Source: Mugil cephalus
Taxonomy: Eukaryota > Chordata > Actinopteri > Mugiliformes > Mugilidae
Assembly: GCF_022458985.1 (NCBI RefSeq)
Contig: NC_061790.1
Location: 276,001 to 340,000 of the forward strand
Length of the DNA stretch: 64,000 bases
Direction: 5' to 3'
The translations under genes and the position numbers were made by a program. Under the pieces are notes generated by a model, which saw only the letters and a list, made by a program, of their open reading frames with translations, did not search any database and had not been told where the DNA came from. Positions 1-64,000 of this stretch are shown here, piece by piece. Numbering within the stretch: the stretch's first letter is position 1; every line of letters begins with the position of its first letter.

Positions 1-85
1 AAGTGACCTTCAGCATCCTCAGGAGAAAAAAAACAACTAGCTAGCTAGTTAGCAGGAGGTTGTGGACCAGGGCGCCTGCTGATGA

Positions 86-253
<168 letters not shown>

Positions 254-259
254 ACCCCT

Positions 260-316
260 GAGACTCACCTGAGACTCACCCGAGACTCACCTAAGACTCA
301 CCTGAGACTCACCTGA
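260..316 (+). repeat. GAGACTCACCT short tandem repeat
   Basis: About five imperfect copies of an 11-bp unit (GAGACTCACCT) follow directly after the stop codon of the pak6-like exon, so they lie in its 3' UTR. Confidence 0.85.
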
Positions 317-711
317 GACGAGTCTTCCAGACGGTTTGACTGCACCATTTAAAGTGAGTTCTGATTGGATGTTAGAGAAGCTGCAGCCTCAGCAGCCAAT
401 CACACAGCGGTATTGCCGTAAGCCCCTCCCACCTGGACTACCAGGAGGGTGAGCTCGTGGTCATGGGGTCAGCTGATGTCACCTGAGAGGAGGCTGTGGC
501 CGGAGGATTTGGTTCCTTCATGTTTCTACGGTTGTGTTTATTGAGAATATTCAACATTTATCTATTTTAAATCTCTTCTTTAAGCTTTACAGGCTCTAAC
601 TGGAAAACACTGAACCCCAGAGTGTTACTGTAGGACGTCAGAAGACTGGTTTACTTTAGTGAAATATTTCAAATTGTTTTCTTTTTCCTGAGTTAAATCC
701 AGATGAATGAA

Positions 712-806
712 TGTCTCATATCTGGTTCTGGTCTCATATCTGGTTCTGGTCTCATATCTGGTTCCTGGTCTCATATCTGGTTCCTGGTCTCATATCTGGT
801 TCCTGG
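712..806 (+). repeat. TCATATCTGGTTC(C)TGGTC tandem repeat
   Basis: Five copies of a 20-22 bp unit containing CATATCTGGTT and CTGGTC. The same motif recurs at about 62420-62485 beside another copy of the dispersed repeat, so it probably belongs to that repeat family. Confidence 0.8.
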
Positions 807-828
807 TCCTTAAACTAATGTAAACATG

Positions 829-1090
829 TATTTGTCACATTAGAACATCAGAGCTGATTCAGACACTTGTCAACATCATCACATTAGAAACATTAGGACA
901 CTTGTTCTTCTTCATGGTTCCTAATAAACCAGTTCAGAGGGGGACCTTGTAGACCACATTAGACCCTGATTAGACCTGAGGATGTTTCCTGGATCTTCTC
1001 TGATTGGCTCAATGAAAACCACATGACAATAAACCTCACTGAGAGGAACCAGAAACCACGTTACCACATGTGGTTCCTGGTTCTAGATGG
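829..1090 (+). mobile_element. Dispersed repeat, copy 1 (possible piggyBac-like MITE)
   Basis: This segment, from about TAATGTAAACATGTATTTGT to the GGTTCCTGGTTC end, recurs at 62490-62752 in the same orientation and in part, inverted, at 60906-61068. Two of the three copies end in CCTATAGAGGGTTAA or its complement, that is TTAA followed by CCCTCTATAGG. That arrangement fits the TTAA target and CCC start of piggyBac-like elements. This copy has GATGGAGGGTCAACA at that position and is diverged. No coding capacity is seen. The family label is an inference; that it is repeated is directly visible. Confidence 0.65.
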
Positions 1091-1469
1091 AGGGTCAACA
1101 GTTAAATAATAAATTAATTCGTTTCCTTGTTTAATCTGAGGAGACATCAACTCTTTCTCTGAATCAGAGCTTCAACAAAAACCACCGTTAAAACTTTTAA
1201 ATGATGATGAGAAAAGCACTTTTAATGTTTCTGTTCTTCAACTGTGATGATGATGGTGATAAAGTTATTCTTTCTCTTACAGTGGTTTTATAAACATGTG
1301 TAATAATTAATTATATAATAAATATGTTCAGTATAAAATGTTTTTGTTTCACGTTTTTTTTTGTTTTGTTTTTTACTTTAAAACATTAAAACCTAAACAA
1401 GACCAATGAGAACCAACCAGGAAGTACAGAAAGTCACAACATGTCCTCCGCACACCACCTTAGCTCTGA

Positions 1470-1670
1470 AGGCTAACCCTGCTAGCATTCTAGGCTAAGA
1501 GCCTGCAGCCTTAAAGGCAAACCCTGTTAGCAGGCTAGGCTTACAGTCTGTAGATTTAAAGACTAATCCTGATAGCATGCTAGGCTAACAGTCTGCAGAT
1601 TTAAAGACTAATCCTGATAGCATGCTAGGCTAACAGTCTGCAGATTTAAAGACTAATCCTGATAGCAGCA
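1470..1670 (+). repeat. TAGCATGCTAGGCTAA tandem repeat
   Basis: Three to four copies of a roughly 55-bp unit containing CTGATAGCATGCTAGGCTAA and CTGCAGATTTAAAGACTAA. The core is an SphI-like palindrome (GCATGC). A related array in the opposite orientation lies at 25470-25580. Confidence 0.8.
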
Positions 1671-2895
1671 CTGAAAGCTGAAGCTACACCAAACCAGTAG
1701 AAATGGCCGCCGTGAGAGAAGTGAGAAGCTCATCGCTGAGTCTGTAGTAACAGGAAATAAGTATAGTAAGTATAGTATAAGGACGGACAGTTAACAGGTG
1801 AACGTATTTGCTGTCCCGTTGTCCTCAGAGGCTAAAACAAACTTCACAGAGCAGAAGAATCAAAGCTGAAGGAGGAGACACATGTTCAGATAAAACTGGA
1901 GAGGTTTCTATTCAGAGCGACAGCGTCTCTTCAGTCCATCAGACGACGCTTTCATATCTTTACAAAGCTTCAGGACGACTGAAATAAAACCTGAATGGAG
2001 ACTTCTGAGCTTTAAAGTCATGAGAACAATTAAATTGTTGAAAAGCTTCAGTTTGTATTTTACAGGTTACACATTGTTGAGCTGTTCCACATCTGTTCAT
2101 TGCTTTTGTTTGTGTCTCCAGTTCCAAAAATAAGAGTTTATTTCATTAGAAAGAAAACAAAATAAATGTGCACATCTTTTAACTAATCCTTTGTTGAAAC
2201 ACCTTTTAATTTAATTTATTTATTTATTACAACACTCAGTTGTTGTGGGTAGGAATCTATTAACGTCTCCACTTGGCAATGTTTGTATGTTCTGATGTGA
2301 TAAAGAAAAAAATGTGAAAAAGTTTCTTTTTTAATTTGACAGAAAACTCAACATCTGAGAGTCGGCCTCAGAGAATCTGAGTCAAACTCTGCTGCAGTGC
2401 ATGCTAGGAACTGATAGTAAACATTTAAAGGAATAAATATGAAATAAATAACTTTTTAAATGTAAATAATGACATTGATAAGTAAACAAGTTCCTTTGAT
2501 ACGAGTTAATTTCCACTCAGCTCGTTCTAATGATTTAACTGCCGCCAATGTGTTTTTATTTATTAATACTTGTAATAAACCTGAATTGATGAACAGTTCC
2601 AGCTGTTGCTTATCTCATGGTGATTGAGTCTAAATGCAGACATGTCTCTATCAGCGACCTGATAACCAGGAGGACTCTGCTTCTCCTAAAATGGACTCTA
2701 ACAGCCAAAGGTCCTGAATCTGCCCTCGTGGTTCAGATTTAGTTTGTCTTCCCCTCGGCATTTATCTCCTAATTTGGTTTCCAGGGATCCTTTAAAAACG
2801 CCGCCTGCTCTGAGAAGGCTGCAGTTCCTCATCGGCATCAAGAAAAGTCTCTTCACTCGGGTTGTCCTGTCTTTAGACGTCCTCCGTCCTGCACC

Positions 2896-5800
2896 ATGGG
2901 TGACGCTCTGATGGCCGAGTTCGGGAAGGCGGCTCCTTTCTTGAGGAAGTCGGACAGGGAGCGCCTGGAGGCTCAGACCAGAGCATTTGACATCAAGACC
3001 GAGTGTTTCGTAGTCGACGATAAGGTCGAATATACAAAGGGACAGATCCAGAGTAAAGACGGAGGGATGGTGACGGTCAAGAAGGAGGATGGAACAACAG
3101 TGACGGTAAAGGAGACGGAGGTTCACCCCCAGAACCCGCCCAAGTTCGATAAAATCGAAGACATGGCGATGTTCACGTTCCTCCACGAGCCCGCCGTGCT
3201 GTTCAACCTCAAAGAGCGCTACGCCGCCTGGATGATCTACACCTACTCCGGCCTCTTCTGCGTCACCGTCAACCCCTACAAGTGGCTTCCTGTCTACGAC
3301 GCTGAGGTGGTGGGGGCCTACAGGGGCAAGAAGAGAAGCGAGGCGCCCCCTCATATCTTCTCCATTTCAGATAACGCCTACCAGTACATGCTGACTGACC
3401 GGGAGAACCAGTCCGTCCTCATCACCGGAGAATCCGGAGCAGGGAAGACAGTGAACACCAAGAGAGTCATCCAGTACTTCGCCAGCATCGCAGCAGTTGG
3501 AGGCGCAGGCAAGAAAGACAGCAGCAAAGGGACGCTGGAGGATCAGATCATCCAGGCCAACCCGGCGCTGGAGGCCTTCGGCAACGCCAAGACGCTGAGG
3601 AACGACAACTCCTCTCGCTTTGGAAAATTCATCCGAATTCACTTCGGCCCGAGCGGCAAACTGTCGTCTGCCGACATTGAGACGTACCTGCTGGAGAAGT
3701 CCCGCGTCACCTTTCAGCTCAAGGCAGAGAGGAACTACCACATCTTCTACCAGATCCTGTCCAATCAGAAGCCGGAGCTGCTGGACATGCTGCTGATCAC
3801 CAACAACCCCTACGACTACTCCTACATCTCCCAAGGAGAGGTGACGGTCGCCTCCATCAACGACTCAGAGGAGCTGATGGCCACCGACAGCGCCTTTGAC
3901 GTCCTCGGCTTTACTCTGGAGGAGAAGATGGGCGTCTACAAACTGACCGGAGCCATCATGCATTACGGGAACATGAAGTTTAAACAGAAGCAGCGTGAGG
4001 AACAAGCCGAGCCAGACGGGACCGAGGCCGCTGATAAATCCGCCTACCTGATGGGGCTGAACTCCGCTGACCTCATCAAAGGGTTGTGTCATCCCAGGGT
4101 CAAGGTGGGAAACGAATACGTCACCAAAGGCCAAAGCGTGGACCAGGTGTACTACTCCATCGGTGCTCTGGCGAAGTCAGTGTACGAGAAGATGTTCAAC
4201 TGGATGGTGGTGAGAATCAACCAGTCCCTGGACACGAAGCAGCATCGCCAGTACTTCATAGGAGTCCTCGACATCGCTGGGTTTGAGATATTTGACTTCA
4301 ACACCTTTGAGCAGCTGTGCATCAACTACACCAACGAGAAACTGCAACAGTTTTTCAACCATCACATGTTTGTTCTGGAGCAAGAGGAGTACAAAAAAGA
4401 AGGGATTGACTGGGAGTTCATCGACTTCGGGATGGACTTGCAGGCTTGCATTGACCTGATTGAGAAGCCTATGGGGATCCTGTCAATTCTGGAGGAAGAA
4501 TGCATGTTTCCCAAAGCGAGCGACCAGACCTTCAAGTCCAAGCTCTACGACAATCATCTGGGCAAGAACAAGATGTTTGAGAAGCCCAGAGCAGCAAAGG
4601 GGAAAGCAGAGGCTCATTTTGCCCTGGTTCACTATGCTGGCACCGTGGACTACAACATCGGGAACTGGCTGGTGAAGAACAAAGACCCTCTGAATGAAAC
4701 GGTGGTTGGCCTTTACCAGAAATCCTCTCTAAAGCTTCTCAGTCTGCTTTTTTCAAGCTATTCTGGAGACGGCGGAGACAAGGGAAGCGGCAAAGGAGCC
4801 AAAAAGAAAGGGTCCTCATTCCAGACAGTGTCGGCTCTTCACAGGGAAAACCTGAACAAGCTGATGACCAACCTGAAGACCACTCATCCCCACTTTGTCC
4901 GCTGTCTGATTCCTAATGAGAAGAAAACTCCAGGAGTCATGGACAACTGCCTCGTGATGCACCAGCTCCGCTGTAACGGTGTCCTGGAGGGCATCAGGAT
5001 CTGTAGGAAGGGTTTCCCAAACAGGGTGCTCTACGGTGACTTCAAGCAGCGCTACAGGATCCTGAACGCCTCAGCCATCCCAGAGGGTCAGTTCCTCGAC
5101 TGCAAGAAAAGCGCAGAAAAGTTGCTTGGCTCGCTTGACATCGACCACACTCAGTACAAGTTTGGACACACAAAAGTGTTCTTCAAGGCCGGGCTGCTGG
5201 GAACCCTAGAGGAGATGCGAGATGAGCAACTCTCTCGGATCATCACCAGGATCCAGGCCAATGCCCGGGCGTTGCTCATGAGGGAACAGTTCGCTAAGCT
5301 AGTGGAACGTAGAGATGCCCTGATGGTCATCCAGTGGAACCTCCGGTCTTTCCTGGGAGTGAAGAACTGGCCGTGGATGAAGCTCTTCTTCAAGATCAAA
5401 CCTCTGCTGAAGAGCGCTGAGTCTGAGAAGGAAATGGCCAACATGAAGGATGAGTTTAACAAGCTGAAGGAAGCTCTGGAGAAATCTGAGACCAGGCGGA
5501 AGGAGCTGGAGGAGAAAATCGTGACTCTTCTCCAAGAGAAGAACGATCTGACTTTGCAGATTCAGTCTGAACAGGACACACTGACGGACGCCGAGGAACG
5601 CTGCGAACAGCTGATAAAGAGCAAGATTCAGCTGGAGGCCAAACTGAAAGAGATGACGGAGAGACTGGAGGACGAAGAGGAGCTCAACGCAGATCTCACC
5701 GCAAAGAAACGAAAGCTGGAAGACGAATGCTCTGAGCTGAAGAAAGACATTGATGACCTGGAGCTAACTTTAGCCAAGGTGGAGAAGGAGAAACATGCTA

Positions 5801-8697
5801 CTGAGAATAAGGTGAAAAACCTGACAGAGGAGATGGCTTCGCAGGATGAAAACATCATGAAGCTGACCAAAGAGAAGAAGGCGTTGCAGGAGGCTCACCA
5901 GCAGACTTTGGATGACCTGCAGAGCGAAGAGGACAAAGCCAACAGTTTGACCAAAGCTAAAGCGAAGCTGGAGCAACAGGTGGACGATCTGGAGGGCTCA
6001 CTGGAGCAGGAGAAGAAGGTCAGGATGGACCTTGAGCGCTCGAAGAGAAAGCTGGAAGGAGACCTGAAACTAACCCAGGAGAGCTTGATGGACTTGGAGA
6101 ATGACAAGCAGCAGCTGGAGGAAAGACTCAAGAAGAAAGACTTTGAGATCAGCCAAATAAGTTCAAAACTGGAAGACGAGCAGGTCGTTTCCGTTCAGCT
6201 CCAGAAAAAGCTGAAAGAAAACCAGGCGAGGATCGAGGAGCTGGAGGAGGAGCTGGATGCCGAGCGAGCCGTCCGGGCCAAAGTGGAGAAGCAGCGCTCG
6301 GATCTTTCCCGTGAGCTGGAGGACATCAGCGAACGTCTGGAGGAAGCCGGCGGAGCCACGTCGGCTCAGGTGGAGCTGAATAAGAAAAGAGATGCTGAGT
6401 TTCAGAAGCTGCGCAGGGAGCTGGAGGAGTCCACCCTCCAACACGAGGCCACCGCCGCCTCGCTGAGGAAGAAACATGCCGACAGCGTGGCTGAGCTGGG
6501 AGAACAGATCGACAACCTGCAGCGTGTGAAGCAGAAGCTGGAGAAAGAAAAGAGTGAGTTCAAGCTGGAGCTAGACGACTTGACTTCCAACATGGAGCAC
6601 GTGGTGAAGACCAAGGCGAACATTGAGAAGATATGTCGAACAATGGAGGACAACATGAACGAGTACAAGAGTAAACATGAGGAGGCTCAGAGGACCATCA
6701 ACGACCTGACCACCCAGAGGGCAAAGCTGCTGACTGAGAACGGCGAGTTTGGACGTCAGCTGGAGGAGAAGGAGTGTCTGATTTCACAGCTGACCCGAGG
6801 GAAGACCTCCTACAACCAGCAGGTGGAAGATCTCCGCCGGCAGCTGGAGGAGGAGGTCAAGGCCAAGAATGCCCTCGCCCACGCTGTGCAATCAGCTCGA
6901 CATGACTGCGACCTGCTCCGAGAGCAGTTTGAAGAAGAGCAGGAAGCCAAGGCCGAGCTGCAGAGAGCTCTGTCCAAATCCAACACCGAGATCTCGGCCT
7001 GGAGGACCAAGTATGAAACGGATGGGATCCAGAGGACAGAGGAGCTGGAGGAGGCGAAGAAGAAGCTGGTTCAGAGGCTGCAGGAGGCAGAGGAGGCCAT
7101 CGAGGCCGTGAACGCAAAGTGTTCCTCCCTCGAGAAGACCAAACACCGACTCCAGAACGAGATCGAAGACCTGATGCTGGACCTGGAGAGATCCAACGCG
7201 GCTTCAGCAGCACTGGACAAGAAACAAAGAAGCTTTGACAAAGTCTTGGCTGAGTGGAAGCAGAAGTTTGAGGAGTCGCAGTGTGAACTAGAGGCCTCCC
7301 AGAAGGAGGCTCGGTCCCTGAGCACTGAACTCTTCAAACTGAGGAACGCCTACGAGGAGTCTCTGGATCAGCTCGAGACCATGAAGAGAGAGAACAAGAA
7401 CCTCCAGGAGGAAATCTCCGACCTCACGGACCAGCTCGGAGAAGGCGGAAGGAGCGCCCACGAGCTGGAGAAGATCCGGAAGCAGCTGGAACAAGAAAAG
7501 GCTGAACTCCAGTCGGCGCTGGAGGAGGCCGAGGGTTCCCTGGAGCACGAAGAGAGCAAGATCCTCCGAGCTCAGCTGGAGTTCAACCAGGTGAAGGCCG
7601 ACATGGAGCGCAAGCTGACCGAGAAGGACGAGGAGATGGAGCAGGCCAAGAGGAACTACCAGCGCATGATCGAGTCTCTTCAGTCCTCTCTGGAGTCTGA
7701 GACCAGGAGTCGAAACGAGGCCTTGAGAGTCAAGAAGAAGATGGAGGGTGACCTGAATGAGATGGAGATCCAGCTCAGCCAAGCCAACAGGCAAGCAGCC
7801 GATGCCCAGAAACAACTCAAGAGCCTCCAGTCATTTCTGAAGGACACTCAGCTGCAGCTGGACGACGCCCAACATGGCAACGATGACCTGAGGGAAAACA
7901 TCGGTCTGCTCGAACGCCGAAACAACCTGATCCAGGCGGAGCTCGAGGAGCTGAGAGCCGCCCTGGAGCAGACGGAGAGAAGTCGGAAACTGGCTGAACA
8001 GGAGCTGACCGACGCCACTGAGCGGATGCAACTGCTGCACTCCCAAAACACCAGCCTTATCAACCAGAAGAAGAAGCATGAGGCGGACCTCCTCCACCTG
8101 CAGAACGAGGCGGAGGAGGCCATTCAAGAGAACCGCAATGCTGAGGAGAAGGCTAAGAAGGCCATCACAGATGCAGCCATGATGGCCGAGGAGCTAAAGA
8201 AGGAGCAGGACACCAGCGCTCATCTGGAGCGCATGAAGAAGAACATGGAGCAGACCATCAAAGACCTGCAGCACCGCCTGGACGAGGCCGAGCAGATCGC
8301 CATGAAGGGAGGCAAAAAGCAGCTCCAGAAACTGGAGACTCGCATCCGAGAGCTGGAGAACGAGCTGGAGGCAGAGCAGAGGAGGGGGGCGGAGTCCATC
8401 AAAGGGGTTCGCAAGTACGAACGCCGGGTCAAAGAGCTCACCTACCAGACGGAGGAGGACCGCAAGAACATGGCTCGCCTCCAGGACCTGGTGGACAAGC
8501 TGCAGCTGAAGGTCAAGTCCTACAAACACATGGCGGAGGAGGCGGAGGAGGCGGCCAACACCAACATGACCAAACTCCGTAAGCTGCAGCACGAGCTGGA
8601 GGAGGCCGAGGAGAGGGCCGACATCGCAGAGTCCCAGGTCAACAAGCTGAGGGCCAAGACCCGGGACGGGTCCTCCAAGAAGGGCCTGGACGAGTGA
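2896..8697 (+). CDS. Sarcomeric myosin heavy chain, cardiac/slow (MYH6/7) type, intronless
   Basis: The frame encodes a full-length class II muscle myosin of 1933 residues, the ATP-driven thick-filament motor. The ATG sits in a good context (GCACCATGG), and the [10 protein letters not shown] start is typical of cardiac/slow myosins. Residues 178-185 are the P-loop GESGAGKT. Other motor landmarks follow: [10 protein letters not shown] (switch I), [11 protein letters not shown] (switch II), a Lys/Gly-rich loop 2, [20 protein letters not shown] (SH2/SH1 helices) and the IQ region. The invariant head-rod proline is residue 836. The rod to 1933 is one unbroken coiled coil. Length and domain order match the family. 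No stop, frameshift or intron was found in 5.8 kb, whereas vertebrate MYH genes have dozens of introns, so a retrocopy is likely. The intact frame argues for function. Assignment to the cardiac/slow clade rests on remembered sequences. Confidence 0.95.
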
Positions 8698-8751
8698 GGA
8701 CGTCCGGGACAAGCAGGTGGGTTCAGACTATAGATTGTTACCGACAAGACA

Positions 8752-8757
8752 AATAAA
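8752..8757 (+). terminator. Polyadenylation signal of the myosin gene
   Basis: AATAAA lies 55 bp after the myosin stop codon. A second AATAAA lies at 8830-8835. No poly(A) tract typical of a young retrocopy follows either one. Confidence 0.55.
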
Positions 8758-9153
8758 ACTTTTTAGCTGCTTCTAACTGAATCTGTTCGGACCCACAGGG
8801 CTTTGATGGAACCTGGAACCAGGACAACGAATAAATGAATCTGACTCCATCTGAGAAAAACTCAAACCTTCATCTGTTAAGGCTCAAATTGTTCTAAACT
8901 CATCATCATCTTCAGCCAATCAGAACCCAGCTGATCCTGGTTCAGGGTGGTTCTTTAGTTTGTTTCTCTCTCCTCCTCCCCTGATTGGAAGTCAGACGGA
9001 GCCTTCTGATTGGCTGGTTCGGCCCCAGGTCATCCACCCAGCGCCAACATTAGAAGGGGTCCAGCTCCAGGAGTTTCCTGCTACAAATAATAATAATAAA
9101 TAAAAGTATCTGATATTCCAAGGCTTGACAGAGTTTTAGTTTTAGAGCTGTGG
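8758..9153. other. Intergenic, no gene seen
   Basis: Myosin 3' flank with unique-looking sequence and a short (AAT)n run near 9088-9102. No coding or RNA feature is supported. Confidence 0.5.
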
Positions 9154-9293
9154 ACACAACACAACACAACACAACACAACACAACACAACACAACACAAC
9201 ACAACACAACACAACACAACACAATGCAACACAACACAACACAACACAACACAACACAACACAACACAACACAATGCAACACAACACAACACA
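9154..9293 (+). repeat. (ACAAC)n pentanucleotide microsatellite
   Basis: About 28 units of ACAAC, interrupted by two ATGCAAC variants. Reading frames across it encode only repeats of CVVLC type and are not genes. Confidence 0.98.
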
Positions 9294-10170
9294 GAGACCT
9301 GGAACTAATGAGAAGCTTCTTTTTCTTTAGAGACGTCCAGTTGTTCATTAAATGGAAACTTTCATAATGTTCTTCTTCGAACTCAAACAAAGTTCATTCA
9401 TGAAACTGGTTCTGAGTTTTTATCTATCTGGTCACGTGACCACAGATTATTTGATTTCTTCTACAGTTTAAATAAAGTTTATTCAGCCTGAGTCTGGTGG
9501 GTCAATCCAGGACCTGAGGTCCAGGTTTTATTTTCAGGAAAAGGTTACGTTTAGTTTTTCATTGATAGTTTTCATTGATCATCAAAATGTTCGTACTGTT
9601 TAAAAACAGCGAGGAAACATTATCCCACATTCTCCACTATGAAGTAAACACTAGATAGACAACAATAACTGCATGAATTATACTTCTGCAATTACCTGAG
9701 GGATAAAAATAAATAAAATTCAATAAAAAGACAATAAAAAGGTAAAAATAATAAAGTAAGTTTTCCGTTTTCTTTAATGATTTCTAGCTGTTAAGTTTAG
9801 TTTGACAGCATGAAAACAGAATCGCGTTACATCAGCCTAAAGTCAGGGTTGTCCTGAGGGTTAAACTCAGTTAGACAAAAAAATGTGAAACGATAAATTA
9901 AATAAAGGTCGGTCTGTAGTTTGATGTTTGCCTCAGACTGGGACCATGATAGTAGAAGGAGCCTCATCGTATGTTCAGGTGAAAACTTTTGCAGAAATTA
10001 AAAGGTTCTAGAGGGTCATGTGTTAAAAAGCTTTAAAACCCTGTAAGAGTTTCTTAAAATGGATCCAGAATCAGACAGAGAGCAAGTCCAGAGACTCTAA
10101 AACTGGTCTGATGTGTCTCTGTCTGGTCCTGGACCAACAGTCCAACGGTCACTACGCATATAACACAACA
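9294..10170. other. Intergenic, no gene seen
   Basis: AT-rich sequence without supported coding, RNA or mobile features. Confidence 0.5.
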
Positions 10171-10693
10171 CCTCCTCCTCCACCTCCTCCACCTCCTCCT
10201 CCACCTCCTCCTCCTCCTCCTCCTCCTCCTCCTCCTCCTCCTCCTCCTCCTCCTCCACCTCCTCCTCCACCTCCTCTCCTCCTCCTCCCTCTCACTCCTA
10301 CTACTATCCACCCTCCCTCCACCTCCTCCACCTCCTCTCTCTCCTCCTCACTCCTCCTCCCTCCTCTCACTCCTCCACCTCCTCTCACTCCTCCTCACTC
10401 CTCCTCACTCCTCCTCCACCTCCTCCTCCTCCACCTCTCCAACCTCCCTCCACTCCTCCTCCTCCTCACACCTCCTCCTCCACTCCTCCATCCTCCACCC
10501 TCCTCACCTCCTCCTCCCCTCCACCTCCTCCTTCCACCCTCCCCCTCCTCCTACTCTCCACCTCCTCCACCTCCTCCCCTCCCTCCTTCCACCTCTCTCT
10601 CCACCTCCTCTCTACTCTCCTCCTCCTCCACCTCCTCCACCTCCTCCTCCTTCTCCTCCTCCTCCTCCTTCTCCTTCCTCCACCTCCTCCTCC
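10171..10693 (+). repeat. 520-bp homopyrimidine (CCT)n-rich tract
   Basis: An almost pure C/T strand made of CCT, CCA and CTCC variants. The first 100 bp is a near-perfect (CCT)n run. The long poly-Pro/Leu/Ser frame and the poly-Gly/Arg frames opposite are low-complexity artefacts. A homopurine-homopyrimidine tract of this length can form triplex DNA. Confidence 0.97.
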
Positions 10694-10904
10694 GGTTGAA
10701 AAGGTTATAATATCATTTGTGTAGTTTCTGATTTATTCAAAGAAATATTTACTTTATTGAACCTATAACCTCCTCACACTTTATAAGTTATGTTATAAAA
10801 TCAGATACAGGAGCTTTTATTTATTTAATTAAACTTAATGAAATCAGACATGATTGTGATTTAACAGGAACAGTTTAGTGAACATAGATTTATATGTTAT
10901 TGAT

Positions 10905-11312
10905 TTATTTGATTTAATATAGATTTATATGTTATTGATTTATTTTATTTTATATAGATTTATATGTTATTGATTTATTTTATTTAATATAGATTTATAT
11001 GTTATTGACTTATTTTATTTAATATAGATTTATATGTTATTGATTTATTTTATTTAATATAGATTTATATGTTATTGATTTATTTTTTTAATATAGATTT
11101 ATATGTTATTGACTATTATTTATATAGATTTATATGTTATTGACTTATTTTATTTAATATAGATTTATATGTTATTGATTTATTTTATTTAATACAGATT
11201 TATATGTTATTGATTTATTTTATTTAATACAGATTTATATGTTATTGATTTATTTTATTTAATACAGATTTATATGTTATTGATTTATTTTATTTAATAT
11301 AGATTTATTTGA
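10905..11312 (+). repeat. 35-bp AT-rich minisatellite
   Basis: About eleven to twelve copies of a 35-bp unit (core AGATTTATATGTTATTGA) with small indels. For example, one unit start at 10991 is followed by the next at 11026. Confidence 0.95.
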
Positions 11313-11360
11313 TCCGCAGACTTTAGTGACTCATGTTCCAGATAAAATAAAATAAAATAA

Positions 11361-12059
<699 letters not shown>

Positions 12060-12107
12060 AGCCATCAGCTGATCATGAGTTCATGTTTTTTATTAAATGC
12101 TTCTTTG

Positions 12108-12120
12108 AATAAATAATAAA
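12108..12120 (+). terminator. Polyadenylation signals of inafm2-like gene
   Basis: Two AATAAA hexamers (12108-12113 and 12115-12120) lie about 50 bp after the stop codon. Confidence 0.55.
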
Positions 12121-13705
12121 TGAGATGAAAAGCTTTGTTTTTATCAGTAACTGTCCTCTGGAGGACATCTGTCTCTGTCTCTGTCCCTGTCCCTGTCTCT
12201 GGTCCTGGTCCTGGTCCAGGTCCTGGGGTCCAGCTCCTCTTATCTACGCCCTCGTCCTTCCTGACAGGAAACGCTTTGGTCCTAATGAGCCGTGAGTCCT
12301 GTTTACGTCCTCGACTCAACGAGACTTCAGCTAAAAGGAGCCAGAGTCCGCGAGTCCAGAACCGTCCCCATCAATGAGACTCATCATCAGGTCTGAACAG
12401 GGTCCACACCCGCCCCTAAAGAGTCTGGAAGCCTCAGACGACCCAGGAGTGGTCCGCCAGCCACCGTGTGATGGAGTCTCTGACTCTCAACTCTCTAAAC
12501 TCGTCACTTTGACTCTTTTATTCTCATCTTATTATCTGACATTTAACCTGAAACATGATGAACATGAACAGCCTGGAAAATACAAACACACCACCTTCCC
12601 TGCAGACTGTGTTCAGAGGAACAGGAGGTCATTAGATCTACTTGGTCCTGGTCTGGTCTCTAAAGTGTGTCTGGCTGCGCCCCCATGTGGACACATCAGG
12701 AACTACACTGAACATTATTAGTCAGGACCAAGACCAGAAACTAATCTGAGCTGGTTCTGATTCAATGTTAATGAGACTCTAGTAAAACTGTGTGTGTCTT
12801 TGTTAAATCTTCTGTGGTTCCTGCTGATGCTGAGGGGACCCTGGTCTCCTGGTCTGGTCTGGTCTGGTCTGTGACCCAGGAACTGGACCAAAGCTTGAGC
12901 CAATAAAACGTCTGAGACACTTGTTCACAAACAGAAGTTGACTTGGTTTATTAAGAGTTTGGTAGAAGAACCTCAGAGAACACAACAAACAGCTGATCCA
13001 TCAGGAACCACACCTTTAAATCCACAAAACCACCCACCAGTGTGGACAGCGGCGCCCCCCCAGGAACCAGGAACTGTCTGCTTCAGGTTCCATCATTCAG
13101 TCTTCTAAAGCTCCGCCCCCTACTGGTGACTGGGTACTTTGGTTGGGAGCAGCTTTTGGTTTCAAACATGAGTCTAGGACCTTGATCTCTGTCGGTTCTG
13201 GACTAGTGGGGGGGGGGGCGCAGGTTTAGTTTGAACCAACGCTGGTTCCTGGTTTCCTGGTGGATCAGGTCTAGAGTTCAGCTCATGAAGTGGATCATTA
13301 AACCACACGTTCTTTAATCACTTTCTCTGAACAATGTTAAGAACGTTTAAAGATTGTTCTGGACCCAAAGCCCGGTTCTGGAACACCTGGACCCGTATTC
13401 CTACAGATCTGAGCTGCTACTAGATGGAGGTCAAGATAAAAGGTTCCTAAAGAACGTTCTAAGGTTCTGAATGGGTTCAACGCTACAGACTGGATGGAGC
13501 AGGAATCATTTTACCTGGTTAATACCACATGGATGAAGAGCAACAATGGTTTTAAAGTAGATCTGCTATTTATTTCTCTTCAGTCTCATAGATCAGATTC
13601 TAGGATTCAGTCTGTGGATGTGACTCGTTCTATGGATCAATGACATGATGCCTCATACGTAGGCGGACGGGTCCAGGTGTTTATGTGGTTGAATATTGGT
13701 CTGGA

Positions 13706-13745
<40 letters not shown>

Positions 13746-14662
13746 GTTGTTGAGGAGCTGGACCTGCGTAGACCTGGTCCTGACCACACAGGGTTTGGTT
13801 TTGTGTTTAATGTCAGGAACAGAACTTTAAATGACCCATAAGGCATTAGTGAGTCAAAGGTCGCCCAGCGGGAGGTGGAGGTGGTGCTGGTGGTGGTGGT
13901 GGAGGGTGGAGGGTGGGGGGGTTCTAGTGTTTTGTTGTCTCCGGCCCCGGTCCATCCCCCATCATGCATCACTCCATCAGACCGGGAGGAGGACCTCTAA
14001 CAGTAAAGGCACCGATCACAGGGTGTTGGACTGAATGTGAATCAACCAAAGAAGAAGAAGAAAACTGGAGAAAGTACAACATGAGAGGGTTTAGTCATCA
14101 GAGACTTTAGTATTCTGGGATATACGTCGACGTCAAAGCTGGGACAAGTTGAAGCTTTCTGAAACAGGACGTCAACTCCAAACAGAAACTCAACCAGGCG
14201 TCGTCACCGATACGGGCCCCTAGACCCAGGTCTGGAGTCTGGACTGGGTTAAAGCGTCCTACTTACATCCTGGTGTTTCTTCTGGAGTTCACTTCCAGTC
14301 TCACCACAAGTTCACACTGAGAGCAACGAGACTGAGGACGAGGAGGACAGACGTCCCCTGGTCCAGATCCGTCTGAGAACGGTTCTATTTTCACCGACGT
14401 TTTAGAATCAGATCAACTGGTTAAATGAGACGTTAGCCAACATGTCGCCTTAGCAACCGTGTGAAGGAGACTGGTTGTGGCCTGATGTGCAGAGAGGGAA
14501 ATAAAAGCCTGGTGCTCGCAGTGTGAACGCCTGTTTAGGTGATGCATATACTTTAAAAGTGCGGATTAAAAAGTCGTCTTTTTGGTGTTCAAGTGCATAA
14601 TTTGTTCTCACATTTATGGCTTTTAGTAACAAACGAGTAGAAACCAGGCGCTGGGCTCGTCC
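12121..14662. other. Intergenic; holds probable zbtb1 3' UTR
   Basis: No coding exon is supported. A CTGTCC/CTGGTC hexamer array lies at about 12170-12230 and an (ATT)n microsatellite at 13706-13752. The minus-strand zbtb1 transcript must end in the right part. A minus-strand AATAAA (TTTATT on +) at 13569-13574 is one candidate end, about 1.1 kb after the stop. Confidence 0.45.
13706..13752 (+). repeat. (ATT)n microsatellite
   Basis: About 13 TTA units followed by GTTGTTG. Confidence 0.95.
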
Positions 14663-16708
14663 CTATAGTCTCTTGGTGTGCTTGGAGTTATAGTGGCTCC
14701 TCATGTCTTTACGGAGCCGGAACTTTTCTCCACAGACGCCACAGATGTACAGGTGGACGTCCATGTGTTTCTCCAGCTGCTCTCCACCGGGGAAGATCTG
14801 GAAGCACACCTGGCAGATGGTTTCTCCGGCCGACAGGTGTGAGATCATGTGTCGGACGTGGTCGTGCTTGAGGAAGGTTCCCTGGTCGCAGACCGGGCAG
14901 ACGTAGCGCGCCATGCCTTTGTGCATGTCGGTGTGAAGCCGGAGCTGCCGCTCGCGCAGGAACTGCTTCCCGCAGGTCTGGCAGGTGAACTGCTTCTCCT
15001 TGGTGTGGACGGTGTAGTGCTCCCTCAGGTGGCAGCGCTGGTAGAAGCCTTTACCGCAGATGCTGCAGAAGTGTTTGCGGCGGTGATCCGGTTCGGCGCC
15101 CTCCTCCAGGATGGCCGGGCGGAACAGCTCCTGGTCGTGGCAGGACAGGGCGTGCTCCAGAGCCAGGCTCTCGTTCTGGAACAGCAGGCCACAGTGGGGG
15201 CAGGCCAGGTCTCCGGCCTCCAGCAGGCCCTCCTCCATGCCCTGCGCCTCCTCCAGCAGCGAGGCCTCGTCCTCGCCGTGGGAGTCCGACTCGGCGCCGT
15301 GGGATTCGCCGCAGCGCTCTGCGTGCTCCTGCAGCTGCCGGCCTTTGATCAGCACCTGGCCGCACCGGCCGCAGGCGCAGATGTGGCCCATGTGGTTGGC
15401 CAGGTAGTGGGCGGACTTGTCCTCGTCCGTTAACAGAGCTCCACACAGTTCACAGGGGACGCAGTCGGCGTCCGGCTTCTCGTCTTTGACCTTGCGGAGC
15501 TTGGCGGGGATCCCTGAATCGTCGCTGCTCGACATGTGGCCTTCGCTGCTGTTCTCCAGGCCGGAGACGCTGGGTTCTGGTTCGCGGGTGGATGCCGTCT
15601 TCTCCCTCACCGAGTCTTTGTGTGAGGCTTCACTGAAGTGTGTGCTACAGTCTCTGGACCCGTGCTCTCCCACCCGGACCACCTCAAACTCCGGGAACAC
15701 GCCCTCCTCCGGTTCAGTCTTGATGGTCTTGGTTGACCCGGGTTCTCCGTCCGGCCCCGCTACCGCCGACCTGATGGACAGGTCTGCGGCGTCCTTGGCC
15801 TCAGGCCAGTCGTCCTCGCCTTTACAGACGACCCTGTGTTCGTCTACGCTCTCGGAGGTGGAGCTCTCAGCTTTACTGGAGTCGTTGTCGCCCTCGGCGT
15901 TGCCCCGGGGCGGATGGTAGGCCTTCCGGTTGGTGCAGGTCAGGATGTGTTCGATTAAAAGCTTCTCGCAGCTGAAGACAAAGCCACAGTCGTCGCAGGT
16001 GTAGGTGCGTCCGAACCGCGGCCGGTCTTTGAGCGCCGAGCTCCGGCCGCTCGTCCTCTTCCTCAGGTCACACGGCTGCTCGACCGCTCCGTCCGAAGCT
16101 GCCGGCGCCACCATCAGAGGCGCCGCCACCACCTCCTCCGCCGCCACAGGCCGGCTGACGGAGGCTGGACCCGCCGGACGGCCAGCGCTGCTGTTGGCGG
16201 GTTTGGGCGGGCGCTCTCCTTCGGGGGCGGCGGGCCTCTGCTGCTCGTACATGCGGACCCCAAACATCATTTTCCCTCCGGCGGGTCCAGCGGAGGAGGA
16301 GGAAGAGGAGGACGAGGAGGCGCAGGAGGACGGGGTGAGGTTGGAGCTCCGGATGTCCCTGAGGTCCTCCAGCGAGTCGGGGATGTAGTACATCTGCAGG
16401 TAGGCCATGGACGCCTTGAGCTCCTCGAACTCGTAGCTCCCCACCACGATGCGCCCGAGGTACATGAGCTGCAGGATGAGGTCGAAGCACTCGGCGCTGA
16501 TCTGCATGTTGCTGAGGTCCAGGCGTCCCGCCCCCTGCTGGTCCCGGATGAACATCATCCTGAAGTAGGAGCTGCAGGCCGCCAGGACGGCCTTGTGAGC
16601 CCTGAAGTAGATGTCACCGATGGCGATGAGGCAGTCGCACAGGAAGCCCCACTCCCGCTGGTTGTTGAGCTGCTGGAGGACGTGATCGCTGTGGCTCGGC
16701 CTCGCCAT
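14663..16708 (-). CDS. zbtb1: BTB zinc-finger transcription factor ZBTB1
   Basis: This is a nuclear BTB/C2H2 regulator. In mammals ZBTB1 is needed for lymphocyte development and acts in translesion DNA damage signalling. The 681-residue frame is in one exon, as in mammals. It starts MARPSHSDHVLQQLNNQREW with a complete BTB domain to about residue 125. A poly-Ser linker and the family motif KMMFGVRMYE follow. Next comes an atypical finger (YTCDDCGFVFSCEKLLIEH, the ubiquitin-binding finger in mammals), then middle fingers including CACGRCGQVLIKGRQLQEH. The C-terminal array of five fingers spans about residues 545-678 and begins KHFCSICGKGFYQRCHLREH. A splice acceptor (CTGCAG) lies five bases before the ATG, so the 5' UTR is in an upstream exon. 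GC-rich codon use differs from the AT-rich flanks. Confidence 0.95.
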   Translation of the reverse strand: MARPSHSDHVLQQLNNQREWGFLCDCLIAIGDIYFRAHKAVLAACSSYFRMMFIRDQQGAGRLDLSNMQISAECFDLILQLMYLGRIVVGSYEFEELKASMAYLQMYYIPDSLEDLRDIRSSNLTPSSCASSSSSSSSSAGPAGGKMMFGVRMYEQQRPAAPEGERPPKPANSSAGRPAGPASVSRPVAAEEVVAAPLMVAPAASDGAVEQPCDLRKRTSGRSSALKDRPRFGRTYTCDDCGFVFSCEKLLIEHILTCTNRKAYHPPRGNAEGDNDSSKAESSTSESVDEHRVVCKGEDDWPEAKDAADLSIRSAVAGPDGEPGSTKTIKTEPEEGVFPEFEVVRVGEHGSRDCSTHFSEASHKDSVREKTASTREPEPSVSGLENSSEGHMSSSDDSGIPAKLRKVKDEKPDADCVPCELCGALLTDEDKSAHYLANHMGHICACGRCGQVLIKGRQLQEHAERCGESHGAESDSHGEDEASLLEEAQGMEEGLLEAGDLACPHCGLLFQNESLALEHALSCHDQELFRPAILEEGAEPDHRRKHFCSICGKGFYQRCHLREHYTVHTKEKQFTCQTCGKQFLRERQLRLHTDMHKGMARYVCPVCDQGTFLKHDHVRHMISHLSAGETICQVCFQIFPGGEQLEKHMDVHLYICGVCGEKFRLRKDMRSHYNSKHTKRL

Positions 16709-16712
16709 CGCC

Positions 16713-17202
16713 CTGCAGAGAGGAAATAAAGCAGCTCTGTGGTCGACCGTTTCATAACGTCTGGCTGGTTGGTTGAGCGGCTCAGGACCAGTTCTGAGTC
16801 CTGAAATGACTCATCAGCGTCAGACCTGAACCGCTCAACACAATGAAGACCTGAGAACAGAGAGCAGGGGAGTTCCCTCCCGCTCTTTACCAGACTCTTC
16901 ACGGTGGGAGGGCGCCTTAAAATAAGCCACCAGTATCTTCTAGTCTTTCACCAGAGCGCTGAAGATTAACCAGAGAAACACGACGACCTTTAACCAACGA
17001 GCGATAATAAAGAGTCTGGAAGAGACAGAACCAGCATCAGTCGGTTCCACTAACCAGTCGATTTCAGTTGGTTCGGCTTCTTCACGTTTAGTGACTGAAG
17101 CTCAGAGTTTATAAAGTGTGAAAACTTCAAAGACTGAAATTTATCTATGAAAATAACTTCTGTCTCTCATTTACCCACTGGTTTATTCAGAGAAGTGGAC
17201 AG
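16713..17202. other. zbtb1 intron 1 (left part)
   Basis: Non-coding sequence between the coding exon acceptor and the minisatellite. No further exon is recognised. Confidence 0.5.
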
Positions 17203-17585
17203 AACAGACCCAGGACTAGACCCAGGACTAGACCCAGGACCAGACCCAGGACCAGACCCAGGACCAGGACTAGACCCAGGACTAGACCCAGACCCAGGAC
17301 CAGACCCAGGACTAGACCCAGGACCAGGACTAGACCCAGGACCAGACCCAGGACTAGACCCAGGACTAGACCCAGACCCAGGACCAGACCCAGGACTAGA
17401 CCCAGACCCAGGACTAGACCCAGGACTAGACCCAGACCAGACCAGACCCAGGACCAGACCCAGGACTAGACCCAGGACTAGACCCAGGACTAGGACTAGA
17501 CCCAGGACTAGACCCAGACCCAGGACCAGACCCAGGACTAGACCCAGGACCAGGACTAGACCCAGGACCAGACCCAGGACTAGAC
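17203..17585 (+). repeat. GGACTAGACCCA 12-bp minisatellite in zbtb1 intron
   Basis: About 30 copies of a 12-bp unit, GGACTAGACCCA or GGACCAGACCCA, with 6-bp slips (CCAGAC, GGACCA). Frames on both strands give Pro-Gly-Leu-Asp or Gly-Ser-Ser-Pro repeats and are artefacts. Confidence 0.97.
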
Positions 17586-17859
17586 AGCAGTCACATAAAT
17601 TCTTCAAAGGATAATTTATTAAATATAAACATCCTAATCCTAATTTCCTGGTTCTTCTGTGCAGTAAAGCAAATGGAAAAGTCTGTATTTGTCGTTACTT
17701 ATTGATTATTATTTTGTAGTTTACTGGTCTGATCCCCTTTTTTAAAGATTAAACTGGACTGAATATGGCTGCTGAATTAAACTGGGTTTGAGCCCCGTTA
17801 ATTAAACTGAATTAATTTAAAATATTTTATTTTCATAATTAGTGTAGATGTTCGTGTTT

Positions 17860-18720
17860 GATTGGTCCCGGGGGCCCCGAGAGAGTCTGACCCGAGGCCC
17901 CTCAGGACGCGGACCCGGCCCTGGCCCCGGCTCCACCAGACTCCATTATAAAAAGCTGTAAATTAAGAGTCGGTCTGACTCGGGTCACTGGAAGTCACCA
18001 GCAGAGCAGCGGGGAGGAGACGGGGAGGAGGCGGGGAGGGGAGGCCGTGTTCGGCCCCGGCCCCCGTCCGGGACCAGCTAAAATGGAGATCAGAGCTAGG
18101 CTGTTAGCTAGCGGCTGTTAGCATCGACCGCACCCGAAGTCCCTCCAGAATAAATGACGGTGTCTGAGCAGGCGGAGGTGGAGGACTTTAAAAAAACACT
18201 AAAGTTAGATTTAATGTTATTATTTATAGAAAACTAAACTCTGGCTGAGACATCTGAGAGAACCAGAGGCTCCTCCAAAACACAAAACAACGATATATGA
18301 GCCCAGGCTTTTATTCTGAAACCTCACATCAGACGTCAGATGCCGTTAAATGACGCAGCGGAGACGTCGCTCCCGCAAACAGCCCCGCCGCCCCCGCACC
18401 GCACCGCCCCGCACCCCGCATCCCCAGCCAGCCCCAGCCAGGCTCAGCCAGGCCGCGGGGAGCTGCCCAGGCTCGTCCCCGGCTCGTCCCCGGCCATGCG
18501 GCTCTGAAGGCCGGACCCCACTCACCCTGGATCCCGGAGGCCGGCGGAGGAGCTGCTGCTGGCGGCGGAGGAGGAGTCGGTTCCTCCGGGGACGGAGCTG
18601 CGTTCAGGCCGAGAGTTGAGACGAAGGAGCGGCCTCTTCTTCTTCTCCTCCCGCTGGATGAAAGTACTTCCGCACAGAGCAACGCTGCGTCAAGACGCAC
18701 GCTGCCCGGAAGAAGAAATA
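17860..18720 (-). promoter_or_regulatory. CpG-rich promoter and 5' UTR exon of zbtb1
   Basis: A GC- and CpG-rich block stands out from AT-rich flanks. On the minus strand a consensus donor (CCAGG|GTGAGT) has its GT at 18525-18524. An upstream non-coding exon would therefore end at 18526 and join the acceptor at 16713. The start site is not visible, but CpG density falls past about 18720. A minus-strand ATG near 18700 would make a short upstream frame into the exon. It looks unconserved and Pro/Ala-rich, so I treat it as 5' UTR. Confidence 0.6.
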
Positions 18721-19384
18721 GCAGACTTCCTGCTAAACACAGCCTTCAAAATAAAATCCCACGTTGCTTTGTTTTGTATCATATCAATCCAGCTCAACTC
18801 CTCACTCCCTCTCTAAAGACTGATCCATCATCACCACTGGACACTTCAAACAACCTCTTATATACCACAATGTCAATGCCACATTCACTTATATTGATAT
18901 AATAATGATTATAATATTATTATTAACTAATGACTTTTTCCATTTGCTTTCGTGCGAAGAAGAACACGTTAATTCGAAAAATATTTACATTTAATAAACT
19001 GTCCTTTAAATGAATGAAATGTCTTTCTGTCTAGTCCTGGTCTCAGTGTCCCTCTTTCAGGCAGAGGCAGTAACTACACAACCTTCTGCTGCTTTTATCC
19101 TCCTTTTATCAGTAACTAACTTTTCAATTAATTAAACTCCTAATTAAATTAAACGTCCTCGAGAGGATTCAGATAAAATCATTTACTCTGACATTAAACT
19201 AAATTACGACCGAAAGAAACGTGAGTTATTTGACTATTATTTTCAGAAATATGAACCGGAAGTGAGAGTTTTGTCAGAGAGTAGAAACCGCGAGGAGGTC
19301 TCACTCTGAACCCTTCTCTGGGAGCACAGGTTTGATGAAGAGGAGGAGTTTTACCACTTTCTGGGACGCGATGCATTCTCCAGC
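18721..19384. other. Intergenic between zbtb1 and zbtb25 promoters
   Basis: AT-rich sequence with no gene seen. It separates two divergent CpG-rich promoters about 0.9 kb apart. Confidence 0.5.
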
Positions 19385-19462
19385 GTCTGGTCCTGGACCT
19401 GATCCTGGTTCTAGTCCAGATCCCGGTCCTAGACCTGGCTCTGGTCCTGGTCCTGATTCTCG
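19385..19462 (+). repeat. CCTGGT/CCTGAT hexamer array
   Basis: About a dozen degenerate hexamers (CCTGGT, CCTGAT, CCAGAT, CCTAGA) just upstream of the zbtb25 promoter. The motif resembles the intronic array at 17.2 kb on the opposite strand. Confidence 0.8.
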
Positions 19463-19569
19463 TCTATTTTATTCTTGCTTCTCGTCTTGCTACTTATTTC
19501 GATCCTGTTGCTGATGATGATGATCAGAGCCCCTCGTTGATGAGTGATTCGTCGTTGCTAAGTAACGCC

Positions 19570-19690
19570 GTCAGATCACGTGACCAATCCCCTTTGACCC
19601 TCCATCTCGCGAGACGTGAGGCGGGATTTCGCGAGATCGTGTCTGCAGCCTCGGCTCCGGATCCTCGAGACAATCCGCTCGTTTCTGCGG
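19570..19690 (+). promoter_or_regulatory. zbtb25 core promoter and 5' UTR exon
   Basis: Three known promoter motifs cluster here: TCACGTGA (E-box, USF type) at 19576-19583, directly followed by CCAAT at 19584-19588; the palindrome TCTCGCGAGA at 19605-19614; and a second near-copy TTCGCGAGAT at 19628-19637. TCTCGCGAGA is a recognised TATA-less promoter element. A strong donor (CTGCG|GTAAGA) has its GT at 19690-19691 and can join the acceptor ending at 21250. The surrounding CpG-rich block extends to about 19980. No TATA box is seen. Confidence 0.6.
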
Positions 19691-20164
19691 TAAGACGCTG
19701 ATTAACGGCGCGCGTGCACGCCACGCTCAGACAGACACGCGTGTGCAAGGCGTGCACGCGCGCCTGTGTGGGTGCGTGTGGGTGATGAGGGCGTGTGCGT
19801 GTTGACGATGGACGGAGGAGGCTGCAGAATCCGCGGGCGCGATGCGTCGTGCACGCGCGGAGCCGTGGTGTTGCTGGGAAGCGCGGGTGTCCGGGAATGC
19901 CCCCGCCCCACCCCCCAGAGCGCGCACGAGTGTGTGTCACAGGTGCAGCCTCACGACCTTCACTGAGGTCAGAGGTCACGCGTGCAGATGTTTACGTGCT
20001 AACGCTACTAACATGCTAACGCTGGTTGTTGACTTGGGGACATGATCCAGGTCTGGAACCAGCTGGAATAATTTATTACTGGAGGAAGTTGTTTTAGAGA
20101 ATGAATGAATGAATGAATAAAGAACAGCTGGTTGTTGACTTGGGGAGATGATCCACATTTTGGA

Positions 20165-20760
20165 ACAAGCTGTGATTGGTCCTCGTTAGTGTTTAAATGT
20201 AACCATAGCTGTGATTGGTCCTCGTTAGTGTTTAATGGAACCAGAGCTGTGATTGGTCCTCGTTAGTGTTTAAATGGAACCAGAGCTGTGATTGGTCCTC
20301 GTTAGTGTTTAATGGAACCAGAGCTGTGATTGGTCCTCGTTAGTGTTTAAATGGAACCAGAGCTGTGATTGGTCCTCGTTAGTGTTTAATGGAACCAGAG
20401 CTGTGATTGGTCCTCGTTAGTGTTTAAATGGAACCAGAGCTGTGATTGGTCCTCGTTAGTGTTTAAATGGAACCAGAGCTGTGATTGGTCCTCGTTAGTG
20501 TTTAAATGGAACCAGAGCTGTGATTGGTCCTCGTTAGTGTTTAAATGGAACCAGAGCTGTGATTGGTCCTCGTTAGTGTTTAATGTAACCAGAGCTGTGA
20601 TTGGTCCTCGTTATTGTTTAATGTAACCAGAGCTGTGATTGGTCCTCGTTAGTGTTTAAATGTAACCAGAGCTGTGATTGGTCCTCGTTAGTGTTTAATG
20701 GAACCAGAGCTGTGATTGGTCCTCGTTAGTGTTAAATGGAACCAGAGCTGTGATTGGTTG
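20165..20760 (+). repeat. 38/39-bp minisatellite in zbtb25 intron 1
   Basis: Sixteen copies of a 38- or 39-bp unit (core AGCTGTGATTGGTCCTCGTT) differ mostly by TTTAA versus TTTAAA and GGAACC versus GTAACC. Every unit carries GATTGG, an inverted CCAAT box. The last unit is degenerate. Confidence 0.97.
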
Positions 20761-21257
20761 TCTTGGTAACCGTGTGTCTCCTCCATGTTCTAGCTGATAG
20801 TTGTGGGTCAGTAGAGACGGGGTCACGGTAACTGAGGAAGTTTGGAGACTCAGACATTTGGACGACTCCTGTTCAGTCTCTGTTGACGAAAGTGAAGCAG
20901 GAAGTAGAAACTAAAATGAACCCGACTGGTAAAAAGACACAGCGCCACCTAGTGTTTGGGTTCTTACAGACTGAACCAGATTTGAGTTCTTTATTTCTGA
21001 TGACAACATCTGGTTCCTAAATCTGGATCATGTCTCCAAGTCTCCAACCATGTGTCCCTGGTTCTGGTCCAGTGTTGGGTAGAGATCCATCAGAGACTCT
21101 ACTGACCACATGGTGGCGCTGCTGAATATCGTCTTAGTGTTTTTATTGTGTACTCTGGGTTTTTACTGTACTTTGTATCACTTTGATGTATAATTTAATG
21201 AAAACTGCTTTATAAATAAAAAGTATTGTTGTTGTTGTTGTGTCTTCCAGCCGGGTC

Positions 21258-22686
21258 ATGGAGGTGTCGTCCCACAGCCTCTTCCTGCTGCAGCAGCTGA
21301 ACGTCCAGAGAGAGTTCGGTTTCCTGTGCGACTGCACCGTCGCCATCGGGAATGTCTACTTCAAAGCCCACCGAGCCGTGCTGGCCGCCTTCTCCAACTA
21401 CTTCAAGATGATCTTCATCCACCAGTCCAGGTCTGGGGGGCGTGGGGGTGTGTTGGGGGGGGGCAGCAGACCTCAGTAGACCTCATGTTGACCCGACGTG
21501 TCCTTGTGTTGGTGTCTCTGTCCTCAGCGAGTGCATAAAGATCCAGCCCACGGACATCCAGCCCGACGTCTTCAGCTACCTGCTCCACATCATGTACACG
21601 GGGATGTGTCCCAAGCAGCCGGTGGACCAGAGCCGGCTCCAGGACGGCATCAAGTTCCTTCACGCCTACCAGCTGTGCAGGAAGCCCGGGGAGGGGGCCG
21701 CCGACCACAACGCCGACGTCGTCCGCATGTCCAACCTCTACGGCATCCAGATCTCCTCCCAGCTGGCCAGCAAGGAGGCGCCCGGACTGCCCAAGGCCGG
21801 CGCGGCGTCCCGCGGGGCCCTGGAGGACGGGCGGTCCTCGACCCGGGGGGGGCGGTCCCTCGCCGTGGGGCTGGAGGGGGTCCCCTCGGACCACCAGACC
21901 TCAGGGCTACGCAACGTCTGCTCGGTGGCGTCGGGAGACGACTCGAACATCTCGACTCGCATCAAGCAGGAGCGGGTGGAGGAGGAGGAGGACGGCGAGG
22001 GGGCGGGGTCTCCATCCCAGGGGGGCAGCCCCAGTCAGGGTCTCCTGTTCAAAGACCGGCCCCTGGTGCTGCTGTGTCCCCGCTGTGGAGAACGGTGCTC
22101 CTCCCCAGAGGGCCTGAGGGAGCACCTGTTCAGCCACGCCCTCGACCCCGCCCGCCTCATGGAAGGCCTGTCGCAGGGCGGCGAGCTGGACGCCGGCGTG
22201 GAGGAGGGGCCCCCGGGCGCCCAGGACCAGCTGGACGCAGGCTGCCTGGAGGAGGCGCTGAGGCAGAGCCAGGCGTTAGCCAACCAGCTGGCGGCCGAGC
22301 TGAGGAGGAGCCGGGGGGGAGGAGGAGGAGGAGGCGGGACCAGTCCCACCGCCGCCGTGCTCCACTCGCGTAAACGTAAAATCGCCTGCGCCGTCTGCAG
22401 CCTCCGCTTCTCCCACAAGAGCCAGCTCCAGGAGCACATGTACACCCACACCGGCAAGCCGTCCCGCTACCACCGCTACAACCGCCTCTGCAGCCAGCTC
22501 TTCCAGGCCTCCGCCCACTTCTGCGAGGCCACCGCGGAGCCGGGGGGCGGAGCTGGGGGCGGAGCCTCGGCCGCCGCCCTCTCTGAGGACGCCAACAGGG
22601 ACGCTCAGGACAACGGCAGCTCCTGCTACTCGCTGGACTCAGAGGTCTCCCAGGAGGAGAGCGTGGACGGCGTGGCGGTGGAGTGA
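21258..22686 (+). CDS. zbtb25: BTB zinc-finger transcription factor ZBTB25
   Basis: Two coding exons (21258-21430 and 21528-22686) flank a 97-bp intron, GT at 21431 and AG at 21527. They join in frame to give 443 residues. The join restores the family sequence [20 protein letters not shown]. The BTB domain covers about residues 1-115, starting [21 protein letters not shown] Ser/Gly/Glu-rich middle follows. There are two C2H2 fingers, [22 protein letters not shown] and [21 protein letters not shown], matching the two-finger layout of ZBTB25. An acceptor (GTCTTCCAG) seven bases before the ATG shows that an upstream UTR exon exists. The protein is a nuclear transcription factor, reported in mammals as a repressor in T cells. 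It is divergent from zbtb1, as in mammals where the two genes are neighbours. Confidence 0.93.
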
Positions 22687-23130
22687 CGTCATGTGACCAG
22701 AGGGCGGCGCCGCGGTCGCAGCGTTTACTGGTTTCAGCTTCATTTTCAGTTCCTCTTTAAACTGACTCCATGTGTGGTGGTTTGATTAGTGAAGTCATCG
22801 CCCATCGGACCGGCTCAGACCAGCTGATCAGGTCCAGATCAGACCGTTGACCCGGACTCCTGGTCCTGGTCCTGGTCCTGGTCCTGGTTCTGGTTCAGGA
22901 ACGGGTTCATTCCCTGGAACACTGGTAAACTGTTGGAAACGTCTTGAGATGAACACGCAGGTCGCCGTGGTAACTGTGGTAACCGTGGTAACCGCCCCAA
23001 CCTCCTCCCTGATTTAACTTCATCTTCTTCTTCTTCGTCGGTTTTCAGTTTATTGATGGATCAGCTGATCAGGGCGGGGTGATAATAATAATAAACATCC
23101 ACTTCACTTCCTGTAAAATGTGAAAAAAAA

Positions 23131-23136
23131 AATAAA
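23131..23136 (+). terminator. Candidate polyadenylation signal of zbtb25
   Basis: AATAAA about 450 bp after the stop. Another candidate lies near 23427, so the exact transcript end is open. Confidence 0.4.
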
Positions 23137-24168
23137 AGCCTGCTTCTTATTTTATTTTGAAGGAGTCCTTTAAAAGTCAGATGATGCTGTTGGTTCCCAG
23201 TGTTGATTTTAGGATGATCAATGAATCGATTATTTTTAAATTATTTGATTGTTAATTCATTGACTGGTTAATTGGCAATGATGTCATTGATTAATTAATG
23301 TATAGATTGACCAGGTGATTAATTGATTAATTGATCACCTGGTCGTCGTCTTCTTTCCGTTTCACTGTAAAAAAAAAAAAATCCTGACGGGACGTTGAGT
23401 GTTTTTTCGTGTTTTTTCATTGTTTTGTAAATAAACGTCTTTTTCCACCAATCAGATCGCGGCTCTGGCTGAAGAGGGAGGAGTCTGTGTTGAGTCTTTT
23501 TTTTTTTTTTTTTTTTTTCTGTGTTGAGTCTAATGTCTAGTATCAGTTATTAGCTTGATTAGCTTTATGCCTGAGGCTTTTATTTTGGTATTCCCTGATG
23601 TTTTGAGGCTTTTAACTTTAAATATATATATATTTTTACATCCATGGCTTCGTTTTTGTTCATGAACAGAATAAATATCAAACTCTTCTTCTTCGCCTTA
23701 TTAGTCTGGAGGGAGTGGCCACGTGACGTCCTGTAGATGCAGCAGTGAAAGTGAAAGTGTTCAGTGTTTTTGTTTTTTTCAGATTCTCCATTTTGAGACG
23801 ACGGACCAGAAAGAAGAGCGGCTGCAGCAGGATGAGTGATAACAGGACTTGACTGTCATTATACTGTTGGAGTTTTCTCTTTATGGACGGTGGAGGAAGA
23901 ATGAGGTTAATTATTGACGTGAACATGTTGACGTGTGAGGAGCGTACGGATGGAAGCCTCCAGGGCTGAGTTATGGCCTGAGTTTAGTGCAGGTCTCTAA
24001 ATAAATACCATCAGGATGCAGATCTAACAACAAAACAGCTGTTAAAGTATTTTCCCCCGCCCCAGATGACGAACTGAGATCAGATCTGGACATTGAACTG
24101 AACAAAGAGACACAACAGCTCCACTAACAGCTCTTCCTGTATGAAAGAAACTGTCGAGACGATCGACT

Positions 24169-24252
24169 GTACTCATTCATTCACTCATTCGTTCATTCAC
24201 TCATTAATTCATTCACTCGTTCATTCATTCATTCATTCATTCATTCATTCTA
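24169..24252 (+). repeat. (ATTC)n tetranucleotide microsatellite
   Basis: About 20 units of CATT/ATTC with a few substitutions. Confidence 0.95.
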
Positions 24253-24479
24253 CACGTAACAAACAACGTGAAATCCCAGGACCCTGTGATTTCACAGCCT
24301 TTGCTCAGAGCTTTGTTGATGCACGTTTGTCAGAAGTTACAGCCTCAGGTCTTTCTGAATACGAAGCCTCCAGCCGGGTCCACCTGGGACCTGGTCCTCT
24401 GCAGCTCCTCCAGTCTGGATGGAAGCCATGTTCAGATCTCTCCACAGAGGTTGAGTCTGATTCTAGTCCGGAGCCACTC

Positions 24480-25020
24480 TGTCCTTTCATGTCTTGATGT
24501 CTTCATGAAAACCTGGTCCAGATCGCTCTGGACCAGGTTTTCATCCTTCATCCATCCCTCTGTCCTGACTCGGCTGTGGTCCCTATCTCACAGCATGATG
24601 CTATCACCACCATGCTCCACTGTAGGGATGCTACTGACTATAGAAGGACAGCGGAGCTCTTTCTGATCCAGTTTCAGGACGTCATTTAGACCAAACTCTG
24701 GAACACAAACATGTTATTCACACTAAGAGTTTCATATGTGCAGCTAAGCGAGAGTGACCAAGGAATTATCCTTCAGGATCATTAAACTCTAAGTCTAAGT
24801 CTATTGGCCTGCTGGCGCCTGGTTTTCATGTCAAACAGTTCAGTCTTTGTCTCATCAGACCAGAGAACTTTGTTTCTCGTGGTCCTTCAGGACCTTTACT
24901 AGGTCTTTCTTCTGGCCACTCACTGCTACACAGGTCTGGTGGTGGATTCCTTCTCTCCACAGAGGAATGTGGGAGCTCCAGCAGAGTGACCATCGGGTTC
25001 TTGGTCACCTCCCTGACTAG
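24480..25020 (-). mobile_element. Degenerate Tc1-like transposon fragment
   Basis: The + strand carries the complement of Tc1-like transposase landmarks. GTCTCATCAGACCAGAGAAC at about 24850 corresponds to the WSDE catalytic region. AGCATGATGCTATCACCACC near 24591 corresponds to the usual GG-GSIM region. The frame is broken throughout, so this is a dead copy. Confidence 0.7.
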
Positions 25021-25089
25021 AGTTAGAGGGTTGGGGTTAGAGTTCCATAGTAAAAGCTTTGAATACTTCTTCTCTCTCCTGTCTTCATC

Positions 25090-25330
25090 TGTTCTTAGTC
25101 TCCAGGGTTTAATGTGACGTCTCCACAGCTCCAGCTCCTCCTGAAGGTTTTCCTCAGGTTTAGAAGCTCATCAGTGATGTAGGAGGAGAAGGTCTGGCTC
25201 ACAGTCCACATCCAGTTCATCCCAGAGGGGTTCTATGGGGGTCAGGACTCTGTGAGGCCAGTCCAGTTCCTCATCCAGGTCTTTATGGACCCGGCTTTGT
25301 GCTCTGGTTCTCAGTCACGGTGGAACAGGT
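25090..25330 (-). mobile_element. Second Tc1-like transposon fragment
   Basis: This stretch reads as the reverse complement of 56650-56910, sharing for example CATCCCAGAGGGGTTCTATG with its complement there. The segment resembles the 3' part of a fish Tc1-like element. It has no open frame. Confidence 0.6.
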
Positions 25331-25469
25331 AGAATAAGTAGAATTATCCAGAATGTCTTGGTTTGGCTTCGTAGCTTCCACTTCGTTCTAAACCCACTGA
25401 CAGTTGATTGTGGAATATTTAGTAGAGACTAGACTTGTTGCTCAGGTGGCACATTGTACCTGCAGACTC

Positions 25470-25580
25470 TTAGCCTAGCATGCTAGAATGGTTAGCCTTT
25501 AACCCTGCAGACTCTTAGCCTAGCATGCTAGGATGGTTAGCCTTTAACCCCGCAGACCCTTAGCCTAGCATGCTACCATG
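25470..25580 (-). repeat. TAGCATGCTA tandem repeat, inverted relative to 1470-1670
   Basis: Three copies of a roughly 54-bp unit with TTAGCCTAGCATGCTA and GGTTAGCCTTTAACC. It is the reverse-complement relative of the array near 1.5 kb. Confidence 0.75.
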
Positions 25581-25626
25581 GGTCTAAATATGCATTCAAA
25601 GACTCAAAACTAATTTCTTCTTAATG

Positions 25627-25632
25627 TTTATT
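25627..25632 (-). terminator. Polyadenylation signal of the MTHFD1-like gene
   Basis: TTTATT on + is AATAAA on the minus strand, about 130 bp after the stop codon at 25760-25762. Confidence 0.5.
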
Positions 25633-25759
25633 TCAACAGTTATTTCATAACTTCCTGTTTAAAGTTTTTGATTAAAGTTTCATTAACATGATTAAGTTCA
25701 CAAATTATTTAACAGAGGAACTGAAAGCGTTGAATCCTCCTCCTCCTCCTCTTCCTGTT

Positions 25760-28700
25760 TCACCTCCTGAGGAGGAAACGTTGTGCGCTCTGCACCGTGT
25801 TCTGAAACACAACAACAACAGCATGTGACTGGACGGCTGTCGACCAATCAGGACGCAGCTGCCGTTAGACCCATTACCTCCATGAGCATGGCCACCGTCA
25901 TAGGCCCCACCCCTCCTGGGACGGGCGTGATGAATCCTGCCCTCTGATTGGCTGAGGCGTAGTGGACGTCTCCCACCACCCGTTTACCTCCGGCCTTCGT
26001 CTCGTCTGTGGTGGTCAGAGGTCAAGGGTCAGATGGGGTGGGGGGGGGGTAGGTTTGAAGCTGAAGTACTGGGGGGGGGGGGAGGGGTCATACCTGGGAC
26101 GTGGTTGATTCCACAGTCGATCACCACAGCGCCGTCCTTTAGCCAATCACCTCTCACCATCTCAGCTCGGCCCGCCCCCACCACCAGGATGTCAGCCCTC
26201 CCCACCTGCACACACATCATCTCTGTGAGGACCTTCCATTAACATTATGACCCCGACCCGCCACACTAACTCTACAACCCCCCAACTAACACTAGCCCAT
26301 GTGGCCTAAGAGGTTATCACGGTGTGTTCAAGGACCCTCAGACTTTGCAGACTGTAGCTGTGGTGCAGGCCCTCACCTGTCCAGGCAGGTCGGGCGTCTT
26401 TGAGTGGCAGGTGGTCACGGTGGCGTGGTTCCACAGCAGCAGGTCGTGCATCGGAGCGCCGACAATTTTACTGCGACCGATGACGACGGCGTGTTTTCCT
26501 GCCACAGACACACCTGCACAAGACAAACGAAGCTTCTATCTGAGGTTTCCATAGAAACAGAGACACCAGAGAGGATTAAAGTTGACCTGAACCTGAACCT
26601 GAACCTGAACCTGGACCAGGACCAGGACCAGTGCAGATCCAGTGTTTATTTTTTACAGTGCACATCCATTGTTTATTTTTTACAGTGCAGATCCATTGTT
26701 TAGTTTTTACAGTGCAGATCCAGTGTTTATTTTTTACAGTGTAGATCCAGAGTTTGTTTTTTACAGTGCAGATCCAGTGTTTATTTTTTACAGTGCAGAT
26801 CCAGTGTTTAGTTTTTACAGTGCAGATCCAGTGTTTAGTTTTTACAGTGCAGACCTGTCTGTCTGATGAGCTCCATGCAGCCGTTGGGGGTGCAGGGGAT
26901 GAAGCAGTTGCTCAGATCTCCTCGTGACAACTTCCCGGCGTTGATGCAGCTCAGACTGAACACAAACACAAACACAGATTAAACCAGAGGGAGAAAAGAC
27001 TGAAAGAAGACGGAAAAGAAACGCACCCGTCCACGTCTTTCTCTGGAGACACGGAGTTGGTGATGAGCTCAGAGTCAATGTGGTTGACGGAGTCCAGAGG
27101 AAGCTGGACGATAAGACCGTGGACCGACGGGTTCTCGTTGATGGACATGATGCTCCGCAACACCTGCAGGAAACAGGAAACAGGAAACAGGAAGTCAGGC
27201 TTTGTTGTCATGCTGATGAAGATGATGATGAGGAGGAAGGTGATGCGTGTGTCCGACCTCGTCTTCCGTCGCTGTGTTCGGAAGCCTCACGTGTTTCGCA
27301 TCGATTCCAATCTGCAGACGAGAAAATGGAACCTGAAGGTTTACGAAGCTGAAATGAGACGACGAGGACCGACAGGACGATGAGGTTCTGTCGGTCTGGG
27401 ACTATTTCCAGTGGCGGACTAATACACATTTGTTGTGGACGGTGCTGAGGACGCCTCACCTCGGCTGCTGCCCTCAGTTTGGAGCTGATGTAAAGGTTGG
27501 AGTCGTCTCTGTCGCCCACCTGGAACAAACCTCCAGTCAGACTCATTCAAACATAACGGCCCCTCCCACACAGCACGGCTCTAACGAGGCAGCTCGTTAA
27601 GGATCCACAGTGTGGTTCTGTGGTTTCAACCCTGGGGGGTCCATCTCATTCTAGTCCAGGGGCCACATTCAGACCAGTTTGATCTCAAGGACCAGTAACA
27701 CAACAATAACCTGTAAATAACGACAACTCCAGACTTTGACATTAGCTTCAGAGCAAAGAAGAACGAGGAGATTAGAGAACGTCTAGATTTAATGAACTCT
27801 CCTGATTCTGTGATAATAACCGAGAGAAACAGTGGAAACTAGCGTTAACCTGCTCCGGCTCTCAGGAAACCTTGATGAGAACGGTTCAGCAGGTTAATGA
27901 TAAACCTGGTTCAGGTCTAAGATCTGATTCAGACCGGTTCAGACTGGTTCACCTGTCCACATGTGACTCAACCAGCTGCTCCTCTGACTCGCCTGGGTCC
28001 GGTTTAACATCCAGACTCTAGATTCACTCCAGTGCACTACAGGCACAGTTAGAGAACCAGACTCACCTGTAGAACCAAACTCACCTGTAGAACCAGACTC
28101 ACCTGTAGAACCAAACTCACCTGTAGAACCAGACTCACCTGTAGAACCACCAGACCAGGCCTGAACCCAGAGAACTGACTCGTCATCTTGTCCACCTCCT
28201 CCTTCAGTCTGTTCCTCACCAACCTGGACACAGGTCAAACACTTAATCCAGAAACACGTTTAATCAGTATTCGGTCTGATCTGGTATAAACTGGGATGAA
28301 GTGGAATAAACTGGGATGAACTGGGATGAACTGGGATGTGGACTCACTTGGAAGTCTTGTTGCCGGAGATGACGGTTGCTATGGAGCGTCTGATTCCTTG
28401 ACAACCAGAAGCTGCACAACGGAGAGAGAGGGCGACCGAGGAAGACATGACTGAGAGAGAGAGAGCGTCAGCCAATCAGAACGTCAGGAAACATCACTAA
28501 TTACCTGCCTGATAAGAAACATCTGGACAGAGGAGATCAGTTATTTTGTGTCATGTGGTTTGTTATTATGTGTCTGCTGTTAGTTTCATTAGAGGTTGAC
28601 TCGGTGTCAGAGAGTTTGTCTCCCCCTGTAGCTCAGACCTGGTTAAAGCTCCAATAACAACCTCTCAGATCAAAGTTTAGTTTTTAGTTTCCTAAAAAGC

Positions 28701-28775
28701 CTCCGGTCCTGACGACGCCTCCATAAAGTTTCCTTGAATCAACAGAGAGAGGAGTTACTCACCTGGTCCAAACAT
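25760..28775 (-). CDS. Short MTHFD1-type methylene-THF dehydrogenase/cyclohydrolase, probably mitochondrial
   Basis: Eleven minus-strand exons join in frame: 28775-28763, 28450-28348, 28223-28139, 27519-27460, 27311-27258, 27163-27027, 26955-26855, 26513-26377, 26205-26094, 26005-25878, 25801-25760. They total 972 nt, or 323 residues plus TGA. The enzyme would interconvert 5,10-methylene-, methenyl- and 10-formyl-THF in one-carbon metabolism. The active-site Tyr77, Lys81, Gln125 and Asp150 each sit exactly 25 residues beyond human Tyr52, Lys56, Gln100 and Asp125. GRSKIVGAP (dinucleotide site) and [14 protein letters not shown] are intact. Sequence is closer to MTHFD1 than to MTHFD2 or MTHFD1L. 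The N-terminus (about 30 residues, Ser/Ala/Arg-rich, no acidic residue) resembles a mitochondrial presequence. The protein stops after [13 protein letters not shown], so the large formyl-THF synthetase domain is absent. All donors are GT; that after exon 5 (GTCGGA) is weak. Confidence 0.88.
26041..26084 (+). repeat. Poly-G runs in MTHFD1-like intron
   Basis: Two G runs of 9 and 12 bases lie within 44 bp just beyond the donor at 26094. They are C runs in the transcript. Confidence 0.85.
26624..26850 (+). repeat. 30-bp minisatellite in MTHFD1-like intron
   Basis: Eight copies of a unit with core TTTTTACAGTGCAGATCCA. It abuts the exon that ends at 26855, so the repeat reaches the donor region (GTCTGCACTG on minus). 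A hexamer run (AACCTG, CCAGGA) lies just left of it at 26585-26623. Confidence 0.92.
28055..28150 (+). repeat. 18-bp repeat at an MTHFD1-like donor
   Basis: Five copies of an 18-bp unit (CTCACCTGTAGAACCAGA and variant). The last copy forms the minus-strand exon end and donor at 28139, so the array is made of duplicated 5' splice-site sequence. Confidence 0.88.
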
Positions 28776-29152
28776 GTTGACGGTCCAGAGAATGAACTAC
28801 AGCTTCAGACCTCCACCACCTCCTCCACCTCCTCTCTCTGACAGCTCCTCCAACCCCCTGAGAGGAGAGAGGAGGAAACCAGCTGCAGCAGATGTTCACT
28901 CCTCTGACCGGACGGAGGCTCAGCAGGGACAAAAACTCAAACCTTCAATGTAGAACTTTGGTTTGTGAGAGTCAGGAAACATGAATAAATGTTGGTCATC
29001 TGACTGGTAACAACAACAACAACAACAACAACAACATTATTATTATAATAATAACAGGAGGAGTTATAATAACAATAACAACAATAACAGAACTGGGTGG
29101 ACTCTCCTGTCAGAGTTTGACCACCTCAGGCTTCCATACGTGTGTGTGTGTA

Positions 29153-29188
<36 letters not shown>

Positions 29189-29859
29189 ATGTTATCAGTG
29201 TGTGTGTTTGTGTTGTTGCTCTGAACTGGACTGATCCAGGGTGGGAGGTCAAAGGTCCGGACTGGAGGAGGCGGGGCATCTCTCTGCTCTCAGCCAATCA
29301 GCTCCCAGACTGTCAGGGAGGACACGTCCTCCTCCTCCTCCTCCTCCTCCTCCTCCTCCTTCCACATCAATGATTTCCTCCTCAGTGTCCCAGTGCATCG
29401 TGGAAAGTCTCATAAAGACATTTCATTGTATTCATTTATTTAAAACTTACTCTTGTCTCCTGTGTGGACTGTCCTAAACCTGGACTCATCTGAGACACCT
29501 GGAGACACACCTGGAGAGACACCTGGAGACACACCTGGAGACACACCTGAGAACCAGAGCTGCCATGAATCTTAAAGATTTGAACCTCAGACTCTGTGGT
29601 AGTAACATAAAGACGGAGGTTCCTGTTCTCCCCTGGTATTAAAATAAATCTGCACATGATCGTGGTCAGACCTCAGCTCCGTGATCTATAGACTCATTAG
29701 TTCCTCTTCTATAGGAACCAGAGGGAGATGGTGCAGGTCTGTGTCAATGTGCTTCACTACATCTCATTAGATGACCAGTTGTCTCCATCTAGTGGACACA
29801 CAGTAGAACTGCACCATCTGCTGCGTGATTATAACTCGGGTTCGACTGGTTTTAACTCT
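28776..29859. other. Intergenic with simple repeats
   Basis: Contains the 5' flank of the MTHFD1-like gene, then (CAA)n at 29009-29035, (GT)n at 29141-29185 and (CCT)n at 29328-29361. An ACACCTGGAGAC array lies at about 29497-29549. No gene is seen. Confidence 0.5.
29141..29185 (+). repeat. (GT)n microsatellite
   Basis: GT/TGTATG-rich run ending in about 13 uninterrupted GT units. Confidence 0.95.
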
Positions 29860-29960
29860 GATGAGTTTTTAGATCAAATCCAGGACTGAGGAGTAAGAAT
29901 CAGCAGCTTCTTCTCAACACATGAAGGTGGAAAGTGTCTGGAAGTCAGTGAGAATCCAAC
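29860..29960 (+). pseudogene. Relict copy of NLR 5' UTR exon
   Basis: AGATCAAATCCAGGACTGA and GAAGGTGGAAAGTGTCTGG match the NLR leader exon at 30530-30625 and the copy at 54170-54260. No donor or downstream NLR exons follow directly, so this is probably a leftover from local duplication. Confidence 0.5.
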
Positions 29961-30379
29961 CAGAGAAATCTGGAAATTTCTCATAACCTGGATCAATAGG
30001 ATTATATTCAGTCTATCACTGACTGAACTGTAGAAGTCTTTCTTTGTGCTTATTCTCTGTTTCATTTCTAGTAGACTATAAATGCTGTAGAATACATGTG
30101 TGGGTTAAAGTAGAGTGGTTGTAGAATGATTTCCATGTATCTGTGTTAGTGATTAAGAAATGAAACCAACAGCAGTTTGAATGTAATCTGATCTGAGTCA
30201 TCAGAGTCTGAACTGGTCTGACAGCTTTTAACTTGACTGAGTTTATTTTAACTGTGTCAACATTGGATCTTTCTTGGTTTCTCTAAAGCAGCTTCTGTAC
30301 AGTTCATGTGTTCAGTCAACTTTAAACACCTGTGGTAACTCAAAACAAGAACCAAGTCAAACACACCTCCTGCTCATTA

Positions 30380-30655
30380 ACCAGCCAATCAGCTCAGGAG
30401 GTCAGAGGAAGGAGTCAGGAAACAGTCTCCTCTGACACTGACTGGGTTTCCTCCACAGGTTGGACTGGTTTTAATTCTGTCACTCTCATCTATTTTTAGA
30501 CTCTGAAGTTATGAGGATCTGACTTCGTCCTCAGATCAAGTCCAGGACTGACGAGGGACAAAGAGCAGCTTCTTCTATTCTACTAAATATTTTCTCCACA
30601 CACGAAGGTGGAAAGTGTCTGGAAGTCGACCTGAAGTTCAGAAGATAAGAAGAAG
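30380..30655 (+). promoter_or_regulatory. Promoter region and 5' UTR exon of the NLR gene
   Basis: The exon ends AGAAG|GTAAAA with its donor GT at 30656, and can splice to the acceptor at 32554. Upstream, CCAGCCAATCAGCTCAGG carries a CCAAT box. Both this block and the exon are duplicated at 54066-54280 beside the partial NLR copy, which shows they travel with NLR genes. The transcription start is not determined; no TATA box is evident. Confidence 0.5.
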
Positions 30656-30985
30656 GTAAAATCCATTTTTAAATGACTGATGAACAGTTCACTACTGGTC
30701 ACATTGTTCTGTTTCACTCTTTGACTGTAGAGTGGAAAGTTTCTCTGGGATGATTCAATTATTACAAATGTTCATTAATTAGTTGATGTTATATTCTAAA
30801 GTTTGTATCTATAAAGAATTTATATATTTTAGAATCAGTCACTCACAGAATATTTAGATTCTCATACATTTTCTCATGTTAGCATCATACGTCCGTCATA
30901 GTTTCAGTAACAACTTAATATTACAATAACATGAATGGTGATGTTGTTGTTCAATACATTTCTGATGCCTCATATTTGTGTGTCT

Positions 30986-32418
30986 AGATCACAGGCCAAA
31001 CATTTGATAGCAACTTCAAGTTTTTTTCACAATGCCTTTAAAAAAAAAAAAAACAAAAAAAAAAACAGTATGAGTTATATGTATTTTCGGATGCATTCAC
31101 TGCACAATCAAACCTTGCTTTCAATGATATGAACCATTTTCCTCAATTTACCTTTAGGTATTGTTGTGTGTCGTGGCAAAATGGGAGAGAATGAACCCAA
31201 GCGCAGGACTCAGATGTTTAGGCTCAACATAAAGTTTTAATAACAAAAGATCTTGTGCAAAAAGTCTAATACACAAATAATAGGATTCCGGAGGCTAGCT
31301 GGAGGACTGGCAACTGGAAGAACTGGCAGAGAATGGTGGAGTGGAGAGTCCTTAAGTATGGTTCAACATAACAAGAGATGTGAAACCGGTGGGAAGGCAG
31401 CCCAGCCCCAGCGAAGCAATCAGCAGCTAATTACACACACCTGAAGTGAGAAAAATCCGACATGAAAGTAAACCAAAAGAGGGCAACAAGTCACCTCCTA
31501 ACAGGTATGCATTGGTGTTACCAGACCATTGCTGAATACATGTCAACAAAAGCAAAGAAGGGCTTAGTTTTAGAGTCGAGAAGATTTGCAAGAGTCTCTA
31601 ACTTCAGTGCAAAAGTAAAAAGACAAATCACAGTTTACCTTTTTCACTTTAACGCTGGCTTTTGAGAGTCTGCATACAGATATCCAATAAATCTCAACTG
31701 CGCTCAGATCTCTGACAAACTGTCGCAGAAATGCCTAGAAAGAAGCAACTGAGTAAAGAAACAAGAGTACAGACTTCAACATGGCAAGGTCAAAGCCCAT
31801 ATCTCTGACAACTGTGAAAAGATGCTTCAGAAAGGCTGGTCTGTGAAAAAAAAGGAGAGAGAGAGATGAGTGTGTAAAGGCTCACAAAAAATTGGACCTA
31901 TGATGACTGAAAACAAGTTCTCTGGACGGATGAAAGCAAGTTTGAACTATTTGGTTCAAAACGCAGAGTCTATGTCTGCAGACAAACTGGTGAACGTCTT
32001 AAGGGACCATGTGTAACACCCACAGTAAAGCAAGGAGGAGTTTGGGTGTTCTACAGGTGATAGAGTAGGAGATTTGTTTGAAGTAAAAGGCGTCATGAAG
32101 AAGGAACAGTACCACTCCATCCTCCAGCACCATGGACTTCCATCTGGGTGGAAAGTTTGTTTTACAGCAAGATAATGACCTAAGCATTCTGCCAAGCTCT
32201 GTCAATATTACCTAGACAAAAAAGAAGAGGAAGGTGTGAAAAACTCAAATGCATAATAAATTATAGTAAAAATGTCTTCTGATAAGTTACTCTTTATATA
32301 ATAATCATGTTTATTTGTTGCAAAGTATACCAGTGAAACTATGATAATTTTATTTATTTATTTATTTATTTTTTGTACAAATTTGATGTTGCTTCCAAAC
32401 TTTTGGCCTGTAGTGTAT
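30986..32418 (+). mobile_element. Degenerate Tc1-like transposon in NLR intron 1
   Basis: Terminal inverted repeats are visible: CACAGGCCAAACATTTGATA at the left and CAAACTTTTGGCCTGTAGTG at the right end. Between them, broken frames keep transposase landmarks on +, such as WTDESKFELFGSKRRVYV read from about 31920. Frameshifts and stops make it inactive. Roughly 31150-31480 is unlike the rest and may be a nested insertion. Confidence 0.7.
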
Positions 32419-32566
32419 ATTAAATCCTCCATGTAACTAGTGTAAGCAAGTTTACACTGACCCAGAACTGAAGCCATGTTCCTGACATTGATGAGAACTG
32501 ATGAGATGTGAGTGTTGTTGCAATGACTGATTACGTTGTTGTGTTTGTGTGAAGGTGGACTCGGCT

Positions 32567-35500
32567 ATGGATCAGAGTGAGGACACACAGGAGGGAGTCC
32601 CTCCCTCTAAAACCACTCTGAGGGGGGACCATGAGAACCACACCAGAGCTCAGAGGTGAGATGACCATCTCTAAATGTCCTTTACTCTTCTCCATGTCAG
32701 AGCTCCATCATTAGACTCAAAGTTTCTTCAGATGGAACTTAAGTCATACATCAGATTGAAGGTTCAAGATTGACCATGTTCCAGAGGGAATTCTTAAGAG
32801 GGTACTGTTGGAGCAGAAGAACTGTTGGCGTGTAAATTCGTAAAGAGCCATAGAGATTATCATCAGGGCCTCAAGATGGGTAGTAAGTGGTGAGTGGACT
32901 AAGATTGAGCTGCGCCTTCCATCAACGTGGAGTATTTCATTGGTAATGACAACAATACCAACACTCTCTGAGCAACCAGTCAAAGGGTAGATGGTACAAC
33001 GCATGCCTCGGGGACAAATATTAACTAGAGCAACTAAGGCAGGACATCACCAGTGGTCTGGAAATCATCAATGCCTGAAGCATGGACATCTCCCTTTGGA
33101 AAGGTGGCTACTGACAATCCATGAGATCAAAAATACTGTGTGGATAAATTGGAGCAACCCAAACTTCATTCATGAAGTAATGGTTCGGTGTCTCACCGAT
33201 GTCTTGCCAAAATTGACCTCTGTGGCAAAAAAGAAAAAAGTGCTCTGAAGTTTGATTTGAGATGATGCTGAGGCTTTCAGGAGACTCATCCATCAGCAAT
33301 GCTTTACCACTCCTGGTTACAGAATGTAAATGAACACGATTTAGTGCATGCTACATCAGCCCTGAGGCACAACGACATTGTGGGTGGGGCATGTATAGCT
33401 GGGAAGAGGTAACTTTGGTGTTGCTGCAAGCAAACTTGGCCTTAGTTAAAGCAGTGTCTGACGAAGTCAAAAAAAAAAAAAAAAAAGAAGCCAGTGGATA
33501 TGACTCAAGTGGAAGGACCCTAGCTTGATGTCATCATGACTTCTTGTTGCTGATGAACCACACATAAAAAACACTCCTCAGAAGTTTTCCTCTCTGTCTC
33601 TCAATAAGGAAAACGTCACCATTATAATAGATCAACAACCTCTGCTCTCCGTTTCCTACCAGTCTTCACTAACATCCCAGAGTTGACCACCATCTGATAC
33701 CTTGAGCCTCTCTAGTGCATCACCTCCCTTGAATTCACCAAGGATTGAGGGGTAGTGTACAGTTATTGTTATGTCCATAGAGTGTGATGCTCCTCAGGGT
33801 CCTTGGCATCCCCAACCACCTCCTGAAGTGGTTGCTGATCTTTCTCTCCAAGATCTTATCAGCTTATAGTGAACTGCATAGACCAACCCAACAACGACAG
33901 TTTAAAATTGTGAGTTGGACTGCAGCCTCCATTTCAAGTTCTCTTGACCTCCGATCTTATCACTCAACCTTTCTCGTACCCACGGGTTACGGGTAACTGC
34001 AGTACTCTGTGGTAATCTTTCATATTTGAGGTCACTTAAAGTTACTTATACCTCAGCTCTGAGAAGCTTATTAACGTCAAATGGAAAGTTGCCTAAGAAC
34101 ACCAGAAGTCAAACTAATACCAATGAGTATAAAGTCAGTTCAGTCTGAATTGATGAATGATGGAGAGACACTTTAGTCTCCTTGATGTCAACATCACAAC
34201 TCCTCGTTGCTCATAAATCACACATGAAAACAGCTCCAAGGGGATTTTCATCTCAGTTTCCCAACAAGACAATATGTCAGCATAATAATAGAAGAGTCCA
34301 GTGGAGAGATACAGTGGAGCTGATTGGGAATATTTTATTGTGCTTGTGAAAGGTTTTCCGTGGAGTGTTCCTCTAATTACACTTATGTTGTGGTTTTGTT
34401 TCCATCAGGATCCTCCAGCAAAGACCAGACTCTCCTGTACCCAGCTGTGTGTCCATAAAGAGTGACCAGTCTATGGGTAAACCGATCCAGTTTGCAGATG
34501 GACATCAGTCTGTCCATGAAGGGTAAGATCATGAATTTTCCCAAACAATAATATTCTTTACATCATCAAATAAACGAAAAGTACCACTTTGTAAAAGAAC
34601 AGAAATAATGTTCTCTTTGTAGGAAAACAATTTGTAAGTCTAAAAATAAATCCAAAACTAATTTAAATACAGCGGCTTCGTTATTTCTCTGTTCTATTTG
34701 TCTTACTAAGTACAAGTATGACTGAACCTCGTAAATCTTAAAGATTCAGTCATGAAGACCATAAACTTGAATGTGTCTCTGATTTATAAAAGGCTACATC
34801 CTCTTATATTGTCCTGGTGCAGGAACCTTGGTTACCTATTGTAAACCTAGGTTCTGTGAGTGTTTTCTGCCACCAAAAACTCAGAACAAGACCATGAATA
34901 TAAATCTCAGTAAAGGAGAGAGAAACATTATGAGTGAAAACGACTGTTCATCTCAAACCAGTTAAAACTCTTGTTTTCTTTGTTTTGTTTTTGTTTTGTT
35001 TTGTTTTTTTCGTTTTTTTGTTTTTTTTTTTTACTAAAATGACCTTTGCTCTCAGCGGCATGTCTTCTTGTTTCTGTAAAGTCCCCCTTCCTCATTCAGA
35101 CACTAAAACAGATCATTCTCCCTTTGCTGAACCTTCAGAGAACAAACCACCACAGAAAACACATGAAGTAGAAACTCTGAACTGGGCTTTCTGTTTACAT
35201 TATAGCTGACACAGTATGGACACCATTTAGTAAAAAGCTCCATTTTAAATAGTTTCGGTCTGGAAGGTTGATTGATAGGGAGAACAAACACTTTAATCTG
35301 GTTAGTGTCAACTTGTTACCGATACACCACTGCAACTCTCACCACTCCTGGACTGGGTTCAGACCTTCCTTACTTCTTCTGTCGGGTTTTTATTGGAGTT
35401 GTTTAGGATCCATATCTGGTTCAGCCTGATGTCACCACTCTGACCAGTCTCCAGTGATATATCTTGGCCTCTGTTTCCTGTACAACAACCTCTGCTCTCC

Positions 35501-38500
35501 GTTTCCTACCAGTCCTCACTTACATCCCAGAGTTGACCACCATCTGATACCTTGAGCCTCTCTAGTGCGTCACCTCCCTTGAATTCACCAAGGATTGAGG
35601 GGTAGTGTACAGTTATTGTTATGTCTATAGAGTGTGATGCTCCTCAGGGTCCTTGGCATCCCCAACCACCTCCTGAAGTGGTTGCTGATCTTTCTCTCCA
35701 AGATCTTATCAGCTTATAGTGAACTGCATAGACCAACCCAACAACGACAGTTTAAAATTGTGAGTTGGACTGCAGCCTCCATTTCAAGTTCTCTTGACCT
35801 CCGATCTTATCACTCAACCTTTCTCGTACCCACGGGTTACGGGTAACTGCAGTACTCTGTGGTAATCTTTCATATTTGAGGTCACTTAAAGTTACTCATA
35901 CCTCAGCTCTGAGAAGCTTATTAACGTCAAATGGAAAGTTGCCTAAGAACACCAGAAGTCAAACTAATACCAATGAGTATAAAGTCAGTTCAGTCTGAAT
36001 TGATGAATGATGGAGAGACACTTTAGTCTCCTTGATGTCAACATCACAACTCCTCGTTGCTCATAAACCACACATGAAAACAGCTCCAAGGGGATTTTCA
36101 TCTCAGTTTCCCAACAAGACAATATGTCAGCATAATAATAGAAGAGTCCAGTGGAGAGATACAGTGGAGCTGATTGGGAATATTTTATTGTGCTTGTGAA
36201 AGGTTTTCCGTGGAGTGTTCCTCTAATTACACTTATGTTGTGGTTTTGTTTCCATCAGGATCCTCCAGCAAAGACCAGACTCTCCTGTACCCAGCTGTGT
36301 GTCCATAAAGAGTGACCAGTCTATGGGTAAACCGATCCAGTTTGCAGATGGACATCAGTCTGTCCATGAAGGGTAAGATCATGAATTTTCCCAAACAATA
36401 ATATTCTTTACATCATCAAATAAACGAAAAGTACCACTTTGTAAAAGAACAGAAATAATGTTCTCTTTGTAGGAAAACAATTTGTAAGTCTAAAAATAAA
36501 TCCAAAACTAATTTAAATACAGCGGCTTCGTTATTTCTCTGTTCTATTTGTCTTACTAAGTACAAGTATGACTGAACCTCGTAAATCTTAAAGATTCAGT
36601 CATGAAGACCATAAACTTGAATGTGTCTCTGATTTATAAAAGGCTACATCCTCTTATATTGTCCTGGTGCAGGAACCTTGGTTACCTATTGTAAACCTAG
36701 GTTCTGTGAGTGTTTTCTGCCACCAAAACCTCAGAACAAGACCATGAATATAAATCTCAGTAAAGGAGAGAGAAACATTATGAGTGAAAACGACTGTTCA
36801 TCTCAAACCAGTTAAAACTCTTGTTTTCTTTGTTTTGTTTTTGTTTTGTTTTGTTTTTTTCGTTTTTTTGTTTTTTTTTACTAAAATGACCTTTGCTCTC
36901 AGCGGCATGTCTTCTTGTTTCTGTAAAGTCCCCCTTCCTCATTCAGACACTAAAACAGATCATTCTCCCTTTGCTGAACCTTCAGAGAACAAACCACCAC
37001 AGAAAACACATGAAGTAGAAACTCTGAACTGGGCTTTCTGTTTACATTATAGCTGACACAGTATGGACACCATTTAGTAAAAAGCTCCATTTTAAATAGT
37101 TTCGGTCTGGAAGGTTGATTGATAGGGAGAACAAACACTTTAATCTGGTTAGTGTCAACTTGTTACCGATACACCACTGCAACTCTCACCACTCCTGGAC
37201 TGGGTTCAGACCTTCCTTACTTCTTCTGTCGGGTTTTTATTGGAGTTGTTTAGGATCCATATCTGGTTCAGCCTGATGTCACCACTCTGACCAGTCTCCA
37301 GTGATATATCTTGGCCTCTGTTTCCTGTACAACAACCTCTGCTCTCCGTTTCCTACCAGTCCTCACTTACATCCCAGAGTTGACCACCATCTGATACCTT
37401 GAGCCTCTCTAGTGCGTCACCTCCCTTGAATTCACCAAGGATTGAGGGGTAGTGTACAGTTATTGTTATGTCTATAGAGTGTGATGCTCCTCAGGGTCCT
37501 TGGCATCCCCAACCACCTCCTGAAGTGGTTGCTGATCTTTCTCTCCAAGATCTTATCAGCTTATAGTGAACTGCATAGACCAACCCAACAACGACAGTTT
37601 AAAATTGTGAGTTGGACTGCAGCCTCCATTTCAAGTTCTCTTGACCTCCGATCTTATCACTCAACCTTTCTCGTACCCACGGGTTACGGGTAACTGCAGT
37701 ACTCTGTGGTAATCTTTCATATTTGAGGTCACTTAAAGTTACTTATACCTCAGCTCTGAGAAGCTTATTAACGTCAAATGGAAAGTTGCCTAAGAACACC
37801 AGAAGTCAAACTAATACCAGTGAGTATAAAGTCAGTTCAGTCTGAATTGATGAATGATGGAGAGACACTTTAGTCTCCTTGATGTCAACATCACAACTCC
37901 TCGTTGCTCATAAACCACACATGAAAACAGCTCCAAGGGGATTTTCATCTCAGTTTCCCAACAAGACAATATGTCAGCATAATAATAGAAGAGTCCAGTG
38001 GAGAGACACAGTGGAGCTGATTGGGAATATTTTATTGTGCTTGTGAAAGGTTTTCCGTGGAGTGTTCCTCTAATTACACTTATGTTGTGGTTTTGTTTCC
38101 ATCAGGATCCTCCAGCAAAGACCAGACTCTCCTGTACCCAGCTGTGTGTCCATAAAGAGTGACCAGTCTATGGGTAAACCGATCCAGTTTGCAGATGGAC
38201 ATCAGTCTGTCCATGAAGGGTAAGATCATGAATTTTCCCAAACAATAATATTCTTTACATCATCAAATAAACGAAAAGTACCACTTTGTAAAAGAACAGA
38301 AATAATGTTCTCTTTGTAGGAAAACAATTTGTAAGTCTAAAAATAAATCCAAAACTAATTTAAATACAGCGGCTTCGTTATTTCTCTGTTCTATTTGTCT
38401 TACTAAGTACAAGTATGACTGAACCTCGTAAATCTTAAAGATTCAGTCATGAAGACCATAAACTTGAATGTGTCTCTGATTTATAAAAGGCTACATCCTC

Positions 38501-41500
38501 TTATATTGTCCTGGTGCAGGAACCTTGGTTACCTATTGTAAACCTAGGTTCTGTGAGTGTTTTCTGCCACCAAAACCTCAGAACAAGACCATGAATATAA
38601 ATCTCAGTAAAGGAGAGAGAAACATTATGAGTGAAAACGACTGTTCATCTCAAACCAGTTAAAACTCTTGTTTTCTTTGTTTTGTTTTTGTTTTGTTTTG
38701 TTTTTTTCGTTTTTTTGTTTTTTTTTTTACTAAAATGACCTTTGCTCTCAGCGGCATGTCTTCTTGTTTCTGTAAAGTCCCCCTTCCTCATTCAGACACT
38801 AAAACAGATCATTCTCCCTTTGCTGAACCTTCAGAGAACAAACCACCACAGAAAACACATGAAGTAGAAACTCTGAACTGGGCTTTCTGTTTACATTATA
38901 GCTGACACAGTATGGACACCATTTAGTAAAAAGCTCCATTTTAAATAGTTTCGGTCTGGAAGGTTGATTGATAGGGAGAACAAACACTTTAATCTGGTTA
39001 GTGTCAACTTGTTACCGATACACCACTGCAACTCTCACCACTCCTGGACTAGGTTCAGACCTTCCTTACTTCTTCTGTCGGGTTTTTATTGGAGTTGTTT
39101 AGGATCCATATCTGGTTCAGCCTGATGTCACCACTCTGACCAGTCTCCAGTGATATATCTTGGCCTCTGTTTCCTGTACAACAACCTCTGCTCTCCGTTT
39201 CCTACCAGTCTTCACTTACATCCCAGAGTTGACCACCATCTGATACCTTGAGCCTCTCTAGTGCGTCACCTCCCTTGAATTCACCAAGGATTGAGGGGTA
39301 GTGTACAGTTATTGTTATGTCTATAGAGTGTGATGCTCCTCAGGGTCCTTGGCATCCCCAACCACCTCCTGAAGTGGTTGCTGATCTTTCTCTCCAAGAT
39401 CTTATCAGCTTATAGTGAACTGCATAGACCAACCCAACAACGACAGTTTAAAATTGTGAGTTGGACTGCAGCCTCCATTTCAAGTTCTCTTGACCTCCGA
39501 TCTTATCACTCAACCTTTCTCGTACCCACGGGTTACGGGTAACTGCAGTACTCTGTAGTAATCTTTCATATTTGAGGTCACTTAAAGTTACTTATACCTC
39601 AGCTCTGAGAAGCTTATTAACGTCAAATGGAAAGTTGCCTAAGAACACCAGAAGTCAAACTAAAGTCAGTTCAGTCTGAATTGATGAATGATGGAGAGAC
39701 ACTTTAGTCTCCTTGATGTCAACATCACAACTCCTCGTTGCTCATAAACCACACATGAAAACAGCTCCAAGGGGATTTTCATCTCAGTTTCCCAACAAGA
39801 CAATATGTCAGCATAATAATAGAAGAGTCCAGTGGAGAGACACAGTGGAGCTGATTGGGAATATTTTATTGTGCTTGTGAAAGGTTTTCCGTCGACAAAA
39901 TACAGTGGCTTAATTGTTTCTCTGTTCTACTTGTTTTATGAAGTAAAAATATGACTGAGCCTCATAATTAGTAATTATGATGTAGAAATACTTGAATGTT
40001 TGTTTTTTTTTATAATTTTTTCACATTCTTTTATTGTCTTGGTGCACTAACCTTAAACAGTAATCATCACTACATTTTATTTACATCATCACTTATAAAA
40101 CTTCCAGTCTTAGAGATTCTTCCACAGCTGTTGTTGACCTCATGCCTCTGTTATGTCTCCATCCACATCCATAGAATAACTGTATGGTGTGAGTTCTGCT
40201 CCCAGTAAGACACCATTTTTTTTAGATGATAATTGTGGAAACAGTGGAGCCACATCTGGGAGGGCAACACATATGTAGTAACTCAAGAAAATATTACAAA
40301 ATAATGTAATAGTAAATGTGATAAAAGTTCATAATGTAATCAAGTCATGACCGCATAATAATGTAATAACAGCTGTATAATAATGTAATAACAGCTATTA
40401 ACAGCTCATAATGTAATAATGGTTAATATTGTGAGAAAACTGCATCCATTATATAGCGCTTTATCAAAGAAACTAAATTGTTTGCCTTAGCAACTGCCCT
40501 GGCCACAGTACACTTAGCCACGTGTCAGCTGCTTCCAGAGACCCACAGACCAACCATGCCTTGTCGGCCTCATTCTTCAGCCAGACGGCTCATCTCACTT
40601 CTGGTGTCCACCAGCAAGTTCTTGGGTTACTGCCATAATGACTACCAGTGACCTTGTGACCGCAACTTGCAAGAGCTGCCTCCACAATGGCGAAGTGGAA
40701 CATGGCCCAATCATACTCAATGTCACACACTGCCCCTGGGACGTGGTTGAAGCTCTATATTAGATGGGACTTGAAGACCATCTTGGACGGTTCTTCCACC
40801 AGGTGTTCCCAGCAGACCCTCACTGTTCGTTTTGAGGTCCTGCCTCAAGTGGAGGAGTTCAAGTATCGCATTATGTAGTAGGTTCAAGAGTGAGTGAGTG
40901 CAGTGATGGAGGACCTTAACCTGTCTGTCATGGTGAAGAGAGAGCGAAGCCAAGCGAAGCCAAGCCCCGGATCCAGATAAGCTGAAGGCGATGGACAGAT
41001 GGAACTCTGTCAAACACCCTCAGACCCTCTGGTGACAACATACACCATCAAGATTGTCTTTAAGAGACAGAGCCAGTGTAGATTTTCTTTAGTCTATAAA
41101 TTCCTAAAATCTATATTAATACACCAACAGGCAGGAAGGACATCAACCTCTTTTCATCCCATAGTCATCAATAGTTTGTACCTCCATGGGCACAGCACCC
41201 AATCAAAACCCCTAAACTAACAATTGTTTGCAATCCCACGTTTACTAAGGTTTACATCTTCTGAATGTTTTGTGAATATACATATACCAATAATTTAAAT
41301 AATAGATAAAAAAAAAAAAAAAGATGCTTATATTTATAAGATGAATACTAAACTGACTAAAACAAATTGGGGAAAAAACACTCTACAAAGCTGATCTTTA
41401 AATGGTGATATTGTTTCTGTCACAATCTGTGTAGTATAACCTCTGTTGCACCTAACTGAATACCATTTAGTGTTAATTTTCTGTTCCTGGCAGGAGGACG

Positions 41501-44500
41501 AGAATGAAGCAGGAGGAGCTGGCTGACTGTCTTCAGAGCGGTAAGAGGATTTAACAGCTTTAAATGGATGGAAAGAGGAAATGGAGGAAACATGGGACAA
41601 GTTTACATTTCTACACTCTGATGTTAATATGATGCAAACATCTGAATGAGATCTATGAATTCTACTGGACTGAAAATAGTCACATGTAAATGTTATTAAA
41701 ATGAATGAGTTCACTGATTAATTATATTTCTTGTTTGTTCAGGAACTGGTGCTGCACAGTGTGGACGTAAAGTTAAATCTAGTCTGAAGAAGAAGTTCCA
41801 GTGTGTGTTTGAAGGGATTGCTAAAGCTGGAAACTCAACCCTTCTGAATGAGATCTACACAGAGCTCTACATCACAGAGGGAGGGACTGCAGAGGTCAAT
41901 GATGAACATGAGGTCAGACAGATTGAAAAATCATTCATGAAACCACACAGACCCGAATCTATCATCAGACAAGAAGACCTCTTTAAAGCCTCACCTGGAA
42001 GACATGGACCAATCAGAAGAGTGATGACAAAGGGAGTGGCTGGCATTGGGAAAACTGTCTTAACACAGAAGTTCACTCTGGACTGGGCTGAAGACAAAGC
42101 CAACCAGGACATCCTCTTCATATTTCCATTGACTTTCAGAGAGCTGAATGTGGTGAAAGAGAGAAAGTTCAGCTTGGTGGAACTTGTTCATCACTTCTTC
42201 ACTGAAACCAAAGAAGCAGGAATCTGCAGCTTTGAAGACTTCCAGGTTGTGTTTATCTTTGACGGTCTGGATGAGTGTCGACTTCCTCTGGACTTCCACA
42301 AGACTGAGATCCTGACTGATGTTACAGAGTCCACCTCAGTGGATGTGCTGCTGACAAACCTCATCAGGGGGAAACTGCTTCCCTCTGCTCGCCTCTGGAT
42401 AACCACACGACCTGCAGCAGCCAATCAGATCCCTCCTGAGTGTGTTGACATGGTGACAGAGGTCAGAGGGTTCACTGACCCCCAGAAGGAGGAGTACTTC
42501 AGGAAGAGGTTCAGAGATGAGGAGCAGGCCAGCAGGATCATCTCCCACATCAAGACATCACGAAGCCTCCACATCATGTGTCACATCCCAGTCTTCTGCT
42601 GGATCACTGCTACAGTTCTGGAGGATGTGTTGGAAACCAGAGAGGGAGGAGAGCTGCCCAAGACCCTGACTGAGATGTACATCCATTACCTGGTGGTTCA
42701 GGCCAAAGTCAAGAAGGTCAAGTATGATGGAGGAGCTGAGACAGATCCACTCTGGAGTCCAGAGAGCAGGAAGATGATTGAGTCTCTGGGAAAACTGGCT
42801 TTTGATCAGCTGCAGAAAGGAAACCTGATCTTCTATGAATCAGACCTGACAGAGTGTGGCATCGATATCAGAGCAGCCTCATTGTCCTCAGGAGTGTTCA
42901 CACAGATCTTTAAAGAGGAGAGAGGCCTGTACCAGGACAAGGTGTTCTGCTTCGTCCATCTGAGCATTCAGGAGTTTCTGGCTGCTCTTCATGTCCATCT
43001 GACCTTCATCAACTCTAGAGTCAACCTGATGAAAAAAAGACATACTATGTCATGCTGGCCTGGATGGTTTAACAGATCCAAACTACCACATCTCCATCAG
43101 AGTGCTGTGGACAAGGCCTTACAGAGTCCAAATGGACACCTGGACTTGTTCCTCCGCTTCCTCCTGGGTCTTTCACTGCAGACCAATCAGACTCTCCTAC
43201 GAGGCCTGCTGACACAGACAGGAAGTAGCTCACAGACCAATCAGGAAACAGTCCAGTACATCAAGGAGAAGATCAGTGAGAATCTGTCTGCAGAGAGAAG
43301 CATCAATCTGTTCCACTGTCTGAATGAACTGAATGATGGTTCTCTAGTGAAGGAGATCCAACAGTCCCTGAGATCAGGACGTCTCTCCACAGATAAACTG
43401 TCTCCTGCTCAGTGGTCAGCTCTGGGCTTCATCTTAATGTCATCAAGAGAAGATCTGGATGAGTTTGACCTGAAGAAATACTCTGCTTCAGAGGAGGCTC
43501 TTCTGAGGCTGCTGCCAGTGGTCAAAGCCTCCAACAAAGCTCTGTAGGTGGATTTAGGAACTATTTGAAACATGATTCATTCAGTAAATGACAAATAAAA
43601 CATTTGATGTTGATTCTTCTTCAGGCTGAGCAGCTGTAACCTCTCAGAGAGAAGCTGTGAAGCTCTGTCCTCAGTTCTCAGCTCCCAGTCCTCCAGTCTG
43701 AGAGAGCTGGACCTGAGTAACAACAACCTGCAGGATTCAGGAGTGAAGCTGCTGTCTGCTGGACTGGAGAGTCCTCACTGTAAACTGGAAACTCTCAGGT
43801 CAGGATACAGCTGCTTGTTGATCAGTTATATCCTGATTTAGGTTCATGTTGGTACAAGTTCAACATGTGGAGGATTTTCCTTCTTCTTCTTGAGTTTCTG
43901 ATATGTTTCTATCTCCAGTCTGTCAGGTTGTCTGATCACAGAGGAAGGATGTTCTTCTCTGGCCTCAGCTCTGAGCTCCAAACCCTCCCATCTGAGAGAG
44001 CTGGACCTGAGCTACAACCATCCAGGAGTCAAGGGAGTGGAGCTGCTGTCTGCTGGACTGGAGGATCCACTCTGGAAACTGGAAACTCTCAGGTCAGGAT
44101 TCAGCTGCTTGTTAAGTCAGGTGCTGTGTGATTTACTACCATGTTCATGATGTCATATATCACTTTCTGTGAAATCTCTTTTAATATATTAAAACAACAA
44201 ACCTTAGGTCTCTACGTCCCTTATAATTATCACAAACTAGCTGAACGTTAGCTTTAGTTGGGGGTACTTGTCATAATAGAGAGTGCTCCAGAAACAAGTT
44301 AAAAATCTGATTGAAATTGCTGGGTTAGTGTTCAACATTTTCTATAATTACACAGATTCCGAAGGGAATATCCCCCAAATCATGCAATAATTATAAGCCT
44401 GTTGCATTTACCTCCTTAATTTTGAAAACCTATGAAAACCTAAAGGATTTTAAAGCCTGATCTTTTCAGTGTGGTCCATCGATTTAGTCCCACTGTCAAA

Positions 44501-47500
44501 ATTAAAAATGTCAAATCTTACTAGTTTTCTTCTAAATGAAACGTTAACGTCACAGAATGCATGATTTTATACTGGAATGGCAGCAAGATTAAAAAAATGT
44601 AATTAGAATGGAAGTCAATGGGTCATTTTTGGCCATGAAAGGAGAATCTGACACTACATAAAAAACATTAATGCAATCAAATTAACTTTATTGCTAGTCT
44701 TTGACATATCTAAGACTCTAATCACCATAATTCAGTGTTTGCCATTTTTTGTAAAAATAAATAAATAACTTTATGGTTATTATTCAAATTGCTTTTTGAA
44801 CTGTATGAGAGAGGGGGTAGAATGGATATGAAGTGGTAAATAGTTCCATAGGGGCAGTTGCATAGGTTTTCAGTCTGGTATGGGCAATGGGAAGTAGATC
44901 GTGATCTGTGGAGAAGGGGTGGTGGAGATCAGTGTTGTGCTTGTTGCCAGTGAGTGGAGTGATTTGTAGTAGGAGGAGGAGGATTTTATAAGTGATGGGT
45001 TCTTTGACAGGAAGTTGCTTGAGGATGGGGGTTATGTGCTGCCAGGGCTTGGTGTGGGTTATGACGCTAGACATACTGACATACTGCAACCTGCCAAAAG
45101 CTTTACTCGGTAGTCCAGTCAGTAGACTACTGCAGTACTCCAGGAGTGAATGAGGGCTTCTGTTACTGAGTCAGAATCTTGAAATGTTTCTGGGGTGAAA
45201 GAAATCATATTTGGTGAAGCTCTTGATATGGGATTGGTATGAGAGGGTTCCACATTTCTGATGATGGGGAAATGAAACAGCCATCTATAACCAGGACAAG
45301 ATCACCAACCTTCTTGAGCAGTCGTGCCAGGGATGACCACAGATGTAATTTAATTAAGTTTATTCGAACTTGTTTATGGTCTTCCCTGGTCTTGGTTCCC
45401 GGTATGAACATATTCTCACAAAACGTTACAGTGAACATCTTAGATTCAGGACTTCCACTGGTTCACATATCAGACTCTTTTTCATTCTGGGGTTGATGCT
45501 CTGATCTTTTCCTGCTGCTAATATTAACCAATAACTAATTATTTCTCCTTTCATTTTTCATCTTTAGGCTGAGTGGCTGTGACTTATCATGGAGGAGCTG
45601 TGAAGCTCTGTCCTCAATAATCTCCACACAGTCCTCCAACCTCAAAGAGCTGGACCTGAGTAACAACAACCTGCAGGATTCAGGAGTTCAGTTTTTATCT
45701 GTTGGGCTGGAGAGTCCTAACTGTAAACTGGAGACTCTGAGGTGAGGATTCAACCATGTAAATGTCCCGTTACCTCCATGACGTCATGCTATGAAATCAT
45801 TTCTGTTTTTAGTTTTGTCCCATGATGAAATGTAAAACTGTCAGATCATTGATCAGTTTGATGTTTTTGATTCCAGTCTGTCAGGTTGTCTGATCACAGA
45901 GGAAGGATGTTCTTCTCTGGCCTCAGCTCTGGGCTCCAACCCCTCCCATCTGAGAGAGCTGGACCTGAGCTACAACCATCCAGGAGACAATGGATCAAAG
46001 CTGCTGTCTGCTGGACTGGAGGATCCACTCTGGAGACTGGACACTCTCAGGTATGGACACACAACAGGAACTCACAGTGTAGGTTTGTCTAATGGTTGAA
46101 TTTCACTCTCTTTAGATAAGATCTGAGGTTTGAAACAAATGAAACAAATGGGTTAGAGTTAGGGTTAATCATTTATTAATCAGATTTTTTTTCTTACATT
46201 TCTTCTTACATTTATTCACTGCCTTCCACATGTCTTCTACTTTTATTAGCTTACTGATTATTTTATACTACACATTTTTTTTATTACTATTTTCATTTCA
46301 GACAGTGAGATTAAAATCTGACAGAATAGAAAATCATTGTTTGTGTGTTTGTTCCTCCAGGATGGACCATGGTGGAGAGCAGAGGTTAAAGCCTGATGTC
46401 AGGAAGTGTAAGTTTGACTAATGATGACAAAACATCAAAGTGTCAGTTTGTCTTTAAAATCAAAGCTGATAGTTGTGGTTCATTTAATCGTCACTGACAA
46501 GAGAATCCTGATCTAAAGTATCACCATTAAACTTTCTATTAATGAATAACAGATCAGTGAGTAAAGAAAGAATAAATCCACCAGTTCAGTCGGGATCACT
46601 TTGTCAAAATTAAACTTTATTTGCACAAATTCTATTTGGAGATATGGTTCTGTTCTGGGACCCCTTGCTCTTCCAGGCAAGGCAGCAATAGAATGAGGCT
46701 GTTACATTTATACATTTATACAAACAAATCACCTCAGGCAACCGACTCAGAGCCGCCATAAAACCGTGAATTGTCCTTAGATCAAAATTCGACAAAACAG
46801 CGGTTTGGATGCTTTATTGATGCCTGGGGTAGAGGGATGCTCGTCTGTTTAAAGCAGCAACCATGAGTATGTTGTGATTAACAAACTAGCAAATGCTTTC
46901 ATTGAAGATAAAACACATGCTGGCTTAAAAAATACTTAAATAACAGAACTACACATGCAGACACAGGGAGAACATGCAAACTCCACATTTACATGCTAAA
47001 TTAATAATTGTGTTCTGTTTCCTTCTTTTCATAGCTTTTCTGTGGTTGTGCTGCTTTCAAATGTGTCTTTTCGTATAAAAGCTCTTATCCAATTTCAGTA
47101 TTCATTTGTTGAAAGGGTCTGTAAGAATTCTGCTCGGAGGCCTTCAGAATTAGGCATACGGTAATGTCAGTGTATTCACAGCCTCTGATTGGATAGTCAG
47201 AGCCAAAACTAGCTAACTGCATCTTTTGTGACCTTAACGATCAGCATAGGTATATTGATTTAATAGCTGCTTTGTCATCACACTAAATGTAGGAGGCGAG
47301 GAAGAGCCTCAAATTGAGGAGAACAGCCGGGGCAAGTCAATTTGTGTCACATGATAAACTGCAGCTGTGTTGTGTCTTTTTCTCTCCATCAGATTTCTGT
47401 GAACTTGAAGTCGACACAAACTCAGTCCATACAAAACTCAAACTATCTGACAACAACAGGAAGGCAACATGTGTGGAGGAGGAGCAGCCATATCCTGATC

Positions 47501-47934
47501 ATCAAGACAGATTTGTCCACTGTTATCATCTGCTGTGTAGAAATGTTGTGACTGGTCGATGTTACTGGGAGGTTGAGTGGAGTGGAAAGGTTCACGTATC
47601 AGTGAGTTACAAGAGAATCTCAAGGAAAGGATACCTGAATGATAGCTGCTTTGGATTGAATGATCAGTCTTGGACTCTGATCTGCTCTGATTATGGTTAC
47701 TCTGTTTGGCACAACAAGAGAGAAACACCCATCCCCTCGTCCTCTGTCTCTAACAGAGTAGGAGTGTATGTGGACTGTCCTGCTGGTATTTTGTCCTACT
47801 ACGTAGTCTCCTCTAATGAACTGATCCACCTCCACACCTTCAACACCACATTCACTGAACCTCCCTCTCCTGGACTTGGAGTCTGGTATGGAGTCAAATC
47901 ACTTGGTTTCTCAGTGTCTCTGTGTTCTCCGTAG
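32567..47934 (+). CDS. Fish NLR-C (NLRC3-like) protein: repeats-FISNA-NACHT-LRR-B30.2
   Basis: Twelve coding exons join in frame: 32567-32655, 34409-34522, 36259-36372, 38106-38219, 41494-41540, 41743-43543, 43625-43798, 43919-44092, 45568-45741, 45877-46050, 46361-46407, 47393-47934. The total is 3564 nt, 1187 residues plus TAG. The protein starts [15 protein letters not shown]. Three copies of a 38-residue repeat follow (about 30-144), then FISNA ([12 protein letters not shown], about 160-250). NACHT has Walker A GVAGIGKT at 257-264 and Walker B FIFDGLDE around 331-337. Four 58-residue LRR exons cover about 760-991, then a [11 protein letters not shown] linker and B30.2/SPRY (about 1008-1187). 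Such proteins are cytosolic pathogen or danger sensors by family; the ligand is unknown. All internal exons except the FISNA-NACHT exon and its 47-nt neighbour begin and end in the phase needed for exon shuffling. The leader exon at 30380-30655 likely supplies the 5' UTR. Confidence 0.85.
32656..33632. other. NLR intron sequence, repeat-derived debris
   Basis: Unclassified sequence with broken frames and an A-run at 33471-33486. It may derive from an old transposon, but no diagnostic motif was found. Confidence 0.35.
33633..39892 (+). repeat. 1.85-kb tandem array carrying the NLR repeat exon
   Basis: Unit starts (CAACAACCTCTGCT) lie at 33633, 35483, 37330 and 39179, giving spacings of 1850, 1847 and 1849 bp. 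Copies 1-3 each carry the 114-nt exon. Copy 4 stops at 39892, about 30-35 bp before the exon would begin. The copies differ by only a few substitutions and poly-T length changes. A 70-codon frame recurring in each unit is intronic and not conserved in kind with any known protein. Confidence 0.95.
40560..40990. mobile_element. LINE remnants in NLR intron
   Basis: The + strand frame [11 protein letters not shown] near 40835 resembles the conserved C-terminal reverse-transcriptase segment of fish non-LTR elements. The block AGTGGAACATGGCCCAATCA at about 40694 resembles another part of such elements, apparently in the opposite sense. Both are badly decayed. Family and orientation are tentative. 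Confidence 0.5.
44205..45540. other. Insertion-like block between NLR LRR exon pairs
   Basis: This 1.3-kb part of the intron separates the first LRR exon pair from the second and has no counterpart in the short introns within pairs. 44800-45200 looks like a decayed retroelement, but no diagnostic motif could be named. Confidence 0.35.
46408..47392. other. NLR intron before B30.2, with repeat fragment
   Basis: CAGGGAGAACATGCAAACTC near 46963 is a common fish LINE/SINE tail motif, so a small retroelement fragment lies there. The corresponding intron in the partial copy (55537-55691) is only 155 bp, so most of this intron is inserted sequence. Confidence 0.5.
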
Positions 47935-48451
47935 GAAGGAGAGATTTAGCTCAGTGGTCTAAGTGTTGATGGCGGATGATGTTAAAGTTTTGTTTACAGA
48001 TGAATCACTGAATATGTCTTATCTTAAAAATAGTTATATTTTAACATCAGCTATTTGATTGTAAACGTGTGAACTAAATAGAACTTCTTGGTCTCAGTGA
48101 GGAGATAAGCAGCAGCGTTCTTTACTTAGTGAAGATTGATATTTCCCAGGAGATTGATAAAACACATTGAGGCCTGCACAGGAAAAGTTCATGCTGGTCC
48201 ATGATTTCAAAGAGCTACTTCAAAACCACCTTCATAATCCCAGCACCAAAGAAACCTGTTGTGCAGTTTTTCTTCAGCAGTGCTCAGCTCAGCAGTAACA
48301 TTACTCTGAGGATGGAAGGTTTTAGAATTCAGTCTTAATTACGACAGGTAATATTAATGGTAAGACATGATGAGTGACCAAGTTTTTTATTATTAAGATG
48401 TTGCTCTGTTATTTGAGGTCATCAGCTCTGTTTGACCCAATGTGAACCAGA

Positions 48452-49484
48452 CAGTGTTGGGCACGTTACTTTTAAAAAGTAATTAGTTATAGTTACTAGT
48501 TACTTCTCCCAAAAAGTAACTGAGTTAGTAACTGAATTACTCCTCTATAAAAGTAACTAGTCACCAGGGAAGGTAATTATTGCGTTACACTTCCCTTTTT
48601 TAAGTTGTGTTTAATAATTTGTATTTTTTCTTAGCCGGTTTCACAACCCACTTGCATAGAGTAGAATTGTATAGACGCGTACTTACACAGAACTTTTAAT
48701 ATTTATTGCCCCTCAGACTCCAACTGGTAACATATAAGGCTTTCACATCGGCTAAAGTCCCTGGTCGGACCTCCACCTGTGAGAGCTGCTGCCTATTTTT
48801 TCCTCCCTCATACGTCATCACGTACATTACAGATAACGTTTCAGTTTGTTGATGACCTGTAGAATGGACCCGTCAAACCCCCGCTCTTTCTAAAGGCTGA
48901 TATTAGAATAAATCACTGTGTCCTGCACAGAGCCCGATATCTGCCTCCAAATCCCCCCTTTTCCTCGGATGCAGAGCGCTGCCATGATGGTTAAAGTGGG
49001 AGATCACTATACAAGCTGGATATAAACACAGTCACTGTTCATCTATGAGCTTCATTAAAGATCATGTAAATTGAAATTGACATTTGAGATTGAAAAAAAA
49101 AAAAGGAACATAAATCTCTGCCCTTCAGAGATCAGTGTTTATGGGAGTAGAACAGAACTTGTTTTTGAGCTGGAGCTTCTACATTGATCCAGTCTGTCAG
49201 GCCTCAAGTCAGAATGTAACAGGCAGATAGAGTCAGAGAGAAAAACCCGGTCCAACCGGTGACGGCTCACATCTTTTCCTCCACATTCAGCATCACTGCC
49301 GCTTCCCTCTGCTGGTTGGGTGTGGGTGTAATTTGTGTATAAAATCACACCCACACATGGCTGAGAACCAAGTAACGCGCCCCATTTAATTTTCAGTAAC
49401 GGAAATGGCGTTATAAAGATGGAAATAGTAATTAGTTAGATTACTCCGTTACTGAAAAAAGTAACGTCGTTTATCCCATCACTG
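48452..49484. mobile_element. Non-autonomous hAT-like element with perfect 8-bp TSD
   Basis: The element is 1033 bp. The left end is CAGTGTTGGGCACGTTAC and the right end is GTAACGTCGTTTATCCCATCACTG, which are imperfect inverted repeats. Identical 8-bp direct repeats GAACCAGA flank it at 48444-48451 and 49485-49492, the target-site size of hAT elements. Subterminal GTAACT/AGTTAC motifs abound. No transposase frame is present. Confidence 0.9.
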
Positions 49485-49492
49485 GAACCAGA

Positions 49493-52380
49493 ATGTTATT
49501 CACATGTGTTACTGGCTTTGTTACAATTGTTTAATATAATCATTGTTTCATGTAATCATGTGTATCATTCTGAACATTTGAGTGACATGTTGTTGTATAT
49601 TTTTTTTTTCTCATCGGTCATTGTGATAGATATGATTACAAGAAAAAACCCTAAATTACATTATTCATCATTGAGAAATGTTTCCTTTGTTCCTCAAATG
49701 TATGAAGAGAACCTAAACAAGCACAAGCAAAGTTCGATTTTTTTCCTACACCTCTCTAGCCAATAGAAATTAAATTATTTTTCTGGTCACGCTTTGTCTC
49801 TTTAGTGCAAAGTTTTTATTTTGTCATTTATAACGAGACAAGATAACAATAAATGAGCACTTAATATTGTTTATTGTATCAAAACTGCAGTAAGACTAAT
49901 TGATAGTTGAGGGCAGATTTACTCAAACTTAGTACTAAACTAACTTAGTACCCATAACCCTGGAACTCACAAATCACATCGTGTCATTCATCATTGATCA
50001 ACTAACCCTTTTAAGATCAGTTAGTTCACTGATGAATTCATTGATTGATGAGATTAACTGTTATTTGTGTAACCCCATGAAAAAGATAAAGAAAGAAATA
50101 ATTGGTAAAGAAAAGCACTAATTTATTACCTTTATATGTCTGTTTTATTTTCTTATTTCTTGTAATAAACACATATTTTGTGGTGAAGGTATTATTTAAA
50201 TGTAAAAATACAAATTAGTTTACGTTTTACTTACCTTTTTTGAGATCCAATCTGTGATCAGGGTGAGAGTTCAGCTGGAACCAGGAAGAGAGGAGACAGA
50301 GACACCATAAGGAGAAAAAAGAGAGGGGGAGAGGGGGCAAAGAGGTGAGTGAGGAACTACATGGCAGCGGAAACGTTTCAGTGAACACGCTGGTTGAGGA
50401 ATGTATGTCGAGACAAACAGACAGTGAGTCTCAGAGTGACTGTTCAGTCAATGCAGCACCGTATTTGAGTTTACAGGTGGAGCATTCTAGAAAGACTGTT
50501 CGACAAGAAGTGCAGCTAAAAGCTAGTGTAGCTCACGTTAGCTTACCTGACGCCCTTGACGACTGAGCAGCTTATGCAGCCACTGATGGAGGTGAAGCCT
50601 GTTAGCCTGCTGTGTAACTGACCTGCATGAGAGGATCTGCAGGAGAACTGACGGGAGGAATCATCTATGGCCCAAGCTGCAGCAACACAGCGTACCGCAG
50701 AAAGGTCAAGAGCGAGGACGCCATTACTGACGTTTGTTGCTGTGGCCCGAAGCAGCCATTGTGGTTTTCTGGTTCCCACAAACGCAAGCATCAACCCAGG
50801 CCTTTATGACTCCACTGACACACTGGGTACCCATTTTATCTTCATTTGGTGAATAAAAGTGCTGGTTATAGGTGAAATATTTTATTTGCTGTGCTTTTGA
50901 AACTTGGGTGCGTATTGGAAAAAAAACATAGAACTGACTGAGAAACTTCTTGGTTCTTGTAGTTGTAGTTTATTTTGATTTGTCTAGTGATTTATTCTAG
51001 AGAGTACTTGTGTTTGAGGTAAGAGTGCTTCAGAGGGAGGCTAATATATATAGAAAATAAAAAAGTAATTTTGGGATTGTGTTTGTCTTTCCAGACTTTT
51101 TACTCATGTTGGTGGAAGATTTATTAAATTGTTTGGGTGGAGTTCATTCTGGCTACACTGACCCAGATATGAACTCCTATCTCCTAATAGAACTGGCGAG
51201 CCAGCCAGGAGGACGAGAGACAGTTTTGATCTGCTTCAAAGACCCAGTTTGTAGTTCATTCTGGTGTTCTGTATGGACCTCATCAGACATCATAACTACA
51301 TCAAATATACTTGCACTGGTCACTACACACTGTACACATTGAAAGCGTTACCCAGAGGTAGCAAGGTTGGTTGTGGTGGGATTCACCAAGGACAGGTTTC
51401 CAGTCTATCACAGAGAGACGGACAACACACTCATATTCACACTCACACTTACACCTACAGCCAAACCAGACACCGGAGTACCTAGAGAAAACCCGCACAG
51501 ACACAGAGAGAACATACAGAGTACTGCACCACCCAGAAACTGAAGATCACTGATTTATTTTCTGGGTTCATGGTTCTCGGTCACAGAACTGGACAAACAA
51601 ACTTTCAGGTTCAGTTATCTCCCTACACTATGAATAAATCTCAGAAAATGATCAGACAGCAGCTGATGATGGTCAGCTGATCTATAATTTATCAAATTTT
51701 GTCCTGAGCAGTGAATCGATGGAACAGAAACCATATAAACTAGCAGACTGGTCATTCCTGCTGCATAGCAATTTGATGAGAGAGAGGAGTGTGGTGTAGC
51801 AGGTCTGATGTGTTAATCGTAGTCACCTGTGAGGTGAGGGGAAAAAATGACACAAGGGAAATGAGGAGGGAGTGTAGAGAAGAACAGAGGGATTGCACTA
51901 GAGCAGCAACAAACGTCTGCATGCTGGGCTGTGAATTCTTCTCATACCAGGACTACCCTCTAGTCTGTGGATTATTAACCTCCCGATCCTGAAAATGATC
52001 TTCAAACGGCAAGTTCTCCCGTTACCTCCTCTCCCTCTCCTTATCCTCCGCATTTTTCTTTCTCAGACACACTTAAATTCTTTGAGGCACATAACTGATT
52101 TTTGGCCTTCACTTGTAGCGGATTTGTTGTTATTTCCTTTAGGTTTAAATATATTTTCACTACTGATGGTGACCCAATACCAACGATCATGGAGAAGCCC
52201 GCCAAGAGCCAGAGTCAGTGGTATAATTTCCATCTCAAAGACTACAGACAGGAACAACTCCTCTGAGTCACAGCTCCCACCTTAGTAACAGGGAGGAAAT
52301 GGAAGCCAAGCACAGCAGATGTAGAGGCACAGGCCATCCTGAAACACTGAAATATAATGAGACCAACATGGCAGAGCGGG
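49493..52380. other. Intergenic, no gene supported
   Basis: 50240-50870 is a block of moderate GC ending in an AATAAA (near 50852). It could be a solo LTR or non-coding transcript remnant, but nothing decisive is seen. The rest is AT-rich. Confidence 0.35.
51385..51520 (+). mobile_element. LINE/SINE tail fragment
   Basis: ACAGGTTTCCAGTCTATCAC and CCGGAGTACCTAGAGAAAAC, followed by CACAGAGAGAACATACA, match in order the common 3' tail repeat of fish L2-like retroelements (from memory). It is decayed and non-coding. Confidence 0.55.
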
Positions 52381-52420
52381 CTTACAAATTCAGCAGGGGA
52401 TCAAATACTTATTTCCCCCA

Positions 52421-53871
<1,451 letters not shown>

Positions 53872-54065
53872 TATATAAATACAAAAGGTACAAAGGTGTG
53901 TTTGCATGCATGTATGTGTGATGAGGTGCTTGTGTATGATGACATATTTGCTACACACAACAATACAGTGTCAGTATTTGATATACTTATTTTATCACCT
54001 CCCCCAAGAGGTGTTAAACAGGCGCTGGTTTTATGTTTCAGCATTGTGAGGGTCTGACACAAAAA

Positions 54066-54280
54066 ACAAATCAGCTCAGGAGATCAGCGGGAGGACTCGG
54101 GGAAACAGTCTCCTCTGACTGTGTCTTACTGGCTTTTAGACGCCGAAGTTATGAGGATGTGACAATGTCCTCAGATCAAATCCAGGACTGACGAGGGACA
54201 AAGAGCATCTTCCTCTCTTTAAATGTTTCCTCCACACATGAAGGTGGAAAGTGTCTGGAAGTCAGTGGAGGGGTCAAGTC
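54066..54280 (+). pseudogene. Copy of NLR promoter and 5' UTR exon
   Basis: AATCAGCTCAGGAG, GGAAACAGTCTCCTCTGAC and GAAGGTGGAAAGTGTCTGG match the blocks at 30390-30440 and 30600-30625 in the same order. It lies 0.6 kb upstream of the partial NLR copy and probably was its leader. Confidence 0.6.
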
Positions 54281-54822
54281 TGATAGAGTGGGTGATGCTG
54301 TTCCACAGTCTGGAGGCAGCAACCATGAACTCACTGTAGAACTTGCCAGCAGGTGTCTCACTTTTTAGTTTCATTTCATTTGCTTAATTGTCTGGACTGG
54401 TACGCCTTGCCGGTGAGTAGATGCAGACTAGCATTGTTGGTGTTTAAATATCATATGAATGAGTATATATTTCATTCATTAATTCTGGGTTTTGTTTTTA
54501 TGTTTGCATTACAGGTTTACAACCTAATCAACGTCACTATATTACTTTCTAATTAACGCCACTAACGAGCTGACTAACGTGAGCTAGTTTGTCAGGTTAA
54601 AGTGAAGACCAAGACCAATGACCTTTGTCGGCCTATAACAAAGCTATGTCTTCTTCAAGAATCAGAAGATAACTGATGGACTGTTGTGAAGCCCTCGGTT
54701 TGAATAGAGCAAATAACAATGAACTTTGTGGTAAAATTCTAGCTATTAACAATATTTACATTGGCTTTATTGTTTAGGGACCTACATAACTAATTATTTC
54801 TCCTTTCATTTTTCATCTTTAG

Positions 54823-56124
54823 GCTGAGTGGCTGTGACTTATCATGGAGGAGCTGTGAAGCTCTGTCCTCAATAATCTCCACACAGTCCTCCAACCTCAA
54901 AGAGCTGGACCTGAGTAACAACAACCTGCAGGATTCAGGAGTTCAGTTTTTATCTGTTGGGCTGGAGAGTCCTAACTGTAAACTGGAGACTCTGAGGTGA
55001 GGATTCAACCATGTAAATGTCCCGTTACCTCCATGACGTCATGCTATGAAATCATTTCTGTTCTGTCAGATCATTGATCAGTTTGATGTTGTTGATTCCA
55101 GTCTGTCAGGTTGTCTGATCACAGAGGAAGGATGTTCTTCTCTGGCCTCAGCTCTGGGCTCCAACCCCTCCCATCTGAGAGAGCTGGACCTGAGCTACAA
55201 TCATCCAGGAGACAAGGGATCCAAGTTGCTGTCTGCTGGACTGGAGGATCCACTCTGGAGACTGGACACTCTCAGGTATGGACACACAACAGGAGCTCAC
55301 ACAGTGTAGGTTTTTCCATTGTCGTCTTTCTGTGGAGCCACTGAGGTCCTCAGAGGATGAGTCCTCATCCATCCAGTCCTCATTCTTTCTTCCTTTCTTT
55401 GGACAAACTGAGGAACTCTGCTTCATGTTGAACATCAGTTAGAACTCATGTTGGATAGAAAATCATTATTTGTGTGTTTCTTCTTCCAGGATGGACCATG
55501 GTGGAGAGCAGAGGTTAAAGGCTGATGTCAGGAAGTGTAAGTTTGACTAATGATGACAAAACATCACATCACAGTATCACCATTAAACTTTCTATGAATG
55601 AACAACAGATCAGTGAATAAAGAAAGAATAAATCCATCAGATGTGTCACATGATAAATTGCAGCTGTGTTGTGTCTTTTTCTCTCCATCAGATTTCTGTG
55701 AACTTGAAGTCGACACAAACTCAGTCAATAGATTCATCGAACTATCTGACAACAACAGGAAGGTGACACATGTGGAGGAGGAGCAGCCATATCCTGATCA
55801 TCCGGAACGATCAGAAGGAACGAATTTGGACAGGACAGTAGATTTGGATTCAATGATCAGTCCTGGAGTCTGAGCTGCTCTGATGATCATGGTTACTGTG
55901 TCTGTCACAATAATGGACCAACATTCTTCCCCTCATCCTCGTCCTCTGACTCTAACAGAGTCTCAGTGTATGTGGACTGTTCTGCTGGAACTCTGTCCTT
56001 CTACACAGTCTCCTCTAACAAACTGATCCACCTCCACACCTTCAACACCACATTCACTCAACCTCTCTCTCCTGGATTTAGATTCTTGTCTCCTGGTTCC
56101 TCTGTGTCTCTGTGTTCTCTGTAG
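54823..56124 (+). pseudogene. Headless NLR copy: two LRR exons, linker, broken B30.2
   Basis: Exons equivalent to those of the large NLR gene are present: LRR at 54823-54996 and 55102-55275 (174 nt each), linker at 55490-55536 (47 nt), and B30.2 at 55692-56124. The first two are almost identical to 45568-45741 and 45877-46050, including much of the intron between. FISNA and NACHT exons are absent. In B30.2 an internal deletion of roughly 100 bp or more shifts the frame: the opening frame stops at 55871-55873, while the rest (RFGFNDQSWSLSC onward) is open in another frame to the TAG at 56122-56124. This is a partial duplicate, not an independent functional NLR. Confidence 0.85.
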
Positions 56125-56639
56125 GAAGGAAGGAGAGTCTTTAAAGTGACAGCAGCTTCAACTCTGGTTTAAATGTTGATGGAGGATGATGTTTCTCTTT
56201 GGTTCACAGATGAATCACTGATTATGACTTGATGTCAGAATATGTTTTATGTTCCTTTGTCTTCATGGGTTCCTCTGCAGTCAGTATGAAAGTCAAAGAG
56301 AAGATGGATTTAACAACAGACCATTAATCTAATGCAGACGTCTGAATTCACCATGATCTACTTTAATCCTTATGCCCTCTTTGGGCATTTTTTTTCAACT
56401 TTTTTTTTTTTTTTTTTTGATGTGCTGATCATTTTGGCTGTGTTGCAGCTTGTTACTTGAATTTCTGCAGGAACAGAAATTCTAGCCACATTTTTGAAAC
56501 CCATTGTCTTTTCCTCTCGCATGTCATTTATACTCATCTATACGCATTTTGTCCCCTCTGGACACCTTCATGATAAAAATGTACACACATAAAGAAACTG
56601 CCATAAAATCCTTATTGTGCACAATAAAAACAACTAAAT
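56125..56639. other. 3' flank of NLR copy
   Basis: Includes a T homopolymer near 56400-56419. No gene is seen. Confidence 0.5.
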
Positions 56640-56910
56640 GCAATGTAATTTCACCTCCACGACCCCCTTCCTGTTCCACCGTGACTGAGAACCAGAGCAC
56701 AAAGCCGGGTCCATAAAGACCTGGATGAGGAACTGGACTGGCCTCACAGAGTCCTGACCCCCATAGAACCCCTCTGGGATGAACTGGATGTGGACTGTGA
56801 GCCAGACCTTCTCCTCCTACATCACTGATGAGCTTTTAAACCTGAGGAAAACCTTCAGGAGGAGCTGGAGCTGTGGAGACGTCACATTAAACCCTGGAGA
56901 CTAAGAACAG
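56640..56910 (+). mobile_element. Tc1-like fragment, inverted relative of 25090-25330
   Basis: CTGACTGAGAACCAGAGCAC-like sequence and CATAGAACCCCTCTGGGATG are the reverse complement of the segment at 25.1-25.3 kb. Both copies are truncated and non-coding. Confidence 0.65.
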
Positions 56911-57377
56911 ACCTGACTGGAGCTCTAGTGTATTTATGGCATTAAGACAGGTTATCACCTCTTCTCGTACATGATGGTCCATTTCTTTCCCAGAAGGCAT
57001 CTTTGTTGCACTGGAATCTGAGTATAAAGATCAGTAATTCCATAGTTTGCATATCTTTAATTCTTTAATTTTGTCTTCCCACTGATTGACTGTGGGAGGT
57101 TCTGTGTCGAGGCATCTTCTTCTTACAGTGTTTTTGCTGGACGTTTTTTAGGTGATATCTGTCTTCTTTTGTTAACTGTGTGTCCAAATTACCCAGGTAG
57201 AAATATAAACAGGTGAAATCAAAATTATACTGTATAGGCGAACATTTTATTTCTCCCCTGACTCACCAGGAGGGGTCACTTTGTCGGATAGTCCATAATG
57301 GACAGGACAAGGTTTTAAGCACATTCCTGTGCCAACGAACAAGGATTTAAGGTTTTCTCCCCCATTTTCGGGGAGAG

Positions 57378-57573
57378 CTAAACACCACCTAAACATCACC
57401 TAAACACCACCTAAACATCAACTAAAGACCACCTAAACATCACCTAAACATCACCTAAACACCACCTAAACATCACCTAAACACCACCTAAACATCAACT
57501 AAACACCACCTAAACACCACCTAAACACCACCTAAACATCACCTAAACACCACCTAAACATCACCTAAACACC
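57378..57573 (+). repeat. (ACCTAAACAC/T)n 10-bp minisatellite
   Basis: About 19 copies of a 10-bp unit alternating ACCTAAACAC and ACCTAAACAT, with a few AACTAAA variants. Confidence 0.95.
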
Positions 57574-57689
57574 CGAGATACAAGCATTAGTTGATGAGGT
57601 GGAGAGGTGTGGTGTCAGAGTGATTGTCTTAGATTGGATAAAGAGCTACAATAAAAACAGGCCTACATTTGTGCAGACAGGTCATCACT

Positions 57690-57780
57690 AGACTAAGAAT
57701 CTAAACATTGCCCGTGGTGTCCCTCAGGGCTCAGTCTCAGGGCCAAAATTATTCATTTTGTATAGTAATGTTAAACGAAC
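57690..57780 (+). mobile_element. LINE reverse-transcriptase fragment
   Basis: The frame reads NIARGVPQGSVSGPKLFILY, close to the VPQGSVLGPLLF motif of non-LTR reverse transcriptases. The fragment starts upstream near 57600 in decayed frames. It is not functional. Confidence 0.65.
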
Positions 57781-58134
57781 AAAAAATTTCTTTGTGTAAG
57801 AAGATGAGACTATTTGTGTTTAACATGATATTGATCTGATTTTGTTTCTTTTTCTTATGTTTGTTTTGTTCTTTAATGTTTGAGATGAATTTTAACAATA
57901 AACAGAAAAACACACAGTGGTTATGTAACCCAGCATCAGAGCAGTGGATCTCTGTGCTAAAGTCTGAAAGTTCACGCTTCAACGGCATTCTCCTCCCACC
58001 GTCTCAGACACACTCAGCCTCGCCTTCATTCCTTCTGCCTGGAGAGACGAGGTTTCACTGAGGCTGGGCAGAAGGGAAGTCAGTGGAGAGTCTTTGTTAA
58101 AGTTTATTAAAGCAGTCAGTGTTGATTATTGGAG

Positions 58135-58194
58135 ATGTACTCACAGTACTGGAACACAGCACGGAGACGGAGACCAGACTCCAGGAGATTCACA
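58135..58194 (+). other. Possible first coding exon of a downstream gene
   Basis: An ATG opens 20 codons (MYSQYWNTARRRRPDSRRFT) ending at a consensus donor (CACA|GTGAGT). The phase (0) fits the acceptor phase of the exon at 60191. With no homology recognised, this join is only a suggestion. Confidence 0.25.
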
Positions 58195-60190
58195 GTGAGT
58201 ATCACACACTTTATGATCATCATCACATTTACTCTGTTCACACTCAAAGTTAAAACCTCTCCATAGATGTAAGGAATGTAAAGGAGGAGGAAACACTCTG
58301 CTCTGGTCTCTAACATTCATTTAGCTGTAATATCTGTCATCACTGTTAAATAGTTCATTCATATTCATTCCTCCTTGGATCCGGTAGCTGACCTGGTCTA
58401 GTTGAACCAGGAACAGACAGAGAATCATGGAGTAAAGGGTCCAAAACCCAAGGGAGCTCAGTGCTGAGGGGCTCGACCATTAAGAGCTTTAACACCAAAC
58501 AGATCAAATGTCGCTCAAATGTCGTTGGATTGAGATCAAAGAGCTGGATAATCTTCTTCCTAAGACTTTAGCAACATACATGAATGTCTGAGCATTACAT
58601 TCAATGAGGTATCAATTAAATTACTGTAATTTACACAATTAATTGTTGTTTAAATGAGTTTCTTACATTAGTTTCAAGGTAGTCCGAAGCTACCTAACAG
58701 CTAGCCTAACAGGCTAAAGGCTAGCAGGCTAATGACTGGTCCAGTGTGGAAGGTGGAAATGATCAAACCCAGGAGCTGCATTAGTTGTGGGAATAGCACT
58801 GGAACCTCGGAGGCTTGAGTGTCACTGAGTGGGTGACACCAGGTAACACGTGAGAGTCATTACATTAAGGCACAGCTGGGTTCATTTCCAGCCAGAACAT
58901 TAGGCAGGTGAACCCAAATGAACAAACAGTGTAAAATATATCAAGAGAATATGGATGTACTCAACTAGAGAATGTAGAACCTGATGAGGTGGCTGAAGAT
59001 GGAAGTGACTGGTCGGTAAGATTCATTAAAGGCCGAGTGTCAGGATGGTAACTGAGGGATCCAGGCAGAAAGAGGGAGATGGGAATTGAGCTGAACTTCA
59101 AAAGAAGTCCTGGAAAAAAAAGTCTGATGGATACAAGGCTACTACAGACACAAGAGGACAAAAAAGACCCCTGAGCTTAGTCCTAAAGGGGACTTGATGT
59201 CCCAGGTCTGTGTGATGTGTGAGACATTGTCATTGACATGAACGGGACGCTGCTCAGGCAAACTTCACCTACAGACTTCATTTCAACTTTAAACTGTAGA
59301 CATGATTGTGTATTGGTGTATTAATGGTGTTTTGGGTGTGAATGTTTGTGCTAAAATGTGACCGTCATCAGCCGGAGTGGAGGAAGATGTTTGACACTTT
59401 TCTCTTTCCACGCTCGTCCCGGCCACAATTTACACACTAGACATATGATTTTTTCCACAGTTGTAGAGAAACTTGTTGTGTCTCTCACAATGAGCTCAGT
59501 AAAGCAGTGAGACGTACAGAATTTAAACTGTGATCCTCTGTTCATGGTAAAGTACCTGTCTGCTCTCCATTCACTCCAATGCAAAGATTTTCTGAGAGAA
59601 GGAGAAGGACCTTTGTGTTTAACTCGTGAATGTGTCCAAAATATTTACTCTAGAAGAACAAAAAACATATCAAAGTCTTCAGGAAGGTCTTACGACGCCC
59701 ACGGTCTGCTTGTTTTTCTGATACGAGCTACCGTTTTGTCACAATGAGCCCAGTGAGGTTCTGTTGTCATTGACGACCACTGTGAGTTGCCACGGCAACC
59801 CCTGACCCTCAGGCCTGAGCCACAGCTGAGACCAGTTCATTAATCAGGGACTCCTCTTAATGTCTCTGCTGCTATTACAGCTGATCCCTGTGTCCCACAC
59901 ATTTATGTTACAACAACACACACACACAGGTGACTTTGTGATTCCAGCTCCTCAGTATCAGCGCTCAGTGAAAGATGACCACATGTCTGATTAGCTCTGG
60001 TTATGGGTTTGATTCCCATGTTGACAGAGACGGTACCCCGGCAGTAGCCTTTAGAGAAGTTTTAATGAAAAGTCAGCAGATTTGAGGCTGACATGTCAAA
60101 CCTTTGTCAGATTGACAGAAACGCCTGCAGGCCTGAGAGGGTGAAGGAGTGAGGAGGTGACGGTGAAATGTGTTTCCTGTCTGAATGCAG
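58195..60190. other. No gene seen; possible intron
   Basis: Unique-looking sequence without recognised elements, apart from a short CTAGC/GCTAG cluster near 58690-58730. It may be the intron of the gene whose exon begins at 60191. Confidence 0.35.
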
Positions 60191-60481
60191 GTGGTGGAGG
60201 GGGAGACTCCTCTTCCTCTGGGCTCCACATGTCGCAGGAAGCGTCTTCATTCTGCAGGAGAGGAGGACCAGGAGGCCAGGAGGAGCTGTGCATCCCGACC
60301 GAATCCCGAGGGCTCGCTGTCAGCCGGCGACCTGAGTCACTACAGCAGAGCAGAGGAGGAGGAGGAGGAGGAGGAGGAGGAGCAGGAGGAGGAGCTGCAG
60401 AGGCTCTGTCAACGCTGCCACATCATGGCGTCACAGCTGAACAGACAAGCTGCAGCTCTGGCCGACACCACTGCTCTGAAG
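60191..60481 (+). CDS. Internal exon of an unidentified coiled-coil/acidic protein
   Basis: I do not recognise this gene. A good acceptor (CTGAATGCAG) ends at 60190, and a donor (GAAG|GTCAGG) has its GT at 60482. The exon is 291 nt, exactly 97 codons in phase 0-0. The product is basic at first (TCRRKRLHSAGEEDQEARRS), then Ser-rich, then a Glu run of about a dozen residues. It ends in a helical segment, LQRLCQRCHIMASQLNRQAA, followed by ALADTTALK. That last part looks like a genuine conserved motif with heptad spacing. Other exons should lie downstream, possibly beyond the window. One weak candidate begins after the acceptor TTTACTGCAG at about 63582 (EEQEEQLVADGSDSPDLLMA). Confidence 0.5.
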
Positions 60482-60905
60482 GTCAGGAACAAATCCACAC
60501 TCGACACATCTGAGAGGTTTGGTCACTATGGTCGACTTTGAGAGAGGAAACGAAGAACAAGTGATTCTCAACGAGTGGGTCAAGACCCAAAACTGGGTCT
60601 CAGGCCTATTTTCAATTTCTGGCCAATAAACAATGTTATAGTCATATAACTTCACAATTTTTTCATTCAGAGGATCTGAGGATGGTTTCACAGAGTCTAG
60701 ATCTGGAACTAGGTCCAGGTCTGGTCCAGGGGATGATGGATGAGACACAATGTTACTGAAGTTTGACCCACAGAGACCAGAGTCTACAGAAACCAGGGTC
60801 CATAGAGACCAGGGTCCATAGAGACCAGGGTCCACATGGACCAGAGTCCAGGAAAATAGATGTGCTGGTTCTGGAGATGGTCCTGATTTATTCTCCTCAG
60901 TCTCT

Positions 60906-61068
60906 TTAACCCTCTATAGGAACCAGGAACCATATGTGGTAACGTGGTTCCTGGTTCCTCTCAGTGAGGTTTATTGTCATGTGGTTTTCATTGAGCCAAT
61001 CAGAGAAGATCCAGGAAACATTGTCAGGTCTGATCAGGGTCTAATGTGGTCTACAAGGTCCCCCTCTG
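60906..61068 (-). mobile_element. Dispersed repeat, copy 3 (inverted, partial)
   Basis: Begins TTAACCCTCTATAGGAACCA and runs as the reverse complement of 829-1090 and 62490-62752, ending near GGTCCCCCTCTG. The clear TTAA-CCC terminus is the best hint of piggyBac-type ancestry. Confidence 0.65.
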
Positions 61069-61328
61069 CATGATGCTGCTGGTGTTTGTGTCTTTGACTG
61101 TATTTAGCCTGAACCTTGGGGAATCTGAGAAGCCTCCTTCGGTCTCTGTCCTGCTGTGGTTTGTGAGACGAGGTCTCGGTGTGATGCTGCAGACCTGAAT
61201 GTGTTTGATGCTGAACTCCTCTGTCAGGTTTTCTTATCGGAGCGTGAACATCAGAGCTGCTCTCATCTCAGCCGGGACGAGAGCTTCCCCGTCCTCACAG
61301 TTACATCTCTGTGATTAGTTCAGTGGTC

Positions 61329-61435
61329 TGACTTCACCCCCACCCTCCCCCCTCCTCCCACCTCCCTCCCCCCTCCCTCCCCCTGCCTCCCTGCCTTCCT
61401 CCCCCCTCCCTGACTTCATACTCCCTCCCAGGTCT
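61329..61435 (+). repeat. C/T-rich tract
   Basis: About 100 bp of CCCTCC/CCTCCC with few purines. No coding potential. Confidence 0.9.
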
Positions 61436-61750
61436 CTGTGGTCCAGGTCTCTGTGGTCCAGGTCTTTCTGGTGCAGGTCATGGATCATTATGTTCAGAAC
61501 TAGATAAATCAGGTATTTGGTCCCTGAACAGAGACTAAAGACTTTTCCCATGAAAACCTTTTGGCTAACGGTCTGTTGCTGGTGTCACTGGTGTCGGATC
61601 GGTCCGGTCTGGACTTGATCCGGGTTCGGGGGACCTGATGGATGTCTCTGAACCAGTAGCTTTGGTTTTGGTTCAGCAAAGTCCTGCGTTAAACCAGAAA
61701 GGTCCACGTTGAGTCTGAGCCCAGCCTCCATCTTTATTTCTACATCCACC

Positions 61751-61752
<2 letters not shown>

Positions 61753-61789
<37 letters not shown>
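61753..61789 (+). repeat. (CA)n microsatellite
   Basis: About 17 uninterrupted CA units. Confidence 0.97.
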
Positions 61790-62414
61790 CACATGATCTG
61801 GTCTGGGTTCACCTACATTTACACTAAGACAGAAATCAGAATAAAATAATAAAAACAGAGCCACATATTAATAATGAAAACAAACACTGTGCCAAGTTAA
61901 AAGACGATTAATAAATAAATGAACTGCAGATTTCAGGCTCAGACTATAACTGACCCTTAATCTCTGAGATGAGCCCCGAGTCTTTGCTCCACTGCAGCCG
62001 TCTCCTCAAGTCCTCTCGTCCTCGGACGTCCTCGCCTCACTCTGCCACAACCGATCAGCTTCATGGGCTCGGAGAGGACGAGCGGGACGAGTCCAGAGCT
62101 CGAAGTCAGTCCTCGCTACGCTAACGAGCATCAGACGAGGAGGGCTGTTCTGAGCCTGGAGGCTTTGAACACAACTCCATATGTATGAGAACATGAACCG
62201 AGGACAGACACTGATTACACGTCTAATTATCTGCATTAAACCGTTAATGAGAGACTTAAACATCCTGATACAACATGGACAGTTTATAAAGAGGCAGAGA
62301 ACTGGTTTAACCCTCCACAGGACTCTCACTGAAACACCTGGAGTCTACGGCTCGCCACGCCCTGGATGGGGACCCCTACAGGTTTCCATTGTTTTTAATT
62401 GTTACCGGTTAATC
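61790..62414. other. No gene seen
   Basis: Unique-looking sequence with short random frames only. Confidence 0.45.
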
Positions 62415-62752
62415 CAGGTTCTGGTCTCATATCTGGTTCTGGTCTCATTGGTTCTGGTTCACTGGTCTCATATCTGGTTCCTGGTCCTTAAACTAATGTA
62501 AACATGTATTTGTCACATTAGAATCATCTAACATCATCACATTAGAAACATTAGGACACTTGTTCTTCTTCATGGTTCCTATAAACCAGTCAGAGGGGGA
62601 CCTTGTAGACCACATTAGACCCGATTAGGACCTGAGGATGTTTCCTGGATCTTCTCTGATTGGCTCAATGAAAACCACATGACACTAAACCTCACTGAGA
62701 GGAACCAGGAACCACGTTACCACATATGGTTCCTGGTCCCTATAGAGGGTTA
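62415..62752 (+). mobile_element. Dispersed repeat, copy 2
   Basis: Co-linear with 712-1090: the CATATCTGGTTC repeats, then TAATGTAAACATGTATTTGT, then GGACCTTGTAGACCACATTA. It ends CCTATAGAGGGTTAA. The right end holds a GGAACCAGGAACC...GGTTCCTGGTCC inverted repeat that could form a hairpin. Confidence 0.7.
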
Positions 62753-63056
62753 AACTGAGGCAGCACCAGCTCCGGCCACTAGATGGAAACACTCATCAGT
62801 TTAATAAAATGAGACATGACCTTCTGAACCAGTTGAAGTGGTTTATAACCGAGAGCAAATAAAGTTGTGCTGCCTGCAGGTTCTTGGTTAATGAGCTCAT
62901 CAGTGCTGGAGGAGGAACCATTAGAATCCAGATCTGATTAATGGGAACTTCTCTTCCTCTGAGCGAATGAAACCATGAACACCAGCTACAGCTGCTCTTC
63001 TATGACAAGGAGGTCGGACCGGAACACGGACACCAGACAACACGTATAAACCCGGG

Positions 63057-63362
63057 GACCAGGAACCAGGGCGCAGGAACCAGGAACCAAGAACCAGGGA
63101 GCAGGAACCAGGAACCAGGAACCAGGAATCAGGAACCAGGGAGCAGGAACCAGGAACCAGGAACATAGAACCAGGAACCAAGAATCAGGAACCAGGAACC
63201 AGGAACCAAGAACCAGGGAGCAGGAACCAGGAACCAAGAATCAGGAACCAGGAACCAGGGAGCAGGAACCAGGAACCAAGAATCAGGAACCAGGAACCAG
63301 GGAGCAGGAACCAGGAACATAGAACCAGGAACCAGAGACCAGGAACCAGGGACCAGAGGCCA
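63057..63362 (+). repeat. (GGAACCA)n minisatellite
   Basis: About 40 copies of the heptamer GGAACCA with variants (GGGAGCA, AGAATCA, AGAACCA), in a higher-order pattern of roughly 42-56 bp. Minus-strand frames give WFLVPGS repeats and are artefacts. Confidence 0.95.
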
Positions 63363-63762
63363 GGAGCAGCAAGTCTTTTTTAAAAAAAGCTTTTTGGATT
63401 TAGGAGATGATGACAAAGAGGACGTGCCCGCTGTCTGCTGGTCAGTGAATGCAACACGTCCATATGAGCGTGGTGCATTCAGTGTGAAGTTATCCCACAC
63501 CAGCCTCCATTGAAGATCGCTGGCTCGTGGCGACGGGAGGTCGTGGGCTGTAAATCAGAGAGTGGTGACGGCTTTACTGCAGGAGGAGCAGGAAGAGCAG
63601 CTGGTCGCTGACGGGTCAGACAGTCCAGACCTTCTCATGGCTTTAAAGCAACACCTGCTCTCACCTGCTCTTAATTCAAATGTGTGTGTCAGTCTGTGTG
63701 TAAATGAGCAGCAGCGCCACCATGTGGTCAGTAGAATATTGTATCAGCTGCTGTCTCTGAGG

Positions 63763-64000
63763 GATCCCTGATGGATCTCTGATGGATCTCTGATGGATCC
63801 CTGATGGATCTCTGATGAATCCCTGATGGATCCCTGATGGATCCCTGATGGATCCCTGATGGATCTCTGATGAATCCCTGATGGATCCCTGATGGATCCC
63901 TGATGGATCTCTGATGAATCCCTGATGAATCCCTGATGGATCCCTGATGGATCTCTGATGAATCCCTGATGGATCCCTGATGGATCCCTGATGGATCTCT
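63763..64000 (+). repeat. 12-bp GATGGATCCCTG/GATGGATCTCTG array, runs off the end
   Basis: About 20 copies of a 12-bp unit, GATGGATCCCTG, GATGGATCTCTG or GATGAATCCCTG. The true length is unknown because the window ends inside it. Confidence 0.97.

Follow-up and report, generated by a model that had tools for sequence, protein, structure and literature searches.

How does a gene of Mugil cephalus come to encode an entire sarcomeric myosin heavy chain (MYH) in a coding sequence (CDS) without introns, when the MYH family has about 38 of them? The preliminary description had read this open reading frame (ORF) as an unusual retrogene that was not recent and that perhaps had its own muscle type. 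Here we examine the gene within the whole 64-kb stretch of DNA analysed (the window; features in Table 1) and find that it is a real, intact, single-exon sarcomeric MYH, which very probably represents myh6 (also called amhc) of fishes, the gene for atrial myosin. Our main reading, which we hold at a probability of about 0.87, is that the ORF is fish myh6/amhc, an atrial motor with its own promoter and with a reverse-transcribed origin deep in ray-finned history.

Table 1. Features of the myh6-type locus, with positions in the window
Feature	Position	Strand	Basis
End of a PAK-family kinase gene lying upstream (final 48 residues plus stop; top match PAK6)	107..253	+	protein match
Four GATA-type sites (starts 2610, 2648, 2660, 2762)	2610..2767	.	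motif count
CArG (SRF-type) box CCTAAAATGG, perfect, -211 from ATG	2685..2694	.	motif count
CArG box CCTAATTTGG, perfect, -128 from ATG, abutting GATA site 2762-2767	2768..2777	.	motif count
TATA-like box TTTAAAAA, -105 from ATG	2791..2798	+	loose pattern, picked after reading the sequence
Sarcomeric myosin heavy chain CDS, fish myh6/amhc type, intronless, complete, 1933 aa	2896..8697	+	ORF, Pfam, motifs, protein matches, primer sites
Counterpart of the fish myh6 marker used in phylogenetics (primers F459/R1325)	3354..4217	+	primer sites
First AATAAA polyadenylation signal, 55 bp past stop codon	8752..8757	+	sequence scan
InaF-motif ORF, downstream	11577..12059	+	ORF listing, domain match

ORF listing and translation confirmed the coordinates and the 1933 open codons claimed earlier, the single frame running uninterrupted from an ATG start to a sole stop at its end. 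When the 5802 bases were shuffled (200 mononucleotide shuffles, three frames), the longest open run averaged 139 codons and never exceeded 258. Pfam analysis of the protein (predicted 222.77 kDa, pI 5.57) revealed Myosin_N (residues 32-76), Myosin_head (88-764) and Myosin_tail_1 (844-1921), all three above the curated cut-offs, so that the N-terminal domain, the motor and the long coiled-coil tail of a sarcomeric class II MYH lie within one chain. Motor motifs were present in one copy each: GESGAGKT at residue 178, DIAGFE at 459, a motif of 10 residues at 236 and one of 16 residues at 693, which we take to be the P-loop, switch II, a switch motif and the SH2-SH1 helix, respectively. These motifs, together with the head and tail domains, bore out the motor landmarks and unbroken rod described before. 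No other MYH was noticed among window ORFs of at least 150 aa, and tRNA genes (bacterial code used) numbered zero within the 64-kb window. An unproven donor-like string occurs at 5809, within the CDS.

Whole-chain scores of 3514 bits to Myosin-7, 3271 to Myosin-4 and 1361 to Myosin-11 placed the ORF nearer to vertebrate muscle MYH than to smooth or non-muscle MYH, the rod being compared through this full-length score only. Against solved chains, the first 400 residues scored 765 bits with Myosin-6, 756 with Myosin-7, 704 with fast skeletal myosin and 499 with a striated-muscle myosin that is presumably from scallop. The two cardiac forms, Myosin-6 (alpha) and Myosin-7 (beta), have the domain plan of the window ORF and about 85% identity across this stretch (337/396 to Myosin-6 8zbn, 339/400 to Myosin-7 8q6t). 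Since Myosin-6 led Myosin-7 by just 9 bits, the solved-chain matches leave MYH6 versus MYH7 undecided. Each of the four primers published for fish myh6 (PMC1838417, Table 1) matched the window once (at most 3 mismatches; 0 expected). Forward primers F459 and F507 began at CDS positions 459 and 507, in agreement to the base, and reverse primers R1325 and R1322 were placed at 1322 and 1319, 3 bases or one codon short. The partial codon that opens F459 differs at its third position. The zebrafish amhc morpholino target (PMC6329608) gave zero window matches at up to 3 mismatches; 4 of its 25 bases differed, all synonymously. Across the 30 whole codons of primers and morpholino, with partial codons at their ends omitted, there were 9 synonymous and 0 nonsynonymous differences, a small and biased substitute for dN/dS in which primer codons favour conserved sites.

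The CDS of black rockfish MYH6 is also 5802 bp long (222.63 kDa, pI 5.62) and, by our count, is the sole entry of that length among the 27 MYH rows of the rockfish table; its expression is reported to peak in heart. Zebrafish amhc is atrial (PMC7717946). The likeness to fish myh6/amhc (zebrafish weak atrium; rockfish Ss MYH6) thus extends over forward primer positions, CDS length, the first eight residues and an unbroken exon across the marker stretch, and there is no difference in kind, the window ORF being one codon shorter between the primers. Orthology with fish myh6/amhc supports an atrial function, in keeping with the earlier suggestion of a muscle type of its own, and myh6 of Mugil cephalus would be expected to be expressed in the atrium. 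Pattern searches for relatives returned 3 matches in viral contigs and 12 in genome contigs, none of which was a relative.

The long myh6 exon is already known, being an established long-exon marker in ray-finned fishes. The marker arose when the genomes of zebrafish and fugu were screened for exons longer than 800 bp (PMC1838417), and has been sequenced in bowfin (Amia calva) as well as in paddlefish (Polyodon) and the gar Lepisosteus platostomus (PMC3682800), with 874 myh6 sequences in a single study (PMC3644299). In PMC3682800 it was absent for 16 of 61 taxa, reported there as missing data; the 16 include the two bichirs and the two sturgeons of that study, as well as 5 fishes of the bonytongue group. 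The marker spans only about 870 of the 5802 bp, and intronlessness in other fishes refers to that stretch. Because the marker exon is found in zebrafish, fugu, bowfin, gar and paddlefish, the lack of introns in this stretch is ancient, and the use of the marker across ray-finned fishes points to an old shared feature and not to an oddity of one genome. The gene is not recent, as had been proposed, but the claim that it is unusual finds no support among fishes; an intron-bearing orthologue in close relatives, which would have spoken against a retrogene, is contradicted for the marker stretch.

Other members of the family differ in this respect. Three lamprey fast MYHs are reported to have 39 coding exons each, and 15 tandem rockfish MYH genes each span at least 9.96 kb by our own arithmetic on Table 2 of the rockfish study. 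The slow and fast MYH clusters of other fishes, which belong to the same protein family as the window ORF, thus appear to bear introns where the window gene has none. Human cardiac MYH genes, too, are multi-exon and tandem, with miR-208a inside an intron of MYH6, whereas the window gene is one exon, and zero Rfam families matched at gathering score within the 64-kb window. Among open-licence papers, judged mostly by title and abstract, none was seen to call fish myh6 a retrogene or to describe it as lacking introns. Of the nearest papers, PMC10297432 uses 'intronless' for rhodopsin, PMC5700196 concerns scallop opsins and PMC11091069 offers a mouse gene table. The word 'myosin' is absent from the main texts of two further studies, one on single-exon genes in sea bass (PMC8207432) and one on retrogenes in zebrafish (PMC3091775).

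The 400 bp upstream of the ATG harbour 2 CArG boxes, as against 0.03 expected and none of 2000 shuffles reaching 2; the whole 64-kb window has 3, including these. The boxes were first spotted by eye and counted afterwards, and hence the count is not blind. GATA sites numbered 4 in the same 400 bp (0.99 expected; P 0.013 by shuffles, for 1 of 9 motifs tried). No site for the stricter TATAWA pattern, nor any MEF2, M-CAT, NKE or TBX site, was found in these 400 bp. The region may well act as a promoter, in which case the TATA-like box would imply a 5' UTR of about 70 nt. An acceptor-like CTTTAG ends at 2876; a spliced 5' UTR ending there is less likely, given the TATA-like box and the CArG boxes nearby.

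On the 3' side, the 1 kb after the stop codon contained no stretch of at least 8 consecutive A, and exact direct repeats shared by the two 500-bp flanks reached 10 bp at most, a length equalled or exceeded in 16% of 300 shuffles. The gene thus lacks both the poly(A) remnant and the target-site duplication by which a retrogene is recognised, in agreement with the preliminary description, and in an insertion of such age these traces are expected to have decayed. An unproven donor-like string is present at 8714, 3' of the stop codon.

The same observations bear on how the introns were lost. In the window sequence, the gene is flanked by PAK6-like and InaF-motif genes; we take the latter ORF to be inafm2-like, and human PAK6 and INAFM2 to lie on chromosome 15. 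The human cardiac MYH genes lie in tandem on chromosome 14 (PMC3716903), which argues against loss in situ, that is, an ancestral multi-exon MYH at the locus being overwritten via recombination with its own cDNA, with no move. Such a loss, which competes with our main reading on the mechanism step alone, would suit the missing poly(A) tail, the lack of a significant target duplication and the compact muscle-type promoter region lying directly 5' as though inherited. However, the marks of retroposition would be gone by such age anyway, and to remove some 38 introns at once while promoter and locus are kept is a stringent demand. We consider loss in situ unlikely, and insertion of the copy at a new place, rather than recombination into the old locus, fairly likely.

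The intact 5.8-kb ORF would also fit a recent retrocopy that is confined to one lineage, stems from an intron-bearing fish MYH and is distinct from the usual myh6, but such an origin is highly improbable: the forward primers match fish myh6 exon positions to the base, the CDS has the length of rockfish MYH6, relatives carry the uninterrupted marker stretch too, the 30 codons show synonymous differences only, and neither poly(A) nor target duplication is seen. The lack of introns would also be expected of cDNA contamination or an assembly artefact, the least probable explanation, since the 5' side runs, unlike an mRNA, into the CArG/GATA/TATA-like region, the 3' side has no poly(A) tail, other genes lie further out on both sides, and in fishes across the ray-finned group myh6 has been sequenced from a single exon.

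Under the main reading, the ORF would encode a conventional muscle myosin driving atrial contraction. Most likely, myh6 descends from an ancient reverse-transcribed copy that now sits between pak6-like and InaF-motif genes, which would account for a CDS without introns. That copy would date at least from before the bowfin-teleost split, and probably from before paddlefish branched off. Transcription would proceed from the compact CArG, GATA and TATA-like promoter directly upstream and end at the nearby AATAAA. Amphioxus SYCP1 (PMC5803294), a different gene, offers a likeness in the form of retrogene replacement, in which a single-exon copy assumes the job of a multi-exon gene.

These results remove a false alarm, as there is nothing strange about the Mugil cephalus genome here, and raise instead an evolutionary question: by what route, and when, did an intronless atrial myosin come into use in ray-finned fishes, a group that holds about half of all vertebrate species? 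Without introns, the myh6 CDS allows no alternative splicing and has no room for intronic microRNAs. The compact region 5' of myh6 is a candidate atrial promoter that is directly testable. We judge it an even chance that the atrial motor of ray-finned fishes began as a retrogene inserted between pak6 and inafm2 more than 300 My ago, which then gained its own compact GATA-SRF promoter and came to drive atrial contraction; if true, fishes and mammals would have reached an atrial myosin via different genomic routes.

The single-exon myosin heavy chain ORF comprised 1933 codons and a stop in one open frame, as seen by ORF listing and translation, and in 200 shuffles of its own bases the longest open run was at most 258 codons. 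Pfam analysis of the encoded protein revealed Myosin_N, Myosin_head and Myosin_tail_1 in that order, each nearly full length, and each motor motif searched occurred once. These data confirmed the complete one-exon sarcomeric gene reported in the preliminary description. Third codon positions were 76% G+C, as compared to 43% overall G+C in window positions 1-2000. The ORF is real and intact, and it is very probably a functional gene.

Among the best 60 of 152 rows of whole-chain comparison with solved structures, the ORF protein scored highest with Myosin-7 (up to 3514 bits), followed by Myosin-4 (3271 bits), invertebrate striated-muscle chains (up to 2255 bits) and Myosin-11 with other smooth or non-muscle chains (1361 bits or less); the Myosin-6 chains in these rows were motor fragments of 772 residues. 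Over ORF residues 1-400, Myosin-6 (765 bits) narrowly led Myosin-7 (756), with fast skeletal myosin at 704 and a striated myosin, which we take to be from scallop, at 499. Identity was 337/396 residues with Myosin-6 (8zbn) and 339/400 with Myosin-7 (8q6t), so nearly equal that these two chains do not separate MYH6 from MYH7.

The decisive link of the ORF to myh6 came from the fish-systematics literature. In Li et al. 2007 (PMC1838417), zebrafish and fugu were screened for single-copy exons longer than 800 bp, and myh6 was among ten markers amplified. All four of its myh6 primers matched the window once each, with none expected by chance (mismatches: F459, 3; F507, 3; R1325, 0; R1322, 0). The forward primers started at CDS 459 and 507, and the reverse primers at 1322 (R1325) and 1319 (R1322), a difference of one codon from their names. 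Ryanodine receptor genes are split into a large number of exons. Since another marker in the primer table of PMC1838417, RYR3_F15, is apparently numbered within its exon, we infer that the zebrafish myh6 exon starts at the start codon and is unbroken past position 1325. The zebrafish amhc morpholino, as given in PMC6329608, is the reverse complement of the start of the gene, and the first eight residues encoded there are those of the ORF. Its target found no match in the window at up to 3 mismatches because 4 of 25 bases differ from the ORF, all synonymously. Over the 30 whole codons covered by primers and morpholino there were 9 synonymous and 0 amino-acid-changing differences, a comparison that is supportive but, as the primers sit on conserved protein, gives no rate estimate.

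The CDS of black rockfish MYH6 is identical in length to the ORF, 5802 bp (PMC8228858 Table 1), and its row in that table is unique. The rows Myo10 and Ss MYH14 are identical in CDS length (5763 bp), mass (220.93 kDa) and pI (5.57), apparently through an error in the table. Rockfish MYH6 expression is described as highest in heart (PMC8228858), and zebrafish amhc/myh6 as atrial, with frameshifts in weak atrium mutants (PMC7717946).

Two perfect CArG boxes, spotted by eye ahead of counting, were present within 400 bp upstream of the ATG (0.03 expected; 0/2000 dinucleotide shuffles with two), out of three in the whole 64-kb window. GATA sites numbered four in the same 400 bp, as against 0.99 expected (P 0.013), and one of them directly adjoined a CArG box. 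None of seven further motifs tried was enriched there: MEF2, M-CAT, NKE, TBX, TATAWA and AGGTCA had zero sites and the E-box had one. A TATA-like TTTAAAAA, of looser pattern than TATAWA, was also found, and AATAAA occurred 55 bp past the stop. SRF acts together with GATA factors at the promoters of cardiac genes. By its motifs, this region is a candidate promoter.

Features of the window
Feature	Position	Strand	Details
TATA-like site	2791		
Kinase gene end	upstream of myosin ORF		best match PAK6 E 1.4e-13; PAK4 3.4e-11
Myosin ORF	2896-8697	+	
Minisatellite	10884-11308		35-bp unit, 12.3 copies, 94% matches
InaF-motif (TRP-interacting helix) ORF	11577-12059	+	downstream of myosin ORF; E 1.4e-12; Thr/Gly-rich repeats follow motif
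BTB zinc-finger ORF	14663-16708	-	681 aa; Pfam
Minisatellite	17206-17585		
Minisatellite	20161-20758		39-bp unit, 15.6 copies, 96% matches
Second zinc-finger ORF	21592-22686	+	364 aa; Pfam
NACHT / NOD2_WH / NLRC4_HD2 ORF	41937-43547	+	536 aa; Pfam
Tc1-like transposase ORF	52482-53504	-	340 aa, open; HTH_SB, HTH_Tnp_Tc3_2, DDE_3 (Pfam)

Beyond the InaF-motif ORF lie two zinc-finger ORFs, presumably zbtb1 and zbtb25. Human PAK6 and INAFM2 are close together on chromosome 15. The human cardiac MYHs are in tandem on chromosome 14 (PMC3716903). Together with the PAK6-like and InaF-motif flanks, this fits insertion of the myosin gene between pak6 and inafm2. Neither a poly(A) tail nor a significant target duplication was left at the ORF flanks, in agreement with the preliminary description, so retroposition is proposed from the lack of introns together with the position of the gene. 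Elsewhere in the window, the NACHT-containing ORF is a predicted NLR-type gene, whole or part, and the transposase ORF, being still open, possibly marks a recent DNA transposon.

The ten markers of PMC1838417 were sequenced from 14 taxa, bowfin (Amia calva) among them. In the Broughton et al. 2013 appendix (PMC3682800), myh6 was newly sequenced from Polyodon and Lepisosteus platostomus and taken from databases for L. osseus, Amia, coelacanth and four tetrapods, the coelacanth and tetrapod entries being uninformative on introns. There, 45/61 taxa had myh6, and the 16 without it were 2 chondrichthyans, 2 lungfishes, 2 bichirs, 2 sturgeons, 5 bonytongue-group fishes and one each of eel, anchovy and knifefish, gaps that the paper treats as missing data. 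Betancur-R. et al. 2013 (PMC3644299) list 874 myh6 sequences, with the marker typed as 'Nuclear exon', for a data set that has 1416 terminals. Three lamprey MYH genes are described with 39 coding exons, and an 867-bp stretch of such a gene should hold about 5.7 introns. Since the marker was sequenced in bowfin, paddlefish and gar, the intron loss in this stretch is older than the bowfin-teleost split and, if the Polyodon record is orthologous, also older than the paddlefish split. Introns were evidently retained in other fish MYH genes, as the 15 tandem rockfish MYH genes span at least 9.96 kb each (arithmetic on PMC8228858 Table 2). The retrocopy had been considered unusual, but with its marker sequenced across ray-finned fishes the ORF, very probably fish myh6, is nothing out of the ordinary for that gene. 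Specialist interest lies in how, deep in the past, an atrial myosin without introns arose, a topic that no title or abstract start listed by the literature searches, which covered open-licence papers, addresses.
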